A program made the translations under genes and the position numbers. From an uncultured Pelagibacteraceae bacterium (GTDB lineage: Bacteria; Pseudomonadota; Alphaproteobacteria; Pelagibacterales; Pelagibacteraceae): a stretch of 64,000 nt of DNA. How positions within the stretch are numbered: the first letter of the stretch is position 1; each line of letters opens with the position of its first letter. This document shows, in pieces, positions 1 to 64,000 of the stretch. A model generated the notes under the pieces. The model was not told the DNA's origin and did no database searches. It saw only the letters and a list, made by a program, of their open reading frames with translations. The stretch is taken from NCBI GenBank assembly GCA_902626645.1, contig CACOGC010000001.1:120001-184000 (forward strand). The letters are read 5' to 3'.

Positions 1-1361
<1,361 letters not shown>

Positions 1362-1383
1362 AAAAACGGCGCACACTAGCTTC

Positions 1384-1463
1384 TATATAAATTCTAAGAA
1401 TAAAATTTATATAAAGTTGAAGTGTGTACGACAAATTTTGGTAACCTTAACCGTCCACACTTC
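1384..1463 (-). other. 16S rRNA 5' leader with two inverted repeats
   Basis: TATATAAATT (1384-1393)/AATTTATATA (1404-1413) and GAAGTGTG (1419-1426)/CACACTTC (1456-1463) directly upstream of the 16S 5' end. Confidence 0.5.
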
Positions 1464-1618
1464 TCTTCTTAAATTTTTACATTTTAAATAGCTAATTAAG
1501 CTAAAAAGCTCAATAATCCTCACTAGTCATATTGTTTACAATAATATTTAATGAGAAGTTCGATGCTTATAGGCTAAAATTAAGGGAAATCAAGCTTTTA
1601 AGAATAAAAAAAACGTCC

Positions 1619-1648
1619 AAAACCCCTTATTTTTAAGGGTTTTTTTTG
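1619..1648 (+). terminator. Rho-independent terminator-like hairpin (possibly bidirectional)
   Basis: CCCTTA-TTT-TTAAGGG stem followed by T8; A-rich on the other side. Confidence 0.5.
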
Positions 1649-1696
1649 ATATTAATCAGATCCTAAAATAATAATAAAAACTTCGATAATTTTTTA

Positions 1697-2989
1697 ATGT
1701 TTAAAAAAATTAAACTTAATATTAAAAAAAACCTAGAGATATTTTCACTCGGATTACTTATTATAATTACAATTACTTTCACTTCTTTTTACAATTATAA
1801 TAAAAAAAAAATCTTAAGTAATTACTCAAACTTATTAGATAACATCTATTTTAAAAAGTCATTCAACCAATTAATAGATAATCTAGAGCCAAGATTCAAA
1901 AAAATTGAACATAAAATAAATGTAGGTGAAACATTTGATAAAATATTAGAGGAGTATTCTGTAGAAAAGTCAGAAATAGAACAGATTAAAAAAGAATTGG
2001 GTAAAAAAATTAATTTAAATAAATTAAATGTTAATCAAAAATTTAGTTTTACAATTGATCAAACAAGCTCAGTTATAAAAGAATTTGTATTTCAAGTTTC
2101 GAATACAGAAAAGATTTATCTCACAAGAAAGAAAGAAACAAATAAATTTGATCAAAAAATTTTAGTTACTAAACTCAATAAAAATGTAATTTATGATGAA
2201 AGTATTATTTTAGAAAGTCTTTATAAATCAGCTTCAAATCAAAAAATTCCAGCTGGAATTATAGTTGAGTTTGCAAGAATTTATGGCTTTCAAGTAGATT
2301 TTCAAAGAGATATTAGGAAACGAGATAGTTTCCAAATTATGTATGAAGTTTTTTTAGACGATAAAAAAAATATAATTGAAACAGGTAATATTCTTTATGC
2401 AAATCTAAAACTAAGTGGTGAAGATAACTCTTTATATTACTTTGACTCAAAAAAAAGTGAGGGACATTATGATAAAAGTGGAAAAAGTGTTCAAAAGGCA
2501 TTAATGAAAACACCAATAAATGGTGCAAGACTATCTTCACCTTTTGGAATGAGAAAACATCCAATTGATGGTTTTAATAAAATGCACAGAGGGACAGACT
2601 TTGCTGCACCAATGGGAACGCCTATCATGGCATCTGGTAATGGAGTGATAAAAAAAGCAGGATGGTGTGGAGGTGGTGGTAATTGTGTTGTCATAAAACA
2701 TAATTCTACTTATCAAACTGTTTATGCACATATGTCAAAATTTGCTAAAGGCATCAGAAAAGGAACAAGGGTAAAACAGGGACAGACTATAGGCTATGTT
2801 GGGTCTACTGGGAAATCAACTGGACCACACCTACATTATGAGGTGATAGTCAATGGAAAAAAAATAAACTCCCAAACATTAAAGTTGCCATCAGGGAAAA
2901 TTTTAAAAGGAGATGAAAGGAAGATTTTTGAGACAAAAAGAATTAAATTGGATGTATTAAAGTCTGAAAAAATAATTGGTCTTAATTAA
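1697..2989 (+). CDS. M23 family metallopeptidase (murein endopeptidase)
   Basis: ORF; N-terminal TM, motifs HRGTDFAAPMGTPI and GPHLHYEV. Confidence 0.9.
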   Translation: MFKKIKLNIKKNLEIFSLGLLIIITITFTSFYNYNKKKILSNYSNLLDNIYFKKSFNQLIDNLEPRFKKIEHKINVGETFDKILEEYSVEKSEIEQIKKELGKKINLNKLNVNQKFSFTIDQTSSVIKEFVFQVSNTEKIYLTRKKETNKFDQKILVTKLNKNVIYDESIILESLYKSASNQKIPAGIIVEFARIYGFQVDFQRDIRKRDSFQIMYEVFLDDKKNIIETGNILYANLKLSGEDNSLYYFDSKKSEGHYDKSGKSVQKALMKTPINGARLSSPFGMRKHPIDGFNKMHRGTDFAAPMGTPIMASGNGVIKKAGWCGGGGNCVVIKHNSTYQTVYAHMSKFAKGIRKGTRVKQGQTIGYVGSTGKSTGPHLHYEVIVNGKKINSQTLKLPSGKILKGDERKIFETKRIKLDVLKSEKIIGLN

Positions 2990-3399
2990 TTAATTTCTGA
3001 ATGTTTATCTTCAGCACCATCTTTATCATTTGGTACAGAGTTATCTTTATTTTCTCTATTTTCGTTTGTGTCGGTGGTTTCCTCTAAATCCTTATTTTTA
3101 AAACTCATTTTTCTTTGTATCCCTTTCTCATTTAATATTCTCGTAAAATGATCTGCATGCTGAAAGTAATTTTCTGATAAAATTTTATCCCCAGTTGATA
3201 AGGCTTCTCTAGCTAAGTTATTATATTTCTCAATTAATTTAGGCGCATTGTGATTATTTCTCCCTGGAGATTTTCTTTGAAAATTTTCAGAAGTTGAAAA
3301 ACTATTGTTAAATTTATTTCTGTCACCATTAGACTTAAAATTTCTCTCATTTCTTCGAAAATTGCTTCTTCGTCCATTGTTGTTTCTAAATGTAACCAT
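2986..3399 (-). CDS. DUF4167 domain protein
   Basis: ORF; RRSNFRRN... and NKFNNSFSTSE...LIEKYNNLAREALSTGDKILSENYFQHADHFTRIL typical of the family. Confidence 0.8.
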   Translation of the reverse strand: MVTFRNNNGRRSNFRRNERNFKSNGDRNKFNNSFSTSENFQRKSPGRNNHNAPKLIEKYNNLAREALSTGDKILSENYFQHADHFTRILNEKGIQRKMSFKNKDLEETTDTNENRENKDNSVPNDKDGAEDKHSEIN

Positions 3400-3403
3400 A
3401 TTA

Positions 3404-4243
3404 TTAAGTTTTAATACTTACTATGCAGCGATCATGATTTGATAAATCTTTAACAGTCTTTTTAATATAAAACCCCTTATTACGTAATATTTTTTTTACT
3501 TTATTTTTTTGATCAAAACCTATTTCTATTATGAAATGACCATTTCTTTTTATCAGTTCAGACGATTTGTTTATGACTTTTCTGATTTCTGATAAACCAT
3601 CTAACCCGCCGTCTAATGCTTGTTTAGGTTCATAACCAATATCTTTTTCCAAACATTTTAAAATACTTTTTTTTATGTAAGGAGGATTAGATACAATTAA
3701 ATCATATTTGCCTGTATTGAAATTGTCAATATTTGATTTAAAGAGTCTCAATCTGTTATTTATTCTCAATTTTTGACCATTAACCTTGCTTATTTGCAAT
3801 GATTTATTGCTTATATCAATGCCAGTTCCAATGAAATTTTTCTTTTCTTTCAAAATTGACATTAAAATGCAACCAGACCCAACACCAATATCTAATATTT
3901 GCAGCCTGTTTTTATTTTTTACTAATTTAAGAGCTTGTTCAATCAAAATTTCTGTATCTGGTCTTGGTATTAATACGTTATTATTTACGATAAATTCATA
4001 TTTCCAAAAATCTTTTTTTTTTATGATTTGCGCTATCGGCTTACTCTTGGCTCTTTCTTGAATTAAATTTTCAAAATAGTCAATATCCCTTTTTTTTACT
4101 TCTTTATGTAAATTTAAAATTATAAATTTTTTATCCTCTCTAATTGCTTGAGACATTAATATTTCACTATCTAGTTTTGCTGATATGATATTATTATCTA
4201 TTAAAATTGATTGTCCTTTTTCTAATGCACTCTGTATATCCAT
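3404..4243 (-). CDS. prmC: Peptide chain release factor N5-glutamine methyltransferase
   Basis: ORF; SAM motif DIGVGSGCI, NPPY motif; next to prfA. Confidence 0.95.
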   Translation of the reverse strand: MDIQSALEKGQSILIDNNIISAKLDSEILMSQAIREDKKFIILNLHKEVKKRDIDYFENLIQERAKSKPIAQIIKKKDFWKYEFIVNNNVLIPRPDTEILIEQALKLVKNKNRLQILDIGVGSGCILMSILKEKKNFIGTGIDISNKSLQISKVNGQKLRINNRLRLFKSNIDNFNTGKYDLIVSNPPYIKKSILKCLEKDIGYEPKQALDGGLDGLSEIRKVINKSSELIKRNGHFIIEIGFDQKNKVKKILRNKGFYIKKTVKDLSNHDRCIVSIKT

Positions 4244-4246
4244 AAT

Positions 4247-5317
4247 TTAAAGTTTGCTCAAACTTTCCTCTTGTGCTTTTAAAGATAAAGACTCAATTAT
4301 TTCATCAAATGCTTCTCCCTCCAAAAATTCTTCTAACTTATGTAAAGTTAGATTGATTCTATGATCTGTGACTCTTCCTTGTGGAAAATTATAAGTTCTA
4401 ATTCTTTCAGATCTATCTCCGGTGCCAATCTTACTTTTTCTATCTGCTGATCTTTCTTGATCTATTCTGGTTCTCTCTAACTCATATAATCTTGCTCGTA
4501 ATATTTTCATTCCCTTTGCCTTATTTTTATGTTGCGATTTTTCATCTTGCTGTGAAACGCTCAAGCCAGATGGTATATGAGTTATTCTTACTGCGCTATC
4601 AGTTGTATTAACAGATTGACCACCAGGGCCACCGGATCTGAAAACATCAATTCTTAAATCCGTCTCATTTATTTTTAAATCAACCTCTTCTGCCTCAGGT
4701 AATACAGCAACAGTAGCAGCTGAAGTGTGAACTCTACCTTGAGTTTCCGTATCCGGGACTCTTTGAACTCTGTGTACACCACTTTCATATTTTAAAGTTG
4801 AATAGATGTTATTACCCTTAATAGACGCTATAACTTCTTTTAATCCACCCGCATCACTTCTCGAAATAGATATTAATTCCAAAGACCATTTTTTTTTATT
4901 ACAAACTTTTTCATACATTTTGAATAAATCTCCTGCAAATAAACTTGCTTCTAGACCGCCAGTTCCAGCTCTTATTTCAATAATAGCATTTTTTTTATCA
5001 GCCTCATCTTTTGGTAGTAAAAATAATTTTAATTTCTTTTCATTTTTCTCAAATTGTGAATCTAGCTCACTTAATTCATTATGAGCCATCTTCATTAACT
5101 CCTCATCAGAATTTTTATCATTTAAAATTTTTTCTAGTTCAATTTTATCATTTTTATATGAAGCATATTTCTTTGCGCTATAAACAATTTCATTTAAATC
5201 AGAATATTCTTTTGATTTTTCTGCAAACAATTTCTTGTCTACATTTCCTGATGCTAAATCTTTTTCCAGAGAAGAATGTCGAGTAATTAATTCTTCGATA
5301 GTTTTTTCTGGTATCAT
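4247..5317 (-). CDS. prfA: Peptide chain release factor 1
   Basis: ORF; GGQ motif [21 protein letters not shown]. Confidence 0.97.
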
Positions 5318-6417
5318 TTTTGATTTTTCTCTAACTCAGAAGCTTTTTTTTCAACCTCGTCAATCACTTTCGCTATCATGTCATCTGTCATAACTTTTTC
5401 ACTTTGAACCCCAGACAAATAAAGCATGTTACTTCCTTTTCGCCCACCTGTAATACCAACGTCTGTCATCGCAGCCTCACCGGGCCCATTAACAACACAT
5501 CCAATAATTGAGAGAGTAATTGGTGTTTTTATATGTGACAGTTTTTTCTCTAAAACCTTCACAGTATCGATTACTTGAAAACCCTGTCTTGCACAGGATG
5601 GGCATGAAATAATCTTTACTCCTCTATTTCTAAGATTCAGCGATTTCAGTATCTCATTTCCAATTGTAACCTCTTTTACCGGATCATCAGATAGAGATAT
5701 TCTTATGGTATCTCCAATACCCTCTTTAAGTAGAATCCCTAGGCCAATTGAGGATTTAATACTCCCTGATATAAAACTGCCCGCTTCAGTAATTCCTAAA
5801 TGAAGTGGATAATCTATTTTTCTTGAAAGCTGACGATACGCTTCCACAGATAAAAAGACGTCGGAAGATTTTACGCTTACTTTTAAATTTGAAAAATCCA
5901 TATCCTCTAAAATTTCAATATTTCTTATTGCGCTTTCTACCAATGCCTCCGGACAAGGTTCTTTAAATCTTTCTAGTATATCTTTCTCTAATGAACCAGC
6001 ATTAACTCCTACTCTGATTGAACAATTATTGTCTCTAGCAGATTTAATTACTTCAACAATTTTTTTTTTATCTCCAATATTTCCAGGATTTATTCTCAAA
6101 CAACTCGCTCCATTTTCTGCAGCTTCAATTGCTCTCTTGTAATGGAAATGTATATCGGCAACTATCGGGATATTAACGTGTTTTGTAATTTCTTTAAGTG
6201 CTTTAGATGATGACTCGTCAGGACAAGAAACTCTAACGATGTCAGCTCCTTCAGATTGTATTTCTTGAATTTGTTTAATTGTACTCTTAACATCTGATGT
6301 TAAAGTATTGGTCATTGATTGTACAGTTATAGGATTTTCACCTCCAACTTTAACATCGCCTACATTTATAGTTTTGGTCTTTCGTCTTTTGATATCTCTA
6401 AAAGGTCTAATGCTCAT
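5314..6417 (-). CDS. ispG: 4-hydroxy-3-methylbut-2-en-1-yl diphosphate synthase
   Basis: ORF; VQSMTNT start region, Fe-S motif CPSCARQGF and CVVNGPGE. Confidence 0.97.
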
Positions 6418-6421
6418 TTTT

Positions 6422-7636
6422 TTATTCTTGTAATTTAAATTCTTTATGCAATGTAACTAAGGCTTTTTTAGCATCTTTTTTGTTAATCAAAACAGATATT
6501 TTAATTTCAGATGTTGATATAACTTGGATGTTAATTTTTTTATTTGCTAAGGCTTGAAACATTCTAAAAGTAACACCGGGAGTTGTGATCATTCCAACAC
6601 CAATTATTGATATTTTAGAGACCCCTTTTTGGAATAACACTTTTTTAAATTTTATACTTTTGTTTTCTTGAATTATCTTTTTTGTTTTGTTGAGATCTTC
6701 AGCTTTAATCGTAAAAGTTAAATCAGTTTCTTTTCCATTAGGTGAAATATTTTGTACTACCATATCAACATTTATAGAATTGATTGATAATGGTTTAAAA
6801 ATTGATGCTGCTACACCGGGTCTATCTTTTACACCAACTAAAGTAACTTTTGCATCATTATGTGTTGAAGAAATTCCTGTAATAATTCTATTATCATTTA
6901 AATTTGTTCTTTTTGTAATTAATGTTCCAGGTTTTTTTATAAATGAAGATTTTACTTCAATATTAATTCTATTTAATCTTGCATCTTGAATTGAAACAGG
7001 CTGCATAACTTTAGCACCCAAAGATGCCATTTCTAACATTTCCTCATAAGAAATTACTTTAATTTTTTTTGCTTTTTTTAATTTATTTGGATCTGTGGTG
7101 TATACTCCTTCTACATCTGTATAAATAACACATCTTTGTGCTTTAAAGGATTTTGCAATCATAATTGCACTTGCATCTGAACCTCCTCTACCTATCGTGG
7201 TTACTCTCTCGTTCATATTTACCCCTTGAAAGCCAGTAATAATAGGAATCCCTCCTTCTTTAAGAAATCTTAATAATTTATTTTTATTCACTTGTTGAAT
7301 TCTTGAGTTTGTGTATGGACCGTTAGTAAAAATCGGTATTTGCCAACCTAGCCAAGATCTTGATTTGAAACCTTTGTGGTTTAATCTTCCAGCTATTAAG
7401 GAGCATGCGACCTGCTCACCTGATGATACTAAAACATCATATTCGGAGTCTATGAAATTGTTACTAATCTGTTTTGATTTTTTGATCAAATCATTTGTCA
7501 CACCACTCATAGCTGAAGAAACAACTATTACTTTGTTTTTTTTCTTTTTATGTTCAATGATAATATCAGTAACTTTTTTAATTTTTTCAATTGTACCAAC
7601 TGATGTTCCACCAAATTTTAATACTACAATTTTCAT
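6422..7636 (-). CDS. lysC: Aspartate kinase
   Basis: [22 protein letters not shown], tandem ACT domains. Confidence 0.96.
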
Positions 7637-7699
7637 GATAAATATTTTTAGTTAAAACTTATTGATTAAATACATCTTCAATATATTGTTAATCTTGTA

Positions 7700-8428
7700 A
7701 TGAAAACTAGCACAATAAATAAAAAAGAAATAGAGAAATTTTCTAGAATTGCAGAGGAATGGTGGGATCCTACTGGTAAATTTAAACCATTACATAAATT
7801 TAATCCTATTAGAATTTCATATATAAAGGAAAAAATAATTAATAGTTTTAAACTTGAAAATTCAGATAAGCCATTACAAAAAATAAGATTATTAGATATT
7901 GGGTGTGGTGGTGGTTTGCTATCAGAACCTATGAGCAGATTAGGAGCAGAGGTAACTGGCATTGATGCATCAGAAAAAAATATACAAGTTGCAAAACTTC
8001 ATGCAAAAAAGAATAATTTAAAAATTAATTATCTAACTGCCTCACCAGAAAATTTAAAGATAGATAGAAAATTTGATGTAATTTTGAATATGGAAATTAT
8101 TGAACATGTTGAAGACGTTGATATTTTTTTAAAATCATGTTCATCACTATTAAAAAAAGAGGGTATAATGTTTGTTGCAACAATAAACAAAACTTTAAGA
8201 TCTTATCTATTTGCAATAATAGGTGCAGAGTATATTTTAAGATGGCTACCGATTGGGACCCACGAATGGGATAAATTTATAGATCCAAATGATTTAATTA
8301 AAATTTCTAAAAAATATAATCTTCAATTACAAAATCTAGACGGAATGAAGTTTAATATTATTACCGACAAATGGTCGATAAGCTCAGATAAATCTATTAA
8401 TTATATTGGAAAATTTAATAAAGTTTAA
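7700..8428 (+). CDS. ubiG: Ubiquinone biosynthesis O-methyltransferase
   Basis: ORF; EEWWDPTGKFKPLHKFNP and LLDIGCGGGLLSEPMSRLGA. Confidence 0.95.
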   Translation: MKTSTINKKEIEKFSRIAEEWWDPTGKFKPLHKFNPIRISYIKEKIINSFKLENSDKPLQKIRLLDIGCGGGLLSEPMSRLGAEVTGIDASEKNIQVAKLHAKKNNLKINYLTASPENLKIDRKFDVILNMEIIEHVEDVDIFLKSCSSLLKKEGIMFVATINKTLRSYLFAIIGAEYILRWLPIGTHEWDKFIDPNDLIKISKKYNLQLQNLDGMKFNIITDKWSISSDKSINYIGKFNKV

Positions 8429-8853
8429 TTACTCTTATCTTCAATCCATGGTATCATTTCAGCTTCAACTCCTTCTTCCTTAAGTTCTTGAATTTCATTT
8501 TTTGTAGCTGTGCCATAAATACCTTTTTTATTATTTTTTTTGTTATAGTGTAATGATCTTGCTTCGTAAGCAAAATTTTCACCCACATAATCAAAATTAC
8601 TTTTGATAAATTTTTGATACTCTTTAATCTTGTTTTTTATCTCATTTAATTTCGTATTCTTTTTTTCAAAATTATCGGTGCTATTTCTATTTATTAATTG
8701 AGGAGCCATTAAAGTTTTTTCAACTTTTTGAGAATTACATTTATGACAATTTAAAAAATTTTTACTTTTGAGTTTTTCATACTCTTTAGATGAAGCAAAC
8801 CAGCTATCAAATGAGAAATCACAATTTTTACAAATCAACTTATATTTGATCAT
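8425..8853 (-). CDS. DUF1178 family protein
   Basis: ORF; MIKYKLICKNCDFSFDSWFASSKEYEKL zinc-ribbon-like start. Confidence 0.85.
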   Translation of the reverse strand: MIKYKLICKNCDFSFDSWFASSKEYEKLKSKNFLNCHKCNSQKVEKTLMAPQLINRNSTDNFEKKNTKLNEIKNKIKEYQKFIKSNFDYVGENFAYEARSLHYNKKNNKKGIYGTATKNEIQELKEEGVEAEMIPWIEDKSN

Positions 8854-8897
8854 AATAATTATTTAATAATAGTTATATAAATTTCAATAGAACAAAT

Positions 8898-10199
8898 CTA
8901 ACTTCGATAGTCTCCATTAATCTCAATGTATTTTTTTGTCAAATCCATTGTGTAAGCTTTGAAACTTTTAGAGCCGCAGGAAATATCAACATTAATATCA
9001 ATGCTATCACTTTTCATATATTCGGATACTTCATCCTCTTTATAATTAGAATTAAGCTTTCCATTAGAAACAACACTTATCTCACCAAATTTAATAGACA
9101 ATTTTTCATGTTTAATTTGTACACCTGCTTTTCCTATTGCCATTACCACTCTTCCCCAATTGGCATCTTCGCCTGAGATAGCTGTTTTTACTAAAGGTGA
9201 ATTTGCAATTGAAAAAGCAATTTTTTTTGCATCATCTTCATTTTTGCACCCTTGAATATTAACAGTTATAAATTTTGAAGCACCTTCACCATCAGCTACA
9301 ACTCTTTTAGCTAAATTTAATAAAACTTTATTTAAAGCAAAATCAAAGTTTTTAATTTTTTCATCATTAGCATTTTTAATTTTAGGATGTTTTGATTTAC
9401 CTGTTGAAAAAATTGAAACCATATCATTAGTGCTAGTATCACTATCACAGGTGACAGCGTTAAAAGTATTAGAAATATTTTTCTTTAAAAGTTTTTTAAG
9501 TACATCATTTGGTAAATCTGCATCAGTAAAAATATATGCTAAGGTTGTAGCCATATCAGGTTGTATCATGCCTGAGCCTTTTGCAACCCCAAATATCTTT
9601 ATATCACTTCCTCCAATTGAACATTCTTCCATTGCCATTTTAGGCTGAGTGTCGGTAGTCATTATCCCTAATGCAGACTTCATCCAGATATACTTATTTT
9701 GTGTATATTTTATTTTTTCAATTAGTTCAGGAATTTTATTGATTATTTTTTCCTCAGGAAAAATCTCACCAATAGTTCCTGTGCATCCAAAAATTATTTC
9801 CTTTGAATTAATTTTTTTTGGTTGATCTTCATCCTCTTTCTGTTTTTGCGTTAATTTCAGAGAGATAATTTCTGCAATTTTTTCGAGACTTTTATAACCT
9901 TGTTTTCCAGTGAAACAATTAGCATTTCTTGTGTTCACTATTAATGAAAAAATTTTTTTAGCTTTTTGATTTAAATTCCATTTTATATTTTCAGAAATTA
10001 TTTTGGATTGGGTATAAACAGACGCATAGTTAACTCCATCTCTAAAATAAAACATGACTAAATCATCTCGAGAACTATTATATAAGTCAGCACTAATCGT
10101 AGAAATCGCTACACCATCAATATGATCAAGATCTTGAAATTCGTTTAATCTCTTGCTTTTTGATTTAGATGATAGAAAATTTGTAAAATTAATACCCAT
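8898..10199 (-). CDS. argJ: Bifunctional glutamate N-acetyltransferase / ornithine acetyltransferase
   Basis: ORF; self-cleavage region KGSGMIQPDMATTLAYIFTDA. Confidence 0.95.
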   Translation of the reverse strand: MGINFTNFLSSKSKSKRLNEFQDLDHIDGVAISTISADLYNSSRDDLVMFYFRDGVNYASVYTQSKIISENIKWNLNQKAKKIFSLIVNTRNANCFTGKQGYKSLEKIAEIISLKLTQKQKEDEDQPKKINSKEIIFGCTGTIGEIFPEEKIINKIPELIEKIKYTQNKYIWMKSALGIMTTDTQPKMAMEECSIGGSDIKIFGVAKGSGMIQPDMATTLAYIFTDADLPNDVLKKLLKKNISNTFNAVTCDSDTSTNDMVSIFSTGKSKHPKIKNANDEKIKNFDFALNKVLLNLAKRVVADGEGASKFITVNIQGCKNEDDAKKIAFSIANSPLVKTAISGEDANWGRVVMAIGKAGVQIKHEKLSIKFGEISVVSNGKLNSNYKEDEVSEYMKSDSIDINVDISCGSKSFKAYTMDLTKKYIEINGDYRS

Positions 10200-10264
10200 T
10201 CTATTTAAAATAATTATTTAATGATTATATAAATGGTTATAAGAAAATAATAAATCAAAAACTG

Positions 10265-12811
10265 ATGCTAAATCCACTTAACTTTTTCTCAAAACTAATT
10301 AAATCCAATAATCAAAGAGAACTTGATAGAATTGCTAAAATTGTAAACAAAATTAATTCATTGGAAGAAGAAATCAAAAATTTAAAAGATGAGGACTTTC
10401 CAAAAAAGACTATCGAATTAAAAGAAAAAATTAAAAAAGGAGAAAAAATTGAGCAGATTTTGCCTGAAGCTTTTGCATTAGTCAGGGAAGCCTCAAGAAG
10501 AAAAAGAGGAGAAAGACATTTCAATGTACAATTAGTAGGCGGAATAGTCCTACAAGAGTCTAAAATTGCTGAAATGAAAACTGGTGAAGGAAAAACGCTT
10601 ACTATTACTCTTGCTGCATATCTTAATGCTCTTCATGAAAAAGGGGTTCATATCGTAACTGTAAATGATTACCTCGCTAAAAGAGACTCTCAAGAAATGG
10701 GCGAGATTTATAACTTTTTAGGATTAACATCTGGTTACATAAACAATGACCAAGACGACTCTCAAAGGAAGCAAAATTATAATTGTGACATTACTTATGC
10801 AACTAACAGTGAATTAGGTTTCGATTATTTAAGAGATAACATGAAATTTTCAAAAGATGAAATGGTACAAAGAGAACACTTTTTTGCTATAGTTGATGAA
10901 ATAGACTCCTGTTTAATTGATGAGGCCAGAACACCACTAATTATTTCTGGAGCAGCAGAGGATAGGACAACACAATATTTGGCTATTGATAAATTAATCA
11001 AATTTTTGAAAGAAAAAGATTATGAAATAGATGAAAAAGATAAAAATGTACTTTTAACTAATGAAGGAATAAATAACGTTGAAAATATTTTTTCAAATGC
11101 AGGAATTTTAAAAAATAATAACTTTTATGATCCCGAAAACTTGAGTTTGGTCCACCATGTAAATCAAGCTTTACGAGCAAATCATTTATTTCAAAAAGGT
11201 AAAGATTACATCATTCAAGATGATGAGTTAAAAATTATAGATGAATTAACCGGTAGAATTCTTGAAGGAAGAAGATTTGGTGATGGACTTCATCAAGCCT
11301 TAGAGGCAAAAGAGAGAATTCCTATAAAAGTTGAAAATCAAACACTTGCTTCAATTACTTATCAAAATTATTTTAAATTGTACGATAAAATTTCTGGTTG
11401 TACTGGAACAGCAGTAACAGAGTCTCAAGAATTTTACGAAATATATAATCTTCCTGTAGTTGTCATTCCAACTAATAAAAAAATGATAAGAAATGATTTT
11501 AATGACCAAATATTTAGAACAGAGACTGAAAAAAATGATGCTATCATTAAAAAGATAAAAGAGTGCCACCAAAAAGGTCAACCTTTATTAGTATTTACCT
11601 CTAGTATTAACAAATCTGAAATATACTCAAATCTATTAAACAAAGAGAATATAAAACATGAAGTACTTAACGCTAAAAATCATGAAAATGAAGCTGAAAT
11701 AATCGCAAACGCTGGCAAAGAAAATTCTGTAATAATAACTACCAGTATTTCTGGTAGAGGAGTAGACATTCAGCTTGGTGGAAAGAAAGGCTCAATTCCA
11801 GATGAAGAATTAAAGTTAAATAAAGAAAAAATTAAATCACTTGGTGGATTATTTGTTATTGGAACTGAAAGAATGGAGTCTCGAAGAGTTGACAATCAAG
11901 CAAGAGGTAGATCGGGACGTCAAGGTGATGAGGGAAATTCAATCTTTTATGTAAGTCTTGAAGATGACTTAATGAGAATTTTTGGATCAGACTCAATGAA
12001 TAATATATTACAAAAACTTGGTCTTAAAGATGGAGAAAGTATTGATCATCCTTGGATAAACAAAGCTCTAGAGAGAGCTCAACAAAAGGTAGAGGCTCGG
12101 AATTTTGATATAAGAAAAACATTAATTAAATTCGATAACGTTTTAAATGATCAAAGAAATGTAATCTTTAGTCAAAGAGAAGATGCTATGAATAGTGACG
12201 CAATTTTTGATTATTCTAATAGTTTTTTAAACGAAATAATTGATGATCTCATTGGGCTTAAAATTAAGAAAAAGTCCAATCCTAAAAGCGCTGATTTTGA
12301 AAACAAACTTAAATCAATTTTAGGAAAAAATTTTATATATTCGTATTTAGAAGAACTTACAAATTTTAGTGATAAAGACTTAAGGGAGTCGTTAAATAAG
12401 AAATTTCAAAACTCCAGAGAGGAAAGAATAAAATTGTTAGGTAAAGATCAATCACAAGATATAGAAAAAAAAATTTTTTTACAAACTATTGATATTAATT
12501 GGAAATCTCACATTCAATATTTAGAACAACTTAGACAAGTTATTGGGCTCAGATCTTATGGTCAAAGAGATCCTTTAGTGGAATATAAAAAAGAGGCATT
12601 TCACTTATTTGAAAGTTTGTTAAATAAATTAAAACTAGATTTTACAACAATATTAATGAATCTAACCTTGATTCAATCACAAGCTAAAAACGTGGATAAT
12701 AATGAAAAGAAAGAGAATTATAAAAAAGCATTTGATAAAAAAATAAGTAGAAATGAACCTTGCCCTTGTGGGTCTGGCAAGAAATATAAGCGATGCTGTG
12801 GAGCTTTATAA
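10265..12811 (+). CDS. secA: Preprotein translocase ATPase SecA
   Basis: ORF; GEGKTLTITLAAYLNAL, C-terminal zinc motif CPCGSGKKYKRCCG. Confidence 0.98.
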   Translation: MLNPLNFFSKLIKSNNQRELDRIAKIVNKINSLEEEIKNLKDEDFPKKTIELKEKIKKGEKIEQILPEAFALVREASRRKRGERHFNVQLVGGIVLQESKIAEMKTGEGKTLTITLAAYLNALHEKGVHIVTVNDYLAKRDSQEMGEIYNFLGLTSGYINNDQDDSQRKQNYNCDITYATNSELGFDYLRDNMKFSKDEMVQREHFFAIVDEIDSCLIDEARTPLIISGAAEDRTTQYLAIDKLIKFLKEKDYEIDEKDKNVLLTNEGINNVENIFSNAGILKNNNFYDPENLSLVHHVNQALRANHLFQKGKDYIIQDDELKIIDELTGRILEGRRFGDGLHQALEAKERIPIKVENQTLASITYQNYFKLYDKISGCTGTAVTESQEFYEIYNLPVVVIPTNKKMIRNDFNDQIFRTETEKNDAIIKKIKECHQKGQPLLVFTSSINKSEIYSNLLNKENIKHEVLNAKNHENEAEIIANAGKENSVIITTSISGRGVDIQLGGKKGSIPDEELKLNKEKIKSLGGLFVIGTERMESRRVDNQARGRSGRQGDEGNSIFYVSLEDDLMRIFGSDSMNNILQKLGLKDGESIDHPWINKALERAQQKVEARNFDIRKTLIKFDNVLNDQRNVIFSQREDAMNSDAIFDYSNSFLNEIIDDLIGLKIKKKSNPKSADFENKLKSILGKNFIYSYLEELTNFSDKDLRESLNKKFQNSREERIKLLGKDQSQDIEKKIFLQTIDINWKSHIQYLEQLRQVIGLRSYGQRDPLVEYKKEAFHLFESLLNKLKLDFTTILMNLTLIQSQAKNVDNNEKKENYKKAFDKKISRNEPCPCGSGKKYKRCCGAL

Positions 12812-13903
12812 AAAGTAAAGAATTAATCCTATAACAAAAATTGTAAGTCCAACTCCTGCAACAAATATTTTTTTAGATTTTAAAACATAATTTAAATTAC
12901 TTTTATCTGAATTTAGCGAACTTAATTCATTTAAATTACTCATAAATCCTTTACTTCTACCTATTCTTAAAAATTTATTTTTTCTAACATCAAATATTTC
13001 CTCTGGAGACATTTGTTTAAAATTTTCTAAATTTTTATTTAAAGCATTGTTAACATTTTCAAGTATCAAATCTTTGTCCCTATGTGCACCACCAGATGGC
13101 TCTGGTATAATTTCATCTATTATCTCAAGCTCTAGTAAATCTTTAGCTGAAAGCTTCATTGCTTTAGCGGCATCAAGCATTTTTTTTGGATCTCGCCATA
13201 AAATTGTTGCACATCCTTCGGGAGAAATAACCGAATAAATCGCATTTTCCAACATTAAAACTTTATTTGATGATGCTAGAGCGATTGCACCTCCCGAGCC
13301 ACCTTCCCCAATAACAATTGCAATCGTTGGAACTTTCAATTTCATACAACACTCTATTGATTTTGCGATTGCCTCTGCCTGACCTCTTTCTTCTGCACCA
13401 ACACCAGGATAAGCACCAGGAGTATCAATAAACGATATGATTGGTATATTAAATTTATCAGCTAGCTGCATTAGTCGAATAGTTTTTCTGTAACCCTCTG
13501 GCCTCATCATGCCAAAATTTCTTTTGATTCTTGAATCTAAATCCTCTCCTTTTTCCTGTCCGATAACTAAGACTGATAAACCATTAAACTTTGCAAACCC
13601 ACACAGCACTGAAAGATCCTCGCCATAAAAACGATCCCCTGATAAAGGGATGAAATCTTCAAACAAATTATCTATAAAAAATTTTGACTTTGGCCTATCC
13701 TCATGTCTAGCTACCATTGTAGTTTGCCAAGGGTCTAGGTTTGAATATACCATTTTTAATTTTTCATCTATCTCGTTTTGTATCTGAGAAATTTTTTGTG
13801 TATCTACCTCTGAAAGTCCACTTTGATTATAAGGATCTTTTAGTTTTTCAAGTTCAGTTTCTAAATCCTTAATTTCACTCTCAAAATTTAAGTAATTTTT
13901 CAT
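12806..13903 (-). CDS. accA: Acetyl-CoA carboxylase carboxyltransferase subunit alpha, with extra C-terminal TM segment
   Basis: ORF; PGAYPGVGAEERGQAEAIA, GEGGSGGAIALA; C-terminus IFVAGVGLTIFVIGLILYFL. Confidence 0.95.
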   Translation of the reverse strand: MKNYLNFESEIKDLETELEKLKDPYNQSGLSEVDTQKISQIQNEIDEKLKMVYSNLDPWQTTMVARHEDRPKSKFFIDNLFEDFIPLSGDRFYGEDLSVLCGFAKFNGLSVLVIGQEKGEDLDSRIKRNFGMMRPEGYRKTIRLMQLADKFNIPIISFIDTPGAYPGVGAEERGQAEAIAKSIECCMKLKVPTIAIVIGEGGSGGAIALASSNKVLMLENAIYSVISPEGCATILWRDPKKMLDAAKAMKLSAKDLLELEIIDEIIPEPSGGAHRDKDLILENVNNALNKNLENFKQMSPEEIFDVRKNKFLRIGRSKGFMSNLNELSSLNSDKSNLNYVLKSKKIFVAGVGLTIFVIGLILYFL

Positions 13904-14013
13904 AATCTATTTATATAGAGTAATTTAAATACAAAAAAGGCAATAAAAAGATGTTAAAAAAACAGATCAATTCTTAATAATTGACTTAATTCTTTTAACA
14001 GATAAAACCTTTT

Positions 14014-14158
14014 AATCGGGAGAGACTAATATTAGCGCCGAAGGAGCAACCACCCCGGAAACTCTCAGGCAAAAGGACCGATAAAGCATGACACTCTGGA
14101 AAGAGATTAATTTCCGCCGAAGGAGTAAAACTCTCAGGCAAAAAATACAGATGGGGCT
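14014..14158 (+). promoter_or_regulatory. Glycine riboswitch, tandem aptamers, upstream of glcB
   Basis: Two copies of the aptamer core: gcgccgaaggagcaaccacc...aaactctcaggcaaaaggaccg and cgccgaaggagtaaaactctcaggcaaaaaatacag, ending 15 nt before malate synthase ATG. Confidence 0.95.
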
Positions 14159-14172
14159 TGATTTAAAGTGCT

Positions 14173-16335
14173 ATGCAAGAGAAATATATTAAAATTAATA
14201 AATTAAAGGTATCTGAAAAATTATCAAAATTTATTAACAATGAATTGCTGAAAGATACTAGCGTAACTATAGAAAAATTTTGGTCAGGACTAGAAAAAGC
14301 ATTAAATGAATTAGTGCCAAAAAATAAAGAATTAATCAAATTCAGAGAAGATTTACAAAAGAAAATTGACAATTGGCATATAAAAAATAAGGGCAAAGAA
14401 TTCAATTTAGATAAATACAAAAAATTTTTATTTGAAATTGATTACTTAAAAAAAGAGGGACCCGATTTTAAAATAGAAACTGAAAATATTGATGAAGAGA
14501 TCAGCCGTATTGCAGGTCCTCAATTAGTGGTGCCTGTTATGAATGCAAGATATGCACTTAATGCTGCAAATGCGAGATGGATGAGTTTGTATGACAGTTT
14601 GTATGGTACTGATGTCATCGAGCAATCTGAAGATAGTGTATCTGAAAGATATGATCCTTTAAGAGGAGAAATGGTCATAAAATATGGAAGAGATTTTTTA
14701 GATAAATATTTTTCATTAGCAGGTCTAAGTTGGAAAGAAATCACAAGCTTTGCAATTAAACATGGAAAGTTAAAAGTTTTAAAAGGAGCCGATATTTTTG
14801 ATTTAAAAGATGAAAATAAATTTGTAGGGCATAGAGGAGAAAGTGACAATCCTTCAGCAATAATTTTGAAGAATAATAATTTACATATCGAGGTATTAAA
14901 AGACTCAAGAGCTTTTGCAGCTCAACAAGACCACGCTGGTATAAGTGATATAATATTAGAATCTGCAGTAACAACAATTTGTGACAACGAAGATAGTGTT
15001 GCTGCAGTCGACTCTGAAGATAAAATTATTTGTTATAGAAATTGGTTAGGATTGATGAAAGGGAACCTAAAATCTAAATTTGAAAAAGAAGGTAAATTAT
15101 TTGAGAGAAAATTAAACCCTAATAGAAGTTATATTTCAAAAGATGGTAAAGGTTTAAAGCTACATGGTAGAAGCCTTTTACTTGTAAGAAATGTTGGTCA
15201 TCTTATGACCAACTCCTCAATTTTATTGAACGATGGTAGTGAGGTACCTGAAGGCATAATGGATGCATTCATAACTACTGCTGCTGCATTACATGACATT
15301 AAGAATAAAACAAATTCTAGGACTGGTTCAGTATATATCGTTAAACCCAAAATGCACGGACCAGATGAAACAGCATTTACAGATTTAATTTTCTCTAAAG
15401 TTGAGGAAGTTTTAGGTTTAAAGAAATATACTTGTAAAATTGGAGTTATGGATGAAGAAAGAAGAACATCGGCAAACTTAAAAGAATGTATTAGAAGCCT
15501 AAAAAATAGGGTTTTCTTTATTAACACTGGCTTTCTAGATAGAACTGGTGATGAAATGCATACATCTATGGAAGCTGGTCCAATGATTAAAAAGGGTGAT
15601 ATGAAATCATCAAAGTGGATAAGGGCATACGAAAATAATAATGTAGACATTGGTTTGAAGTGTGGGTTTTCTGGTAAAGCGCAAATAGGAAAGGGAATGT
15701 GGGCAATGCCTGATAAAATGAAAGATATGATGCAACAAAAAACAGGCCACTTAAAAGCAGGTGCTAATTGTGCATGGGTGCCCTCTCCAACAGCAGCTGC
15801 ATTACATGCATTGCATTATCATGAAATAGATATTTTTAATGAACAAAAAAAAATATCAGATAGGGATAAGGCTAAACTTGACGACCTGTTAACAATTCCA
15901 ACTGCAAATAGGCCAAACTGGTCTGTAGAGGAAATAAATAAAGAAATATGTAATTCTGCTCAAACTTTGTTAGGATACGTTGTTAGGTGGGTCGATCAAG
16001 GTGTAGGCTGTTCAAAAGTACCTGATATTAATAATGTTGGTTTAATGGAAGATAGAGCGACTCTTAGAATCTCATCTCAACATATTGCAAATTGGATACA
16101 TCATGGAATTACAACCAAAATACAGGTTACTGAAATAATGAAGGATATGGCTAAAATAGTAGATGATCAAAATAAAAATGATCCTAAATATATTAGAATG
16201 AGTGAAAATTATGATAAGTCAATAGCTTTTAAAACTGCATGTGATTTAGTTTTTATGGGTAGAGAACAGCCTTCAGGTTATACTGAGCCTCTTCTGCATT
16301 TAAACAGATTAGCAAAAAAGTCTAACTTGAATTAA
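14173..16335 (+). CDS. glcB: Malate synthase G
   Basis: ORF of 720 aa; PVMNARYALNAANARWMSLYDSLYGTD, GDEMHTSMEAGPM. Confidence 0.97.
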   Translation: MQEKYIKINKLKVSEKLSKFINNELLKDTSVTIEKFWSGLEKALNELVPKNKELIKFREDLQKKIDNWHIKNKGKEFNLDKYKKFLFEIDYLKKEGPDFKIETENIDEEISRIAGPQLVVPVMNARYALNAANARWMSLYDSLYGTDVIEQSEDSVSERYDPLRGEMVIKYGRDFLDKYFSLAGLSWKEITSFAIKHGKLKVLKGADIFDLKDENKFVGHRGESDNPSAIILKNNNLHIEVLKDSRAFAAQQDHAGISDIILESAVTTICDNEDSVAAVDSEDKIICYRNWLGLMKGNLKSKFEKEGKLFERKLNPNRSYISKDGKGLKLHGRSLLLVRNVGHLMTNSSILLNDGSEVPEGIMDAFITTAAALHDIKNKTNSRTGSVYIVKPKMHGPDETAFTDLIFSKVEEVLGLKKYTCKIGVMDEERRTSANLKECIRSLKNRVFFINTGFLDRTGDEMHTSMEAGPMIKKGDMKSSKWIRAYENNNVDIGLKCGFSGKAQIGKGMWAMPDKMKDMMQQKTGHLKAGANCAWVPSPTAAALHALHYHEIDIFNEQKKISDRDKAKLDDLLTIPTANRPNWSVEEINKEICNSAQTLLGYVVRWVDQGVGCSKVPDINNVGLMEDRATLRISSQHIANWIHHGITTKIQVTEIMKDMAKIVDDQNKNDPKYIRMSENYDKSIAFKTACDLVFMGREQPSGYTEPLLHLNRLAKKSNLN

Positions 16336-16942
16336 TTTCAGATCTATTTTTGAAAGCAGAGAATAATGTTCCATCATCAAGAGTTTCTATTTCACCACCA
16401 ACAGGTAAACCTTGTGCTAATCTTGTAATTTTAGCTTTTGTTTTTTTTAGACTCTCTTGAATATAAAATGCTGTTGTTTGTCCTTCAACAGTAGCACTAG
16501 TTGCTAAAATTACTTCCTCTATATCATCTCTTTTTACTCTTTCAACCAATGAGTTAATTAATAAATCCTCTTTTCTCTGTGTTGAAGAAGAAATTGTTCC
16601 TCCTAAAATATGAAAATATCCTTGAAATATATTTGAATTTTCAATCGACCACTGATCTGCAATATCTTCAACTACACAAATCTTTTTGAAATTTCCCTTT
16701 GGACTTACACAATTAACACAATCTTGGAGATTAGATTTTAAGGATCCACATGAATTACATCTTGTAACATTTTTATAAATTTGAACTAATATGTTAGCCA
16801 TAGGTTTTACAAGTTCATCTTTATTATTGATTAGTTTTAGAACAATTCTCTTAGCGGATTTAGGTCCAAGACCAGGGAGTTTTGATATTATCTTTATTAG
16901 TTCGTCTATCTCATTTACATTTTGCATATTTACAGCGGCCAT
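16322..16942 (-). CDS. recR: Recombination mediator protein RecR
   Basis: ORF; LPGLGPKSAKRI, CxxC zinc finger, TOPRIM; ybaB-dnaX neighbourhood. Confidence 0.96.
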   Translation of the reverse strand: MAAVNMQNVNEIDELIKIISKLPGLGPKSAKRIVLKLINNKDELVKPMANILVQIYKNVTRCNSCGSLKSNLQDCVNCVSPKGNFKKICVVEDIADQWSIENSNIFQGYFHILGGTISSSTQRKEDLLINSLVERVKRDDIEEVILATSATVEGQTTAFYIQESLKKTKAKITRLAQGLPVGGEIETLDDGTLFSAFKNRSEINSS

Positions 16943-17247
16943 TTAAAGCCAGGGATTCCAAATCCTCCAGCTGTTTTAGAAATTTCTTCATTAGTTTTTT
17001 CTCTCAATTTTGATTTTGCATTATTGTGAGCAGCAGTAATTAAATCCTCTAAAACAGATTTATTTTCTTTTAATGTTTCATCCGAAATTTCTATTTTTTG
17101 CATTATACCCTCTCCATCCAAAATAACTTTTACTGAATTAGCTCCTGATATACCCTCTACTCTAATCTTTTTAATATTTTCCTGACTTTCTTTCATTTTT
17201 GCCTCAAGTTCTTTAGCCTTATCTAATATTTTGGTAAAATCTGTCAT
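16930..17247 (-). CDS. YbaB/EbfC family nucleoid-associated protein
   Basis: ORF; size, sequence and position between dnaX and recR. Confidence 0.93.
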   Translation of the reverse strand: MTDFTKILDKAKELEAKMKESQENIKKIRVEGISGANSVKVILDGEGIMQKIEISDETLKENKSVLEDLITAAHNNAKSKLREKTNEEISKTAGGFGIPGFKWPL

Positions 17248-18918
17248 CTAATCATTTTCTTTATTTGGATCAACGTCAATTAAATCTGCATCGGGAAATT
17301 TATCTATTAAATTTTTATATAATTTTGATTGTTTAGCTGAATTGATATCTTTAATTTTTTGATTTTTTTGCATGTCTTTTATTGATAATTCTCCTTTTGT
17401 TTTACTTAATGTAATAATCCATCTGTCTCCAGTCCATTCAAAAAGTTTTAAAGATAAATCTTTAATGAAATTTTTATCTAGATTATCATTGAAAGATATT
17501 TCAATACGATTATTTTCAAAATTAACTAAATTTACATTTTTTTCAATTTCATACTTAAGTTTAATTTCTTTTTTTTCATTACAAATTTTTAAAAGTTGGC
17601 CAAATGAATTTACATTTAGCTTTTCCCCTGCTTTAATTTCTTTATTATTTTCAATTTTTACTTCTTGCTCTTGTGAAATATTTTTAACTTGACTAATTGT
17701 TTCATTTTTTTTTTCGTTTACTATGATTTTTTCATCATTTTGCTTTTTTAATTGATCGATTTTATTCTCACTCAAAGATGAGGGCTCTTTAATTAATGAG
17801 GACTTTAAATACATCAACCTAATAAGAAACATTTCTATTGATAGATTTTGATTGTTTACAATTTCTAACTCCTCAAGAGTTTTTAAAGTAAACTGCCAAA
17901 ATAATATTAATGTTTCATCACTAACTTCATTTGCAATTTTTTTTATTTTTGAAAACTCCTCATCATTCAAAGTAAAATTCGTACTCTCCATATTTAATGA
18001 ATTAATATTTTTAAAGTAATAAACCAGCTCTAAAAAGTCATTTATAAATACCTTCGGTTCAACCCCTTGCTCATAAATTTTTCTATAAATTTCTATGGAT
18101 TTTTTTTCTTCTCCTTTTAAGATTAATTCAAATAAATCAATCAATTGTGATTTATCAAAATATCCAAAAATTTTTTGAGCAGAATTTAAATCAAGTTCTT
18201 TATCTTTATCTAAACTTAATAGGGCTCTATCAAGTAAAGATAATGCGTCCCTAACAGACCCCTCAGAAATTTTTACAATTAGTCTTAAAGCATCATCTGA
18301 TATTTTCCCTTTCTCTTTGTCTTTAATTTTTTTTATAAATTCAAACAATTCACCTGATTTAACTCTTGATAAGTCAAATCTCTGGCATCTAGAGACCACA
18401 GTAATAGGAATTTTTTTAATTTCAGTAGTAGCAAAAATAAATTTTAAACCACCTCCATTCTCATATTGAGGAGGTTCTTCTAAAGTTTTTAACAAAGCGT
18501 TAAATGCCTGCTTACTAAGCATGTGCACTTCATCAATTATAAATATTTTATACTTTGATGTGCTTGGACCATATCTTGAAAATTCAATGAGGTCTCTTAC
18601 ATCGTCAACACCTGTTTTGCTAGCGGCATCCATCTCTAGGACATCAATATGACTGGAATTAGTAATTGCCTCACAGTTATCGCATAGGTCATCTTTACAT
18701 ATTTTATCTATACCATTTTTACAATTAAGAGATTTAGCTACAATTCTAGCAATCGTTGTTTTACCAACACCACGAATACCAGTGAAAAGATATGCATTAG
18801 GTACTTTGTTTGCTTTAATTGAATTTATGATAGTTTCAGCAATAACTTCTTGTCCTATCAATTCAAAAAAATTTTGCGGTCTGTACTTAAGAGCTAATAC
18901 TTTAGAATTTTTATTCAT
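17248..18918 (-). CDS. dnaX: DNA polymerase III subunit gamma/tau
   Basis: ORF; ALKYRPQNFFELIGQE, GIRGVGKTT, zinc cysteines. Confidence 0.97.
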   Translation of the reverse strand: MNKNSKVLALKYRPQNFFELIGQEVIAETIINSIKANKVPNAYLFTGIRGVGKTTIARIVAKSLNCKNGIDKICKDDLCDNCEAITNSSHIDVLEMDAASKTGVDDVRDLIEFSRYGPSTSKYKIFIIDEVHMLSKQAFNALLKTLEEPPQYENGGGLKFIFATTEIKKIPITVVSRCQRFDLSRVKSGELFEFIKKIKDKEKGKISDDALRLIVKISEGSVRDALSLLDRALLSLDKDKELDLNSAQKIFGYFDKSQLIDLFELILKGEEKKSIEIYRKIYEQGVEPKVFINDFLELVYYFKNINSLNMESTNFTLNDEEFSKIKKIANEVSDETLILFWQFTLKTLEELEIVNNQNLSIEMFLIRLMYLKSSLIKEPSSLSENKIDQLKKQNDEKIIVNEKKNETISQVKNISQEQEVKIENNKEIKAGEKLNVNSFGQLLKICNEKKEIKLKYEIEKNVNLVNFENNRIEISFNDNLDKNFIKDLSLKLFEWTGDRWIITLSKTKGELSIKDMQKNQKIKDINSAKQSKLYKNLIDKFPDADLIDVDPNKEND

Positions 18919-18928
18919 AATTAAATGA

Positions 18929-19010
18929 GGAGACTAGACCCGTTCCACTTTTAGTTCGGCTGCTGAATTTCTTCCCTGACCGGTTTCATGAAGCAAACGC
19001 CCTAGCCCCC
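18929..19010 (-). ncRNA. ffs: Signal recognition particle RNA (4.5S type)
   Basis: Minus strand GGGGGCTAG...CCGGTCAGGGAAGAAATTCAGCAGCCG...CTAGTCTCC: conserved SRP core with GAAA tetraloop and paired termini; TATAAT just upstream. Confidence 0.9.
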
Positions 19011-19016
19011 AAAACT

Positions 19017-19046
19017 ATTATAGCAGGTATAATTTCTAATCTACAA
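19017..19046 (-). promoter_or_regulatory. Putative sigma70 promoter of SRP RNA
   Basis: Minus strand TTGTAG - about 18 nt - TATAAT, a few nt before the GGGGGC start of the RNA. Confidence 0.55.
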
Positions 19047-19060
19047 GAAAAGATTATTTT

Positions 19061-19891
19061 TTATTTTTCTCTTATTTTGTCTGCCTCAAAAACACCTAAG
19101 ACGTGAAAATCTTGGCAATGTAATCCTAATTCCTCTAAGGATTTTTGAACTTTCATATCCTCAATATGACCATCAAGATCACATAAAAAAAAGAAAGAGT
19201 CGAATGTATTTTTTTCTGGATAACTTTGTAGTTTTGTTAAATTGACTCCATTGATTGCGAAACCACCTAAAGATTGATATAAAGCTGCAGGTTTACTTTT
19301 AAGCTTAAATAAAAAAGATGTAATATATTTTTTATTTCCAAATTCTGGTTGAGATATATTTTTTCCCATAATTAAGAATCTTGTTAGATTGCCTTTTTCA
19401 TTTTCAATATTTTTTTTAATTATTTCTAAATTATATGTTTTAGCACTCAAAGATGAGGCTATCGCAGCTTTTGTCTTGTCTTTTGTTTTTGAAACCATTT
19501 CTGCAGAGCCAGCTGTATCAGCTCTCACATGCTCGACTAAGCTATTTGATTTAATAAATTTAGAACATTGAGAAAGTGCTTGTCCATGAGAATAAACATC
19601 CCTAATGTCTGAAATTTTCGTACCTGGTAAACCTAATAAGTTATGCTCTATTTTCTGAAAATATTCAGAATAAATATTCAGTCTATATTTAAAGATTAAA
19701 TACTCAATGCCTATATTTCCTGTAATTCTATTAGACTCTGGAATAATAATTTTTGAATTATCGTCTTTTGAAGCTTTTAAAAAACATTCATCAAAAGTTT
19801 TACATGGAATAATTTCTGCGCCTTTGAAAATTGATAATGCTGCAAGATGTGAATAGGCTCCAAATGTACCCTGAAAATAAATTTTACTCAT
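19061..19891 (-). CDS. pheA: Prephenate dehydratase
   Basis: ORF; FQGTFGAYSHLAA, ACT domain (LYQSLGGFAINGVNLTKLQSYP). Confidence 0.95.
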   Translation of the reverse strand: MSKIYFQGTFGAYSHLAALSIFKGAEIIPCKTFDECFLKASKDDNSKIIIPESNRITGNIGIEYLIFKYRLNIYSEYFQKIEHNLLGLPGTKISDIRDVYSHGQALSQCSKFIKSNSLVEHVRADTAGSAEMVSKTKDKTKAAIASSLSAKTYNLEIIKKNIENEKGNLTRFLIMGKNISQPEFGNKKYITSFLFKLKSKPAALYQSLGGFAINGVNLTKLQSYPEKNTFDSFFFLCDLDGHIEDMKVQKSLEELGLHCQDFHVLGVFEADKIREK

Positions 19892-20625
19892 TAAGATTTG
19901 TTTTTCATTATTTTTTTGACTGCTTCTAAATCTTCTTTAGTATCTACACCTATAGGGGCAAACTTCGCAAAAGCAACATTAATTTTTATACTATTATCTA
20001 ACGCCCTAAGTTGCTCAAGTTTATTTTTGATCTCACTATTAGATTGATTTAAAGAAACGAATTTCTCAAGAGTATCTTTATTATATGAATATATTCCTAG
20101 ATGACGATAAATGTTTTCTTTTTCTTCAGTAATATTTCTCATAAAATTTAATGCCTCCGGAAAATTTGTTTGATTTAAATTTTCTTTAGTCAAAACCTTA
20201 ACTACATTTGGATTTTTTAATAAAGCTTTGTCCTGAATTTTAGAAGCTAAAGTTCCTAATTTCGATGAACTTTCAATCATCTTTATATTCAAGTTTCTAA
20301 TATCATCCACATTCATTAAAGGTTCATCACCTTGAAGATTCATTACTAGATCAATATCTGTAGAATTGATTTTTTGAAACACCTCATAAATCCTATCTGT
20401 TCCTGTTTTATGCTCATTTTTTGTTAAAATTGCCTGTCCACCATTTTGTTTAACATCATCAACTATCTCTTGGTCTTCTGCTGCAACTATTACCTCTCCA
20501 ATATTTGCTTCCTCTGCTTTTTTAAATACATGCGAAATGATAGACAATCCATTAATTTTCATTAATGGTTTACCTGGTAATCTTTGAGCGGACAGTCTAG
20601 AGGGAATTATTACCAAAGTTTTCAT
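19891..20625 (-). CDS. kdsB: 3-deoxy-manno-octulosonate cytidylyltransferase
   Basis: ORF; VIIPSRLSAQRLPGKPL, NLQGDEPL. Confidence 0.96.
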   Translation of the reverse strand: MKTLVIIPSRLSAQRLPGKPLMKINGLSIISHVFKKAEEANIGEVIVAAEDQEIVDDVKQNGGQAILTKNEHKTGTDRIYEVFQKINSTDIDLVMNLQGDEPLMNVDDIRNLNIKMIESSSKLGTLASKIQDKALLKNPNVVKVLTKENLNQTNFPEALNFMRNITEEKENIYRHLGIYSYNKDTLEKFVSLNQSNSEIKNKLEQLRALDNSIKINVAFAKFAPIGVDTKEDLEAVKKIMKNKS

Positions 20626-20732
20626 TATTTTTTTTAATTATGAGCACAATATAAACAGAGGCAAAATTGTACATCAAAATATGTGAGCAATTTTAAATTT
20701 ATAGTGTTATATGTTCTAAGTATTTAAATTAA

Positions 20733-21275
20733 ATGGATTCATTTGAACTAAACAAGATAATCGCAGCTGTTTTATTGGTTGCTCTAATCATTATTGGTAT
20801 TGGGAAACTTTCCGATGCTATTTTTTATGTAGAAAAACCGAAAACTCCTGGATATATCGTAGAGGTAGAACAGGCTGCAACTACTGATGCAGAAACTAAA
20901 TCAGACGCTGTTGTGGAAAAAATTGATATTGCAGCCTTATTAGCAATGGGAGACCTTGCTCATGGAGAAAAAGTTTTTAAAAAATGTGCTGCATGCCACT
21001 CGATTGTTAAAGGAGGTAAAAATAACATTGGACCAGCACTTTATAATGTAGTTAACAGACAAGTTGGCTTAGTTGACAATTATAAATATTCAAAGGCTCT
21101 TGCTGCATATGGGAAGAATTGGACTTTTGAAGAATTAAATGGTTACTTAATCAAACCAGCCAAATGGATTAAAGGAACTAAAATGGCATTTGCGGGATTA
21201 AGAAAAGAAAAAGATAGAGCGTCGGTAATTTTATATCTAAATAAAAACTCAGATAACCCACTGCCGCTACCTTAA
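20733..21275 (+). CDS. Membrane-anchored c-type cytochrome (CycM-like)
   Basis: ORF; N-terminal TM, CAACHS heme motif, GPALYNVV, distal Met in GTKMAFAG. Confidence 0.93.
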   Translation: MDSFELNKIIAAVLLVALIIIGIGKLSDAIFYVEKPKTPGYIVEVEQAATTDAETKSDAVVEKIDIAALLAMGDLAHGEKVFKKCAACHSIVKGGKNNIGPALYNVVNRQVGLVDNYKYSKALAAYGKNWTFEELNGYLIKPAKWIKGTKMAFAGLRKEKDRASVILYLNKNSDNPLPLP

Positions 21276-22196
21276 TTTTCCTAGACTATAAAGAAGTATA
21301 GATTTTTGTACGTGGACTCTGTTAAGAGCCTGCTGCCAAACTTTTGATCTATTACTTAAAAAAATTTTTTCATCTACTTCATCACCTCTTGGTAAACAAT
21401 GGAGAAAAATGCAATCTTTTTTTGCAAAATTCATAAGTTTAGCATTTATTTTGAAAGATTTAAAATATTTCAATTTTTTTATCTTATCAACTTTATCATT
21501 CATTGAGATTACTTTATCTGAAAAAATTACATCAGCATTCTCAACTGCTTTTTTCGGGTTATGATAAATTGAAATTTTATTTTTATTTTTTTTGAGATGA
21601 AGCATCGTATCTTTTTTGGGATGATAATTTCTTGGACACCCAATGTTTAACTTAAAGTTGAACTTAATTGAGGCAGCAATTAACGAATTCAAAACATTGT
21701 TTGAATCTCCAATCCATGTAATATTTAATTTAGAGATTGGTTTTTTTTTAATTTCCTCGATTGTAAAAACATCTGATAAGATTTGTGTTGGATGTGAAGA
21801 TGGACTAAGTCCATTAATAATTGGAATTGATAAATATTTTTTAAATTCCTCTAGCTTTCTATCCTTATCTGTTCTGAGCATAAAAATATCACCAAAATTA
21901 GATAATATTTTAGCTGTGTCTTCAATGCTTTCTCCACCTTTGGACAGATGTAATTCATCTGGTCTAAGTGTCAAAGCACCTCCACCAAGTTGTCTGCATG
22001 CAATATAAAAACTTAATCGAGTTCTTAAACTAGATTTTTCAAACATCTGTATTAATAATTTACCTTTTAAAGGTGCACCTTTATCAACATCAAGATTATT
22101 TAGATTCCTCCTTGCATTCTTTCTTTTTTTTGCATCAAATAATATTTTTCTAAGATCCTTTATTGAAATATCTTTTAAATTAATAAAATGTTTCAT
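21267..22196 (-). CDS. argF: Ornithine carbamoyltransferase
   Basis: ORF; FEKSSLRTRLSF, HPTQ, HCLPRG. Confidence 0.96.
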   Translation of the reverse strand: MKHFINLKDISIKDLRKILFDAKKRKNARRNLNNLDVDKGAPLKGKLLIQMFEKSSLRTRLSFYIACRQLGGGALTLRPDELHLSKGGESIEDTAKILSNFGDIFMLRTDKDRKLEEFKKYLSIPIINGLSPSSHPTQILSDVFTIEEIKKKPISKLNITWIGDSNNVLNSLIAASIKFNFKLNIGCPRNYHPKKDTMLHLKKNKNKISIYHNPKKAVENADVIFSDKVISMNDKVDKIKKLKYFKSFKINAKLMNFAKKDCIFLHCLPRGDEVDEKIFLSNRSKVWQQALNRVHVQKSILLYSLGKLR

Positions 22197-22200
22197 TCAC

Positions 22201-23364
22201 TTAATATTCTGAGCAAACTTTATTCAATATTTTTAAGGCTTGATCTATTTCTCTTTTTTTAACATTAAGGGGAGGTAAAATTCTAACAACATTTTCTGCT
22301 GCTCTAATCGTTAAAAGTTTATTATTTGTAAGTTTGTTTATGAAATTACCTAAATCCACATTTACCTTTATACCTATCAGTAGTCCAATGCCTCTTATTT
22401 CTTTTATCACCTTCGGGTAATCTTTTTTTAAATCATTAAGTTTTTTTAAAAAATAATTTGAATTTTTTCTTACATTTTTCAAAAAACCCTTTTTAAAAAC
22501 TTCATCCATAACAACATTTCCAATTGCCATTGCTAAAGGGTTTCCACCATATGTACTACCGTGGGTTCCTGGTACCATGCATCTTGATACTTTTTTTGTC
22601 ATTAAAACAGCTCCTATAGGAAAGCCTCCTCCTATGCCTTTAGCAATAGGCACTATGTCTGGTTTTACATTTGCATATTCATAAGCAAAAAATTTTCCAG
22701 ATCTACCTATTCCGCATTGAACTTCATCAAGAATTAAAAGAATATCTCTTTTTTTGCAGATTTTCTTAACCTCTTTCAAAAATTTTTTTGTGTGAACTTT
22801 AATGCCGGACTCGCCCATTGCGGTTTCGAAAAAAATTGCTGCGGTTTTTTTGGTTAATTTCTTTTTAAGAGACTTTATGTCAGAATATTTAAAATGGTCA
22901 AAACCATTTACTTTTGGTCCAAAACCTTCGGTCATTTTTTTTGATCCACTGGCAAAAATATTAGCTAAAGTTCTTCCATGAAATGAATTTTTTATACACA
23001 AAATTCTATTTTTTTCAGGCTTACCTAAAGAATAAAAATACCTTCTTGCAACCTTTATTGCAGTTTCGTTAGCCTCTGCTCCTGAGTTAACAAAAATAAC
23101 TTTTTCAGCAAAAGTTCTTTTGGCTAGTTTTTTTGCTAAGATTTCTCCCTCAGGAATCTGAAATGAATTGGAAACATGCCAAACTTTTTTGGCTTGTGAA
23201 TTTAATGCTTTAATTAGTCTTGGATTTGAATGACCTAGGGTATTTACAGCAATACCACTTAAAAAATCTAAATATTTTTTACCATCGGTGGAAAATAAAT
23301 ATGATCCCTTTCCTTTCAAGAATGATATATTTCTTCTTTTATAGTTGTCTGCTAAATAACTCAT
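22201..23364 (-). CDS. argD: Acetylornithine aminotransferase
   Basis: ORF; class III aminotransferase motifs LILDEVQCGIGRSGKFFAYE, PIAKGIGGGFPIGA. Confidence 0.95.
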   Translation of the reverse strand: MSYLADNYKRRNISFLKGKGSYLFSTDGKKYLDFLSGIAVNTLGHSNPRLIKALNSQAKKVWHVSNSFQIPEGEILAKKLAKRTFAEKVIFVNSGAEANETAIKVARRYFYSLGKPEKNRILCIKNSFHGRTLANIFASGSKKMTEGFGPKVNGFDHFKYSDIKSLKKKLTKKTAAIFFETAMGESGIKVHTKKFLKEVKKICKKRDILLILDEVQCGIGRSGKFFAYEYANVKPDIVPIAKGIGGGFPIGAVLMTKKVSRCMVPGTHGSTYGGNPLAMAIGNVVMDEVFKKGFLKNVRKNSNYFLKKLNDLKKDYPKVIKEIRGIGLLIGIKVNVDLGNFINKLTNNKLLTIRAAENVVRILPPLNVKKREIDQALKILNKVCSEY

Positions 23365-23552
23365 AAATAAATTATAAATTTAATGTCTTAATAATTCTCT
23401 TATTAATAAAGTAAATAGATTCAAGTAGCGATTGTAAGATTTGTAGTGTCTTTTTTTTCAATTGTTAATAAGTTTAAATATTTGCTTGTGGGGCACTTTT
23501 TATTAGCATTATATTGTATTAATATTAATTAAATATACTATATATTGTAATT

Positions 23553-24047
23553 ATGAGTTGGACTGATGAAAAAGTTGCTAAACTGAAAGAATTATGGGGT
23601 AAAGGTAATACTGCAAGTCAAATTGCAGAGATAATAGGTGGTATTAGTCGAAATGCTGTTATTGGTAAAGCTCACAGACTTAATCTCTCCGCAAAAATAA
23701 AAACTAGATCTGCAACCTCTAATGAAAAATTTGAAAACTCAATTGATCATAAAAATGTAAAGTTAAAAAAAGGACGAAGAAGTAAATTTAAATCCTTAAT
23801 AATTGAAAAAGATTTTGAGCCAGAAAACCCTAAAACACTTGAAGAATTAGACGAAAACTCTTGTAAATGGCCAATTGGTCATCCCGATGAAAAAGATTTT
23901 TATTTTTGTGGAAGAACATCATTAAAAGATTTTTCTTATTGTAAGCTCCACTTGTTATATGCTTATCAACCAAAAGGTAAAAAGGATGATGTAACAGAAA
24001 AAGATGAAGTGCCTGAGTTTATAGAAAAAAAAATCAAATCAGCTTAA
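23553..24047 (+). CDS. gcrA: GcrA family cell cycle regulator
   Basis: ORF; MSWTDEKVAKLKELWGKGNTASQIAEIIGGISRNAVIGKAHRLNL. Confidence 0.95.
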   Translation: MSWTDEKVAKLKELWGKGNTASQIAEIIGGISRNAVIGKAHRLNLSAKIKTRSATSNEKFENSIDHKNVKLKKGRRSKFKSLIIEKDFEPENPKTLEELDENSCKWPIGHPDEKDFYFCGRTSLKDFSYCKLHLLYAYQPKGKKDDVTEKDEVPEFIEKKIKSA

Positions 24048-24062
24048 AATTCTTCAATAACT

Positions 24063-25019
24063 TCACTTAGAGACATTTTTTTTTGAGAATTGTCCTCCCT
24101 CCCTCCACATATAACAATATTTTTCTACTTCTTTTTCAAATAAACATTTTGCAGGAAAACCAATATCTGAGTTAGTTTTATACTTACCTGATACAACATT
24201 GTTATATTTTAAAAGCCTTAGTTGATCCTCTGTGATAAGTGGCTTTGGAAATAATTGGAAAAATTTTGCGGATAATTTTCCAAAGAATAAGGGAACTGGT
24301 AATAAAATTCTTCTTTTATCTATTAAATTCAATAATTTTTCAATTATTTCTTTAAGTGTTAATGTTTCATTACCTACACACTCGATTATATGGGAATTGA
24401 TGTTCTTAGAGATTATATTGTAAATGATATCAACTAAATCAGAAGAATGAATAGGCATAAACTTTGTTTGTCCATTGTAATAAAGTGGAAATACTGGAAG
24501 CCGATTTAAAAGTGTCATAAAATTAGTTGTAAAATTATCATCAGTAGAATAGACTACAGATGGTCTTAAAATTGTTGTTAATGGAAAATTCTTGAGCAAT
24601 TCTTTTTCACCTTCTAATTTACTTTTGGCATAATCCGAGTCAATTGCCTCATTAATACCCAATGCCGATAAATGAATTAAATGTCTCAAATTATTTTGCT
24701 TACTAAGTTTCGCTAATAGTGAAGGGAATATAGTATGAATATTTTTAAATGAGCTTGTTTTTTTTTCGTATAAAATACCCACTAAATTAATACAGATATC
24801 TACTCTTTCAAAAAGACTTTTAATTTTGGCTTCATTAAAAATATTTGACTCTACAATATCAATGTAACCAGCGTTACCCTGAGTTTTAATTATATGACCT
24901 TTTTGATGAATGTTCCTAGTAACTACCGTAACTTTGTAGTCATTTTTTGTTAACTTTCGTATTAGATGGCGTCCAATTTGACCACTTCCACCAAAAATTA
25001 GACAATTTTTTCCTTTCAT
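24063..25019 (-). CDS. NAD(P)-dependent epimerase-like protein (complex I NDUFA9-like)
   Basis: ORF; IFGGSGQIGRHLIRKL Rossmann motif; YAKSKLEGE. Confidence 0.8.
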   Translation of the reverse strand: MKGKNCLIFGGSGQIGRHLIRKLTKNDYKVTVVTRNIHQKGHIIKTQGNAGYIDIVESNIFNEAKIKSLFERVDICINLVGILYEKKTSSFKNIHTIFPSLLAKLSKQNNLRHLIHLSALGINEAIDSDYAKSKLEGEKELLKNFPLTTILRPSVVYSTDDNFTTNFMTLLNRLPVFPLYYNGQTKFMPIHSSDLVDIIYNIISKNINSHIIECVGNETLTLKEIIEKLLNLIDKRRILLPVPLFFGKLSAKFFQLFPKPLITEDQLRLLKYNNVVSGKYKTNSDIGFPAKCLFEKEVEKYCYMWREGGQFSKKNVSK

Positions 25020-25037
25020 ATATATAAGACTTTAAAA

Positions 25038-25649
25038 ATGAATATTGATATCAAACTTCACAAAAATGATTTACCAGATGATTTAGACTTAGGCAATGTA
25101 ATAGCAGTTGATGGGGAGTTCATGGGTCTAAATGTCAGACGAGACCCTTTATGTTTAGTACAAATTTCATCAGGTAATTCTGATGCACATATAATTCAAC
25201 TTGATAGATCAAGTTATAAAGCTCCCAATTTAGTAAAAATATTAGGAGATCAAAAAATAACAAAAATCTTCCATTATGGAAGAGCTGACATGGCTCATAT
25301 TAAGTATTATTTAAAAACAGATACAAATAATATTCTTGATACAAAAATTGCAAGCCGTTTAGCAAGAAGTTATGCAGATAATCATTCTCTTAAAACGTTA
25401 ATTAAAGAATTTGTAAATGTAGATATAAGTAAACAGTTTCAAAATTCAGATTTTGGAGGTGATTTAACACCTGCTCAAATGAAATATTGTGCTAATGATG
25501 TAATTTATCTTCATAAAATCCATTTTGAATTAAATAAAATTTTAGAAAGAGAAAAAAGAATTGATTTATATAAAGATTGTCTTAAATTTTTAAGAACTAG
25601 AGTAGAACTAGATTTGGCATTATTTAAGGATGATATATGGTCCCATTAA
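25038..25649 (+). CDS. Ribonuclease D-like 3'-5' exonuclease
   Basis: ORF; VDGEFMGL, YGRADMAHI, YCANDVIYLHKI (DEDD). Confidence 0.92.
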   Translation: MNIDIKLHKNDLPDDLDLGNVIAVDGEFMGLNVRRDPLCLVQISSGNSDAHIIQLDRSSYKAPNLVKILGDQKITKIFHYGRADMAHIKYYLKTDTNNILDTKIASRLARSYADNHSLKTLIKEFVNVDISKQFQNSDFGGDLTPAQMKYCANDVIYLHKIHFELNKILEREKRIDLYKDCLKFLRTRVELDLALFKDDIWSH

Positions 25650-26618
25650 ATGAAAAAAAAGAAATTTATTAAAGTTGCAAAAGAAGTAGTTGATCTAGAA
25701 ATCAAAGCATTAAAAAAATTAAAAAGTAGTATTAATGAATCATTTAACTTGGCTGTTAATCAAATTCTAAAATGTCAATCTAAAGTAATTTTATGTGGTG
25801 TTGGAAAAAGTGGCTTAATTGCAAATAAAATCTCTTCAACGTTTTCATCAGTTGGTACCCCAGCATTTTATCTATCAGCAAATGACTCGTCTCATGGCGA
25901 CTTAGGAAGTATTTCAAGGAAAGATATTTTAATTTTAATAAGTAACTCAGGAGAAACTAATGAGTTAAAAAATATTATCCAATTCGCAAATAGAAATAAA
26001 ATTTTACTTATTGGAATAGTTTCACAAAAAAATTCACTTCTTTATAGATCGGCTGATATTAAATTGTTTATACCTAAAGCAACAGAGGCTGGGGGTATTA
26101 TACCAACTTCAAGCACAACCTCTCAGTTAGCATTAGGTGATGCTTTGGCTATAGCAACAATGAAACAAAGAAATTTTAACAATAAAGATTTTAAAAAAAT
26201 TCATCCCGCAGGTAGTTTGGGTGCACAATTAAAAACTGTTGAAGATATAATGTTAAAGGATAGTTCAATTCCTTTTGTAAATGAGAATTTAAAAATGAGA
26301 GAAGCATTAAAAATTTTAAGCTCAAAAAAGCTGGGTTTTTTATTGGTAAGAGACAAAAGAAAATTTACTAAAGGTATAATCACTGATGGAGAATTTAGAA
26401 GATTTAGTCAAAAAAATCAAAGTTTTCATAATACTACAGTAAAAGAAATCATGACAAAAAATCCAATAGGAATCGACAAGAATGAGTTAGCAGCCAAGGC
26501 ATTATCTTTGATGAATAATAAAAAGATTACTTCCTTATGTGTTTACGAAAAAAAAAACAAATTAAAAACTATTGGAGTACTTCATATTCACAATATTTTA
26601 CAATCTAATATTTCTTAA
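25650..26618 (+). CDS. kdsD: KpsF/GutQ family arabinose-5-phosphate isomerase
   Basis: ORF; SIS domain CGVGKSGLIANKISSTFSSVGTPA plus two CBS domains. Confidence 0.94.
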   Translation: MKKKKFIKVAKEVVDLEIKALKKLKSSINESFNLAVNQILKCQSKVILCGVGKSGLIANKISSTFSSVGTPAFYLSANDSSHGDLGSISRKDILILISNSGETNELKNIIQFANRNKILLIGIVSQKNSLLYRSADIKLFIPKATEAGGIIPTSSTTSQLALGDALAIATMKQRNFNNKDFKKIHPAGSLGAQLKTVEDIMLKDSSIPFVNENLKMREALKILSSKKLGFLLVRDKRKFTKGIITDGEFRRFSQKNQSFHNTTVKEIMTKNPIGIDKNELAAKALSLMNNKKITSLCVYEKKNKLKTIGVLHIHNILQSNIS

Positions 26619-27220
26619 TGAAAAAAAAAATTGTTTTAGTGACATCATTTTTAACTTTATTAATTATATTTTTTATTTTTCTCTATTTAAAAACAAATAA
26701 AGATAATAATTTTATTGAAAAAAGAGAAAAAAAAGAATTAATTGAAAAAGAAAATATTGAGATAGCTCAAGAAGAAATCGAAGATTCAAATATTATAGAG
26801 GATGTTACTTATTCCGCTAAAGATGCTAAAGGAAATGAGTATTTTTTAAAAGCTGGGCAAGGAACAATAGACCAAAATGAAAGTAATTTTATTTTTTTAA
26901 AATCTGTAAAGGCAACAATAGACTTAAAAAATTATAAATTAATTGAAATATCATCAGACTTTGGAAAATATAATGTTAATAATTATGATACTATTTTCTC
27001 CAAAAATGTAATAATTACTTACTTGGATAATGAAATTACAGGCAATTATCTTGATTTTTCATTAGATAAAAATTTAATGATTGTTTCTAGAGATGTAATT
27101 ATGAAAAGTAGTAAAAGAGCTCTTCAAGCTGACGTGATTGAAGTAAATTTAGACACAAGAGATATAAGAATATTTATGTACGAAGAAAATAAAAAAGTTA
27201 ATATAAAATCATTGAATTAA
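26618..27220 (+). CDS. lptC: LPS export periplasmic/TM protein LptC-like
   Basis: ORF; N-terminal TM, OstA/LptC-like beta repeats, between kdsD and lptB. Confidence 0.75.
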   Translation: MKKKIVLVTSFLTLLIIFFIFLYLKTNKDNNFIEKREKKELIEKENIEIAQEEIEDSNIIEDVTYSAKDAKGNEYFLKAGQGTIDQNESNFIFLKSVKATIDLKNYKLIEISSDFGKYNVNNYDTIFSKNVIITYLDNEITGNYLDFSLDKNLMIVSRDVIMKSSKRALQADVIEVNLDTRDIRIFMYEENKKVNIKSLN

Positions 27221-27223
27221 AAA

Positions 27224-28000
27224 ATGGGTTTAATTAAAAAATTTAGAATCAAATCTTTTAAAAAAGTCAAATCGATCATTGAATTTGAAAATGTTACCTT
27301 AGCTTATGGTAATAGGATAATCTTAGACAATATAAGTTTCAAAATCAATGAGGGTCAAATTTTTGGTATGCTTGGTCCAAATGGCGTTGGGAAATCTACA
27401 ATTTTTAATTTGATAACAGGATTAATAAGCCCAAAACATGGAAGAATAAAGATTAATGGTGAAGACGTTTCACAATACCCAATTTATATGAGAACTAAAA
27501 AATTCAAAGTTGGATATGTCCCTCAATATGGTGGATTTTTTAATGATTTAACTCTTCTTGACAATTTAAAAGCTATTAGTGAAATTGTGATAGAAGATAA
27601 AAATATAAGACAAGAACGAATAGATTATTTGCTCTCAAAGTTTGAGCTTGAAAATATCAAAAATGTTAGAGCAAAATTTTTATCAGGGGGGCAGAAAAAA
27701 AAATTAGTCATTTCTCTATCCCTTTTAAGTAACCCAAAAGTACTTTTATTAGATGAATGTTTTGCGGCCTTAGATGTCTTAACAATAAAAATGTTGCAAG
27801 AAATTATAGTAAATTTACAACAAGAAAATCAGATCTCTATTTGTATCTGTGATCATCAGGCTAGAGATTTATTGGCATGTGTTGATGTTGCAATGATTTT
27901 AAGCAATTGTAAAATAATTGCACAAGATACTCCGTCAAATCTTGTTAAAGATATCAATGCTCAAAATGCTTATTTTGGTAATAGTTTTAAATTTAATTAA
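27224..28000 (+). CDS. lptB: LPS export ABC transporter ATP-binding protein
   Basis: ORF; GPNGVGKST, LSGGQKKKLVIS, LLLDECFAALD. Confidence 0.9.
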   Translation: MGLIKKFRIKSFKKVKSIIEFENVTLAYGNRIILDNISFKINEGQIFGMLGPNGVGKSTIFNLITGLISPKHGRIKINGEDVSQYPIYMRTKKFKVGYVPQYGGFFNDLTLLDNLKAISEIVIEDKNIRQERIDYLLSKFELENIKNVRAKFLSGGQKKKLVISLSLLSNPKVLLLDECFAALDVLTIKMLQEIIVNLQQENQISICICDHQARDLLACVDVAMILSNCKIIAQDTPSNLVKDINAQNAYFGNSFKFN

Positions 28001-28006
28001 TACTTA

Positions 28007-29332
28007 ATGCCAGATAAGATCATTCTAAAAAAAAAAATTTTAAGTTTTAATAAAAAAATTTCAATTCCTGGTGATAAAAGTATTAGCATCAGATGGGTAC
28101 TTGTCTCATCTCTGGCCAATGGAATTTCTAAAGCCGAAAATTTATTAATGTCAGATGATGTGTTAGCATCTATAAAAGCAGTAAAAAAATTGGGTGCAAA
28201 AGTTATAATTTACAAAAATGTCTGCAAAATACATGGTGTAGGTGCTAAAGGATATAAATACAAAAAAAATCTAGTAATAAATGCGCAAAATTCAGGAACA
28301 CTTGGAAGATTAATCTCAGGAATTTTAATTGACACTCCTTACCCAATAAAAATTATTGGTGATAAAAGTTTGTCAAACAGAGATTTCAGAAGAATAGCAG
28401 TGCCACTAAGTAAATTCGGAGCTTCTTTAACACTTAGAAATAATTATAGTTTACCTCTTACCATAAGTGGTTCAAAAAAATTAAAACCAATTAAATTTTT
28501 AGAAAACAAAGGATCTGCTCAATGTAAGAGCAGTGTTATCTTTGGGGGAATGAAAGCTGATGGGAAAACTATTATAAAAGCAAAGAAATCAAGAAATCAT
28601 ACAGAGCTTTTATTTAAACATTTGAAATTACCAATTAAAGTTAAAAAAAACAAAAAATTTGATTTAATCGAAATTAAGAAAACAAATAATATTAAACCAA
28701 TAAACTATAAAGTTCCATCAGATATAAGCTCGGGTTCTTTTTTTATTGCACTAACTGTACTTTCTAAAAATTCTCAAATTATAATTAAGAATATTAATGT
28801 GAACCCCTCTAGAATTGGAATTGTTGCAATTTTAAAAAAAATGGGAGTAAAAATAGTGCTACTTAATAAAAGAACTTACAAAGGTGAGACCATTGCAGAT
28901 ATTTTCGTAAAAAGTCCAAAAGTCATCAAATCTTTGAATTGTCCACCAAAGTTTAATAGTCAAGCAATAGACGAGTTTCTGATTATTTTTTTAATAGCTG
29001 CCAAAGCCAAAGGTGTTTCAGTTTTCAAAAATTTAGAGGAACTTAACAAAAAGGAAAGTCCAAGGCTTAAATGGGGTTCAAAAATTTTGAGAATGATGGG
29101 GATTAAAGTTGTTGCAACTAAAAACTCAATTAAAATATTCGGAAATCCCAAATTAGAAATTAATAAAAAAATTATTATTCAAAAATACTTGAAAGATCAC
29201 AGAGTCTTTATGACGAGTGTGATAGCAGCATTGTCATTTGGTGGTGAATGGCATATACATGATAAAGAGTCGATTAAAACATCATTTCCAACTTTTTTAA
29301 AAATTGCAAAATCTTTTGATTATGAAAAATAA
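28007..29332 (+). CDS. aroA: 3-phosphoshikimate 1-carboxyvinyltransferase
   Basis: ORF; PGDKSISIR, NSGTLGRLISG, GSAQCKSSVIFGG, EELNKKESPRL. Confidence 0.92.
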   Translation: MPDKIILKKKILSFNKKISIPGDKSISIRWVLVSSLANGISKAENLLMSDDVLASIKAVKKLGAKVIIYKNVCKIHGVGAKGYKYKKNLVINAQNSGTLGRLISGILIDTPYPIKIIGDKSLSNRDFRRIAVPLSKFGASLTLRNNYSLPLTISGSKKLKPIKFLENKGSAQCKSSVIFGGMKADGKTIIKAKKSRNHTELLFKHLKLPIKVKKNKKFDLIEIKKTNNIKPINYKVPSDISSGSFFIALTVLSKNSQIIIKNINVNPSRIGIVAILKKMGVKIVLLNKRTYKGETIADIFVKSPKVIKSLNCPPKFNSQAIDEFLIIFLIAAKAKGVSVFKNLEELNKKESPRLKWGSKILRMMGIKVVATKNSIKIFGNPKLEINKKIIIQKYLKDHRVFMTSVIAALSFGGEWHIHDKESIKTSFPTFLKIAKSFDYEK

Positions 29333-29978
29333 GAAAAAACTTATCAAAATTGCAATTGACTCTCCTGCTGCAGCTGGCGCAGGTACATTAGCTAAATCAA
29401 TATCAAAACATTATAATCTTTTATATTTAGATACTGGAAAAATTTATCGAATGATTGCATTTATAAAAATTAAACAAAAACAAAACTTTAATATAAGATT
29501 TTTAAAAAATAAAATTAGAAATTTAAATTTTAGAAGTCTTCAAAAAAAAAATTTATTATCTGATGAGGTGGGGACTGAGGCATCCTTAATTGCTAAAAAT
29601 AAGAATATAAGAAAACTTGTTCATACTTTTCAGATAAATTGTGCTTACAGACCACCAAAAAAATATAAAGGATCTTGCTTAGATGGACGAGATATAACTT
29701 ATAAAATTATTCCTGATGCAGATTTTAAATTTTTTATTACTGCAAATTTAAAAGTAAGAGCAAGAAGAAGATTTCAGGAATTGAAGAAACTCAAAAAAAA
29801 AATTTCTTACAAAACAGTTCTAAAAAGTATTAAAATACGTGACAAAAATGACTATAATCGACAAATATCTCCATTAAAGAAAACTAAAGATTCTATATTG
29901 ATAAATACCTCAAATTTATCTAAAAGAGCGTGTTTTTTAAAAATAAAAAAAATTATAGACGAAAAAATTAAGAATTAA
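29322..29978 (+). CDS. cmk: Cytidylate kinase, degenerate P-loop
   Basis: ORF (start trimmed from 29304); LYLDTGKIYRM, CLDGRDIT..PDADFKFFITANLKVRARRR, between aroA and rpsA; Walker A reads SPAAAGAGT. Confidence 0.88.
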   Translation: MKNKKKLIKIAIDSPAAAGAGTLAKSISKHYNLLYLDTGKIYRMIAFIKIKQKQNFNIRFLKNKIRNLNFRSLQKKNLLSDEVGTEASLIAKNKNIRKLVHTFQINCAYRPPKKYKGSCLDGRDITYKIIPDADFKFFITANLKVRARRRFQELKKLKKKISYKTVLKSIKIRDKNDYNRQISPLKKTKDSILINTSNLSKRACFLKIKKIIDEKIKN

Positions 29979-31699
29979 TGGAAATTTATAAAGACCTATC
30001 AAATCCAGCCTCGAAAGAATTCGAGCAGCTATTAAATTCAAAACTTTCAAAGACCCAAATAGAAGAAGGTAAAATTATAGAGGGAAAAATTAACAAAATT
30101 ACTGACAAATTTGTTTTTCTATTTGTCGAGGGGCTCAAAAGTGAGCCTGTACTAGACATAAACGAACTTAGAAATATGGGTTTAGAGGATAAAATTAAGA
30201 TAGGAAAAACGATTTCAGTTCTATTAGAAAAAATTGAAGACAAAAATGGTGAGGTTTTAGTCTCGGCTAATAAAGCTCAAAAAATAAAAGGTTGGGATAA
30301 ACTTGTTGAAGCCTATGAAAAAAATGAGCCAATAATGGGTAAGATTACATCTAAATGTAAGGGTGGATGCATAGTGGAACATATCGATACCGGATCATTA
30401 ATGTTTTTACCAGGATCTCAAATAAGCGATAAACCTCTCAAAGATATAAGCCACTTAATGAACGAACCTCAAAAATTTGCTTTGATAAAATTAGATAGAG
30501 TAAGGGGAAATGCTTGTGTATCTAGAAGAGAAATTATTTCCTCTTTTAAAAAAGAAGATAAAGCAAAAATCATAGAAAAATATAAAGTTGGAGACATTAT
30601 TAAGAACGCTGAGGTGAAGGGCTATAGTACCTTTGGATGTTTTTTTAATGTTAATGGAGAGTTAGATGTATTAGTTCATTTACAAGAGATATCTTACTCT
30701 AGAGTAAATCATCCTGATGAAGTTTTTAATATTGGAGAAAAGCATGATTTAAAAGTTATTTCAGTAGACAAAGAGAAGTTACAAGTTGGATGCAGCGTAA
30801 AACAACTATCGCCAGATCCCTTTGAGCATATTCAAAACTATGAATTAAATAAAGTTTATAAAGTAAAAGTGGTTAAGATTATGGACTTTGGAGCTTTTTG
30901 TGAATTGGAACCTGGACTTACAACATTGTTGCATACAAGTGAACTAAGTTGGAATAAAAAAAATACATCTATTAAAAAAATGTTTAAAGTAAATGATGTA
31001 ATTGATTGTGTCATAACTGAAATCGACAAAGAGAAAAGAAGAGTAGCCATATCACATAGATTAACTTTAGAAAATCCTTTCAAGATTTTTGAAAAAAAAT
31101 TTCCTGTTGGTACAATTGTAGATGGTGAAGTGGTCAATAAGAATGAATATTCATTATTTGTAAAAGTAGCAGATATAGATGTTGATACTTTTTTACATTG
31201 TAATGATTTGACCTATTCAAACAATGGAGAACAGGAGTTGGTCAAATATAAAAAAGGTGATAAAATCAAAGTCAAAGTCTTAGAAATAAAAGTTTCTGAT
31301 CAAAAAATTAGAGTTGGTTATAAACAAACTCAAACAGATCCATTTGATTGGTTTAAAGACAAAAAAATTAGACAAACAATTACAGTAAAGATAATTTCAA
31401 CTGATGCAAAGGGATTAATAGTAAGGCCTGAGGGTTGCGAGATCGATTTTCCAATCAAAAAATCAAATATTGCCATAAATTCAGCGGATACTAGAACTTC
31501 TAGATTTACTGGAGGTGAACGGATAGATTGTGCAATTGCAGATTTGGATATTGAAAAAAGAAAGGTAACCCTGAGTATCAAGCTTTTAGAGGAGATAGAA
31601 AAAAAGGAAGCTTTGGAAAAATATGGAGCAGAGGGTTCTGGAAAAAATTTACCTTTTTCTTCATTATCAGAGGATTTAAAGAAGAAAGAAAAAAAATAG
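29978..31699 (+). CDS. rpsA: 30S ribosomal protein S1
   Basis: ORF of 573 aa with repeated S1 domains; downstream of cmk. Confidence 0.96.
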   Translation: MEIYKDLSNPASKEFEQLLNSKLSKTQIEEGKIIEGKINKITDKFVFLFVEGLKSEPVLDINELRNMGLEDKIKIGKTISVLLEKIEDKNGEVLVSANKAQKIKGWDKLVEAYEKNEPIMGKITSKCKGGCIVEHIDTGSLMFLPGSQISDKPLKDISHLMNEPQKFALIKLDRVRGNACVSRREIISSFKKEDKAKIIEKYKVGDIIKNAEVKGYSTFGCFFNVNGELDVLVHLQEISYSRVNHPDEVFNIGEKHDLKVISVDKEKLQVGCSVKQLSPDPFEHIQNYELNKVYKVKVVKIMDFGAFCELEPGLTTLLHTSELSWNKKNTSIKKMFKVNDVIDCVITEIDKEKRRVAISHRLTLENPFKIFEKKFPVGTIVDGEVVNKNEYSLFVKVADIDVDTFLHCNDLTYSNNGEQELVKYKKGDKIKVKVLEIKVSDQKIRVGYKQTQTDPFDWFKDKKIRQTITVKIISTDAKGLIVRPEGCEIDFPIKKSNIAINSADTRTSRFTGGERIDCAIADLDIEKRKVTLSIKLLEEIEKKEALEKYGAEGSGKNLPFSSLSEDLKKKEKK

Positions 31700-31708
31700 A
31701 TTAATTAA

Positions 31709-32011
31709 TTGAAAAAATTGGCTATTGTAAAATCAGAGCTTATAAAAGAACTCAAAAAATCCTATCCAAATTTTTTATCACGTGACCTAAATAAGATAAT
31801 TGAAATAATACTTAAAGAGATAAAAGACGCTCTGAATAGAGGTGAGGGGGTTGAGCTAAGAAATTTTGGAACTTTTAGAACAAATATTCAAAAAGCATCA
31901 ATTAGAAGAAATCCAAAAACAGGGGAAAAAGTAAGTGTTTCAAAAAAGAAAACAATAAAATGGAAAATGTCAAAAGATCTGTTTAAAAAGTTAAATAATG
32001 AAAAAGAATAA
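31709..32011 (+). CDS. ihfB: Integration host factor subunit beta (TTG start)
   Basis: ORF; HU/IHF motif GVELRNFGTFRTNIQKASIRRNPKTGEKV; downstream of rpsA. Confidence 0.93.
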   Translation: MKKLAIVKSELIKELKKSYPNFLSRDLNKIIEIILKEIKDALNRGEGVELRNFGTFRTNIQKASIRRNPKTGEKVSVSKKKTIKWKMSKDLFKKLNNEKE

Positions 32012-32672
32012 TATTTTTGTAGCTTGTGATAGCAATAATATTTCAAAAATAAATAAAATAATAAATAAAACACAAAATTCAAAATTAAATGTTGGTTATA
32101 AATTTGGACTAGAATTTCTTAATTCTAAAAAAGGGAGGCCTTTTTTATCTAAATTAAGTAATAAGATAATATTTGCTGATCTGAAACTCCATGATATTCC
32201 AAATACTTGTGCATCAGCAGTCAAAGCGATGAAAGATTTGAAAATTAATTATTTAACAATACACATAAGCTCTGGCTTAGAGGCATTAAAAGCAACCAAG
32301 AAAGTTTCGGAGAAAATAAAATTAGTTGGGGTGACGATTCTTACGTCGTTAGATAATAAAGCATTAAAAGATATTGGATTTAATAAGGACATAAAAAAAT
32401 TAGTTCTTCAACAGGCGAGGATGGCAAATAAAGCAAAATTGGATGCCATAGTATGTAGTGCTCAAGAAGTAAAGCTAGTTAAAAAAGTATTTAAAAAGGA
32501 AATTATAACTCCAGGTATAAGATTTAATTCAAATTCAAATGATCAAAAAAGAATTGTAACTCCTAAACAAGCTTATAAAAATGGTAGTGACTGGCTCGTA
32601 ATAGGAAGGCCTATAACCAAAGGTAATATCAAAAAAAATATTCAAAATCTAATCGATCACTTAAGCCAATGA
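31998..32672 (+). CDS. pyrF: Orotidine 5'-phosphate decarboxylase
   Basis: ORF; FADLKLHDIPNTC, TPGIR, VIGRPIT. Confidence 0.95.
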   Translation: MKKNNIFVACDSNNISKINKIINKTQNSKLNVGYKFGLEFLNSKKGRPFLSKLSNKIIFADLKLHDIPNTCASAVKAMKDLKINYLTIHISSGLEALKATKKVSEKIKLVGVTILTSLDNKALKDIGFNKDIKKLVLQQARMANKAKLDAIVCSAQEVKLVKKVFKKEIITPGIRFNSNSNDQKRIVTPKQAYKNGSDWLVIGRPITKGNIKKNIQNLIDHLSQ

Positions 32673-33286
32673 TCAAAGGTTTAAAAATTTGTGGGGTCTC
32701 AGATCCCAAAACTTTAGACTATATTTTAAATCATAATTTTAAGCCGACAATGATAGGTTTCATCACTAATTTTAAAAAAAGTAAGAGGTTTGTTGAATTT
32801 GAAAAATTAAAAGATTTGATAAATATTGATAAAAAACAGGTTAATTTTGTCTCTGTGCTTGTAAATCCAGATGATCTAATTTTGGAAAAAATCAAAGATT
32901 TATGTTTTGATTATTATCAACTATATGATGTTAATCCTCAAAGAACGAAAGAAATAAAATTAAAATTTAATATAAAAATTATCACAGCTCTTACTATTTC
33001 CAGTAAAGATGATGTAATGAAATATAAAAATTATTCTGAAATTTCAGATATAATTTTATTTGACTCAAAAGGTTACGATAAATCTGAAAGTTTTGATCAT
33101 AGTTTGCTAGATGATGTGCCTAGTGAATTACATAAAATGATTGCCGGAAATATACAAATAAATGATATATCTAACTTAAAATTTAAAGACTTTATTGTTG
33201 ATCTCAGTGGAGCTTTAGAAGACCGAAATGGAAAAAAAGATATTAATAAAATTGATAAATTGTTAAATTTATTTGAGAAAACATGA
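32669..33286 (+). CDS. trpF: Phosphoribosylanthranilate isomerase, divergent
   Basis: ORF; KICGVSDPKTL, GFITNFKKSKR, VDLSGALEDRNGKKD; upstream of trpB-trpA. Confidence 0.8.
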   Translation: MIKGLKICGVSDPKTLDYILNHNFKPTMIGFITNFKKSKRFVEFEKLKDLINIDKKQVNFVSVLVNPDDLILEKIKDLCFDYYQLYDVNPQRTKEIKLKFNIKIITALTISSKDDVMKYKNYSEISDIILFDSKGYDKSESFDHSLLDDVPSELHKMIAGNIQINDISNLKFKDFIVDLSGALEDRNGKKDINKIDKLLNLFEKT

Positions 33287-34527
33287 AACTTAAAAAAAGA
33301 ATTCCAGTTATTGATCAAGGAAATTCACTTGGGTTTTGGGGTGGTAAGTTTGGGGGAAACTTTGTTCCAGAGACTTTAAAAAAACCAATCGAAGATTTGG
33401 AAATTCTATTTAATAAACTTAAAAATGATAAAAAATTTATCTCTGAAAGAGATAGATACTTTAAAAATTGGGTTGGAGCTCCTACAAGATTTGTAAAACT
33501 AGAAAATCTTACAAATCACATTGGTGGTGCTCAAATTTGGTCCAAAGTTGTATCGGATGCTAATGGAGGAGCTCATAAAATTTACAATGCTACTGTTCAT
33601 TGTTTACTTGCAAAAAGATCTGGTAAAAAAATTATATGTGGAGATACCGGCGCTGGGTATGCTGGAAAAATGTTAAGTATGGCAGCAAAAAAGTTTGGTT
33701 TAAAGTGTAAAATATTTATGGGTGCGAAGGATATTGCTAGACAAAAACCAAATGTAAAAGCAATAAAAAAAAATGGGGCAGAGGTAATACCTGTCTACTC
33801 TGGAAGTCAAACACTTGTAGATGCTGTATCAGAATGTATGCGATTTTGGGTTGCTAATTGCGATACAACAGCAATGTGCGTTGGAAGTACTGTTGGGCCA
33901 GCAATTTTTGTTCGTATATGTGGATGGAGCACTAGCCAAATTTCTAGAGAATTAAAAGCACAATTAATTGATGAGTTTGGATCAATTCCAAAAAAACTAA
34001 AGCTCTACAATTGTGTAGGGGGTGGAAGTTCAAGCTTTGGTTTTTGGAATGAATTTATGGATTATGATAAAAAACAAGTTGAGTTTATTGGGGTAGAAGC
34101 CGGTGGACCAAAAAAAAGTAAAAAGCATGCAGCACCATTAACATATGGTTCAAAGATCGGTATACTACATGGTGCAGCTCAGTATGTTAATCAAAACTCA
34201 GATGGACAAATTGAGGAAACGGAATCGATTTCAGCAGGACTTGATTATCCAGGAATTTCTCCACTTCATTGCTTTTTAAAAGATACCAAGAGAGCTAGGT
34301 ATACTGCAGCAAGTGATGAGGAGGCTCTAAGTGCCTATAAGCTTGTTACTAAATTTGAAAAATTAAGACCTTCTTTAGAACCAAGCCATGCTTTTTTCGT
34401 TGCTCTTAAAGAAGCAAAAAAACTTAGCAAAGATACTATTGTAGTAATTAATAGTTGTGGCGATGCTTATAAAGACCGAGGAATTTTAAAAGAAAGATTG
34501 GGCAAAAAATATGTTAAATCCAATTAG
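33283..34527 (+). CDS. trpB: Tryptophan synthase beta chain, divergent active-site motifs
   Basis: ORF; GGKFGGNFVPETL, NGGAHKIYNA, GDTGAGYAG, CVGGGSSSFG, SISAGLDYPGISP. Confidence 0.88.
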   Translation: MKLKKRIPVIDQGNSLGFWGGKFGGNFVPETLKKPIEDLEILFNKLKNDKKFISERDRYFKNWVGAPTRFVKLENLTNHIGGAQIWSKVVSDANGGAHKIYNATVHCLLAKRSGKKIICGDTGAGYAGKMLSMAAKKFGLKCKIFMGAKDIARQKPNVKAIKKNGAEVIPVYSGSQTLVDAVSECMRFWVANCDTTAMCVGSTVGPAIFVRICGWSTSQISRELKAQLIDEFGSIPKKLKLYNCVGGGSSSFGFWNEFMDYDKKQVEFIGVEAGGPKKSKKHAAPLTYGSKIGILHGAAQYVNQNSDGQIEETESISAGLDYPGISPLHCFLKDTKRARYTAASDEEALSAYKLVTKFEKLRPSLEPSHAFFVALKEAKKLSKDTIVVINSCGDAYKDRGILKERLGKKYVKSN

Positions 34528-35311
34528 TGTTGCGTTTAAAAAAGCAAGAACAGAAAATAGACCAGCCTTATTAACCTACACTGTTGCTGGTGATAGCTCA
34601 AAAAAACAATCTTTGGATATATTAAAATCTATATCTAAAAATACGGATATTTTAGAATTAGGTGTACCTCACAATACTCCTGTTGCAGATGGAAGCCAAA
34701 TTCAAACTAGCGCTTATAGAGCAATTAAAAATGGTATTAAAATAAATGATATATTTAGGATTGTTAAAGATTTTAAAAAATTTGATAAAAACAAACCTAT
34801 TATTTTGATGGGTTACTATAATATGATTTTTCAATATGGAGATAACAACTTTTTAAAAAAATGTAAAACCTCAGGAGTAAATGGATTAATAGTTGTAGAT
34901 TTACCTTGGCCAGAAAATAAAGATTTCGCAAAAAAATGTAAAAGAAAATCAATTTATTTTATTCAACTTTTATCACCTACAACAACAAGTAAAAGACTTA
35001 AAAAAATTATACAAAACTCACATCCAATGAATTATTTTATATCAATGCTAAGCACCACAGGTGGCAAATTAAAGGTATCACCTAGAGAAATACTTAAAAA
35101 TTACAATAGGATAAAAAAAATTAATCCTAAAAAAGAGATTGTTATTGGTTTTGGAATTACTGATAAGACAATAGGAAAGCTTAAATCTGCTGATGGATTA
35201 GTAGTGGGAAGTGCTATTTGTAAAGAAATTACAAGATGTTTAAATAGTAGACAAAATCCTGTCACAAATGTAGGTAAGTTAGTAAGAAAATTAAAAGATA
35301 AAATAAAATGA
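34511..35311 (+). CDS. trpA: Tryptophan synthase alpha chain, divergent
   Basis: ORF; ILELGVPHNTPVADGSQIQ, LMGYYNMIFQYG, IVVDLPWPE. Confidence 0.88.
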   Translation: MLNPISVAFKKARTENRPALLTYTVAGDSSKKQSLDILKSISKNTDILELGVPHNTPVADGSQIQTSAYRAIKNGIKINDIFRIVKDFKKFDKNKPIILMGYYNMIFQYGDNNFLKKCKTSGVNGLIVVDLPWPENKDFAKKCKRKSIYFIQLLSPTTTSKRLKKIIQNSHPMNYFISMLSTTGGKLKVSPREILKNYNRIKKINPKKEIVIGFGITDKTIGKLKSADGLVVGSAICKEITRCLNSRQNPVTNVGKLVRKLKDKIK

Positions 35312-36234
35312 ATTGGATCACTAAAATAATTAAAGCAGGTGAAAAAATCAAATCTGCCATCCATAAAAGAGCATCCAAAGAAGACATTGCTAATAGTGAT
35401 TGGACATCTTGTTGCAAAGGTCCAATATTAAAAAAAGATTTAGAAGAAAATTTATGGGTTTGCCCTGATTGTAATAAACATCACAGAATAAAACCTAAAC
35501 AAAGATTTGATATTTTATTTGGAAAAGATAATTACGAAATATTTAAAACACCAATCCCAAAAGATGACCCTTTAAACTGGACAGACTCAAAATCCTATAA
35601 GGATAGATTAAAATCTGCCAGAAAAAAAACAGGTATGGATTGTGGGATGATGGTTGTAAGTGGTGTAATCAATGATATTAAAATTACTGCAGTTGCATCT
35701 GATTTTGATTTTTTAGGTGCATCAATGGCAGCTGCAGAAGGAGAAGCTTTCTTATACGGTATTCAACATGCAATTGAGAATAAAACTCCTTTTTTATGTG
35801 TAAGTGCAGGGGGTGGAATGAGAATGATGGAAAGTTTAATTTCTTTATCTCAAATGACAAGAACCACGCTAGCAATAAATGAACTTAAAAATAATAATCT
35901 TCCATATCTTGTTTGTATAACAGACCCGACTGCTGGTGGGATCACAGCCTCCTATGCAATGTTAGGTGATATTCATATAGCTGAGCCCGGAGCGCTAATC
36001 GCTTTTGCTGGAGCAAGAGTAATTCAAGGAACTGTAAAAGAAGAATTACCAGAAGGTTTTCAAAAGAGTGAATATGTTGAAAAGACAGGCTTTGTTGATT
36101 TAATTGTTGAAAGAAAAGATCTAGCCGAAAAAATTGGAACTTTATTGTCAATATTGTTAAAGAAAAATTCTGTTATAAGCACTGAACAAAATGAAACTGC
36201 AGAAAATACTCAGTCGCTTTCTAAAATTGCATAA
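35308..36234 (+). CDS. accD: Acetyl-CoA carboxylase carboxyltransferase subunit beta
   Basis: ORF; zinc ribbon CCKGPIL..LWVCPDCNKHHRI, SAGGGMRMMESLISLSQM. Confidence 0.96.
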   Translation: MNWITKIIKAGEKIKSAIHKRASKEDIANSDWTSCCKGPILKKDLEENLWVCPDCNKHHRIKPKQRFDILFGKDNYEIFKTPIPKDDPLNWTDSKSYKDRLKSARKKTGMDCGMMVVSGVINDIKITAVASDFDFLGASMAAAEGEAFLYGIQHAIENKTPFLCVSAGGGMRMMESLISLSQMTRTTLAINELKNNNLPYLVCITDPTAGGITASYAMLGDIHIAEPGALIAFAGARVIQGTVKEELPEGFQKSEYVEKTGFVDLIVERKDLAEKIGTLLSILLKKNSVISTEQNETAENTQSLSKIA

Positions 36235-37456
36235 AAAAGAAATTGATCTGAGCTTAGATCGAATCATTCACCTTTGTGAAAAGCTTGGTAATCCTCAGGA
36301 TAAAATCAAAGCCATCAGTATTGTTGGGACAAATGGTAAAAACTCTACAATTCAAGCTTGTTATTCAATTTTAAAGGAGGCAGGAATTAAGTGTAATGTT
36401 TATACCAGTCCTCATATTCAAAAAATAAATGAAAGATTTGTTTTTAACAACCTACAACTTGGAGATGATGAACTAGCCTCTTTATTTGAAGAGGTTGAGA
36501 GAGTAAATGCCAATAATCCAATAACATTTTTTGAAATTTTGACTGCATGTTATTTTTATAAGGCAGCTCAATTTCCTGATAATCTTAATCTGGTTGAGGC
36601 AGGTTTATTTCATAGGTTTGATGCAACAAATATCCTAAAAAATAATCTTGCAAGTATTGTAACTTCTATATCGAAGGACCATTTAGACTGGCTTCCAGAA
36701 AATGAGAGAACAATCGATAAGATTATTTTTGAAAAAACTTCAAGCCTTTTAAATTCAAATATTATTGTTGCAAAACAATACCCTGTTTCAACATTAGAAA
36801 AGATTAAAAAAACTATTCATCAAAATCAATCTAATAAGTATTTTTTTAATGATGATTTTTCATTCTCAAATGGAGAAAATGAATTCTTTTATTATGAAGA
36901 TAAATTTGGTGGATTAAAACTACCAAAACCAAATGTATTAGGTCAATTTCAACAGGAAAATATTTCAACAGCTATTGCAACCTTGCGAATTTTAGATCTT
37001 GGTATTGAAGATCATCATATAAAAAAAGGTATTCAAAAAATCGATAATATCGCAAGACTTCAAAAAATTGAGTCAGGTAAATTAAAAAATTTAGTTAAAG
37101 ATAATCTTTTTTTGATATCTGGAGATCATAATGAAGATGGGGCAAGAGTATTAAATGAATATTTAAAAAGCCTTGATTGTAGAAAACATGTCATTATTGG
37201 TATGATGGATAATAAAGAGCACGAAAAATATATTAACCACTTTAAAGATATTGCCTCAATAACAACTGTAGATATTAAAAACCAGCCAAATGCAATTAGT
37301 GGACTTAAACTAAGAGAAAAATTTAAAAATATGCCAAATGTAAGTTATAAAGAAAGTATTGAAGATGCGATCAAGAGCATAAATCTAAATCAAGGAGATT
37401 TACTGCTCATAACTGGATCCTTGTATCTTTGTTCTGAAGTTTTGAATTTAAATTAG
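36191..37456 (+). CDS. folC: Folylpolyglutamate / dihydrofolate synthase
   Basis: ORF; SIVGTNGKNST, Mur-ligase-like; downstream of accD. Confidence 0.92.
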   Translation: MKLQKILSRFLKLHKKEIDLSLDRIIHLCEKLGNPQDKIKAISIVGTNGKNSTIQACYSILKEAGIKCNVYTSPHIQKINERFVFNNLQLGDDELASLFEEVERVNANNPITFFEILTACYFYKAAQFPDNLNLVEAGLFHRFDATNILKNNLASIVTSISKDHLDWLPENERTIDKIIFEKTSSLLNSNIIVAKQYPVSTLEKIKKTIHQNQSNKYFFNDDFSFSNGENEFFYYEDKFGGLKLPKPNVLGQFQQENISTAIATLRILDLGIEDHHIKKGIQKIDNIARLQKIESGKLKNLVKDNLFLISGDHNEDGARVLNEYLKSLDCRKHVIIGMMDNKEHEKYINHFKDIASITTVDIKNQPNAISGLKLREKFKNMPNVSYKESIEDAIKSINLNQGDLLLITGSLYLCSEVLNLN

Positions 37457-37770
37457 ATATTTTTTTCTAAAAATTCTTTCATGTGACTTTCGGGTACACC
37501 ACCAACTTTTCTATCTACTTCAACACCTTTTTTATAAATTATCACAGTTGGTACCCCTCTTATTCCAGCAGCACTCCCAGTATTTATTCCACCTTCTTCA
37601 ATGTCAGCGTAATAAAATCCTGCTTTATCTTTATACTCAACAGCTAGTTTATCCATTATTGGTTTTAAAGCTTTACATGGTCCACACCAAGCAGCCGAAA
37701 ATTGAATTACAGAAATGTCCTCATTTTTGATTTTGTTATCAAAATCTTCGTCTTTAAAATCTGTTAGCAT
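37453..37770 (-). CDS. trxA: Thioredoxin
   Basis: ORF; WCGPCK, GIRGVPTVIIYK. Confidence 0.96.
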   Translation of the reverse strand: MLTDFKDEDFDNKIKNEDISVIQFSAAWCGPCKALKPIMDKLAVEYKDKAGFYYADIEEGGINTGSAAGIRGVPTVIIYKKGVEVDRKVGGVPESHMKEFLEKNI

Positions 37771-37804
37771 TTAATCTTTCTATAATTTACTAATACAAAG
37801 TCAA

Positions 37805-39241
37805 CTAGGCAATTTCATATTTTTTTTCAATTGACATTATAAATTCGTTTATTTCATCCAATTTTTTTAACTCTTCCTCATCATCTCTATTAGAAGCTTG
37901 GTCTCTTAAATAATCAATTTCAGTGTAAGCCATATTAACAGTTTGCCACTTTTCCTTATTTTTGCTCAAAATTCTTCTAGCAATTTCACTTTTTATATTT
38001 TTGTAAAGATCAGGTGGTAAAATTTGTGGTGCTTCTTGATAAATAATTTTTTGGCCGAACCAGCTACATCTTTTATCTTGAAACTTATCTAATAATCTCA
38101 ATTTGTCTTCCCAAGATGAGCTATGCCAAGTTTTAAATAATGCAGTATCTTTATTCGGAATAAATTTCTCATAAAGAGTTTCCTCCGGTAATAAATCTTC
38201 TTGGGTTTTTGTTTGTTCCTTTTCCTCTGCAGCTTCTCTATTTATAACTTGAATATTTTTACAAAAATTTTCATTTTCTCTAACAAGTTTAGCTCTTTTT
38301 TTAATTGTTGCTAAATCTAGTTCTGAATAAGGTTTTTGTTTAAGAGCAAATTGTTTATCTAAAATTACTGGAGCTTTATTAGTTTTTAAAACTCTTAAAG
38401 CCTTAGGGCTATATTTTTTTAATACATCTCGTAATTGATTTACTGGTAGGTTTAACAATGGTTCTGGATCCCTTCTTAGGTCCCAAACATATCCCCAAGA
38501 TGCATAAGATGGGTGAAAGCAATGATTAGGATGTAGCGTACCAGTAAGATACATCATATTTCGACCCTTCACATTTTCAAATATTGAGTAAATACCCTCA
38601 TTTTTCAAAAATGTTTCAACGCTAGTCTTTGTTGATGTCTTTAAAAAAGTATCCCAATTTTCTTTATGTTTGTCTTTAATAATTCTTAAAACCTTCAGTG
38701 AATTCTGTGCATCAACATAGGCTGTGTGACTAGCTGAAGTGTCAAAACCCTGCATTCTAGATAAAGATTCCAAGGCAAGACTTGGATTACCTGCTTCGGT
38801 AAGCTCTGTTTTTAGGGTCTCTGAGTTTAATGTTTGGGCTGCTCTAGCAATGTGCAAACCATCATGTTCACTATTGGGCGATGAGTGGGTGGCATAAGGA
38901 TACCTATTACCCTTAAAAAAATTAAAGTGGAACATTCTTCGATCAAAATTTAAATTTGACCAACCCATAAATACTGCTGGAGCACACTTTGTGAAAAAAT
39001 TTTCAACAGCACCTAAAAAATCGTAATGTGAATAATTGCCTTTGGTAAGTAAATCAATGCTAGTTGAATTAACAAGTAAGGCCTTTGCGCTCGGCACCTC
39101 TCCTTCTGGCATTCTGCCTCTAATATTTAATTTTCCAATCTCTTTAAGATTTTTATCAACAACGACAGCACCTACTTCAATTATTGATCCCCAAATAGTG
39201 CTATTGGTTGTTTCGGTATCATAGATTACTATTTTATCCAT
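37805..39241 (-). CDS. sbcB: Exodeoxyribonuclease I-like (DEDD) exonuclease
   Basis: ORF; VIYDTETTNSTIWGSIIEVGAVVV, GWSNLNFDRRMFH, SHTAYVDAQNSLKVL. Confidence 0.85.
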   Translation of the reverse strand: MDKIVIYDTETTNSTIWGSIIEVGAVVVDKNLKEIGKLNIRGRMPEGEVPSAKALLVNSTSIDLLTKGNYSHYDFLGAVENFFTKCAPAVFMGWSNLNFDRRMFHFNFFKGNRYPYATHSSPNSEHDGLHIARAAQTLNSETLKTELTEAGNPSLALESLSRMQGFDTSASHTAYVDAQNSLKVLRIIKDKHKENWDTFLKTSTKTSVETFLKNEGIYSIFENVKGRNMMYLTGTLHPNHCFHPSYASWGYVWDLRRDPEPLLNLPVNQLRDVLKKYSPKALRVLKTNKAPVILDKQFALKQKPYSELDLATIKKRAKLVRENENFCKNIQVINREAAEEKEQTKTQEDLLPEETLYEKFIPNKDTALFKTWHSSSWEDKLRLLDKFQDKRCSWFGQKIIYQEAPQILPPDLYKNIKSEIARRILSKNKEKWQTVNMAYTEIDYLRDQASNRDDEEELKKLDEINEFIMSIEKKYEIA

Positions 39242-39936
39242 TATTTACATAACTCCAAATTTGTGAGTTCATTAAATTTTTTAAGTCTTCCAAGAAATAA
39301 ATTTTGGTAAGTAACTAATTCAGGTCCTTGAATTTTAAACTCTTGAAACAAATTATCTACTGTGCAAACGAGAATAACGCAAGCATTGATATTTGAATTA
39401 TAAACAACATTATGGGCTAAGGAATAAGCAGCAGTTTGTAAAAACCAAGAATCTATATATTCAGGTTTTTTTGGTTTATTGGATTGTTTAAAATCAATAA
39501 TAGTTTCTTTTCCCTCATAAACACCAACGCAATCTGCTGTACCTGCATATCTCTCAGGATAATACATTGTACATTCCACACCATATATTTCCTCTAATCT
39601 ATTTGTTAAACCTTTATCAATTATTTCTTTTGCCATTTTTTTATATTGTTCATTATCCTCAAAGAAACTTAAATTTTCTCTTCCTAAAAGAAATGACTCT
39701 AAATAGCTGTGCATTTGAGAACCTCTACTACTGGCTGCTTTTGTAATAGCCTCAGCTTCTTTATGGCCAGTTCTTTCTCGCCAATTTGCTAATGCTGCTT
39801 TATCTTCCTCTGACTTTGTTGCATCAAGTATTGAGGTTACACTTGGTAATTTTGCTTCTCCTAAAACATATCTTCTTATTCCATCTTCGGTAGCTCTTGA
39901 ACTTGGGGGATAGTTGTATTTCTTATTCCAACGCAT
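39241..39936 (-). CDS. PD-(D/E)XK exonuclease, MGME1/phage exonuclease-like
   Basis: ORF (start trimmed to MRWNKKYNYPP); LPSVTSIL, GSQMHSYLE, YAGTADCVGVYEGKETIIDFKQSNK, LQTAAYSLAHN. Confidence 0.8.
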   Translation of the reverse strand: MRWNKKYNYPPSSRATEDGIRRYVLGEAKLPSVTSILDATKSEEDKAALANWRERTGHKEAEAITKAASSRGSQMHSYLESFLLGRENLSFFEDNEQYKKMAKEIIDKGLTNRLEEIYGVECTMYYPERYAGTADCVGVYEGKETIIDFKQSNKPKKPEYIDSWFLQTAAYSLAHNVVYNSNINACVILVCTVDNLFQEFKIQGPELVTYQNLFLGRLKKFNELTNLELCK

Positions 39937-39973
39937 GTGATTTCTTATAGTCGGTAATATGTAAAAAAAGAAA

Positions 39974-41071
39974 TTATTTTTTAAGCTGTTTATTTCTTTC
40001 AACAAATTTTTCAACGTTCTCTGTCAGTACAGCTTTTTCAACTTGCTCGGGATCTTTAATATTTTCTAAAGTTCTAGTGATCGATCTTGCATCAGTTCCA
40101 AACTTATCAACTACATTCATAGCCTCTTCTAGCTTTTTTCTTAAAACGATGACGTTGTCAAAATGCTTTGCAAACCTTGTACTGATTGTTTTTAAATGGT
40201 TATAAATTTCTGTTGCACCCTTTTGAACCTTAAGAGATTGAAATCCCATATGTAAAGATTGTAAATAAGCTGAGAGAGTATTGGGGCCACAAATTACTAT
40301 CTTATATTTTTTCATTAATTCTTGGGTTAATAACTCTTTAGTGCTTGGATCTTGATACTCAGTTAATTCTTTATAAAGACTTTCTGTAGGAGCATACACA
40401 ATTGCAAAATCAGTTGTTTTTGGTGGAACAATGTATTTTTCCATGACACTTTTTGCTTTGGCCTTAAATACACTAGCCAATTTTGTTCTAGCATCTGCAA
40501 CTGCTCTTTTATCATCAGCCTCATAAGCATCTGTTATTGCTTTAAATTTTTCCACGGGAAAATGAGAATCTACCGGAACCAAAACATCACCTTGAAGCTT
40601 GATTGCAAATTCTACGTTTTCACTGGTGTCCTCTTTCATTTTGACATTTGTCATAAATTGAGATGCTGGTAACAAATCTTTGATTAAAGCATCCAAAGAA
40701 TATTCAGCCAAAGTTCCATACTTTTTAACCCCTGCTAAAATTTTAGTAATCCCCTCCTGGCTTTGATTTAATAATTTAACTTGCTCATTAAAGTTACCAA
40801 CCTTCTCATCTACTTTAGTTAAGGCCTCAGTCATATCCTTTGTAACCCCGGTTGATAAAGAATTAAATGAAGTAGACATTGAACCAAGCGATGTATTGAT
40901 TGTAGAATTAAGACTATCTTTTAACCTCACTATTTCAGCATTTAAATTGGCTAATTCCTCAGCTTCTTTATTCTCGTTCTCATTTTTAGGTTTTGACCTT
41001 AAATTCAGGTATAAAATACCTAAAGTTGCAACAAGTAGTATAACTAGAATTATTAATAGAATCGTATCCAT
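39974..41071 (-). CDS. rmuC: DNA recombination protein RmuC
   Basis: ORF; N-terminal TM, coiled coil, DVLVPVDSHFPVEKFKAI, IVYAPTESLY. Confidence 0.93.
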   Translation of the reverse strand: MDTILLIILVILLVATLGILYLNLRSKPKNENENKEAEELANLNAEIVRLKDSLNSTINTSLGSMSTSFNSLSTGVTKDMTEALTKVDEKVGNFNEQVKLLNQSQEGITKILAGVKKYGTLAEYSLDALIKDLLPASQFMTNVKMKEDTSENVEFAIKLQGDVLVPVDSHFPVEKFKAITDAYEADDKRAVADARTKLASVFKAKAKSVMEKYIVPPKTTDFAIVYAPTESLYKELTEYQDPSTKELLTQELMKKYKIVICGPNTLSAYLQSLHMGFQSLKVQKGATEIYNHLKTISTRFAKHFDNVIVLRKKLEEAMNVVDKFGTDARSITRTLENIKDPEQVEKAVLTENVEKFVERNKQLKK

Positions 41072-41170
41072 ACCTTTAAAGATATACGTGTTTTAATGGA
41101 AATCAACTTATTACTAGATTACTATGAGATACCAAGATTGGTTATTATTTTTAAAAAATAATTAATAAAT

Positions 41171-41302
41171 ATGGATTTTTTTTTGGTTTTAAAAATATCG
41201 TTTGTTATTGTAATGATGATCGCTCTATATGCGATAATTAGAAATTTAGATATTATAAAGATTATTTTAATTTACTTTAAAGATAAATTACTTGGAAAGT
41301 AA
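41171..41302 (+). CDS. Candidate 43-aa single-TM microprotein
   Basis: ATG ORF in the rmuC-hisG gap: MDFFLVLKISFVIVMMIALYAIIRNLDIIKIILIYFKDKLLGK; below the ORF-track length cutoff. Confidence 0.4.
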   Translation: MDFFLVLKISFVIVMMIALYAIIRNLDIIKIILIYFKDKLLGK

Positions 41303-41974
41303 TTTGATTAAATTGTTTAATCGCTTTTTCTTCACATTTTTTTTTGAGGATAAGATACAAGCTTGAGACCTTAAAATTTCACCATCCTTCAAAATACGTA
41401 GATTGTTTGCTTTGAGAGTTTCACCTGTGGATGTAATATCAGTAATCAATTCAGCAGATCCAGTAAAAGGATAAGCCTCAGTAGCTCCTAGACTTTCAAC
41501 TAACTTAAATTGTGTAACACCTTTTGAGAACAAAAAATCTTGTGTTAAATTTGGATATTTAGTTGCAACCCGAATTCTTTTTTTTTTAATATCTCTAAAT
41601 TCAAAAGCAATTTCCTCAAGATCAGCAATAGTCTGAACATCAATCCAAGGATCTGGAATTGCTACAACTAAATTTGCTCTTCCAAAATTAAGTTTTTTGG
41701 CTACATTTATTTTATTTTGGACGTTTATTCCACTTTCTTTTAATAAATCAAAACCAGAAAAACCAATATCTAAAGAGCTATCACCTAGTCTTTCAATAAT
41801 TTCTCTTGCATGTAGATATAAAATCTTAATATATGGTTTATTTTTAATTGATCCAATTAAATCTCTTTCGCCTCTTTCAGATATAATTCTTAATTTTTTT
41901 TTCTTAAAGATTTTTAAAACATCTGCCCTAAGCCGACCTTTGCTTGGAATACCTATATTGATTAAATTATCCAT
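41288..41974 (-). CDS. hisG: ATP phosphoribosyltransferase, short form
   Basis: ORF; GIPSKGRLR, DIGFSGFDLL, EAYPFTGSAELITDITSTGETLKANNL. Confidence 0.95.
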   Translation of the reverse strand: MDNLINIGIPSKGRLRADVLKIFKKKKLRIISERGERDLIGSIKNKPYIKILYLHAREIIERLGDSSLDIGFSGFDLLKESGINVQNKINVAKKLNFGRANLVVAIPDPWIDVQTIADLEEIAFEFRDIKKKRIRVATKYPNLTQDFLFSKGVTQFKLVESLGATEAYPFTGSAELITDITSTGETLKANNLRILKDGEILRSQACILSSKKNVKKKRLNNLIKLLSK

Positions 41975-41975
41975 T

Positions 41976-43028
41976 TTAATAAACTAAATTTAAAGCAGCA
42001 CCAACTGCTGGAGTTTGTTTTTTTGAACCAAGGTCGGAAATCAATTTGTCATATCGGCCGCCATTGCAACAATTAATAATTTTTGATTTGGACTTAATAT
42101 CTATTTTAAAAACCATACCCGTGTAATACTCAAGCTGTCTGCCAAAAGCAGCTGAAAAAATCACATTTAATTTATTAATTTTATCTTTTGAGATTGGAAA
42201 ATATCTCTGATCTACTAATAAATTTATTTTATATTTCTTGAAAAACTTATTTAATACCTTGGCTGCATTATTTATTGGACATTTAATTTTCAAAAACTCC
42301 TTAATAATTTTTGAAATATTTCTTCCTTTACTAGGTCTCCTTGGATCTTTAATCTTTTTATCAAATCTACTTAAAATTTCGTCAATTGTTCTATTTGCTA
42401 TAATGGTTGATTGATCATTTTTTAACATTCTAAAATATCTTTTTTTATCGATCTCAACTATTGTTGGATCAACATCTGAATTGGTCTCTAATCTTTTGAG
42501 AAGATCATCAAAATAATCTTCTCTCCAAAAATGTCTTGAAAGTCTTAATTTCCATCTTTTAGGAATATCTAATTTAGATATAAGAAGATTAAATATTTCT
42601 ACATTCCCAATTGTGATCTCACCAGATGAATAATCAAAATTTTTTAAACATTTTAATGAAGTATTTATTATTTCCTTATCATCATTTTTCTCATTTAGTG
42701 ACCCTATGATTTCAAAACCAACTTGATTTCTTACAATGGAGTCCTTTTTGTTTTCAGATTTACGATATGCTTGACCATTATAAAATATCTTCTCCTTGCC
42801 CTTTAGATTATTTTCTAAGTATCTAAGACAAGATACAATTGTTAGATCTGGCCTTAAACAAAGTTCATTTCCTCCTTGGTCAGTAAATGAGAAAATAAAT
42901 TTTCGAAAACTTTCACCAGATCTTTGTACGATATGGTTAGCCTCAATTACTGAGGGTAATTCAATATATTTAAAACCATTTGATTTAACAGTTTTAAGTA
43001 TGCTGTCAGATAAATTTTTTGATTTCAT
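41976..43028 (-). CDS. hisZ: ATP phosphoribosyltransferase regulatory subunit
   Basis: ORF; HisRS-paralog motifs LRPDLTIVSCLRY, YYTGMVF; adjacent to hisG. Confidence 0.92.
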   Translation of the reverse strand: MKSKNLSDSILKTVKSNGFKYIELPSVIEANHIVQRSGESFRKFIFSFTDQGGNELCLRPDLTIVSCLRYLENNLKGKEKIFYNGQAYRKSENKKDSIVRNQVGFEIIGSLNEKNDDKEIINTSLKCLKNFDYSSGEITIGNVEIFNLLISKLDIPKRWKLRLSRHFWREDYFDDLLKRLETNSDVDPTIVEIDKKRYFRMLKNDQSTIIANRTIDEILSRFDKKIKDPRRPSKGRNISKIIKEFLKIKCPINNAAKVLNKFFKKYKINLLVDQRYFPISKDKINKLNVIFSAAFGRQLEYYTGMVFKIDIKSKSKIINCCNGGRYDKLISDLGSKKQTPAVGAALNLVY

Positions 43029-44403
43029 TTACTAAATTTTCTTTTGAAAAGGTGATTTGATTATCTTCTCCCTTAACACCTAGGAGGTTCTTAAGTGTAA
43101 TTTTGTTATCTTTAAATTCATTTTCTCCACAAATAACTGCAATTGGGCACCCTCTTTTATTTGCATATGTCAGTTGTTTCCCAAGATTTTTCTTACTATC
43201 TAAAAAAATTTCTGAATTAATATTATTTTTTCTCAAGATATCTAAAATTTCGTAATAATTTTTTAAATATTTTTCATCCATTACGCAAACAATGACTGGT
43301 TTTTGATCATCTAATTGGACTTGATTTATTTGAGACATAGCAAACAAAAGTCTATCAACCCCGATGCTAACACCTGTTCCAGGTATATCGACACCTTTAA
43401 ATCTTGAAATTAACTTATTATATTGCCCACCAGAGCATACGCTGCCAATATCAATTTCTTTACCTTTGCTATTTGTTGTTTTAAAATTTAGATTTGTCTC
43501 AATACAAAAACCATCATAATACGCTAATCCTCTAACTATTGTGAAATTTGCTTTGACTAACTCAGAATAATTTCCAAAATCTAGAACCTCAAATAAATCC
43601 TCAAGCTCTTTAATCCCTTCTTGTGTAAGAGTATTTTTACAATCTTGTTTGAGTTTTTTTAAATCTTTAATTTTTAAAAAGTTTAAAATTTTTGAAACTT
43701 GATCATCATTTAGATCAGCTCCTTTAGTTACCGCACCGCTTTTATCTTTTCTCTCTTTTTTTAATAGATCTTCAACTCCTTTTATTCCAAAATCTGGTTT
43801 ATCTAATTTATCAATTGCTCTCATCACCTTGATCTCTTTATTTACAGGAATTTTTAGATCTTGAATTAAACCTTGTATAATCTTTCTATTACTTACATTA
43901 ATTGTAAATTGATCTTTTTTTAAACCACATTCAATTAGAGTACTTGCAACCAGATCACATAATTCAGCATTTGCTTGCGCTGGATTTACGTTGCCTACAA
44001 TATCACAATCGGCTTGAGTAAATTCTCTGAAACGTGCATTACCAGACTTTTCATTTCTAAATACATTTTGAATGGCGTATCTTTTATAAATTGATGGAAG
44101 TTTCTGATTATTTTGGGCAACAAATCTTGCTAAAGGACTGGAAAGATCGTATCGAAGAGTAATATTCTTTTCACCATCATTAAAAGAAAAAACATCAGAC
44201 ATAGGATTACTATCATCCTCTGCAAGAAAGGATCCTATATTTTCTGCAATTTCAAATGATGGGGTTTCTAAAGGATCGAAACCATATTTAATAAAATTAT
44301 TCTCAATGACTTTTAATAGTCTTTTTTTGAGAATTAATGTTTTATTCCACCTATCTTCAAAACCTGAAGGTAATCCAGGAATTAATTTATTTTTTTCACT
44401 CAT
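43006..44403 (-). CDS. hisS: Histidyl-tRNA synthetase (divergent alphaproteobacterial type)
   Basis: ORF trimmed to MSEKNKLIPGLPSGFEDRW; RYDLSSPLARFVA, RNEKSGNARFREFTQADCDIVG, VRGLAYYDGFCIE. Confidence 0.93.
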   Translation of the reverse strand: MSEKNKLIPGLPSGFEDRWNKTLILKKRLLKVIENNFIKYGFDPLETPSFEIAENIGSFLAEDDSNPMSDVFSFNDGEKNITLRYDLSSPLARFVAQNNQKLPSIYKRYAIQNVFRNEKSGNARFREFTQADCDIVGNVNPAQANAELCDLVASTLIECGLKKDQFTINVSNRKIIQGLIQDLKIPVNKEIKVMRAIDKLDKPDFGIKGVEDLLKKERKDKSGAVTKGADLNDDQVSKILNFLKIKDLKKLKQDCKNTLTQEGIKELEDLFEVLDFGNYSELVKANFTIVRGLAYYDGFCIETNLNFKTTNSKGKEIDIGSVCSGGQYNKLISRFKGVDIPGTGVSIGVDRLLFAMSQINQVQLDDQKPVIVCVMDEKYLKNYYEILDILRKNNINSEIFLDSKKNLGKQLTYANKRGCPIAVICGENEFKDNKITLKNLLGVKGEDNQITFSKENLVNEIKKFI

Positions 44404-44407
44404 TTTT

Positions 44408-44481
44408 TGGTACCTTGAGTAGGTTACGCTCCTACGACTTCGGATCCACAAACCGACGTGATACTATTTCACCATCAAGGC
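44408..44481 (-). tRNA. tRNA-His (GTG), divergent D- and T-loops, CCA encoded
   Basis: Minus strand GCCTTGA TG GTGA AATAGTA TCAC G TCGGT TTGTGGA TCCGA AGTC GTAGG AGCGTAA CCTAC TCAAGGT A CCA: acceptor, D and T stems pair fully; anticodon stem has one U-U at 31-39. Confidence 0.78.
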
Positions 44482-44521
44482 ATATCCTTTTTTGTTTTAT
44501 CTTATTTTGTTGTTATTTAAA

Positions 44522-44527
44522 ATTATA
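44522..44527 (-). promoter_or_regulatory. Putative -10 element upstream of tRNA-His/hisS
   Basis: TATAAT on minus strand about 40 nt before the tRNA 5' end; no clear -35. Confidence 0.35.
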
Positions 44528-44550
44528 ATATAAATGATTATTCGCTAGCT

Positions 44551-44652
44551 TTAGCCAGCATGGAAGTGAGCGTGCACAACTCTACTAGTTCCTTTAAGAG
44601 CTTTTCTTAAAGTACTTTTTGATGCTAATTTGTTTATCTCAAATTTTTTCAT
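44551..44652 (-). CDS. Candidate 33-aa small ORF, possible His-containing leader peptide
   Basis: ATG ORF MKKFEINKLASKSTLRKALKGTSRVVHAHFHAG; three His codons near the end; stop codon lies in a GCTGGC-TAAA-GCTAGC hairpin. Confidence 0.4.
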   Translation of the reverse strand: MKKFEINKLASKSTLRKALKGTSRVVHAHFHAG

Positions 44653-44694
44653 TGACAGCTTTTTAGACAAAAAAAACGATATTGCAACCCCTAA

Positions 44695-44733
44695 AAGAAA
44701 AAGGACGTATATCCACTAGTAGATATATCGCCC
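44695..44733 (-). terminator. Terminator downstream of cold shock gene
   Basis: Minus strand GGGCGATATATC...GATATACGTCC then TTTTT. Confidence 0.65.
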
Positions 44734-44752
44734 TTTTTATAATTTTAGAAAA

Positions 44753-44974
44753 TTAGTCTAATTTTTTTAAATTTACTGCTGAAGGGCCTTTGGGACCATC
44801 TTCAAGAGTAAATTCTATTTTATCACCCTCATTAAGATATCTCATGCCCGCTGCTTTAACTGCGCTTGCATGTACAAACGCATCTTTTTCTTTATCGTCT
44901 CTTTCGATAAAGCCGTAACCTTTTTTGCCGTTAAACCACTTTACTTTTCCTTGTATTGTACTCATCTTATTCAC
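44753..44974 (-). CDS. Cold shock protein
   Basis: [22 protein letters not shown]. Confidence 0.95.
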
Positions 44975-45040
44975 TCGCCTTTTTGTTATTTATTATTATA
45001 CAAGGTTAGGTTCTTTTAAATTAATTTCAAGATGTTTTGA

Positions 45041-45115
45041 TGGTGCCTCGGGAAGGATTCGCACCTCCGACACAAGCCTTTTCAGGGCTCTGCTCTACTC
45101 CTGAGCTACCGAGGC
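45041..45115 (-). tRNA. tRNA-Phe (GAA), CCA encoded
   Basis: Minus strand GCCTCGG TA GCTC AGGAGTA GAGC A GAGCC CTGAAAA GGCTT GTGTC GGAGG TGCGAAT CCTTC CCGAGGC A CCA. Confidence 0.95.
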
Positions 45116-45121
45116 AAAAGG

Positions 45122-45337
45122 TCAACCCCTAAAGATTATTCTGCCTTTTGTGAGGTCATACGGAGTCATTTCGACTGTCACATTATCACCTTGTAATACT
45201 CTAATTCTGTTTTTTCTTAATTTGCCTGCTGTATGTGCTGTTACAACATGACCGTTTTCAAGCTGAACTCTAAACATGGCATTTGGAAGTAAATCAGTTA
45301 CCTTGCCTTTGAATTCAAGTAAGTCTTGTTTTGACAA
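45122..45337 (-). CDS. infA: Translation initiation factor IF-1
   Basis: ORF; 71 aa; [41 protein letters not shown]. Confidence 0.97.
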
Positions 45338-45339
45338 AT

Positions 45340-46623
45340 TTATTTTCTCCTTATTCTTTTTTTTACAGATTGAGCATGTCCTGCTAACCCTTCGTAATTT
45401 GCAAGAGTTATAACTGATGGCCCAAGACTTTCAATACCCTTTTTTGATAAGTTTATGTAAGAAATTCTTTTATAAAATTCATTGACACTTATACCACTAG
45501 AATATTTTGCAGATCCATTAGTTGGCAATATATGATTTGATCCAATATTATAATCTGTCATTGCCATAACAGCATATTTTCCCAAGCATATTGAACCAGA
45601 ATTTTTAATTTTTGGTATGAAGGATTTGTAGTTTTTTACGTTCAATTCCAAGTGTTCAGGTGCAATTTTATTTACGATATTAATTATTTTACTATCTTTA
45701 GCAACATACATTAAAATTCCATTTCTCTTTAAACTTTTTTTTGCCACAGACTCTCTTGGAATACTTTTTAATTGTTTTGAAACTTCCATCTGGACTTTAC
45801 TAACTAGTTTTTGGTCTTTTGAAATCAATATACATTGCGCTTGAGGATCATGTTCTGCTTGACCAATTAAATCACTTGCAGCCCATTCAGGATTTGAGAA
45901 TTTATCACAAACAATAGTTATTTCAGAGGGCCCTGCAGTCATTCCTTCTATTCCAACATCTCCAAAAACTTCTTTTTTTGCGGCTGCTACATATGAATTC
46001 CCAGGTCCAACTATTTTATCAACTCTTTTAATTTTTTTTGTTCCATAAGAAACAGCTGCTATAGCAGATGGACCACCAATAGAGTAAATTTCTTTTATTT
46101 TACATTTTCTTGCTGCGTATAAAACAGCCGGATTTTGGTTTCCCTTGAAACCTGGGTTTATCATTACAATTCTTTTAACTCCCGCAACAATTGCTGGTAT
46201 AGCACTCATAAGCACACTTGATGGATAAGATACAAGTGAACCAGGAACATAAATTGCCACAGACTCTAATGGTAAATATTTATATTCAAGTTTATTTTTG
46301 AATTTATCTGTATACGAAATATTCTTAAATTTTTGCAAAGAATGAAATTTGTAAATTCGATTGTAGGCTGTGTCGATCGCTTTTTTTACCTTAGGATTTA
46401 ATGACTTTATTAACTTAGTAATTTTTTTGGAACTAGGAATAATTGTAGTATTTTGATTAAATTTCCTTTCATATTTAATTAATGCTTTATCACCATTCTT
46501 TTTTACGTCATTAATAATATTAGTCACAGAAACTTTGTCAGATTTTATACTTTTTCTCCTTTTAAACAGTAAATAATCCAAATTTTTATCAAAATTCTTA
46601 GTTTTACTATTTAGTATTTTCAT
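45340..46623 (-). CDS. hisD: Histidinol dehydrogenase
   Basis: [48 protein letters not shown]. Confidence 0.96.
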
Positions 46624-46625
46624 AA

Positions 46626-47018
46626 TTATTTAATTTCGTTTTGATCCTCAAGCCGAGCTTCGATAGTTTCTGTCGTCAAAGCTATGTGAGCATTATTATT
46701 AAAAATAAGATTTATTTCATAATCATCATTATTTTTCAAATAATCAATTCCAATTAATTCTAAAACTAAATCTTTGTTTGATTGATTGATATTTTTTGAT
46801 CTTACTTTATCAACAAAATCAAATCTACAAATACTATTAATTTTCTTACCCTCTTGATCGGTTTCAATTTTAGTTCTTTCAATTGATAACAAAAAAACCT
46901 TATTAGATGCCAGATACTTTATATCTGTCACTTTAACTTTTGCGCCAGAGCTACAAGCAGAAATCATTTGTAGCCCCTCTTGATCATTCGCAATTATTTT
47001 TGCTAAATATTTACTCAT
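46626..47018 (-). CDS. DUF2948 family protein
   Basis: ORF; size, sequence and position between murA and hisD. Confidence 0.75.
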   Translation of the reverse strand: MSKYLAKIIANDQEGLQMISACSSGAKVKVTDIKYLASNKVFLLSIERTKIETDQEGKKINSICRFDFVDKVRSKNINQSNKDLVLELIGIDYLKNNDDYEINLIFNNNAHIALTTETIEARLEDQNEIK

Positions 47019-48277
47019 TATTTCAATCTTTTAATTTTAACACCAATTTTTTGTAATTTATTTTCAATATTTTCATATCCTCTCTCCAAGTGATAGACTC
47101 TTCCAACAATACTTTTACCATTCGCCACTATTGCGGCTAATACTAAAGCAACACTGGCTCTTAAGTCACTAGACATTAATTCAGCACCAATAAATTTGGT
47201 ATTGCCCTCAATCAATGCTTTATTATTTTGAATATTTATTTTCGCGCCTAGTCTTTGCAACTCAGCAACATGCATAAATCTATTCTCAAAAATACTTTCA
47301 GTTATAGAACTTTTCCCAATACTCTTGCACATTAATACCATTAATTGAGCTTGAAGATCTGTCGGAATACCTGGAAATTCTTTGGTTTTTATATTTTGAA
47401 TAGGTTTGATTTTGTCAGGTCCTTTTATAAAAATTTTGTTATCCGAAGTTTTAATCTTTGCCCCAACTTTTTTTAATAGTTCTATTTCGGTATTAATTAT
47501 TTTTGGGTCTAAATTTTTAATTTGTAGATTACCTTTAGCAAGCGTTGCCGCTACACAAAAAGTTCCCGCCTCTATTCTATCAGCCATAACAGAATGACTT
47601 GTTTGATTGAGAGAATTAACCCCTATGATGGTGCAGGTTCTTCCAGACCATTTTATATTTGCACCTGCTTGAATTAAGAATTTTGTTAAATCTTTAATCT
47701 CAGGTTCCACAGCACAATTTTTCAAAATTGTTTTGCCTCTAGCTAAACATGCAGCTATTATAGAATTTTCTGTAGCGCCTACACTAATTTTAGGAAACTT
47801 TATTTTTTTGCCTTTAAGTCTTCCATTTGATTTGGCTAAAATATAACCATCTCGTATTTTATATTCCATTCCTAACTTCTTTAATGCACTAAGGTGATAA
47901 TTTACAGGTCTCGCACCTATTAGACATCCACCAGGCAAAGATGTTTTAGATTTATAAAATTTAGAAATTAATGGACCTAACACTAATATTGAACCTCTCA
48001 TCGTTTTTACAAGTGAATAACTTGCAAAAGTTTTCATATTCTTTTTATTAATAATTTTTGCAGTTTTTTTGTCTTTAGATAAAATTATTTTTGACCCAAG
48101 AGATTTTAATAAATTAAGCATGGTATCTATATCTCTTACTCTAGGTAAATTTTTAATAATTACTGGTTTGTCAAATAATAAAGTTGCTGCAAGAATTGGT
48201 AGAGAAGCATTTTTAGAACCTGAAATCGAGACTTTACCCTTGATTTTACAAGGACCATTGATCAGAAATTTATCCAT
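47018..48277 (-). CDS. murA: UDP-N-acetylglucosamine 1-carboxyvinyltransferase
   Basis: ORF; SGSKNASLPILAATLL, catalytic Cys in PGGCLIGARPV. Confidence 0.96.
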   Translation of the reverse strand: MDKFLINGPCKIKGKVSISGSKNASLPILAATLLFDKPVIIKNLPRVRDIDTMLNLLKSLGSKIILSKDKKTAKIINKKNMKTFASYSLVKTMRGSILVLGPLISKFYKSKTSLPGGCLIGARPVNYHLSALKKLGMEYKIRDGYILAKSNGRLKGKKIKFPKISVGATENSIIAACLARGKTILKNCAVEPEIKDLTKFLIQAGANIKWSGRTCTIIGVNSLNQTSHSVMADRIEAGTFCVAATLAKGNLQIKNLDPKIINTEIELLKKVGAKIKTSDNKIFIKGPDKIKPIQNIKTKEFPGIPTDLQAQLMVLMCKSIGKSSITESIFENRFMHVAELQRLGAKINIQNNKALIEGNTKFIGAELMSSDLRASVALVLAAIVANGKSIVGRVYHLERGYENIENKLQKIGVKIKRLK

Positions 48278-48280
48278 AAA

Positions 48281-48841
48281 TTACTTTTTTATTTTAGCAA
48301 CCTGTATGGTGGTTTGTCCCTGATATTTACCGTTTTTTGATTTATATGTTGTTTCTGGCTGTGTATCTGATTTAAAAAATAAAAATTGAGCAATACCCTC
48401 ATTTGAATAAATCTTTGCAGGATTAGGAGTAGTGTTGCTTAATTCGATTACAATATTACCTTCAAATTCATTTTCAATTGGCGTTACATTACAAATAATT
48501 CCTGTTCTCGCATAAGTACTTTTTCCAACACAAATACAAAGAACATCTTTTGGTATTCTAAAATATTCAATGGTCTTAGCCAATACAAATGAATTTGGTG
48601 GAATTATACAATAAGGCCCCTTTCGCTCTATAAAGTTTTCATCAGAAAAGTTTTTTGGATCCACTAGCGAACTATTGACATTTGTAAATATTCTGTACTC
48701 ATCAGAAATTCTGACATCGTAACCCATGCTACTTAGTCCATATGATATTTTCCCCTCAGAGACTTGATGATCCAAAAATGGTTCGATCATCTTATGCTCT
48801 TTACACATTTTTTTTATCCAAGAGTCTGGCTGAATGGACAT
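48281..48841 (-). CDS. dcd: dCTP deaminase
   Basis: [38 protein letters not shown]. Confidence 0.95.
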
Positions 48842-48897
48842 TATTTTGTTTTCTTTTTATTTTTTTTTTGAAATATTTTTCTCTTTTTTAAATTTTT

Positions 48898-48916
48898 CCT
48901 AAGCGCAATGCTTAGG
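48898..48916. terminator. Hairpin, possible terminator
   Basis: CCTAAGC-GCAAT-GCTTAGG perfect 7-bp stem in the intergenic gap. Confidence 0.45.
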
Positions 48917-48938
48917 CGCTCATTTTTATTTTTAGTAA

Positions 48939-49139
48939 TCATTCTTTATTTGGATTGGTAAGGAAATCTAAAGTTATTGGTTTAGATGCATCTAAAGCTT
49001 TATCCTTATTATCATCTTTTTTAGGGCCTTCTTTTGCTAATCTTTTTGCTTTTTTTTCAGCAAGTTTTTTCTCTCTTTTCGCTTGCTTTTCCATAAGCTT
49101 GGCACTTTTGGTTGATTTATAATCGTAATGAATACCCAT
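48939..49139 (-). CDS. Small basic hypothetical protein
   Basis: ORF of 66 aa, Lys/Ala-rich helix then acidic linker; fills the gap between dcd and tRNA-Thr. Confidence 0.6.
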   Translation of the reverse strand: MGIHYDYKSTKSAKLMEKQAKREKKLAEKKAKRLAKEGPKKDDNKDKALDASKPITLDFLTNPNKE

Positions 49140-49239
49140 AAAATTTCCTTGGTAAGATATAAATCATATTAATCAAAAAATTAAGGCAATAATTTGGAAA
49201 AAATGCTCTATTATCAATAAAAATAGAATTGATCCAAAC

Positions 49240-49313
49240 GCTCCTATAGTTAAATGGCATAACGTGTCCATGGTAAGGATAAATTCCAAGTTCGATTCTT
49301 GGTGGGAGCACCA
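49240..49313 (+). tRNA. tRNA-Thr (GGT), CCA encoded
   Basis: GCTCCTA TA GTTA AATGGCA TAAC G TGTCC ATGGTAA GGATA ... TTCGATT ... TGGGAGC A CCA. Confidence 0.92.
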
Positions 49314-50039
49314 CTAATTTTTATAAAAAGACTTTCTAAGAAAAATTGTAATCAAAACTAAACTAAAAAAGGCTAAAATTGGAATATATATTTCAGGTGA
49401 AAAAATTATATCTGTAATTTTAGGAACTTGTGAATTTTGTTCTATTACTTTTTCCAAACCACTACCTAAAGAAACAGCTAAAAAAATTTGAGGTATAATT
49501 CCTATTAATGATGCGAAAAAAAAATTTTTTATCCTAACATCAAAAATTGTAGGCAAAATACAACTAAGTTGCCAAGGTATTCCTCCAATAAATCTATATA
49601 TTAAAAGATAATAAAATTCAGACTTTTTAAATTTTCTCTCTAGATTTTGATATCTATTTAAAAATTTATCTCTAATTAGATCTTTTAAAAAATAATTTCC
49701 AAAAATATAAAGAAATGTTGCACCAACACTCATACCTATGACCACAATTATAGTACCTAACCATTTGCCAAAAATGAATCCTCCCAATAATGCAATTGGA
49801 GAACCAAAACCTAAAAATGGAAAAACCCATAATATTGTGAAAATTAGAAAAATTACGGATATTAAAAACAAATTAGAATTTTTTAATTTTAAAAAATACA
49901 ATCTGTTTTCTTTAATGAAGTCATAAGAAGTTATTTCTTGGATACTAAATTTTGAAAAAAACAATAATACAAATATAGTAAGTAAAACTAAGTATGATAA
50001 ACCTATTATTATTTTAGTTTTCTTAGCTTTTTCCATCAT
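49314..50039 (-). CDS. TVP38/TMEM64 (DedA-like) family membrane protein
   Basis: ORF; multiple TM helices, GSPIALLGGFIFGKWLGTIIVVIGMSVGATFLYIFG, YRFIGGIPWQLSCILPTIFDVR. Confidence 0.88.
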   Translation of the reverse strand: MMEKAKKTKIIIGLSYLVLLTIFVLLFFSKFSIQEITSYDFIKENRLYFLKLKNSNLFLISVIFLIFTILWVFPFLGFGSPIALLGGFIFGKWLGTIIVVIGMSVGATFLYIFGNYFLKDLIRDKFLNRYQNLERKFKKSEFYYLLIYRFIGGIPWQLSCILPTIFDVRIKNFFFASLIGIIPQIFLAVSLGSGLEKVIEQNSQVPKITDIIFSPEIYIPILAFFSLVLITIFLRKSFYKN

Positions 50040-50127
50040 GGTTCATGGTATTTATAAATCTTCTATTTGCTATTTATATATTTAATTATTATAAAGGGCG
50101 AAATTTTATATAAATTTAACCACTTTT

Positions 50128-50289
50128 ATGAAAAGAACATATCAACCATCTAGGAAAAAAAGAAGCCGAACCCATGGTTTTAGATCAAAAATGAAAACCA
50201 AGGGAGGTAGAAAACTTTTGAAAAGAAGAAGAGCTAGAGGAAGAAAAAATTTAACAGTATCCTCCACTGTTAGAAGAAGAAGAAAATAA
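50128..50289 (+). CDS. rpmH: 50S ribosomal protein L34 (53 aa)
   Basis: [53 protein letters not shown]; below ORF-track cutoff; upstream of rnpA. Confidence 0.96.
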
Positions 50290-50299
50290 AGCCAGCTTA

Positions 50300-50641
50300 A
50301 TGAAAAGCAAAATTGTTGCTCTTTCAAAGAATGAAGACTTTAAAACTTTGCTCAAAAAGAAAAAAGTATCAAACAGATATGTAACAATTTTTTTTGGTAA
50401 TATTGATAAAAAAAATAATCAAAAACTTAATATTTCTTTTGTAACTAAGAAGAAGATAGGGAATGCTGTAAAGAGAAACAAAATAAAGAGAAGACTAAGG
50501 AATATTATGAATGACGCTGTTAAAGAAATATCTCTAAAATATCACTATTCATATCTTGTTATTGCTAAGTCAACTATGCTAAATAATGAATTTAAAATTA
50601 TAAAAGAAACCTTATTTCAGGATTTTAAAAAAATTAAATAA
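50300..50641 (+). CDS. rnpA: Ribonuclease P protein component
   Basis: [25 protein letters not shown]. Confidence 0.95.
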
Positions 50642-50880
50642 TGAATATTTTTACAATTATATTTATAAAATTAATTCAGGGTTACAAATACCTAATAAGT
50701 CCATTACTTGGTAACTCTTGTAGGTACTTTCCATCTTGTTCTGATTATAGCATTGAAGCATTAAAAACTTATGGTTTTTTTAAGGGTGGATATTTAAGTT
50801 TAAAAAGAATTCTTTCATGCCACCCTTTTAAAGAAGGTGGAATTGATCCTGTAAAAAAAGAAATAAAATTTAAAAAATAA
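50641..50880 (+). CDS. yidD: Membrane protein insertion efficiency factor YidD
   Basis: [30 protein letters not shown]. Confidence 0.96.
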
Positions 50881-52559
50881 TGGACTCTAAAAATACAATA
50901 GCAGCTATAGCTTTATCATCTGCTGTAATTGTTTTATGGGCATTATTCTTTGTACCAGAAAAATCAACAATGGATCAAAAAATTGTTGAAAAAGAAAAAA
51001 TTGAACAAAGAGGTGATGCACCAAGTTTAGAGCAAAAGGAAACTCAAGTTACAATTTCACGAGATGATGCATTAAAACAAAGCGAAAGAATTCAATTTGA
51101 AAATGATAATATTATGGGTTCAATATCATTAAAAGGTGCATCAATAGATGATTTAACTTTCAAAAATTATAAAGTAACCCTTGATAATGAACAAAGAGTA
51201 ACTTTACTAGGACCTCGAAATATTAAGGAAGGATATCTAATAGATAGTGGTTTTGTTACTTCTGATAAAAATGTTGATGTTCCTAACTCAGATACAATTT
51301 GGTCGATAGAAGGTAATAACAAACTCACAGACGGGTCTCCAATAAAACTATCGTGGTCCAACGAACAGGGGCTAAAATTTGAAAAAACAATATCATTAGA
51401 TGGTAAATACCTTTTTACTGTTAAACAAAAGATAATTAATGAGAGTAATAATAAATATGATTTTTACTCATATGGACAAATAATAAGAAATGAAATTCCA
51501 GAAATAATTGATTTTTTAATTCTTCATGAAGGTCTCATTGCAACTTTAGATGATGAGTTAATAGAAGAGGATTATGATGATATTCAAGAAAAGAAGTTTA
51601 CTAAAGTAGCAAATAAAGGGTGGTTAGGGATAAGTGATAAATATTGGATTACTTCTTTAATACCACCAAAAGATAAAGAGTTTAAAACAACATTCGACTA
51701 TAAAAATAAATTTAGAGCAAATTTTATTTCTACAGATCCTTTGGCATTAAATGAAAAAAGTTCAATCGAAGAGGAATTACAAATTATTGTTGCTGCAAAA
51801 AGAGTGGATGTGATAGACGGATATGCTGAAAAACTCAACATAGATAAATTTGATTTAGTTATTGATTGGGGATTTTTATACTTCATAACCAAGCCTCTAT
51901 TTTATGGAATTGATTATTTCTTTAAACTACTTGGAAACTATGGTTTAGCAATTATAGCTATCACTATTTGTATTCGTTTAGTTTTTTTCCCATTAGCTAA
52001 CTTTTCATTTAAAAGCATGGCAAAAATGAAAGTTCTTCAACCAGAAATGGTTCGTCTAAAAGAGTTGTATAAAAATGATAAAATGAAACTCCAACAAGAA
52101 ATGATGGCTCTTTACAAAAAAGAAAAAGTAAACCCAATGTCAGGTTGTTTGCCAATTCTTGTTCAAATACCTGTATTTTTCGCATTATATAAAGTTTTGT
52201 TTGTCACTATTGAAATGAGACAAATGCCATTCTATGGATGGATTCATGATTTAAGTGAGAGAGATCCTACAAGTATATTTAATATTTTTGGTTTATTGCC
52301 CTACGACGTTCCAAGTTTCTTGGTTATCGGAGCTTGGCCAGTAGCAATGGGAGTTTCGATGTGGGTGCAACAAAAATTAAATCCCGCACCTACTGATCCA
52401 ATGCAGGCTAAAATTTTTGCTTTCTTCCCGCTTTTCTTAACTGTAATACTCGCACCATTCCCGAGTGGGTTAGTTATTTACTGGACTGTAAATAATATTT
52501 TAACAATGGCTCAGCAAGTATTTATTATGAGAAGAACAACAGTCAAAACGACAACCTAA
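50880..52559 (+). CDS. yidC: Membrane protein insertase YidC
   Basis: ORF; periplasmic domain, NPMSGCLPILVQIPVFFALYKVL. Confidence 0.97.
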   Translation: MDSKNTIAAIALSSAVIVLWALFFVPEKSTMDQKIVEKEKIEQRGDAPSLEQKETQVTISRDDALKQSERIQFENDNIMGSISLKGASIDDLTFKNYKVTLDNEQRVTLLGPRNIKEGYLIDSGFVTSDKNVDVPNSDTIWSIEGNNKLTDGSPIKLSWSNEQGLKFEKTISLDGKYLFTVKQKIINESNNKYDFYSYGQIIRNEIPEIIDFLILHEGLIATLDDELIEEDYDDIQEKKFTKVANKGWLGISDKYWITSLIPPKDKEFKTTFDYKNKFRANFISTDPLALNEKSSIEEELQIIVAAKRVDVIDGYAEKLNIDKFDLVIDWGFLYFITKPLFYGIDYFFKLLGNYGLAIIAITICIRLVFFPLANFSFKSMAKMKVLQPEMVRLKELYKNDKMKLQQEMMALYKKEKVNPMSGCLPILVQIPVFFALYKVLFVTIEMRQMPFYGWIHDLSERDPTSIFNIFGLLPYDVPSFLVIGAWPVAMGVSMWVQQKLNPAPTDPMQAKIFAFFPLFLTVILAPFPSGLVIYWTVNNILTMAQQVFIMRRTTVKTTT

Positions 52560-52580
52560 ATTTTAATTTAAAATAAATTA

Positions 52581-53429
52581 ATGGACTTAAAAAAAATTCT
52601 TCCTGAAAACGGGCCCCCAATAAACGAGGTTAATAAATACATAGAAAAATATAAAAATGACTTGATTGTCATTAAATATGGAGGAAATGTTTTAATTGAT
52701 AGAAATATCTTTGATAATTTTATTACTGATTTAAGTATCTTAAATGAATTAGGTCTTTCAGTTATTGTAGTTCATGGTGGAGGTCCAAGGATCAAGAGAG
52801 AATTGGATAAATCTAATATTCAATCAAAATTTATAAGAGGGTTAAGAGTCACTGATGAAAAAATTATAAACATTGTTGAGTCAGTCTTAATAGATTTTAA
52901 CAATGATATTGTTAGCTCTTTGAACAAAAAAAATACAAAAGCGGTCTCCATCCACACTAAAAAAGATAATATTATTGAGGTCGTACCAGAGGCAAAAGAA
53001 CTAGGTTTTGTTGGTCTACCAAATAAGATTAATAACGATATTTTATTGGATATAATTCGACAAAATAAAATACCGATTATTTCACCACTAGGCTTAGATA
53101 AGAACAATCAAACACATAATATTAATGGTGATACTGCGGCAATGGCTGTAGCCAAATCTGTCAAATCAAGGAGATTACTATTGATGACAAATGTTGATGG
53201 TGTTTTAAATAAAGAAAAAAAACTTATAGATGAAATATCCTCATCCGAAATATTAGAGATGGTAAAAGATGAGACAATCACTGAAGGAATGATACCCAAA
53301 ATAAATGCTTGTCTAGATGCTGTTAATAATGGAGTTACAGCAGCAGGTATAATTAATGGTACAAAACAACATTCTTGTTTATGGGAAATTTTCTCAGACA
53401 AGGGATCAGGTACATTAATAAGAAAATGA
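52581..53429 (+). CDS. argB: Acetylglutamate kinase
   Basis: ORF; VIKYGGNVL, VVHGGGPRI, NINGDTAAMAVA. Confidence 0.96.
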   Translation: MDLKKILPENGPPINEVNKYIEKYKNDLIVIKYGGNVLIDRNIFDNFITDLSILNELGLSVIVVHGGGPRIKRELDKSNIQSKFIRGLRVTDEKIINIVESVLIDFNNDIVSSLNKKNTKAVSIHTKKDNIIEVVPEAKELGFVGLPNKINNDILLDIIRQNKIPIISPLGLDKNNQTHNINGDTAAMAVAKSVKSRRLLLMTNVDGVLNKEKKLIDEISSSEILEMVKDETITEGMIPKINACLDAVNNGVTAAGIINGTKQHSCLWEIFSDKGSGTLIRK

Positions 53430-54115
53430 ACTTAAAAGAAAAAAAATATTTGCTACTTGATCTTGATGGTGTTTGTTATGGAAAGCATAATAACTATTCT
53501 TTAGAGCGTGTATTTGGTCAAGTTTCAAAGAGGATGACACAATTTATATCTGAAAAGCTTAAAATTGGTAAAGATAAAGCTAAAGAATTACAAACAAATT
53601 ATTTCTATAAATATAATACATCATTAAGAGGATTAATGGTCCATAATGGAATATCACCAGATGAATTTTTATCTTACGTCCATGAAATTGATTTATCATT
53701 TATGAAAGAAGATAAAATTATGAGAAATGAGCTTAAACAATTAGATATGGAAAAATTTATCTTCACTAATGGTAGTGCTGAACATGCTGCTAATATTTTA
53801 ACTCACTTGGGTGTGTATGATTTGTTTGGAAGAGATAAGGTTTTTGATATTAAAGACGCTGGTTATGTACCTAAACCAGAAGCAGAAACCTTCGACTTAA
53901 TGGTAAAAAAATTTGGTATAAATCCAAAAGAGACTATCTACATTGAAGATATAGCTAAAAATTTAAGTATAGGTCACGAACGAGGCTGTACAACTGTTTG
54001 GTTAATTAATGATGAGCATTTTGGAAAAATGGATGCAGACAAAGATTTTATTTCACACAAAATTGAAAATCTGTCTTTATTTCTAAAAGAAATAAGGCTA
54101 TTAAAAAGTAATTAA
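53426..54115 (+). CDS. HAD family pyrimidine 5'-nucleotidase
   Basis: ORF (start trimmed from 53375); [29 protein letters not shown]. Confidence 0.88.
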
Positions 54116-54117
54116 TT

Positions 54118-54945
54118 ATGTCTTTAGAAAAAATAATCAATGATGCTTGGGAAAATAAAGATCAGGTAAACCAAAATTCTGATCAAAATTTAAAAGATGC
54201 TATTAACCAAGTTATTGCTGATTTAGATAGTGGTAAATCAAGAGTTGCTGAGAAAATAAATGGAGAATGGGTAACTCATCAGCACCTTAAGAAAGCTATA
54301 ATGTTAAGTTTTAGAATTTACCCAATGGAAAATTTAAATGGTCCTTATAGTAGTTGGTATGATAAATCACATTTATTAAAAGGTAAAACTGCAGGATGGA
54401 CCAAAGCTGATCATGAAAAAGCAGGTTTTAGAATGGTTCCGAACTCACCAGTAAGAAAAGGTTCATTTGTCGGAAAAAACGCTGTTCTTATGCCATGTTA
54501 TGTAAACATTGGAGCATATATTGACGAAGGAACGATGATAGATACTTTTGCAAGAGCTGGTAGTTGTTGTCAGATAGGTAAGAATTGCCATATTTCTGCA
54601 GGTTCGGGTGTTGGTGGAGTTCTAGAGCCCGCGCAAGCTTTACCAACAATCATAGAGGATAATGTATTTCTTGGAGCGATGTCAGAGGTAGTTGAAGGCG
54701 TAATTGTTGGAGAGGGTTCAGTTTTAAGTATGGGTATGTATATTGGTCAATCAACTAAAATAGTTGAAAGGAAAACTGGGAAAATTACTTATGGTAAAAT
54801 ACCACCTTATTCAGTTGTAGTTCCAGGCTCGTTGCCTGATAAAAATAATTCTTCTGCACCCTCCTTGTATTGTGCAGTAATAATTAAACAAGTTGATGAA
54901 AAAACAAGATCTAAAACTTCTATTAACGACCTCTTAAGAGACTAA
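54118..54945 (+). CDS. dapD: Tetrahydrodipicolinate N-succinyltransferase
   Basis: ORF; LbH repeats, [24 protein letters not shown]. Confidence 0.97.
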
Positions 54946-54947
54946 AA

Positions 54948-56105
54948 ATGAAAACTTTAAATGAGTTAAAATTAGCTAAAGAGCTAATCAGATTTCCTTC
55001 TATCACCCCAGTTGATGCTGGGGTAATGAAATTTTTAGAAAAAAAATTAAAAAAATTAGGTTTCAAAACAAAAATATTGGAATTTAAAGAAAGAGGATTT
55101 CAGCCTGTGAAAAACTTGTATGCAAGATTAGGATCTAAGAAACCAAATTTTATGTTTGCAGGACATGTTGATATTGTCCCTCCAGGAAAGATTAAGGATT
55201 GGACAGTAAATCCATTTAAACCATCTATCAAAAAAGGCCATTTAATTGGGAGAGGTGCAAATGATATGAAAAGCTCTGTTGCAGCTTTTGTGTCTGCTGT
55301 AAGCACTTTTTTATCAAAAAATAGAAAATTCAACGGATCAATAAGTTTACTTATTACAGGAGATGAAGAAGGTGATGCAGTAAATGGCACCAAAAAAGTT
55401 GTAGATTATTTAAAAAAAAGGAAAGAGAAAATTAACTTTTGTCTTGTTGGTGAACCAACAAATCCAAATAAATTAGGTGAAATGATAAAGATTGGACGTA
55501 GGGGTAGTTTAACTGGTAAATTAAATATTTTTGGTCAGCAAGGCCATGTTGCTTATCCTCATAGAGCTAATAATCCCTCAACTATTATTGTAGAAATTTT
55601 AAAAGAATTAAAAGATATTAAATTTGATAGAGGATCAAAAAACTTCCAACCTACAAACTTAGAGGTTACAAAAATAAATATAAATAATAACGCTGATAAT
55701 GTTATCCCGGCTATGGCTGAGGCAACATTTAATATAAGGTTCAATAATAAACATTCGTCAAATTCTATTAAAAATAGACTTAATAAAATTTTTAAAAAAA
55801 TAACCAAGAAAAATAAATCAAAATTTAAAATTGATTATAGAGTTTCAGGTGAGGCATTTCTAACAAAGCCAAATGAAACAACGCACATGATACAAAATAT
55901 CATAAAAAAAGTGACCAAAATTAAACCAAAGCTATCTACTACAGGTGGAACCTCAGATTTAAGATTCATAAGAAAAATATCACCTGGATTAGAATTTGGG
56001 CTTGTTGGAAAAACAATGCATAAAGTCGATGAAGCCGTATCTTTAAAAGATTTGAAAAATCTTAAGAAAATTTATGAAAACATTTTAATAAATTATTTTA
56101 AATGA
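54948..56105 (+). CDS. dapE: Succinyl-diaminopimelate desuccinylase
   Basis: ORF; MFAGHVDIVPPG, GDEEGDAVNGT. Confidence 0.95.
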   Translation: MKTLNELKLAKELIRFPSITPVDAGVMKFLEKKLKKLGFKTKILEFKERGFQPVKNLYARLGSKKPNFMFAGHVDIVPPGKIKDWTVNPFKPSIKKGHLIGRGANDMKSSVAAFVSAVSTFLSKNRKFNGSISLLITGDEEGDAVNGTKKVVDYLKKRKEKINFCLVGEPTNPNKLGEMIKIGRRGSLTGKLNIFGQQGHVAYPHRANNPSTIIVEILKELKDIKFDRGSKNFQPTNLEVTKININNNADNVIPAMAEATFNIRFNNKHSSNSIKNRLNKIFKKITKKNKSKFKIDYRVSGEAFLTKPNETTHMIQNIIKKVTKIKPKLSTTGGTSDLRFIRKISPGLEFGLVGKTMHKVDEAVSLKDLKNLKKIYENILINYFK

Positions 56106-57025
56106 AAACAGCGATCATAAATTCTGACTCCTATGAGAAACATAACACTGGCGATGGTCATCCTGAGCAGCCTAAAAGAGTAATTGCTATAAAAGAAAAG
56201 TTAAAAAAAAGAAAAGACCTAATCTGGGATAAGCCAGATAATGTTCCTGATGATATATTGTCTATGACACATTCAAAAGACTATATAAATAATTTAAAAG
56301 ACTCTTTTCCTCAAAAAGGCCTTAAGTTTCTAGATGGCGATACTGTTGTATCACCCGAAAGTAAAAAAGCAGTTTTTGATGCTGCAGGCTCAACAATAAG
56401 AGCAATAGATGGAATAGAGAGTAATCAATTTAAAAATGCATTCTGTTTGGCTAGACCACCTGGGCACCATGCTGAAAAAAATAAAGCCATGGGATTTTGT
56501 TGTATATCAAATGCGGGGGTAGCAACGAACTATTTATTTAAAAAATATAAATACAAAAGAATTGCCTGTGTAGATTTTGATGTGCACTGGGGTAACGGAA
56601 ATTATGATGTTATGCGTGATAATAAAAATTCATTATATATTTCTACACATCAATATCCTTTTTATCCTGGAGGTGGAACAGATAAGGATAAAGGAGACTT
56701 TAACAATTCATTGAATATCCCTTTGCCCGCTGGCACAAACTCAGAAGAGTACTTTAATGCATTTGATAGAGTGTTAGAAAGATTAGTACAATATAAACCA
56801 GATTTTCTTATATTTTCAGCAGGTTTTGATGCACATAAAGATGATCCATTAGCTCAATTTCAACTAAGTTCAAAAGATTTTTATGAAATTACTAAAAGAA
56901 CATTAACAGCTACTAATAAGTTTACTGCAGGTAAAGTTGTTTCTATACTTGAGGGTGGATATGATTTAAATGCCTTAGCAGAAAGCGCTAATGAGCATGT
57001 TAATGCATTGGTAGAATTCAATTGA
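56102..57025 (+). CDS. Histone deacetylase superfamily protein
   Basis: ORF; RPPGHHAEKNKAMGFC, VDFDVHWGNG, FSAGFDAHKDDPL. Confidence 0.93.
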   Translation: MKTAIINSDSYEKHNTGDGHPEQPKRVIAIKEKLKKRKDLIWDKPDNVPDDILSMTHSKDYINNLKDSFPQKGLKFLDGDTVVSPESKKAVFDAAGSTIRAIDGIESNQFKNAFCLARPPGHHAEKNKAMGFCCISNAGVATNYLFKKYKYKRIACVDFDVHWGNGNYDVMRDNKNSLYISTHQYPFYPGGGTDKDKGDFNNSLNIPLPAGTNSEEYFNAFDRVLERLVQYKPDFLIFSAGFDAHKDDPLAQFQLSSKDFYEITKRTLTATNKFTAGKVVSILEGGYDLNALAESANEHVNALVEFN

Positions 57026-57055
57026 TAAATATCTAACTCATCATAAATCACCTTC

Positions 57056-57541
57056 ATGAAACTATACAAAATAAGAAAATCAAAAATTGATAATAAAGGT
57101 CGTGGACTTTATGCTACTAAAGATATCTCAGAAGGTACAAAAATTATTAATTACTTAGGAAAAATAATTACAAATAAAGAGGTTGAAGAGTCAGACAAAT
57201 ATGACAACAAAAAACCTATTTATCTATTTACATTAAATAAAAAATATACTTTGGATGGTGATTTCTCATTTAATATTGCTGGATTAGTAAATCATAGTTG
57301 TGATGCCAACGCACGTTATGATGGTAAGGGTTTAAAAATTTGGATAACAGCTGATAGAGATATTCAAAAAGGTGAAGAGATAACTTGCGATTATGGATTT
57401 AGTTTTGATAAAGAAGATTACAAGCAATTTCCATGTAAATGTAGATCAAAGAATTGTTGTGGTTTTATAATTCGTGAGGAAAGTCGTTGGAGAATTCATC
57501 GTAAATTTGCGATGAGTAATAAAAAAAAAATTAATAAATAA
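57056..57541 (+). CDS. SET domain-containing protein
   Basis: ORF; GRGLYATKDISEGTKI, NHSCDANA, GEEITCDYGF, post-SET CKCRSKNCCG. Confidence 0.92.
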   Translation: MKLYKIRKSKIDNKGRGLYATKDISEGTKIINYLGKIITNKEVEESDKYDNKKPIYLFTLNKKYTLDGDFSFNIAGLVNHSCDANARYDGKGLKIWITADRDIQKGEEITCDYGFSFDKEDYKQFPCKCRSKNCCGFIIREESRWRIHRKFAMSNKKKINK

Positions 57542-58271
57542 CGCGCGTTAAATAGAGACCTTGTGATGGTGCGGGTGGTGCACATAATTCTCTTTTTTTA
57601 GACTCCATTACATTTACAAATTTTTTTAATGTCCATTTTTTTTCCCCGACATATTTTAAACAACCAACCATGGACCGGACTTGCTGTTGTAAAAAAGATT
57701 GGGATCTAAATTCTATTTCTATCTTATCTTTTGTAGATTTGATTTTTACTAATTTCATTGTTTTTATTGGACTTTTAGCCCTGCAACTTGATTTTCTAAA
57801 AGTACTAAAATCAATAGTTCCTATTAATTTTTTTGCACTTTTCCTCATTAATTTTAAATCAAGATCTTTCATAATGTGCCAGCCTCTATTTTGATCTAAA
57901 ACTGGACTGCTGATCCGATTTATAATCACATAATTATAAACTCTCATTTTAGCTGAAAATCTGGCATGAAAATTTTTACTTCTTTTTTTAATCTTAAGTA
58001 TTGCTATTCCATCTTTATTCAAAAAGTGATTGATTGATTTTAAAAACCTATCAATTTTGATAATCCTATTTTTACAATCAAAATGTGCTGACTGTTCTTT
58101 AGCATGTACACCAACATCTAATCTTCCAGCCCCATATATTATGATTTTTTCTTTTAAAAGTTTTGAAATTTTCTCTTGTAATAACCCCTGGACAGTTTTT
58201 CCTTTTTTTTGAATTTGCCACCCCCTAAAATTAGTGCCCTCATATTCAATTAATATTTGATACCTAAACAT
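57531..58271 (-). CDS. truA: tRNA pseudouridine(38-40) synthase
   Basis: ORF; YEGTNFRGWQIQ, GAGRLDVGVHA. Confidence 0.95.
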   Translation of the reverse strand: MFRYQILIEYEGTNFRGWQIQKKGKTVQGLLQEKISKLLKEKIIIYGAGRLDVGVHAKEQSAHFDCKNRIIKIDRFLKSINHFLNKDGIAILKIKKRSKNFHARFSAKMRVYNYVIINRISSPVLDQNRGWHIMKDLDLKLMRKSAKKLIGTIDFSTFRKSSCRAKSPIKTMKLVKIKSTKDKIEIEFRSQSFLQQQVRSMVGCLKYVGEKKWTLKKFVNVMESKKRELCAPPAPSQGLYLTRVIY

Positions 58272-59196
58272 TTGATAACTTTGAGCCCTTTTTAATTTGA
58301 GAACCCAACATGAATTCGCTAATTTTTTGTGGTCTTTTTCCTTGTCTTTGAATTTCGAGAACCTTAATAGATTGGTTTTTATTACATGCTACTTCCAGCT
58401 GATTTGAAATTATTTCTCCAACTTGACCTATGCCATTACCAATTTCTGCTTTCAAAATTTTATATCTCTCGCCATTAAAACTAAAAGAGGCACCTGGGGA
58501 GGGAAATAATCCGTTTATTTTTCCAATTATTTTAGAAGCATCCTCGTCCCAATCAATCCGTGACTCCTCCTTATCAATTTTTTTTGCATAAGTAGCTTTT
58601 GAATGATCCTGATCAATAAACTTCGCCTTATCTTCAAGTATATCATCCACATTATCTAAAATTTTTTCAGCAGCTAAAGCGGATAGTTTTTCTGAAATTT
58701 CTTGAGCATTTTGGTTTTGATCTATTTTGATTTTATAAATATTACTAACTGGTCCGCTATCCAATTCTTTTTTGATCTTCATAATACTTATGCCCGTTTC
58801 AGGATCTAAATTCATGATTGATCTCTGGATTGGCGCTGCGCCTCGCCAACTAGGTAGAATTGAGGCGTGAACATTTACAAAACCTTTTTTAGTTAAGTTT
58901 AAAAAATTTTCAGGAATTATTTGTCCATATGCACACACTATTGCAAGATCGGCATTTAATTCTTTTAAAAATTCATACTCCTCATGATTATCTTTAAGTG
59001 TCTTGGGTGTTCTATAATCTATATTTAAAGTTTCAGAGATACCCTGAATTGGACTTTTGTTAATTTTTTGTCCTCTATGAGATTTTTGCGGTGGTTGAGT
59101 AAAAACCACAGAAATATTATAACCATTTTGATATAGAGATTTTAAGATAGGAACACAAAATATTGGTGTACCCATAAAGATAATCTTATTTGCCAT
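58264..59196 (-). CDS. fmt: Methionyl-tRNA formyltransferase
   Basis: ORF; FMGTPIFCVPIL, NVHASILPSWRGAAPIQRSI. Confidence 0.96.
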   Translation of the reverse strand: MANKIIFMGTPIFCVPILKSLYQNGYNISVVFTQPPQKSHRGQKINKSPIQGISETLNIDYRTPKTLKDNHEEYEFLKELNADLAIVCAYGQIIPENFLNLTKKGFVNVHASILPSWRGAAPIQRSIMNLDPETGISIMKIKKELDSGPVSNIYKIKIDQNQNAQEISEKLSALAAEKILDNVDDILEDKAKFIDQDHSKATYAKKIDKEESRIDWDEDASKIIGKINGLFPSPGASFSFNGERYKILKAEIGNGIGQVGEIISNQLEVACNKNQSIKVLEIQRQGKRPQKISEFMLGSQIKKGSKLSNV

Positions 59197-59198
59197 CT

Positions 59199-59720
59199 TT
59201 AAACTACTATTCTGTCTGGATTTTTTTTAATTTTTGAAATTTTTTTTATAATAAAATCTTTCTTTAATTTTGATAAATGGTCAATAATTAATTTTCCATC
59301 TAAATGATTTATTTCATGTTGAATACAAGTAGATAAAAGCCCATCACATTTAAGATTTTTCTTCTCTCCCATTTCGTCAACATATTCCACCTCACAAATT
59401 TTTGGTCTCTCAATTTCAATAAAAGTTTCAGGTATTGATAGACAACCCTCTTCGTAAACCGATGTCTCTTCGCTTAAGTTTTTTATTACAGGATTGATTA
59501 ATGCTATTGGTTGATTTTCTTCATCCTTACTTGAAACGTCAACAACTAAAACTCTTTTTAGTATACCTACTTGAACTGCAGCAAGACCAATTCCTTTGGA
59601 GTGGTACATTGTTTCAAATAAGTCTTCAATTAATTTTTTTTCATTAATTCCAACTTTTTCAATTGGATCAGATATTTTTTTTAATATTTCATCTGGAACA
59701 GTAACAATTTCTTTAAGCAT
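59199..59720 (-). CDS. def: Peptide deformylase
   Basis: ORF; GIGLAAVQVG, EEGCLSIPE, QHEINHLDG. Confidence 0.96.
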   Translation of the reverse strand: MLKEIVTVPDEILKKISDPIEKVGINEKKLIEDLFETMYHSKGIGLAAVQVGILKRVLVVDVSSKDEENQPIALINPVIKNLSEETSVYEEGCLSIPETFIEIERPKICEVEYVDEMGEKKNLKCDGLLSTCIQHEINHLDGKLIIDHLSKLKKDFIIKKISKIKKNPDRIVV

Positions 59721-59741
59721 AATAAATAATTAAACTAATTT

Positions 59742-61517
59742 TTAAACTTTTAAAGGAAGAACTTTAAGCAATATCTTATTTCTCATCCAATCAATATTAA
59801 GCTTATTGAGAGTTGTTATTATAAAATAAATTGTATCTTCATCTATTCTGTCAATTTCATCTTGTCCAATCACTTCAGCAATTCTCAAAAGCGCTAAACC
59901 AGTTTCACTATTATTAATCATAATTTGTATGTCTGTAGGAATTTCATTTTCATCAATTTGATATAAATCATCGTATTTTTCTGAAATTTCAATTCCATCA
60001 TATCTTAACGACTCTAAAAATATAATATCTTTTTTAGATAGAAAATATTTTTTGTTTTTTTTTATCTTTTTTAAAAAATTATTTGTGTCTTTAGAAATTT
60101 TGGAACTAGCATAATCACCGTTAAAGTAATTAATTAGTTTTGATTGATGCATTATGTCATTGTTAAACTTAATTTTTTTATCTTCATCCTTTTCAATTTG
60201 AATATTTGTATAATAAAAACTTGTTAAATTATCTGGTATATCTACTGGATTAATTTTCTCGAGAAAGATTTTCAATTCTAAATCAAACGCTTTGTCTAAA
60301 TCATCATCTTTAAAGGAATTTTTTAATAATCTTAATAACTTTAATTTTTCTACCATTTCTGACTCGAGTAAAATTTTCTGATAAATTAGAGCCCTCCCTT
60401 CAATTTTAGAGAGTTTTTTATATTCATTTTGAGCATTGAGAAGTTGATTAAAATTAAATTGGAATCTTTTATATAAATTAAATAATTCTTTTTCTGGATA
60501 ATTTTTATCATGAACAGCTTTTTCTATAGTTCCTATTTTCTCAATTTCTGAAACATCAATTTGTTTAAATGAACCTAGTAAATTTGCAGATGAAAGATAT
60601 TTCCAAATTATTTTTTTAGTTTTATCGTTAGGTTCGAAATTAAAATTAGGATTTGTTTGATGGGCTAAGTAAAAATCAAATATTGATTTTTCAGATACTG
60701 AATCATCAATTTTTTTTGTGTATTTTAGTAAATAATTTATTTTTTTCTCGAAATATTCATCTTTAAAGCCTGTTTCTTTTTTTAAATCTAAAATTAGTTG
60801 TGCTTCTTCTCTTTTACTATTTTTAATCAAACAATAGATATTAAATTTGGATAAATACTCATCTGTAATTAATTCATTATTTTTTGAAAATACACTGCAA
60901 GCTTTGTCAATTTTTGAATTGGAAAGATGTTCATCCACAAGATATTTTGTGAGTTCTGGGTGTAAATTAATTATTTGATTTTGAATTAAATATTCTTCGA
61001 TTAAATCTAGGTTTGAGTTTTTTATTAACCAATCTGACTTTAATTTAAGAAATTTGTTATCTGATATATTTTTTTTGGGACTATGAGCATTTATTAAGAG
61101 TGAAGTATTAATGATTTCAATTGCATCATTAGAAAGATCCATCTTATTTAGTTTTGTAAGCAAATTTTCTAATTGGTCTCCATCTGAATTAGCCCACATA
61201 TCTACATTGAGACCATAGTCTTCAGGGTCATATAATCCGATTATTTTAATTTCTTTTGTATCAAACTTTTCATCAAGATTAATAATTGATTTTTGATTTT
61301 GATTTTGCATTCCAAATACACTTGGCTCAATACTCTCTTGTAATATATTTTCTCCATTTAAAATTTCTGAATTGTTAGTTGTATTTTTTTCTTCAATTTC
61401 TTTTTTATCTATATTCCAGATATCAACTGGTTTTTCTTCTGTACTAGCAATAGAAGTGAAAAATAAAAAAAATAAAATTAAAAAATTTTTTTTATTTAAC
61501 GATTTTGAAATTTTCAT
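59742..61517 (-). CDS. Large secreted helical-repeat-like protein, unknown function
   Basis: 591-aa ORF with N-terminal signal (KKNFLILFFLFFTSIASTEE) and no recognisable catalytic motif. Confidence 0.75.
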   Translation of the reverse strand: MKISKSLNKKNFLILFFLFFTSIASTEEKPVDIWNIDKKEIEEKNTTNNSEILNGENILQESIEPSVFGMQNQNQKSIINLDEKFDTKEIKIIGLYDPEDYGLNVDMWANSDGDQLENLLTKLNKMDLSNDAIEIINTSLLINAHSPKKNISDNKFLKLKSDWLIKNSNLDLIEEYLIQNQIINLHPELTKYLVDEHLSNSKIDKACSVFSKNNELITDEYLSKFNIYCLIKNSKREEAQLILDLKKETGFKDEYFEKKINYLLKYTKKIDDSVSEKSIFDFYLAHQTNPNFNFEPNDKTKKIIWKYLSSANLLGSFKQIDVSEIEKIGTIEKAVHDKNYPEKELFNLYKRFQFNFNQLLNAQNEYKKLSKIEGRALIYQKILLESEMVEKLKLLRLLKNSFKDDDLDKAFDLELKIFLEKINPVDIPDNLTSFYYTNIQIEKDEDKKIKFNNDIMHQSKLINYFNGDYASSKISKDTNNFLKKIKKNKKYFLSKKDIIFLESLRYDGIEISEKYDDLYQIDENEIPTDIQIMINNSETGLALLRIAEVIGQDEIDRIDEDTIYFIITTLNKLNIDWMRNKILLKVLPLKV

Positions 61518-61671
61518 TAGGAATAGTTTTATCTATATCTTTTTTAGGAGCTGGAAAATCAATCTTGTTTAGTAAAAAAATAATTAGAAAAAAGACAAGC
61601 AAAAGTAAAACTAATTTAGTTACAATACCCACAATACTTCGGCTTGAACTTGTTTTTTTTATAAATTGCAT
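61492..61671 (-). CDS. Single-TM hypothetical protein (59 aa)
   Basis: MQFIKKTSSSRSIVGIVTKLVLLLLVFFLIIFLLNKIDFPAPKKDIDKTIPNENFKIVK; overlaps start of the 591-aa ORF by 26 nt. Confidence 0.65.
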   Translation of the reverse strand: MQFIKKTSSSRSIVGIVTKLVLLLLVFFLIIFLLNKIDFPAPKKDIDKTIPNENFKIVK

Positions 61672-61728
61672 ATACTTTTAACTAATTTCAAATTAAGACA
61701 TATTTGTGGTTTTTCAATAAAGAAAATT

Positions 61729-62232
61729 ATGAAATCTAATAGAAATATTGTTTTTTTAGGTATGATGGGATCTGGTAAAACATCTATCGGATTTTTAGTT
61801 TCAAAAAAACTAAAATTAGATTTTTATGATGTTGACCATTACATAGAAAATAAGCTTAAAATGAAAATTTCAAATATATTCAAAAACAAAGGTGAAGAAT
61901 TTTTCAGAGAATACGAGGAAAAAATTACTTTAGAACTCATGAAAATTAAAGGAATAGTAGTGTCTCTAGGTGGTGGTGCTTTTTTAAATAAAAAAATAAG
62001 AAACGAGGTTTTAAAGAACCACATGTCTTTTTGGCTGAAAACCAAGGATGATATTTTAGTCCAAAGAATAAGAAAAAGTGCTAAAAGACCATTAGCTTAT
62101 AATGTTTCTAATAGTGATCTACAAGATATGATAAAAAATCGTAATAAATATTATGCCAAAGCGCAAAATAAAATTGATTGTCACAATAAAACTAAAAAAG
62201 AAATTGTAGATAAAATTTTAGATATTATATGA
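61729..62232 (+). CDS. aroK: Shikimate kinase
   Basis: ORF (start trimmed from 61666); FLGMMGSGKTSIG, LGGGAF. Confidence 0.94.
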   Translation: MKSNRNIVFLGMMGSGKTSIGFLVSKKLKLDFYDVDHYIENKLKMKISNIFKNKGEEFFREYEEKITLELMKIKGIVVSLGGGAFLNKKIRNEVLKNHMSFWLKTKDDILVQRIRKSAKRPLAYNVSNSDLQDMIKNRNKYYAKAQNKIDCHNKTKKEIVDKILDII

Positions 62233-63335
62233 AACCAATTAAATTAATAATTAAGACAAATTCTGAAAAATATCCAATATTTATTGGAAAAAATCTTATT
62301 TCAAAAATATCAAGTTTGATGGTCGATAATTCCATTAAATCAAAAAGATGTTTATTGGTAGTTGACAGAAAAGTTCCTAAAAAATTTATTTCTGAAATAA
62401 AAAAAAAACTACGAAATAAAAAAATATTTTTATTCAATTTTAATGCCAACGAAAAAAATAAGAATCAAACTACTATAAATTCAATCTTAGAAATTTTACT
62501 GAATAAAAATTTTTCTAGAGAGGATAGTTTATTAGCAATAGGGGGAGGTATAACTGGAGACGTTGGTGGTTTTGCTGCAAGTTTATTTAAAAGAGGATTA
62601 CATTTTATAAATATTCCCACAACCCTTTTGGCTCAAGTAGACTCGTCGATTGGTGGCAAAACAGGAGTAAATTCTAAGTATGGAAAAAATCTCATTGGTA
62701 GCTTCTATCAACCAAAATTAGTCATAAGTGATATAAATACTTTAAAAACACTTAATAAAAGAGAAATTGTTTGTGGATATGGTGAAATTTTAAAACACTC
62801 TATAATCTCTAGAAAAAAATTCTTTAAATATTTAGATCAGAATTTTGATGATATTACTAAACTTAAATCTCCTTGTATAGAAAAGGCAATATTTGAGAGT
62901 TGTAAAATTAAAAAGGATGTAGTTGAAAAAGATGAAAAGGAGAGCAACTTAAGAAAAAAATTAAATTTTGGTCACACTTTTGGTCATTCATTTGAAGCTT
63001 CATTGGGATATTCTAAAAGATTAAATCATGGTGAAGCTGTTATTTTAGGAATGATGATGGCTTTAAAATTTAGCATTAAGAATAAATTCCTAAATATTAA
63101 TGATTATAAATTGATTTCTGAACATTACAAAAATTCAAAATTACCCTCGGATATTAAAAAATATTTTAAAAGTAAAGATCTTAATAAAATTATTAAATTT
63201 ATGAAAACTGATAAAAAAAACAATTCTAATAAAATTAAGTTGGTATTATTAAAAAAAATGGGCCAAACAATTTTAAATCAAGAATACACAGTAAAAAATT
63301 TAAATGGATTCTTAAAAAATGAATTAATTGATTAA
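62229..63335 (+). CDS. aroB: 3-dehydroquinate synthase
   Basis: ORF; GGGITGDVGGFAAS, PTTLLAQVDSSIGGKTGVN, NFGHTFGHSFE. Confidence 0.97.
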   Translation: MKPIKLIIKTNSEKYPIFIGKNLISKISSLMVDNSIKSKRCLLVVDRKVPKKFISEIKKKLRNKKIFLFNFNANEKNKNQTTINSILEILLNKNFSREDSLLAIGGGITGDVGGFAASLFKRGLHFINIPTTLLAQVDSSIGGKTGVNSKYGKNLIGSFYQPKLVISDINTLKTLNKREIVCGYGEILKHSIISRKKFFKYLDQNFDDITKLKSPCIEKAIFESCKIKKDVVEKDEKESNLRKKLNFGHTFGHSFEASLGYSKRLNHGEAVILGMMMALKFSIKNKFLNINDYKLISEHYKNSKLPSDIKKYFKSKDLNKIIKFMKTDKKNNSNKIKLVLLKKMGQTILNQEYTVKNLNGFLKNELID

Positions 63336-63584
63336 AATTTGAATAGAATGAATATATTTTTTTAATTCTTCATTTAAAATTTTATAAATCTTTTTATCAC
63401 TATCAATTCTTTTCATTTGCTTTAGTTCCTTTGAAACTAAAGAAATTTTAAGATGAAATTTACCTGCCTGGTTTCCAGCGTGATTTTTATGGAGAAAAGA
63501 TTTATCTTCAATTAAAATACTCTCCAAAGCAATTTGATTTTGTAATTTTTTTTTTACGATTGCAATTAAATCATTTATATTCAT
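63324..63584 (-). CDS. BolA family protein
   Basis: ORF; HLKISLVSKELKQMKRIDSDKKIYKIL. Confidence 0.88.
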   Translation of the reverse strand: MNINDLIAIVKKKLQNQIALESILIEDKSFLHKNHAGNQAGKFHLKISLVSKELKQMKRIDSDKKIYKILNEELKKYIHSIQILIN

Positions 63585-63602
63585 AAGTATAATTATATTA
63601 TC

Positions 63603-64000
63603 ATGAAAAATATTTGCGACTGGAATAATTGTAAAGAAATTGGTGAATATAAAGCGCCTGTTGAAAAGGATAATAGTAAAAAATATAGGATGTTATGTTT
63701 AGAACATGTTAAAGAATTTAATAAAAATTGGAATTATTTTTCTGGGATGAATGATGATCAAGTAATTAATTTTTTAAAATCAGATATGATTTGGCATAAA
63801 CCTACTCAAAGTTTTAGTTCGTCTGATAATTTTTTTAAAGTTTTATGGAATAATACTTTAAAAGATGAAATGGATAATGATAAATTTAAAAGTGAATTCA
63901 ATCATATGCGTCAATTTAAATTTGACCATAAAGATATTAAAGCCTTTAGTATATTAGGTGTTTCCGTGGGTTTAAAATGGCAAAAAGTTCAAGAAAAATT
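63603..64000 (+). CDS. J-domain protein, truncated by window end
   Basis: Open frame from ATG to window end: MKNICDWNNCKEIGEYKAPVEKDNSKKYRMLCLEHVKEFNKNWNYFSGM...AFSILGVSVGLKWQKVQEK; divergent from bolA. Confidence 0.82.
   Translation, partial: MKNICDWNNCKEIGEYKAPVEKDNSKKYRMLCLEHVKEFNKNWNYFSGMNDDQVINFLKSDMIWHKPTQSFSSSDNFFKVLWNNTLKDEMDNDKFKSEFNHMRQFKFDHKDIKAFSILGVSVGLKWQKVQEK

Follow-up and report, generated by a model that had tools for sequence, protein, structure and literature searches.

A short open reading frame (ORF) that ends in histidine codons and is closed by a hairpin lies upstream of the tRNA-His gene in a genome of the SAR11 order and probably heads a single operon, tRNA-His-hisS-hisZ-hisG, all of whose members it would control together. 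The source genome is 1.1 Mb in size and AT-rich, and the 64,000-nucleotide stretch of it that was analysed is referred to below as the window. According to Pfam, all of the genes downstream of the leader are histidine related: hisS (positions 43006 to 44403, minus strand) encodes a histidyl-tRNA synthetase (HisRS) of 465 amino acids (PF13393 and PF03129); hisZ (41976 to 43028, minus strand), which overlaps hisS by 23 nt, encodes a HisRS paralogue that matches PF13393 only and is without the anticodon domain; and hisG (41288 to 41974, minus strand) encodes a short-form ATP phosphoribosyltransferase of 228 amino acids (PF01634). An earlier, sequence-only reading of this DNA had placed hisZ and hisG behind hisS on the same strand and had suggested that histidine biosynthesis might be coupled to the synthetase. 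Histidine biosynthesis is indeed part of the same gene run, and a link to the supply of histidine seems correct; the route, however, appears to be the leader ORF, which that reading did not see and which is too short for annotation. In place of the tRNA-shaped switch that had been proposed, the leader probably acts as the operon-wide sensor of histidine.

The leader ORF, first spotted in the upstream DNA of relatives and then tested, has 33 codons in the window (MKKFEINKLASKSTLRKALKGTSRVVHAHFHAG, followed by the stop codon; 44551 to 44652, minus strand) and sits between promoter P1 and the tRNA-His gene. Its peptide ends in VVHAHFHAG. The 230 nt upstream of the tRNA were examined in 144 Pelagibacteraceae loci, which are kin and not all independent (some genomes are in two collections), and a histidine-containing ORF ending at the hairpin was present in every one of the 144, with at least two histidine codons in 143. 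One, two, three, four, five, and six histidine codons were found in 1, 38, 61, 41, 2, and 1 loci, respectively; two leader types had just two. Leader length ranged from about 18 to 38 amino acids. The putative regulatory histidine codons were kept while the rest of the peptide drifted: CAT and CAC interchanged, the residues between the histidines varied (HAHFH, HTHIH, HTHNH, HNHYH, HSHFH, RHHFH, RHHTH, THRICFH, THRNSFH, and SHSHRMH), and the residues preceding the stop codon differed (HAG, HSL, HAGLQLAI, and HHHYHI). A pass over a shorter stretch, in which some long leaders were clipped, gave 97 distinct leader peptides.

Histidine accounts for 1.4% of the residues in the window's proteins. 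A leader of this kind in one genome would be weak evidence, because three histidines within eight residues were also seen in 11 of 568 random short ORFs from the window; its conservation is not weak evidence. When 800 kb of a closed relative (G062) was scanned, the leader was the only short intergenic ORF with a histidine cluster located before a gene. No T-box or known Rfam leader was found, and among Rfam models only the tRNA family matched.

The hairpin, UGCUGGC-UAAA-GCUAGCG (44543 to 44560, minus strand), abuts the last histidine codon and carries the leader stop codon in its loop. It was sought as the best GC-containing hairpin in the 230-nt stretch, without reference to the ORF, and in 144 of 144 loci it began at an offset of -2, 0, or +1 nt relative to where the last histidine codon ends. 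The arms covary. Thirteen distinct arm pairs were observed for the inner 6 bp (among them GCTGGC/GCTAGC, ATAGCC/GGCTAT, ATGGCT/AGCCAT, GCAAGC/GCTTGC, and CTAAGC/GCTTAG), and these were 100% paired, compared to 68% when arms were swapped between distinct pairs. In three leader types, RNAalifold predicted this hairpin with a probability close to 1 and detected no conserved competing antiterminator helix; a 10-bp AU-rich long-range pairing was predicted in one leader type only, and is weak and may be due to chance. The window scan returned 0 terminator-like sites after the leader, and the 8 nt following the stem contained 2 to 6 U residues across loci, with just 2 or 3 in 44 of the 144. Judged from these features, the hairpin is not a standard terminator.

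A promoter, P1, appears to be positioned so that transcription would start at, or immediately beside, the leader ATG. Its -35-like element, TTGCAA (44682 to 44687, minus strand), lies exactly 35 nt before the ATG, and its -10-like element is TCTAAAAA (44660 to 44667, minus strand). Nearly all relatives have a TTGNAN-type element 35 nt before the leader ATG and a TCTAAA- or TTTAAA-like element near -10. Because this spacing puts the predicted start at the ATG, the transcript from which the leader would be translated is probably leaderless. There is probably also a second promoter, P2, before the tRNA. Its candidate -10-like element in the window, TAAGAT (44500 to 44505, within 1 to 2 nt, minus strand), lies about 19 to 24 nt before the tRNA, and a match to TAAGAT, TAATAT, or TAGTAT, mostly 19 to 23 nt upstream of the tRNA, was present in 142 of 144 loci, compared to 36 expected in shuffles. 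If P2 is a promoter, it would supply tRNA-His and hisS at a basal level beyond the control of the leader. Further upstream in the window are a cold-shock-like ORF (44753 to 44974, minus strand) with a strong U-tract terminator at about 44687 to 44735 and a tRNA-Phe gene (45041 to 45115, minus strand), which is directly before the leader in other genera. A tandem glycine riboswitch made up of two RF00504 aptamers is located elsewhere in the window (14007 to 14151, plus strand).

The leader was also found in a sister family (f2), as an 11-codon histidine leader directly before hisS with no tRNA between them. Examples are MFKFKHHHYHI, MLIIKHHHSHI, MFNFKHHTAHI, and MINKLIHHYHI, each followed by a stop codon and then by a hairpin, and the -35 element is at the same spacing from the leader AUG as in Pelagibacteraceae. 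The tRNA-His gene of the sister family is elsewhere, in tandem with tRNA-Phe. Comparison of the loci thus shows a conserved histidine ORF, a covarying hairpin at fixed geometry, and linkage of both to hisS in two families. Sampled loci from other Alphaproteobacteria with the same HisRS type (RRCH-type hisS) had neither the leader nor the tRNA linkage. Because the sister family keeps the leader without the tRNA, the leader seems to belong to hisS, and the tRNA to be a member added to the operon in Pelagibacteraceae. Sister-family loci (L254 to L266) also have a conserved AACCCC(C)T after the leader hairpin, and in many of them a second hairpin, GTATCA..TGATAC, precedes hisS.

The tRNA-His(GUG) gene (44408 to 44481, minus strand; 74 nt including an encoded CCA) was identified from sequence reading, from a 50.6-bit match to Rfam RF00005, and from its fold, and was missed by ARAGORN. 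G1 is at 44481, U72 at 44412, A73 at 44411, and CCA at 44410 to 44408. By the criteria described for the derived alphaproteobacterial tRNA-His identity set of SAR11 (PMC3937112, PMC4284800), it has G1:U72 and A73, no encoded G-1, and T at position -1, and it belongs to the G-1-less type of its lineage. The partner HisRS is also like that of the published pair, with Gly replacing Gln in the motif 2 loop (PMC3937112, PMC4284800). Unlike the published pair, alleles of the window type additionally are without G18G19 and the T54/Psi55/A58 consensus: the D loop is AAUAGUA, and the T loop is AGCGUAA rather than UUCRANY. The same loops occur in related alleles on other, compensated acceptor stems (GCCTTGG/CCAAGGT, GCTTTGG/CCAAAGT, and GCATTAG/CTAATGT). 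In the window, L038, L065, L066, L070, L077, and L100, deviant T loops (AGCGUAA, GGCAGAA, AGCAUAA, and AGAGUUA) were observed, most with a possible A54:U58 swap. Forty of 127 loci had deviant alleles with window-type loops, and automatic annotation may report such genomes as having no tRNA-His, because ARAGORN misses all 40.

A search for a second tRNA-His, which the sequence-only reading had suggested, found none in this assembly or in G062. The tRNA-His is the single one among the 28 tRNAs detected in this assembly, and the same allele is the sole tRNA-His of G062, where the tRNA set looks complete. As the cell has no other tRNA-His, this one should be a working tRNA and not a mimic, in spite of its aberrant elbow. 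The tRNA-His alleles appear to have been exchanged as whole units: L031 and L033 have flanks that are 87 to 97% identical and tRNAs that are 62% identical, the corresponding values for L061 and L128 are 96 to 100% and 83%, and L033 and L148 have 100% identical tRNAs and 76% identical hisS. The idea that allele swapping is peculiar to tRNA-His was rejected, as the neighbouring tRNA-Phe is equally diverse.

The tRNA is followed almost immediately by hisS. The minus strand reads ...GTAACCTACTCAAGGT-A-CCA-AAAA-ATG, so that a 4-nt AAAA spacer (44404 to 44407, minus strand) separates the CCA from the hisS start; minus-strand reading, Rfam, and Pfam all confirmed this arrangement as originally reported. 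The linkage of tRNA-His to hisS was kept throughout the family. In the 127 loci for which both tRNA-His and hisS were located, the spacing was largely conserved, with a gap of 4 nt in 99 and of 4 to 7 nt in 121, but it was 23 to 29 nt in the other 6. A small inverted repeat, for example AAGGCGGCTGGAGATGCCTT, is inserted between CCA and ATG in lineages with the longer spacers (L069, L071, L078, L099, and L100). There is no space for a promoter in the short gap, so tRNA-His and hisS are almost certainly cotranscribed, and 3' processing of the tRNA would leave a nearly leaderless hisS mRNA.

One possible explanation for the whole region, which we consider unlikely, is streamlining alone, in which SAR11 has deleted spacers, P2 transcribes tRNA-His and hisS constitutively, and nothing is regulated at the junction. 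The conserved P2 box fits this explanation, as do five more tRNAs of this genome that end 3 to 10 nt before same-strand genes (tRNA-Gln, +3; Leu-CAA, +4; a Met, +4; Pro, +5; and Leu-UAG, +10). Four of those genes encode, according to Pfam, a poly(A) polymerase/CCA-enzyme head domain, an AMP-binding enzyme, NDUS4, and trigger factor. Because similar junctions precede unrelated genes, the tightness of the tRNA-hisS junction is best regarded as ordinary SAR11 packing, and the 4-nt spacing was rejected as a special signal. However, streamlining accounts for the junction and not for the conserved histidine leader and covarying hairpin upstream of it. The neighbour 3 nt downstream of the tRNA-Gln gene (L211:1-80) carries the poly(A) polymerase/CCA-adding enzyme head domain, which makes this another instance of a tRNA abutting a tRNA-maturation gene.

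The E. coli thrS operator is a tRNA-shaped RNA directly upstream of a synthetase gene, and the sequence-only reading had proposed that the hisS ribosome binding site is similarly hidden by the fold of tRNA-His, whether or not HisRS is bound to it, which would allow autoregulation. The position of the tRNA-shaped RNA is alike in the two cases. The minimum free energy fold of the window's tRNA region is a cloverleaf, and the Shine-Dalgarno (SD)-like AAGG, 9 to 12 nt before the hisS ATG, is in the paired 3' strand of the acceptor stem, as had been noted; the short tRNA-hisS gap in 121 of 127 loci is also as such an operator would have it. The relatives were compared for both the spacing and the overlap of stem and SD, and although the spacing was mostly kept, the overlap was not: AAGG was present in 38 of the 127 loci and absent in 89, because the acceptor strand varies by allele (TCAAGG and CCAAGG carry AAGG; CCCGGG, CCAGGG, and CCAAAG do not). 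Use of SD sequences is also weak in the lineage, as SD-like motifs precede 2 of 56 window genes (2.3 expected) and 97 of 732 genes in 800 kb of G062 (45 expected). The view that SD sequences are wholly unused, which came from the 56 genes, was rejected because the 732 genes give a two-fold enrichment. Furthermore, six loci have 23- to 29-nt spacers, junctions of the same kind are found at unrelated genes, and the cell's only tRNA-His must be processed. Thus, whereas the thrS operator resembles a tRNA, the SAR11 element is a real and sole tRNA with no conserved SD to hide, and it seems very improbable that the tRNA acts as an operator for hisS. There is similarly little chance that the short ORF is a stand-alone gene for a histidine-rich microprotein (for example, a metal-binding one) with its own 3' hairpin and no regulatory role, because, although it has its own promoter, a hairpin near its end, and possibly a second promoter downstream, neither its length nor its sequence is kept outside the histidine codons, its C terminus differs, and two families retain it in front of hisS, one of them without the tRNA.

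For the histidine-sensing leader, a plausible sequence of events can be outlined, in which leader translation, histidine sensing, and the output step are all inferred from sequence, sensing with good support. The P1 transcript would start at or next to the leader AUG, and the last codons of the leader are mostly histidine. With charged tRNA-His plentiful, ribosomes would run through the leader and the hairpin could close; with charged tRNA-His scarce, a ribosome would wait at the last histidine codon and cover the 5' arm, and the hairpin would stay open. A closed hairpin would lower, and an open hairpin permit, passage of the P1 transcript into tRNA-His-hisS-hisZ-hisG, possibly through termination, pausing, or RNA decay. 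The substrate tRNA, its charging enzyme, and the first biosynthetic step would then rise together, with P2 beside the tRNA probably providing a basal level. That an open hairpin would raise expression of the operon when histidine is low is suggested by the logic of known amino acid leaders (PMC9413887, PMC2965389, PMC8632094). Some observations count against control by the leader: there is no U-tract terminator or conserved antiterminator, the conserved P2 box may allow the tRNA-hisS unit to escape, and two of the leader types have no more than two histidine codons. We suggest only tentatively that the leader is a stripped-down attenuator, free of terminator and antiterminator, in which a ribosome stalled on a leaderless ORF would directly open the abutting hairpin and the tRNA that is sensed would also be a product of the operon.

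Leaders with histidine codons are known from hisL of E. coli and Salmonella, from the his operons of Firmicutes (PMC9413887), and from the hisS*/hisZ leaders of bacilli (PMC2965389). They share with the SAR11 leader a short ORF with histidine codons, beside hairpins and upstream of histidine genes (PMC9413887, PMC2965389), and the leaders of bacilli, like that of SAR11, precede hisS/hisZ paralogues (PMC2965389). In contrast to them, the SAR11 operon begins with a tRNA gene, its leader is apparently leaderless and without similarity to Rfam models, and a single hairpin abuts the last histidine codon, with no conserved U-tract terminator or antiterminator. The Rhodobacterales leader uORFC-8-2, a Cys upstream ORF (uORF) before cysS, offers a further alphaproteobacterial example in which the uORF before an aminoacyl-tRNA synthetase gene contains codons for the amino acid of that synthetase; it differs in having Cys codons, an intrinsic terminator, and no tRNA gene in the operon (PMC8632094). 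A study of GC-IGRs in SAR11 strain HIMB5 reported 11 uORFs in intergenic regions, and no hisS leader is mentioned in the main text (PMC6429828); the leader described here may be among those 11. An earlier study of P. ubique left out intergenic regions that contain tRNAs (PMC2704228). No description of a SAR11 hisS leader was found in the main texts of the literature searched. The kind of leader is thus known, and the combination of a tRNA gene in the operon, a leaderless leader, and an abutting hairpin without a terminator appears to be new to those texts.

SAR11 bacteria rank among the most abundant bacteria on Earth and are known for their small number of transcription regulators. If the proposed control by the leader is correct, a single short RNA element would let these streamlined cells adjust both their translation apparatus and the synthesis of an amino acid. 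A tRNA gene controlled by a leader peptide would also be unusual, here in a stripped-down form with no obvious terminator.
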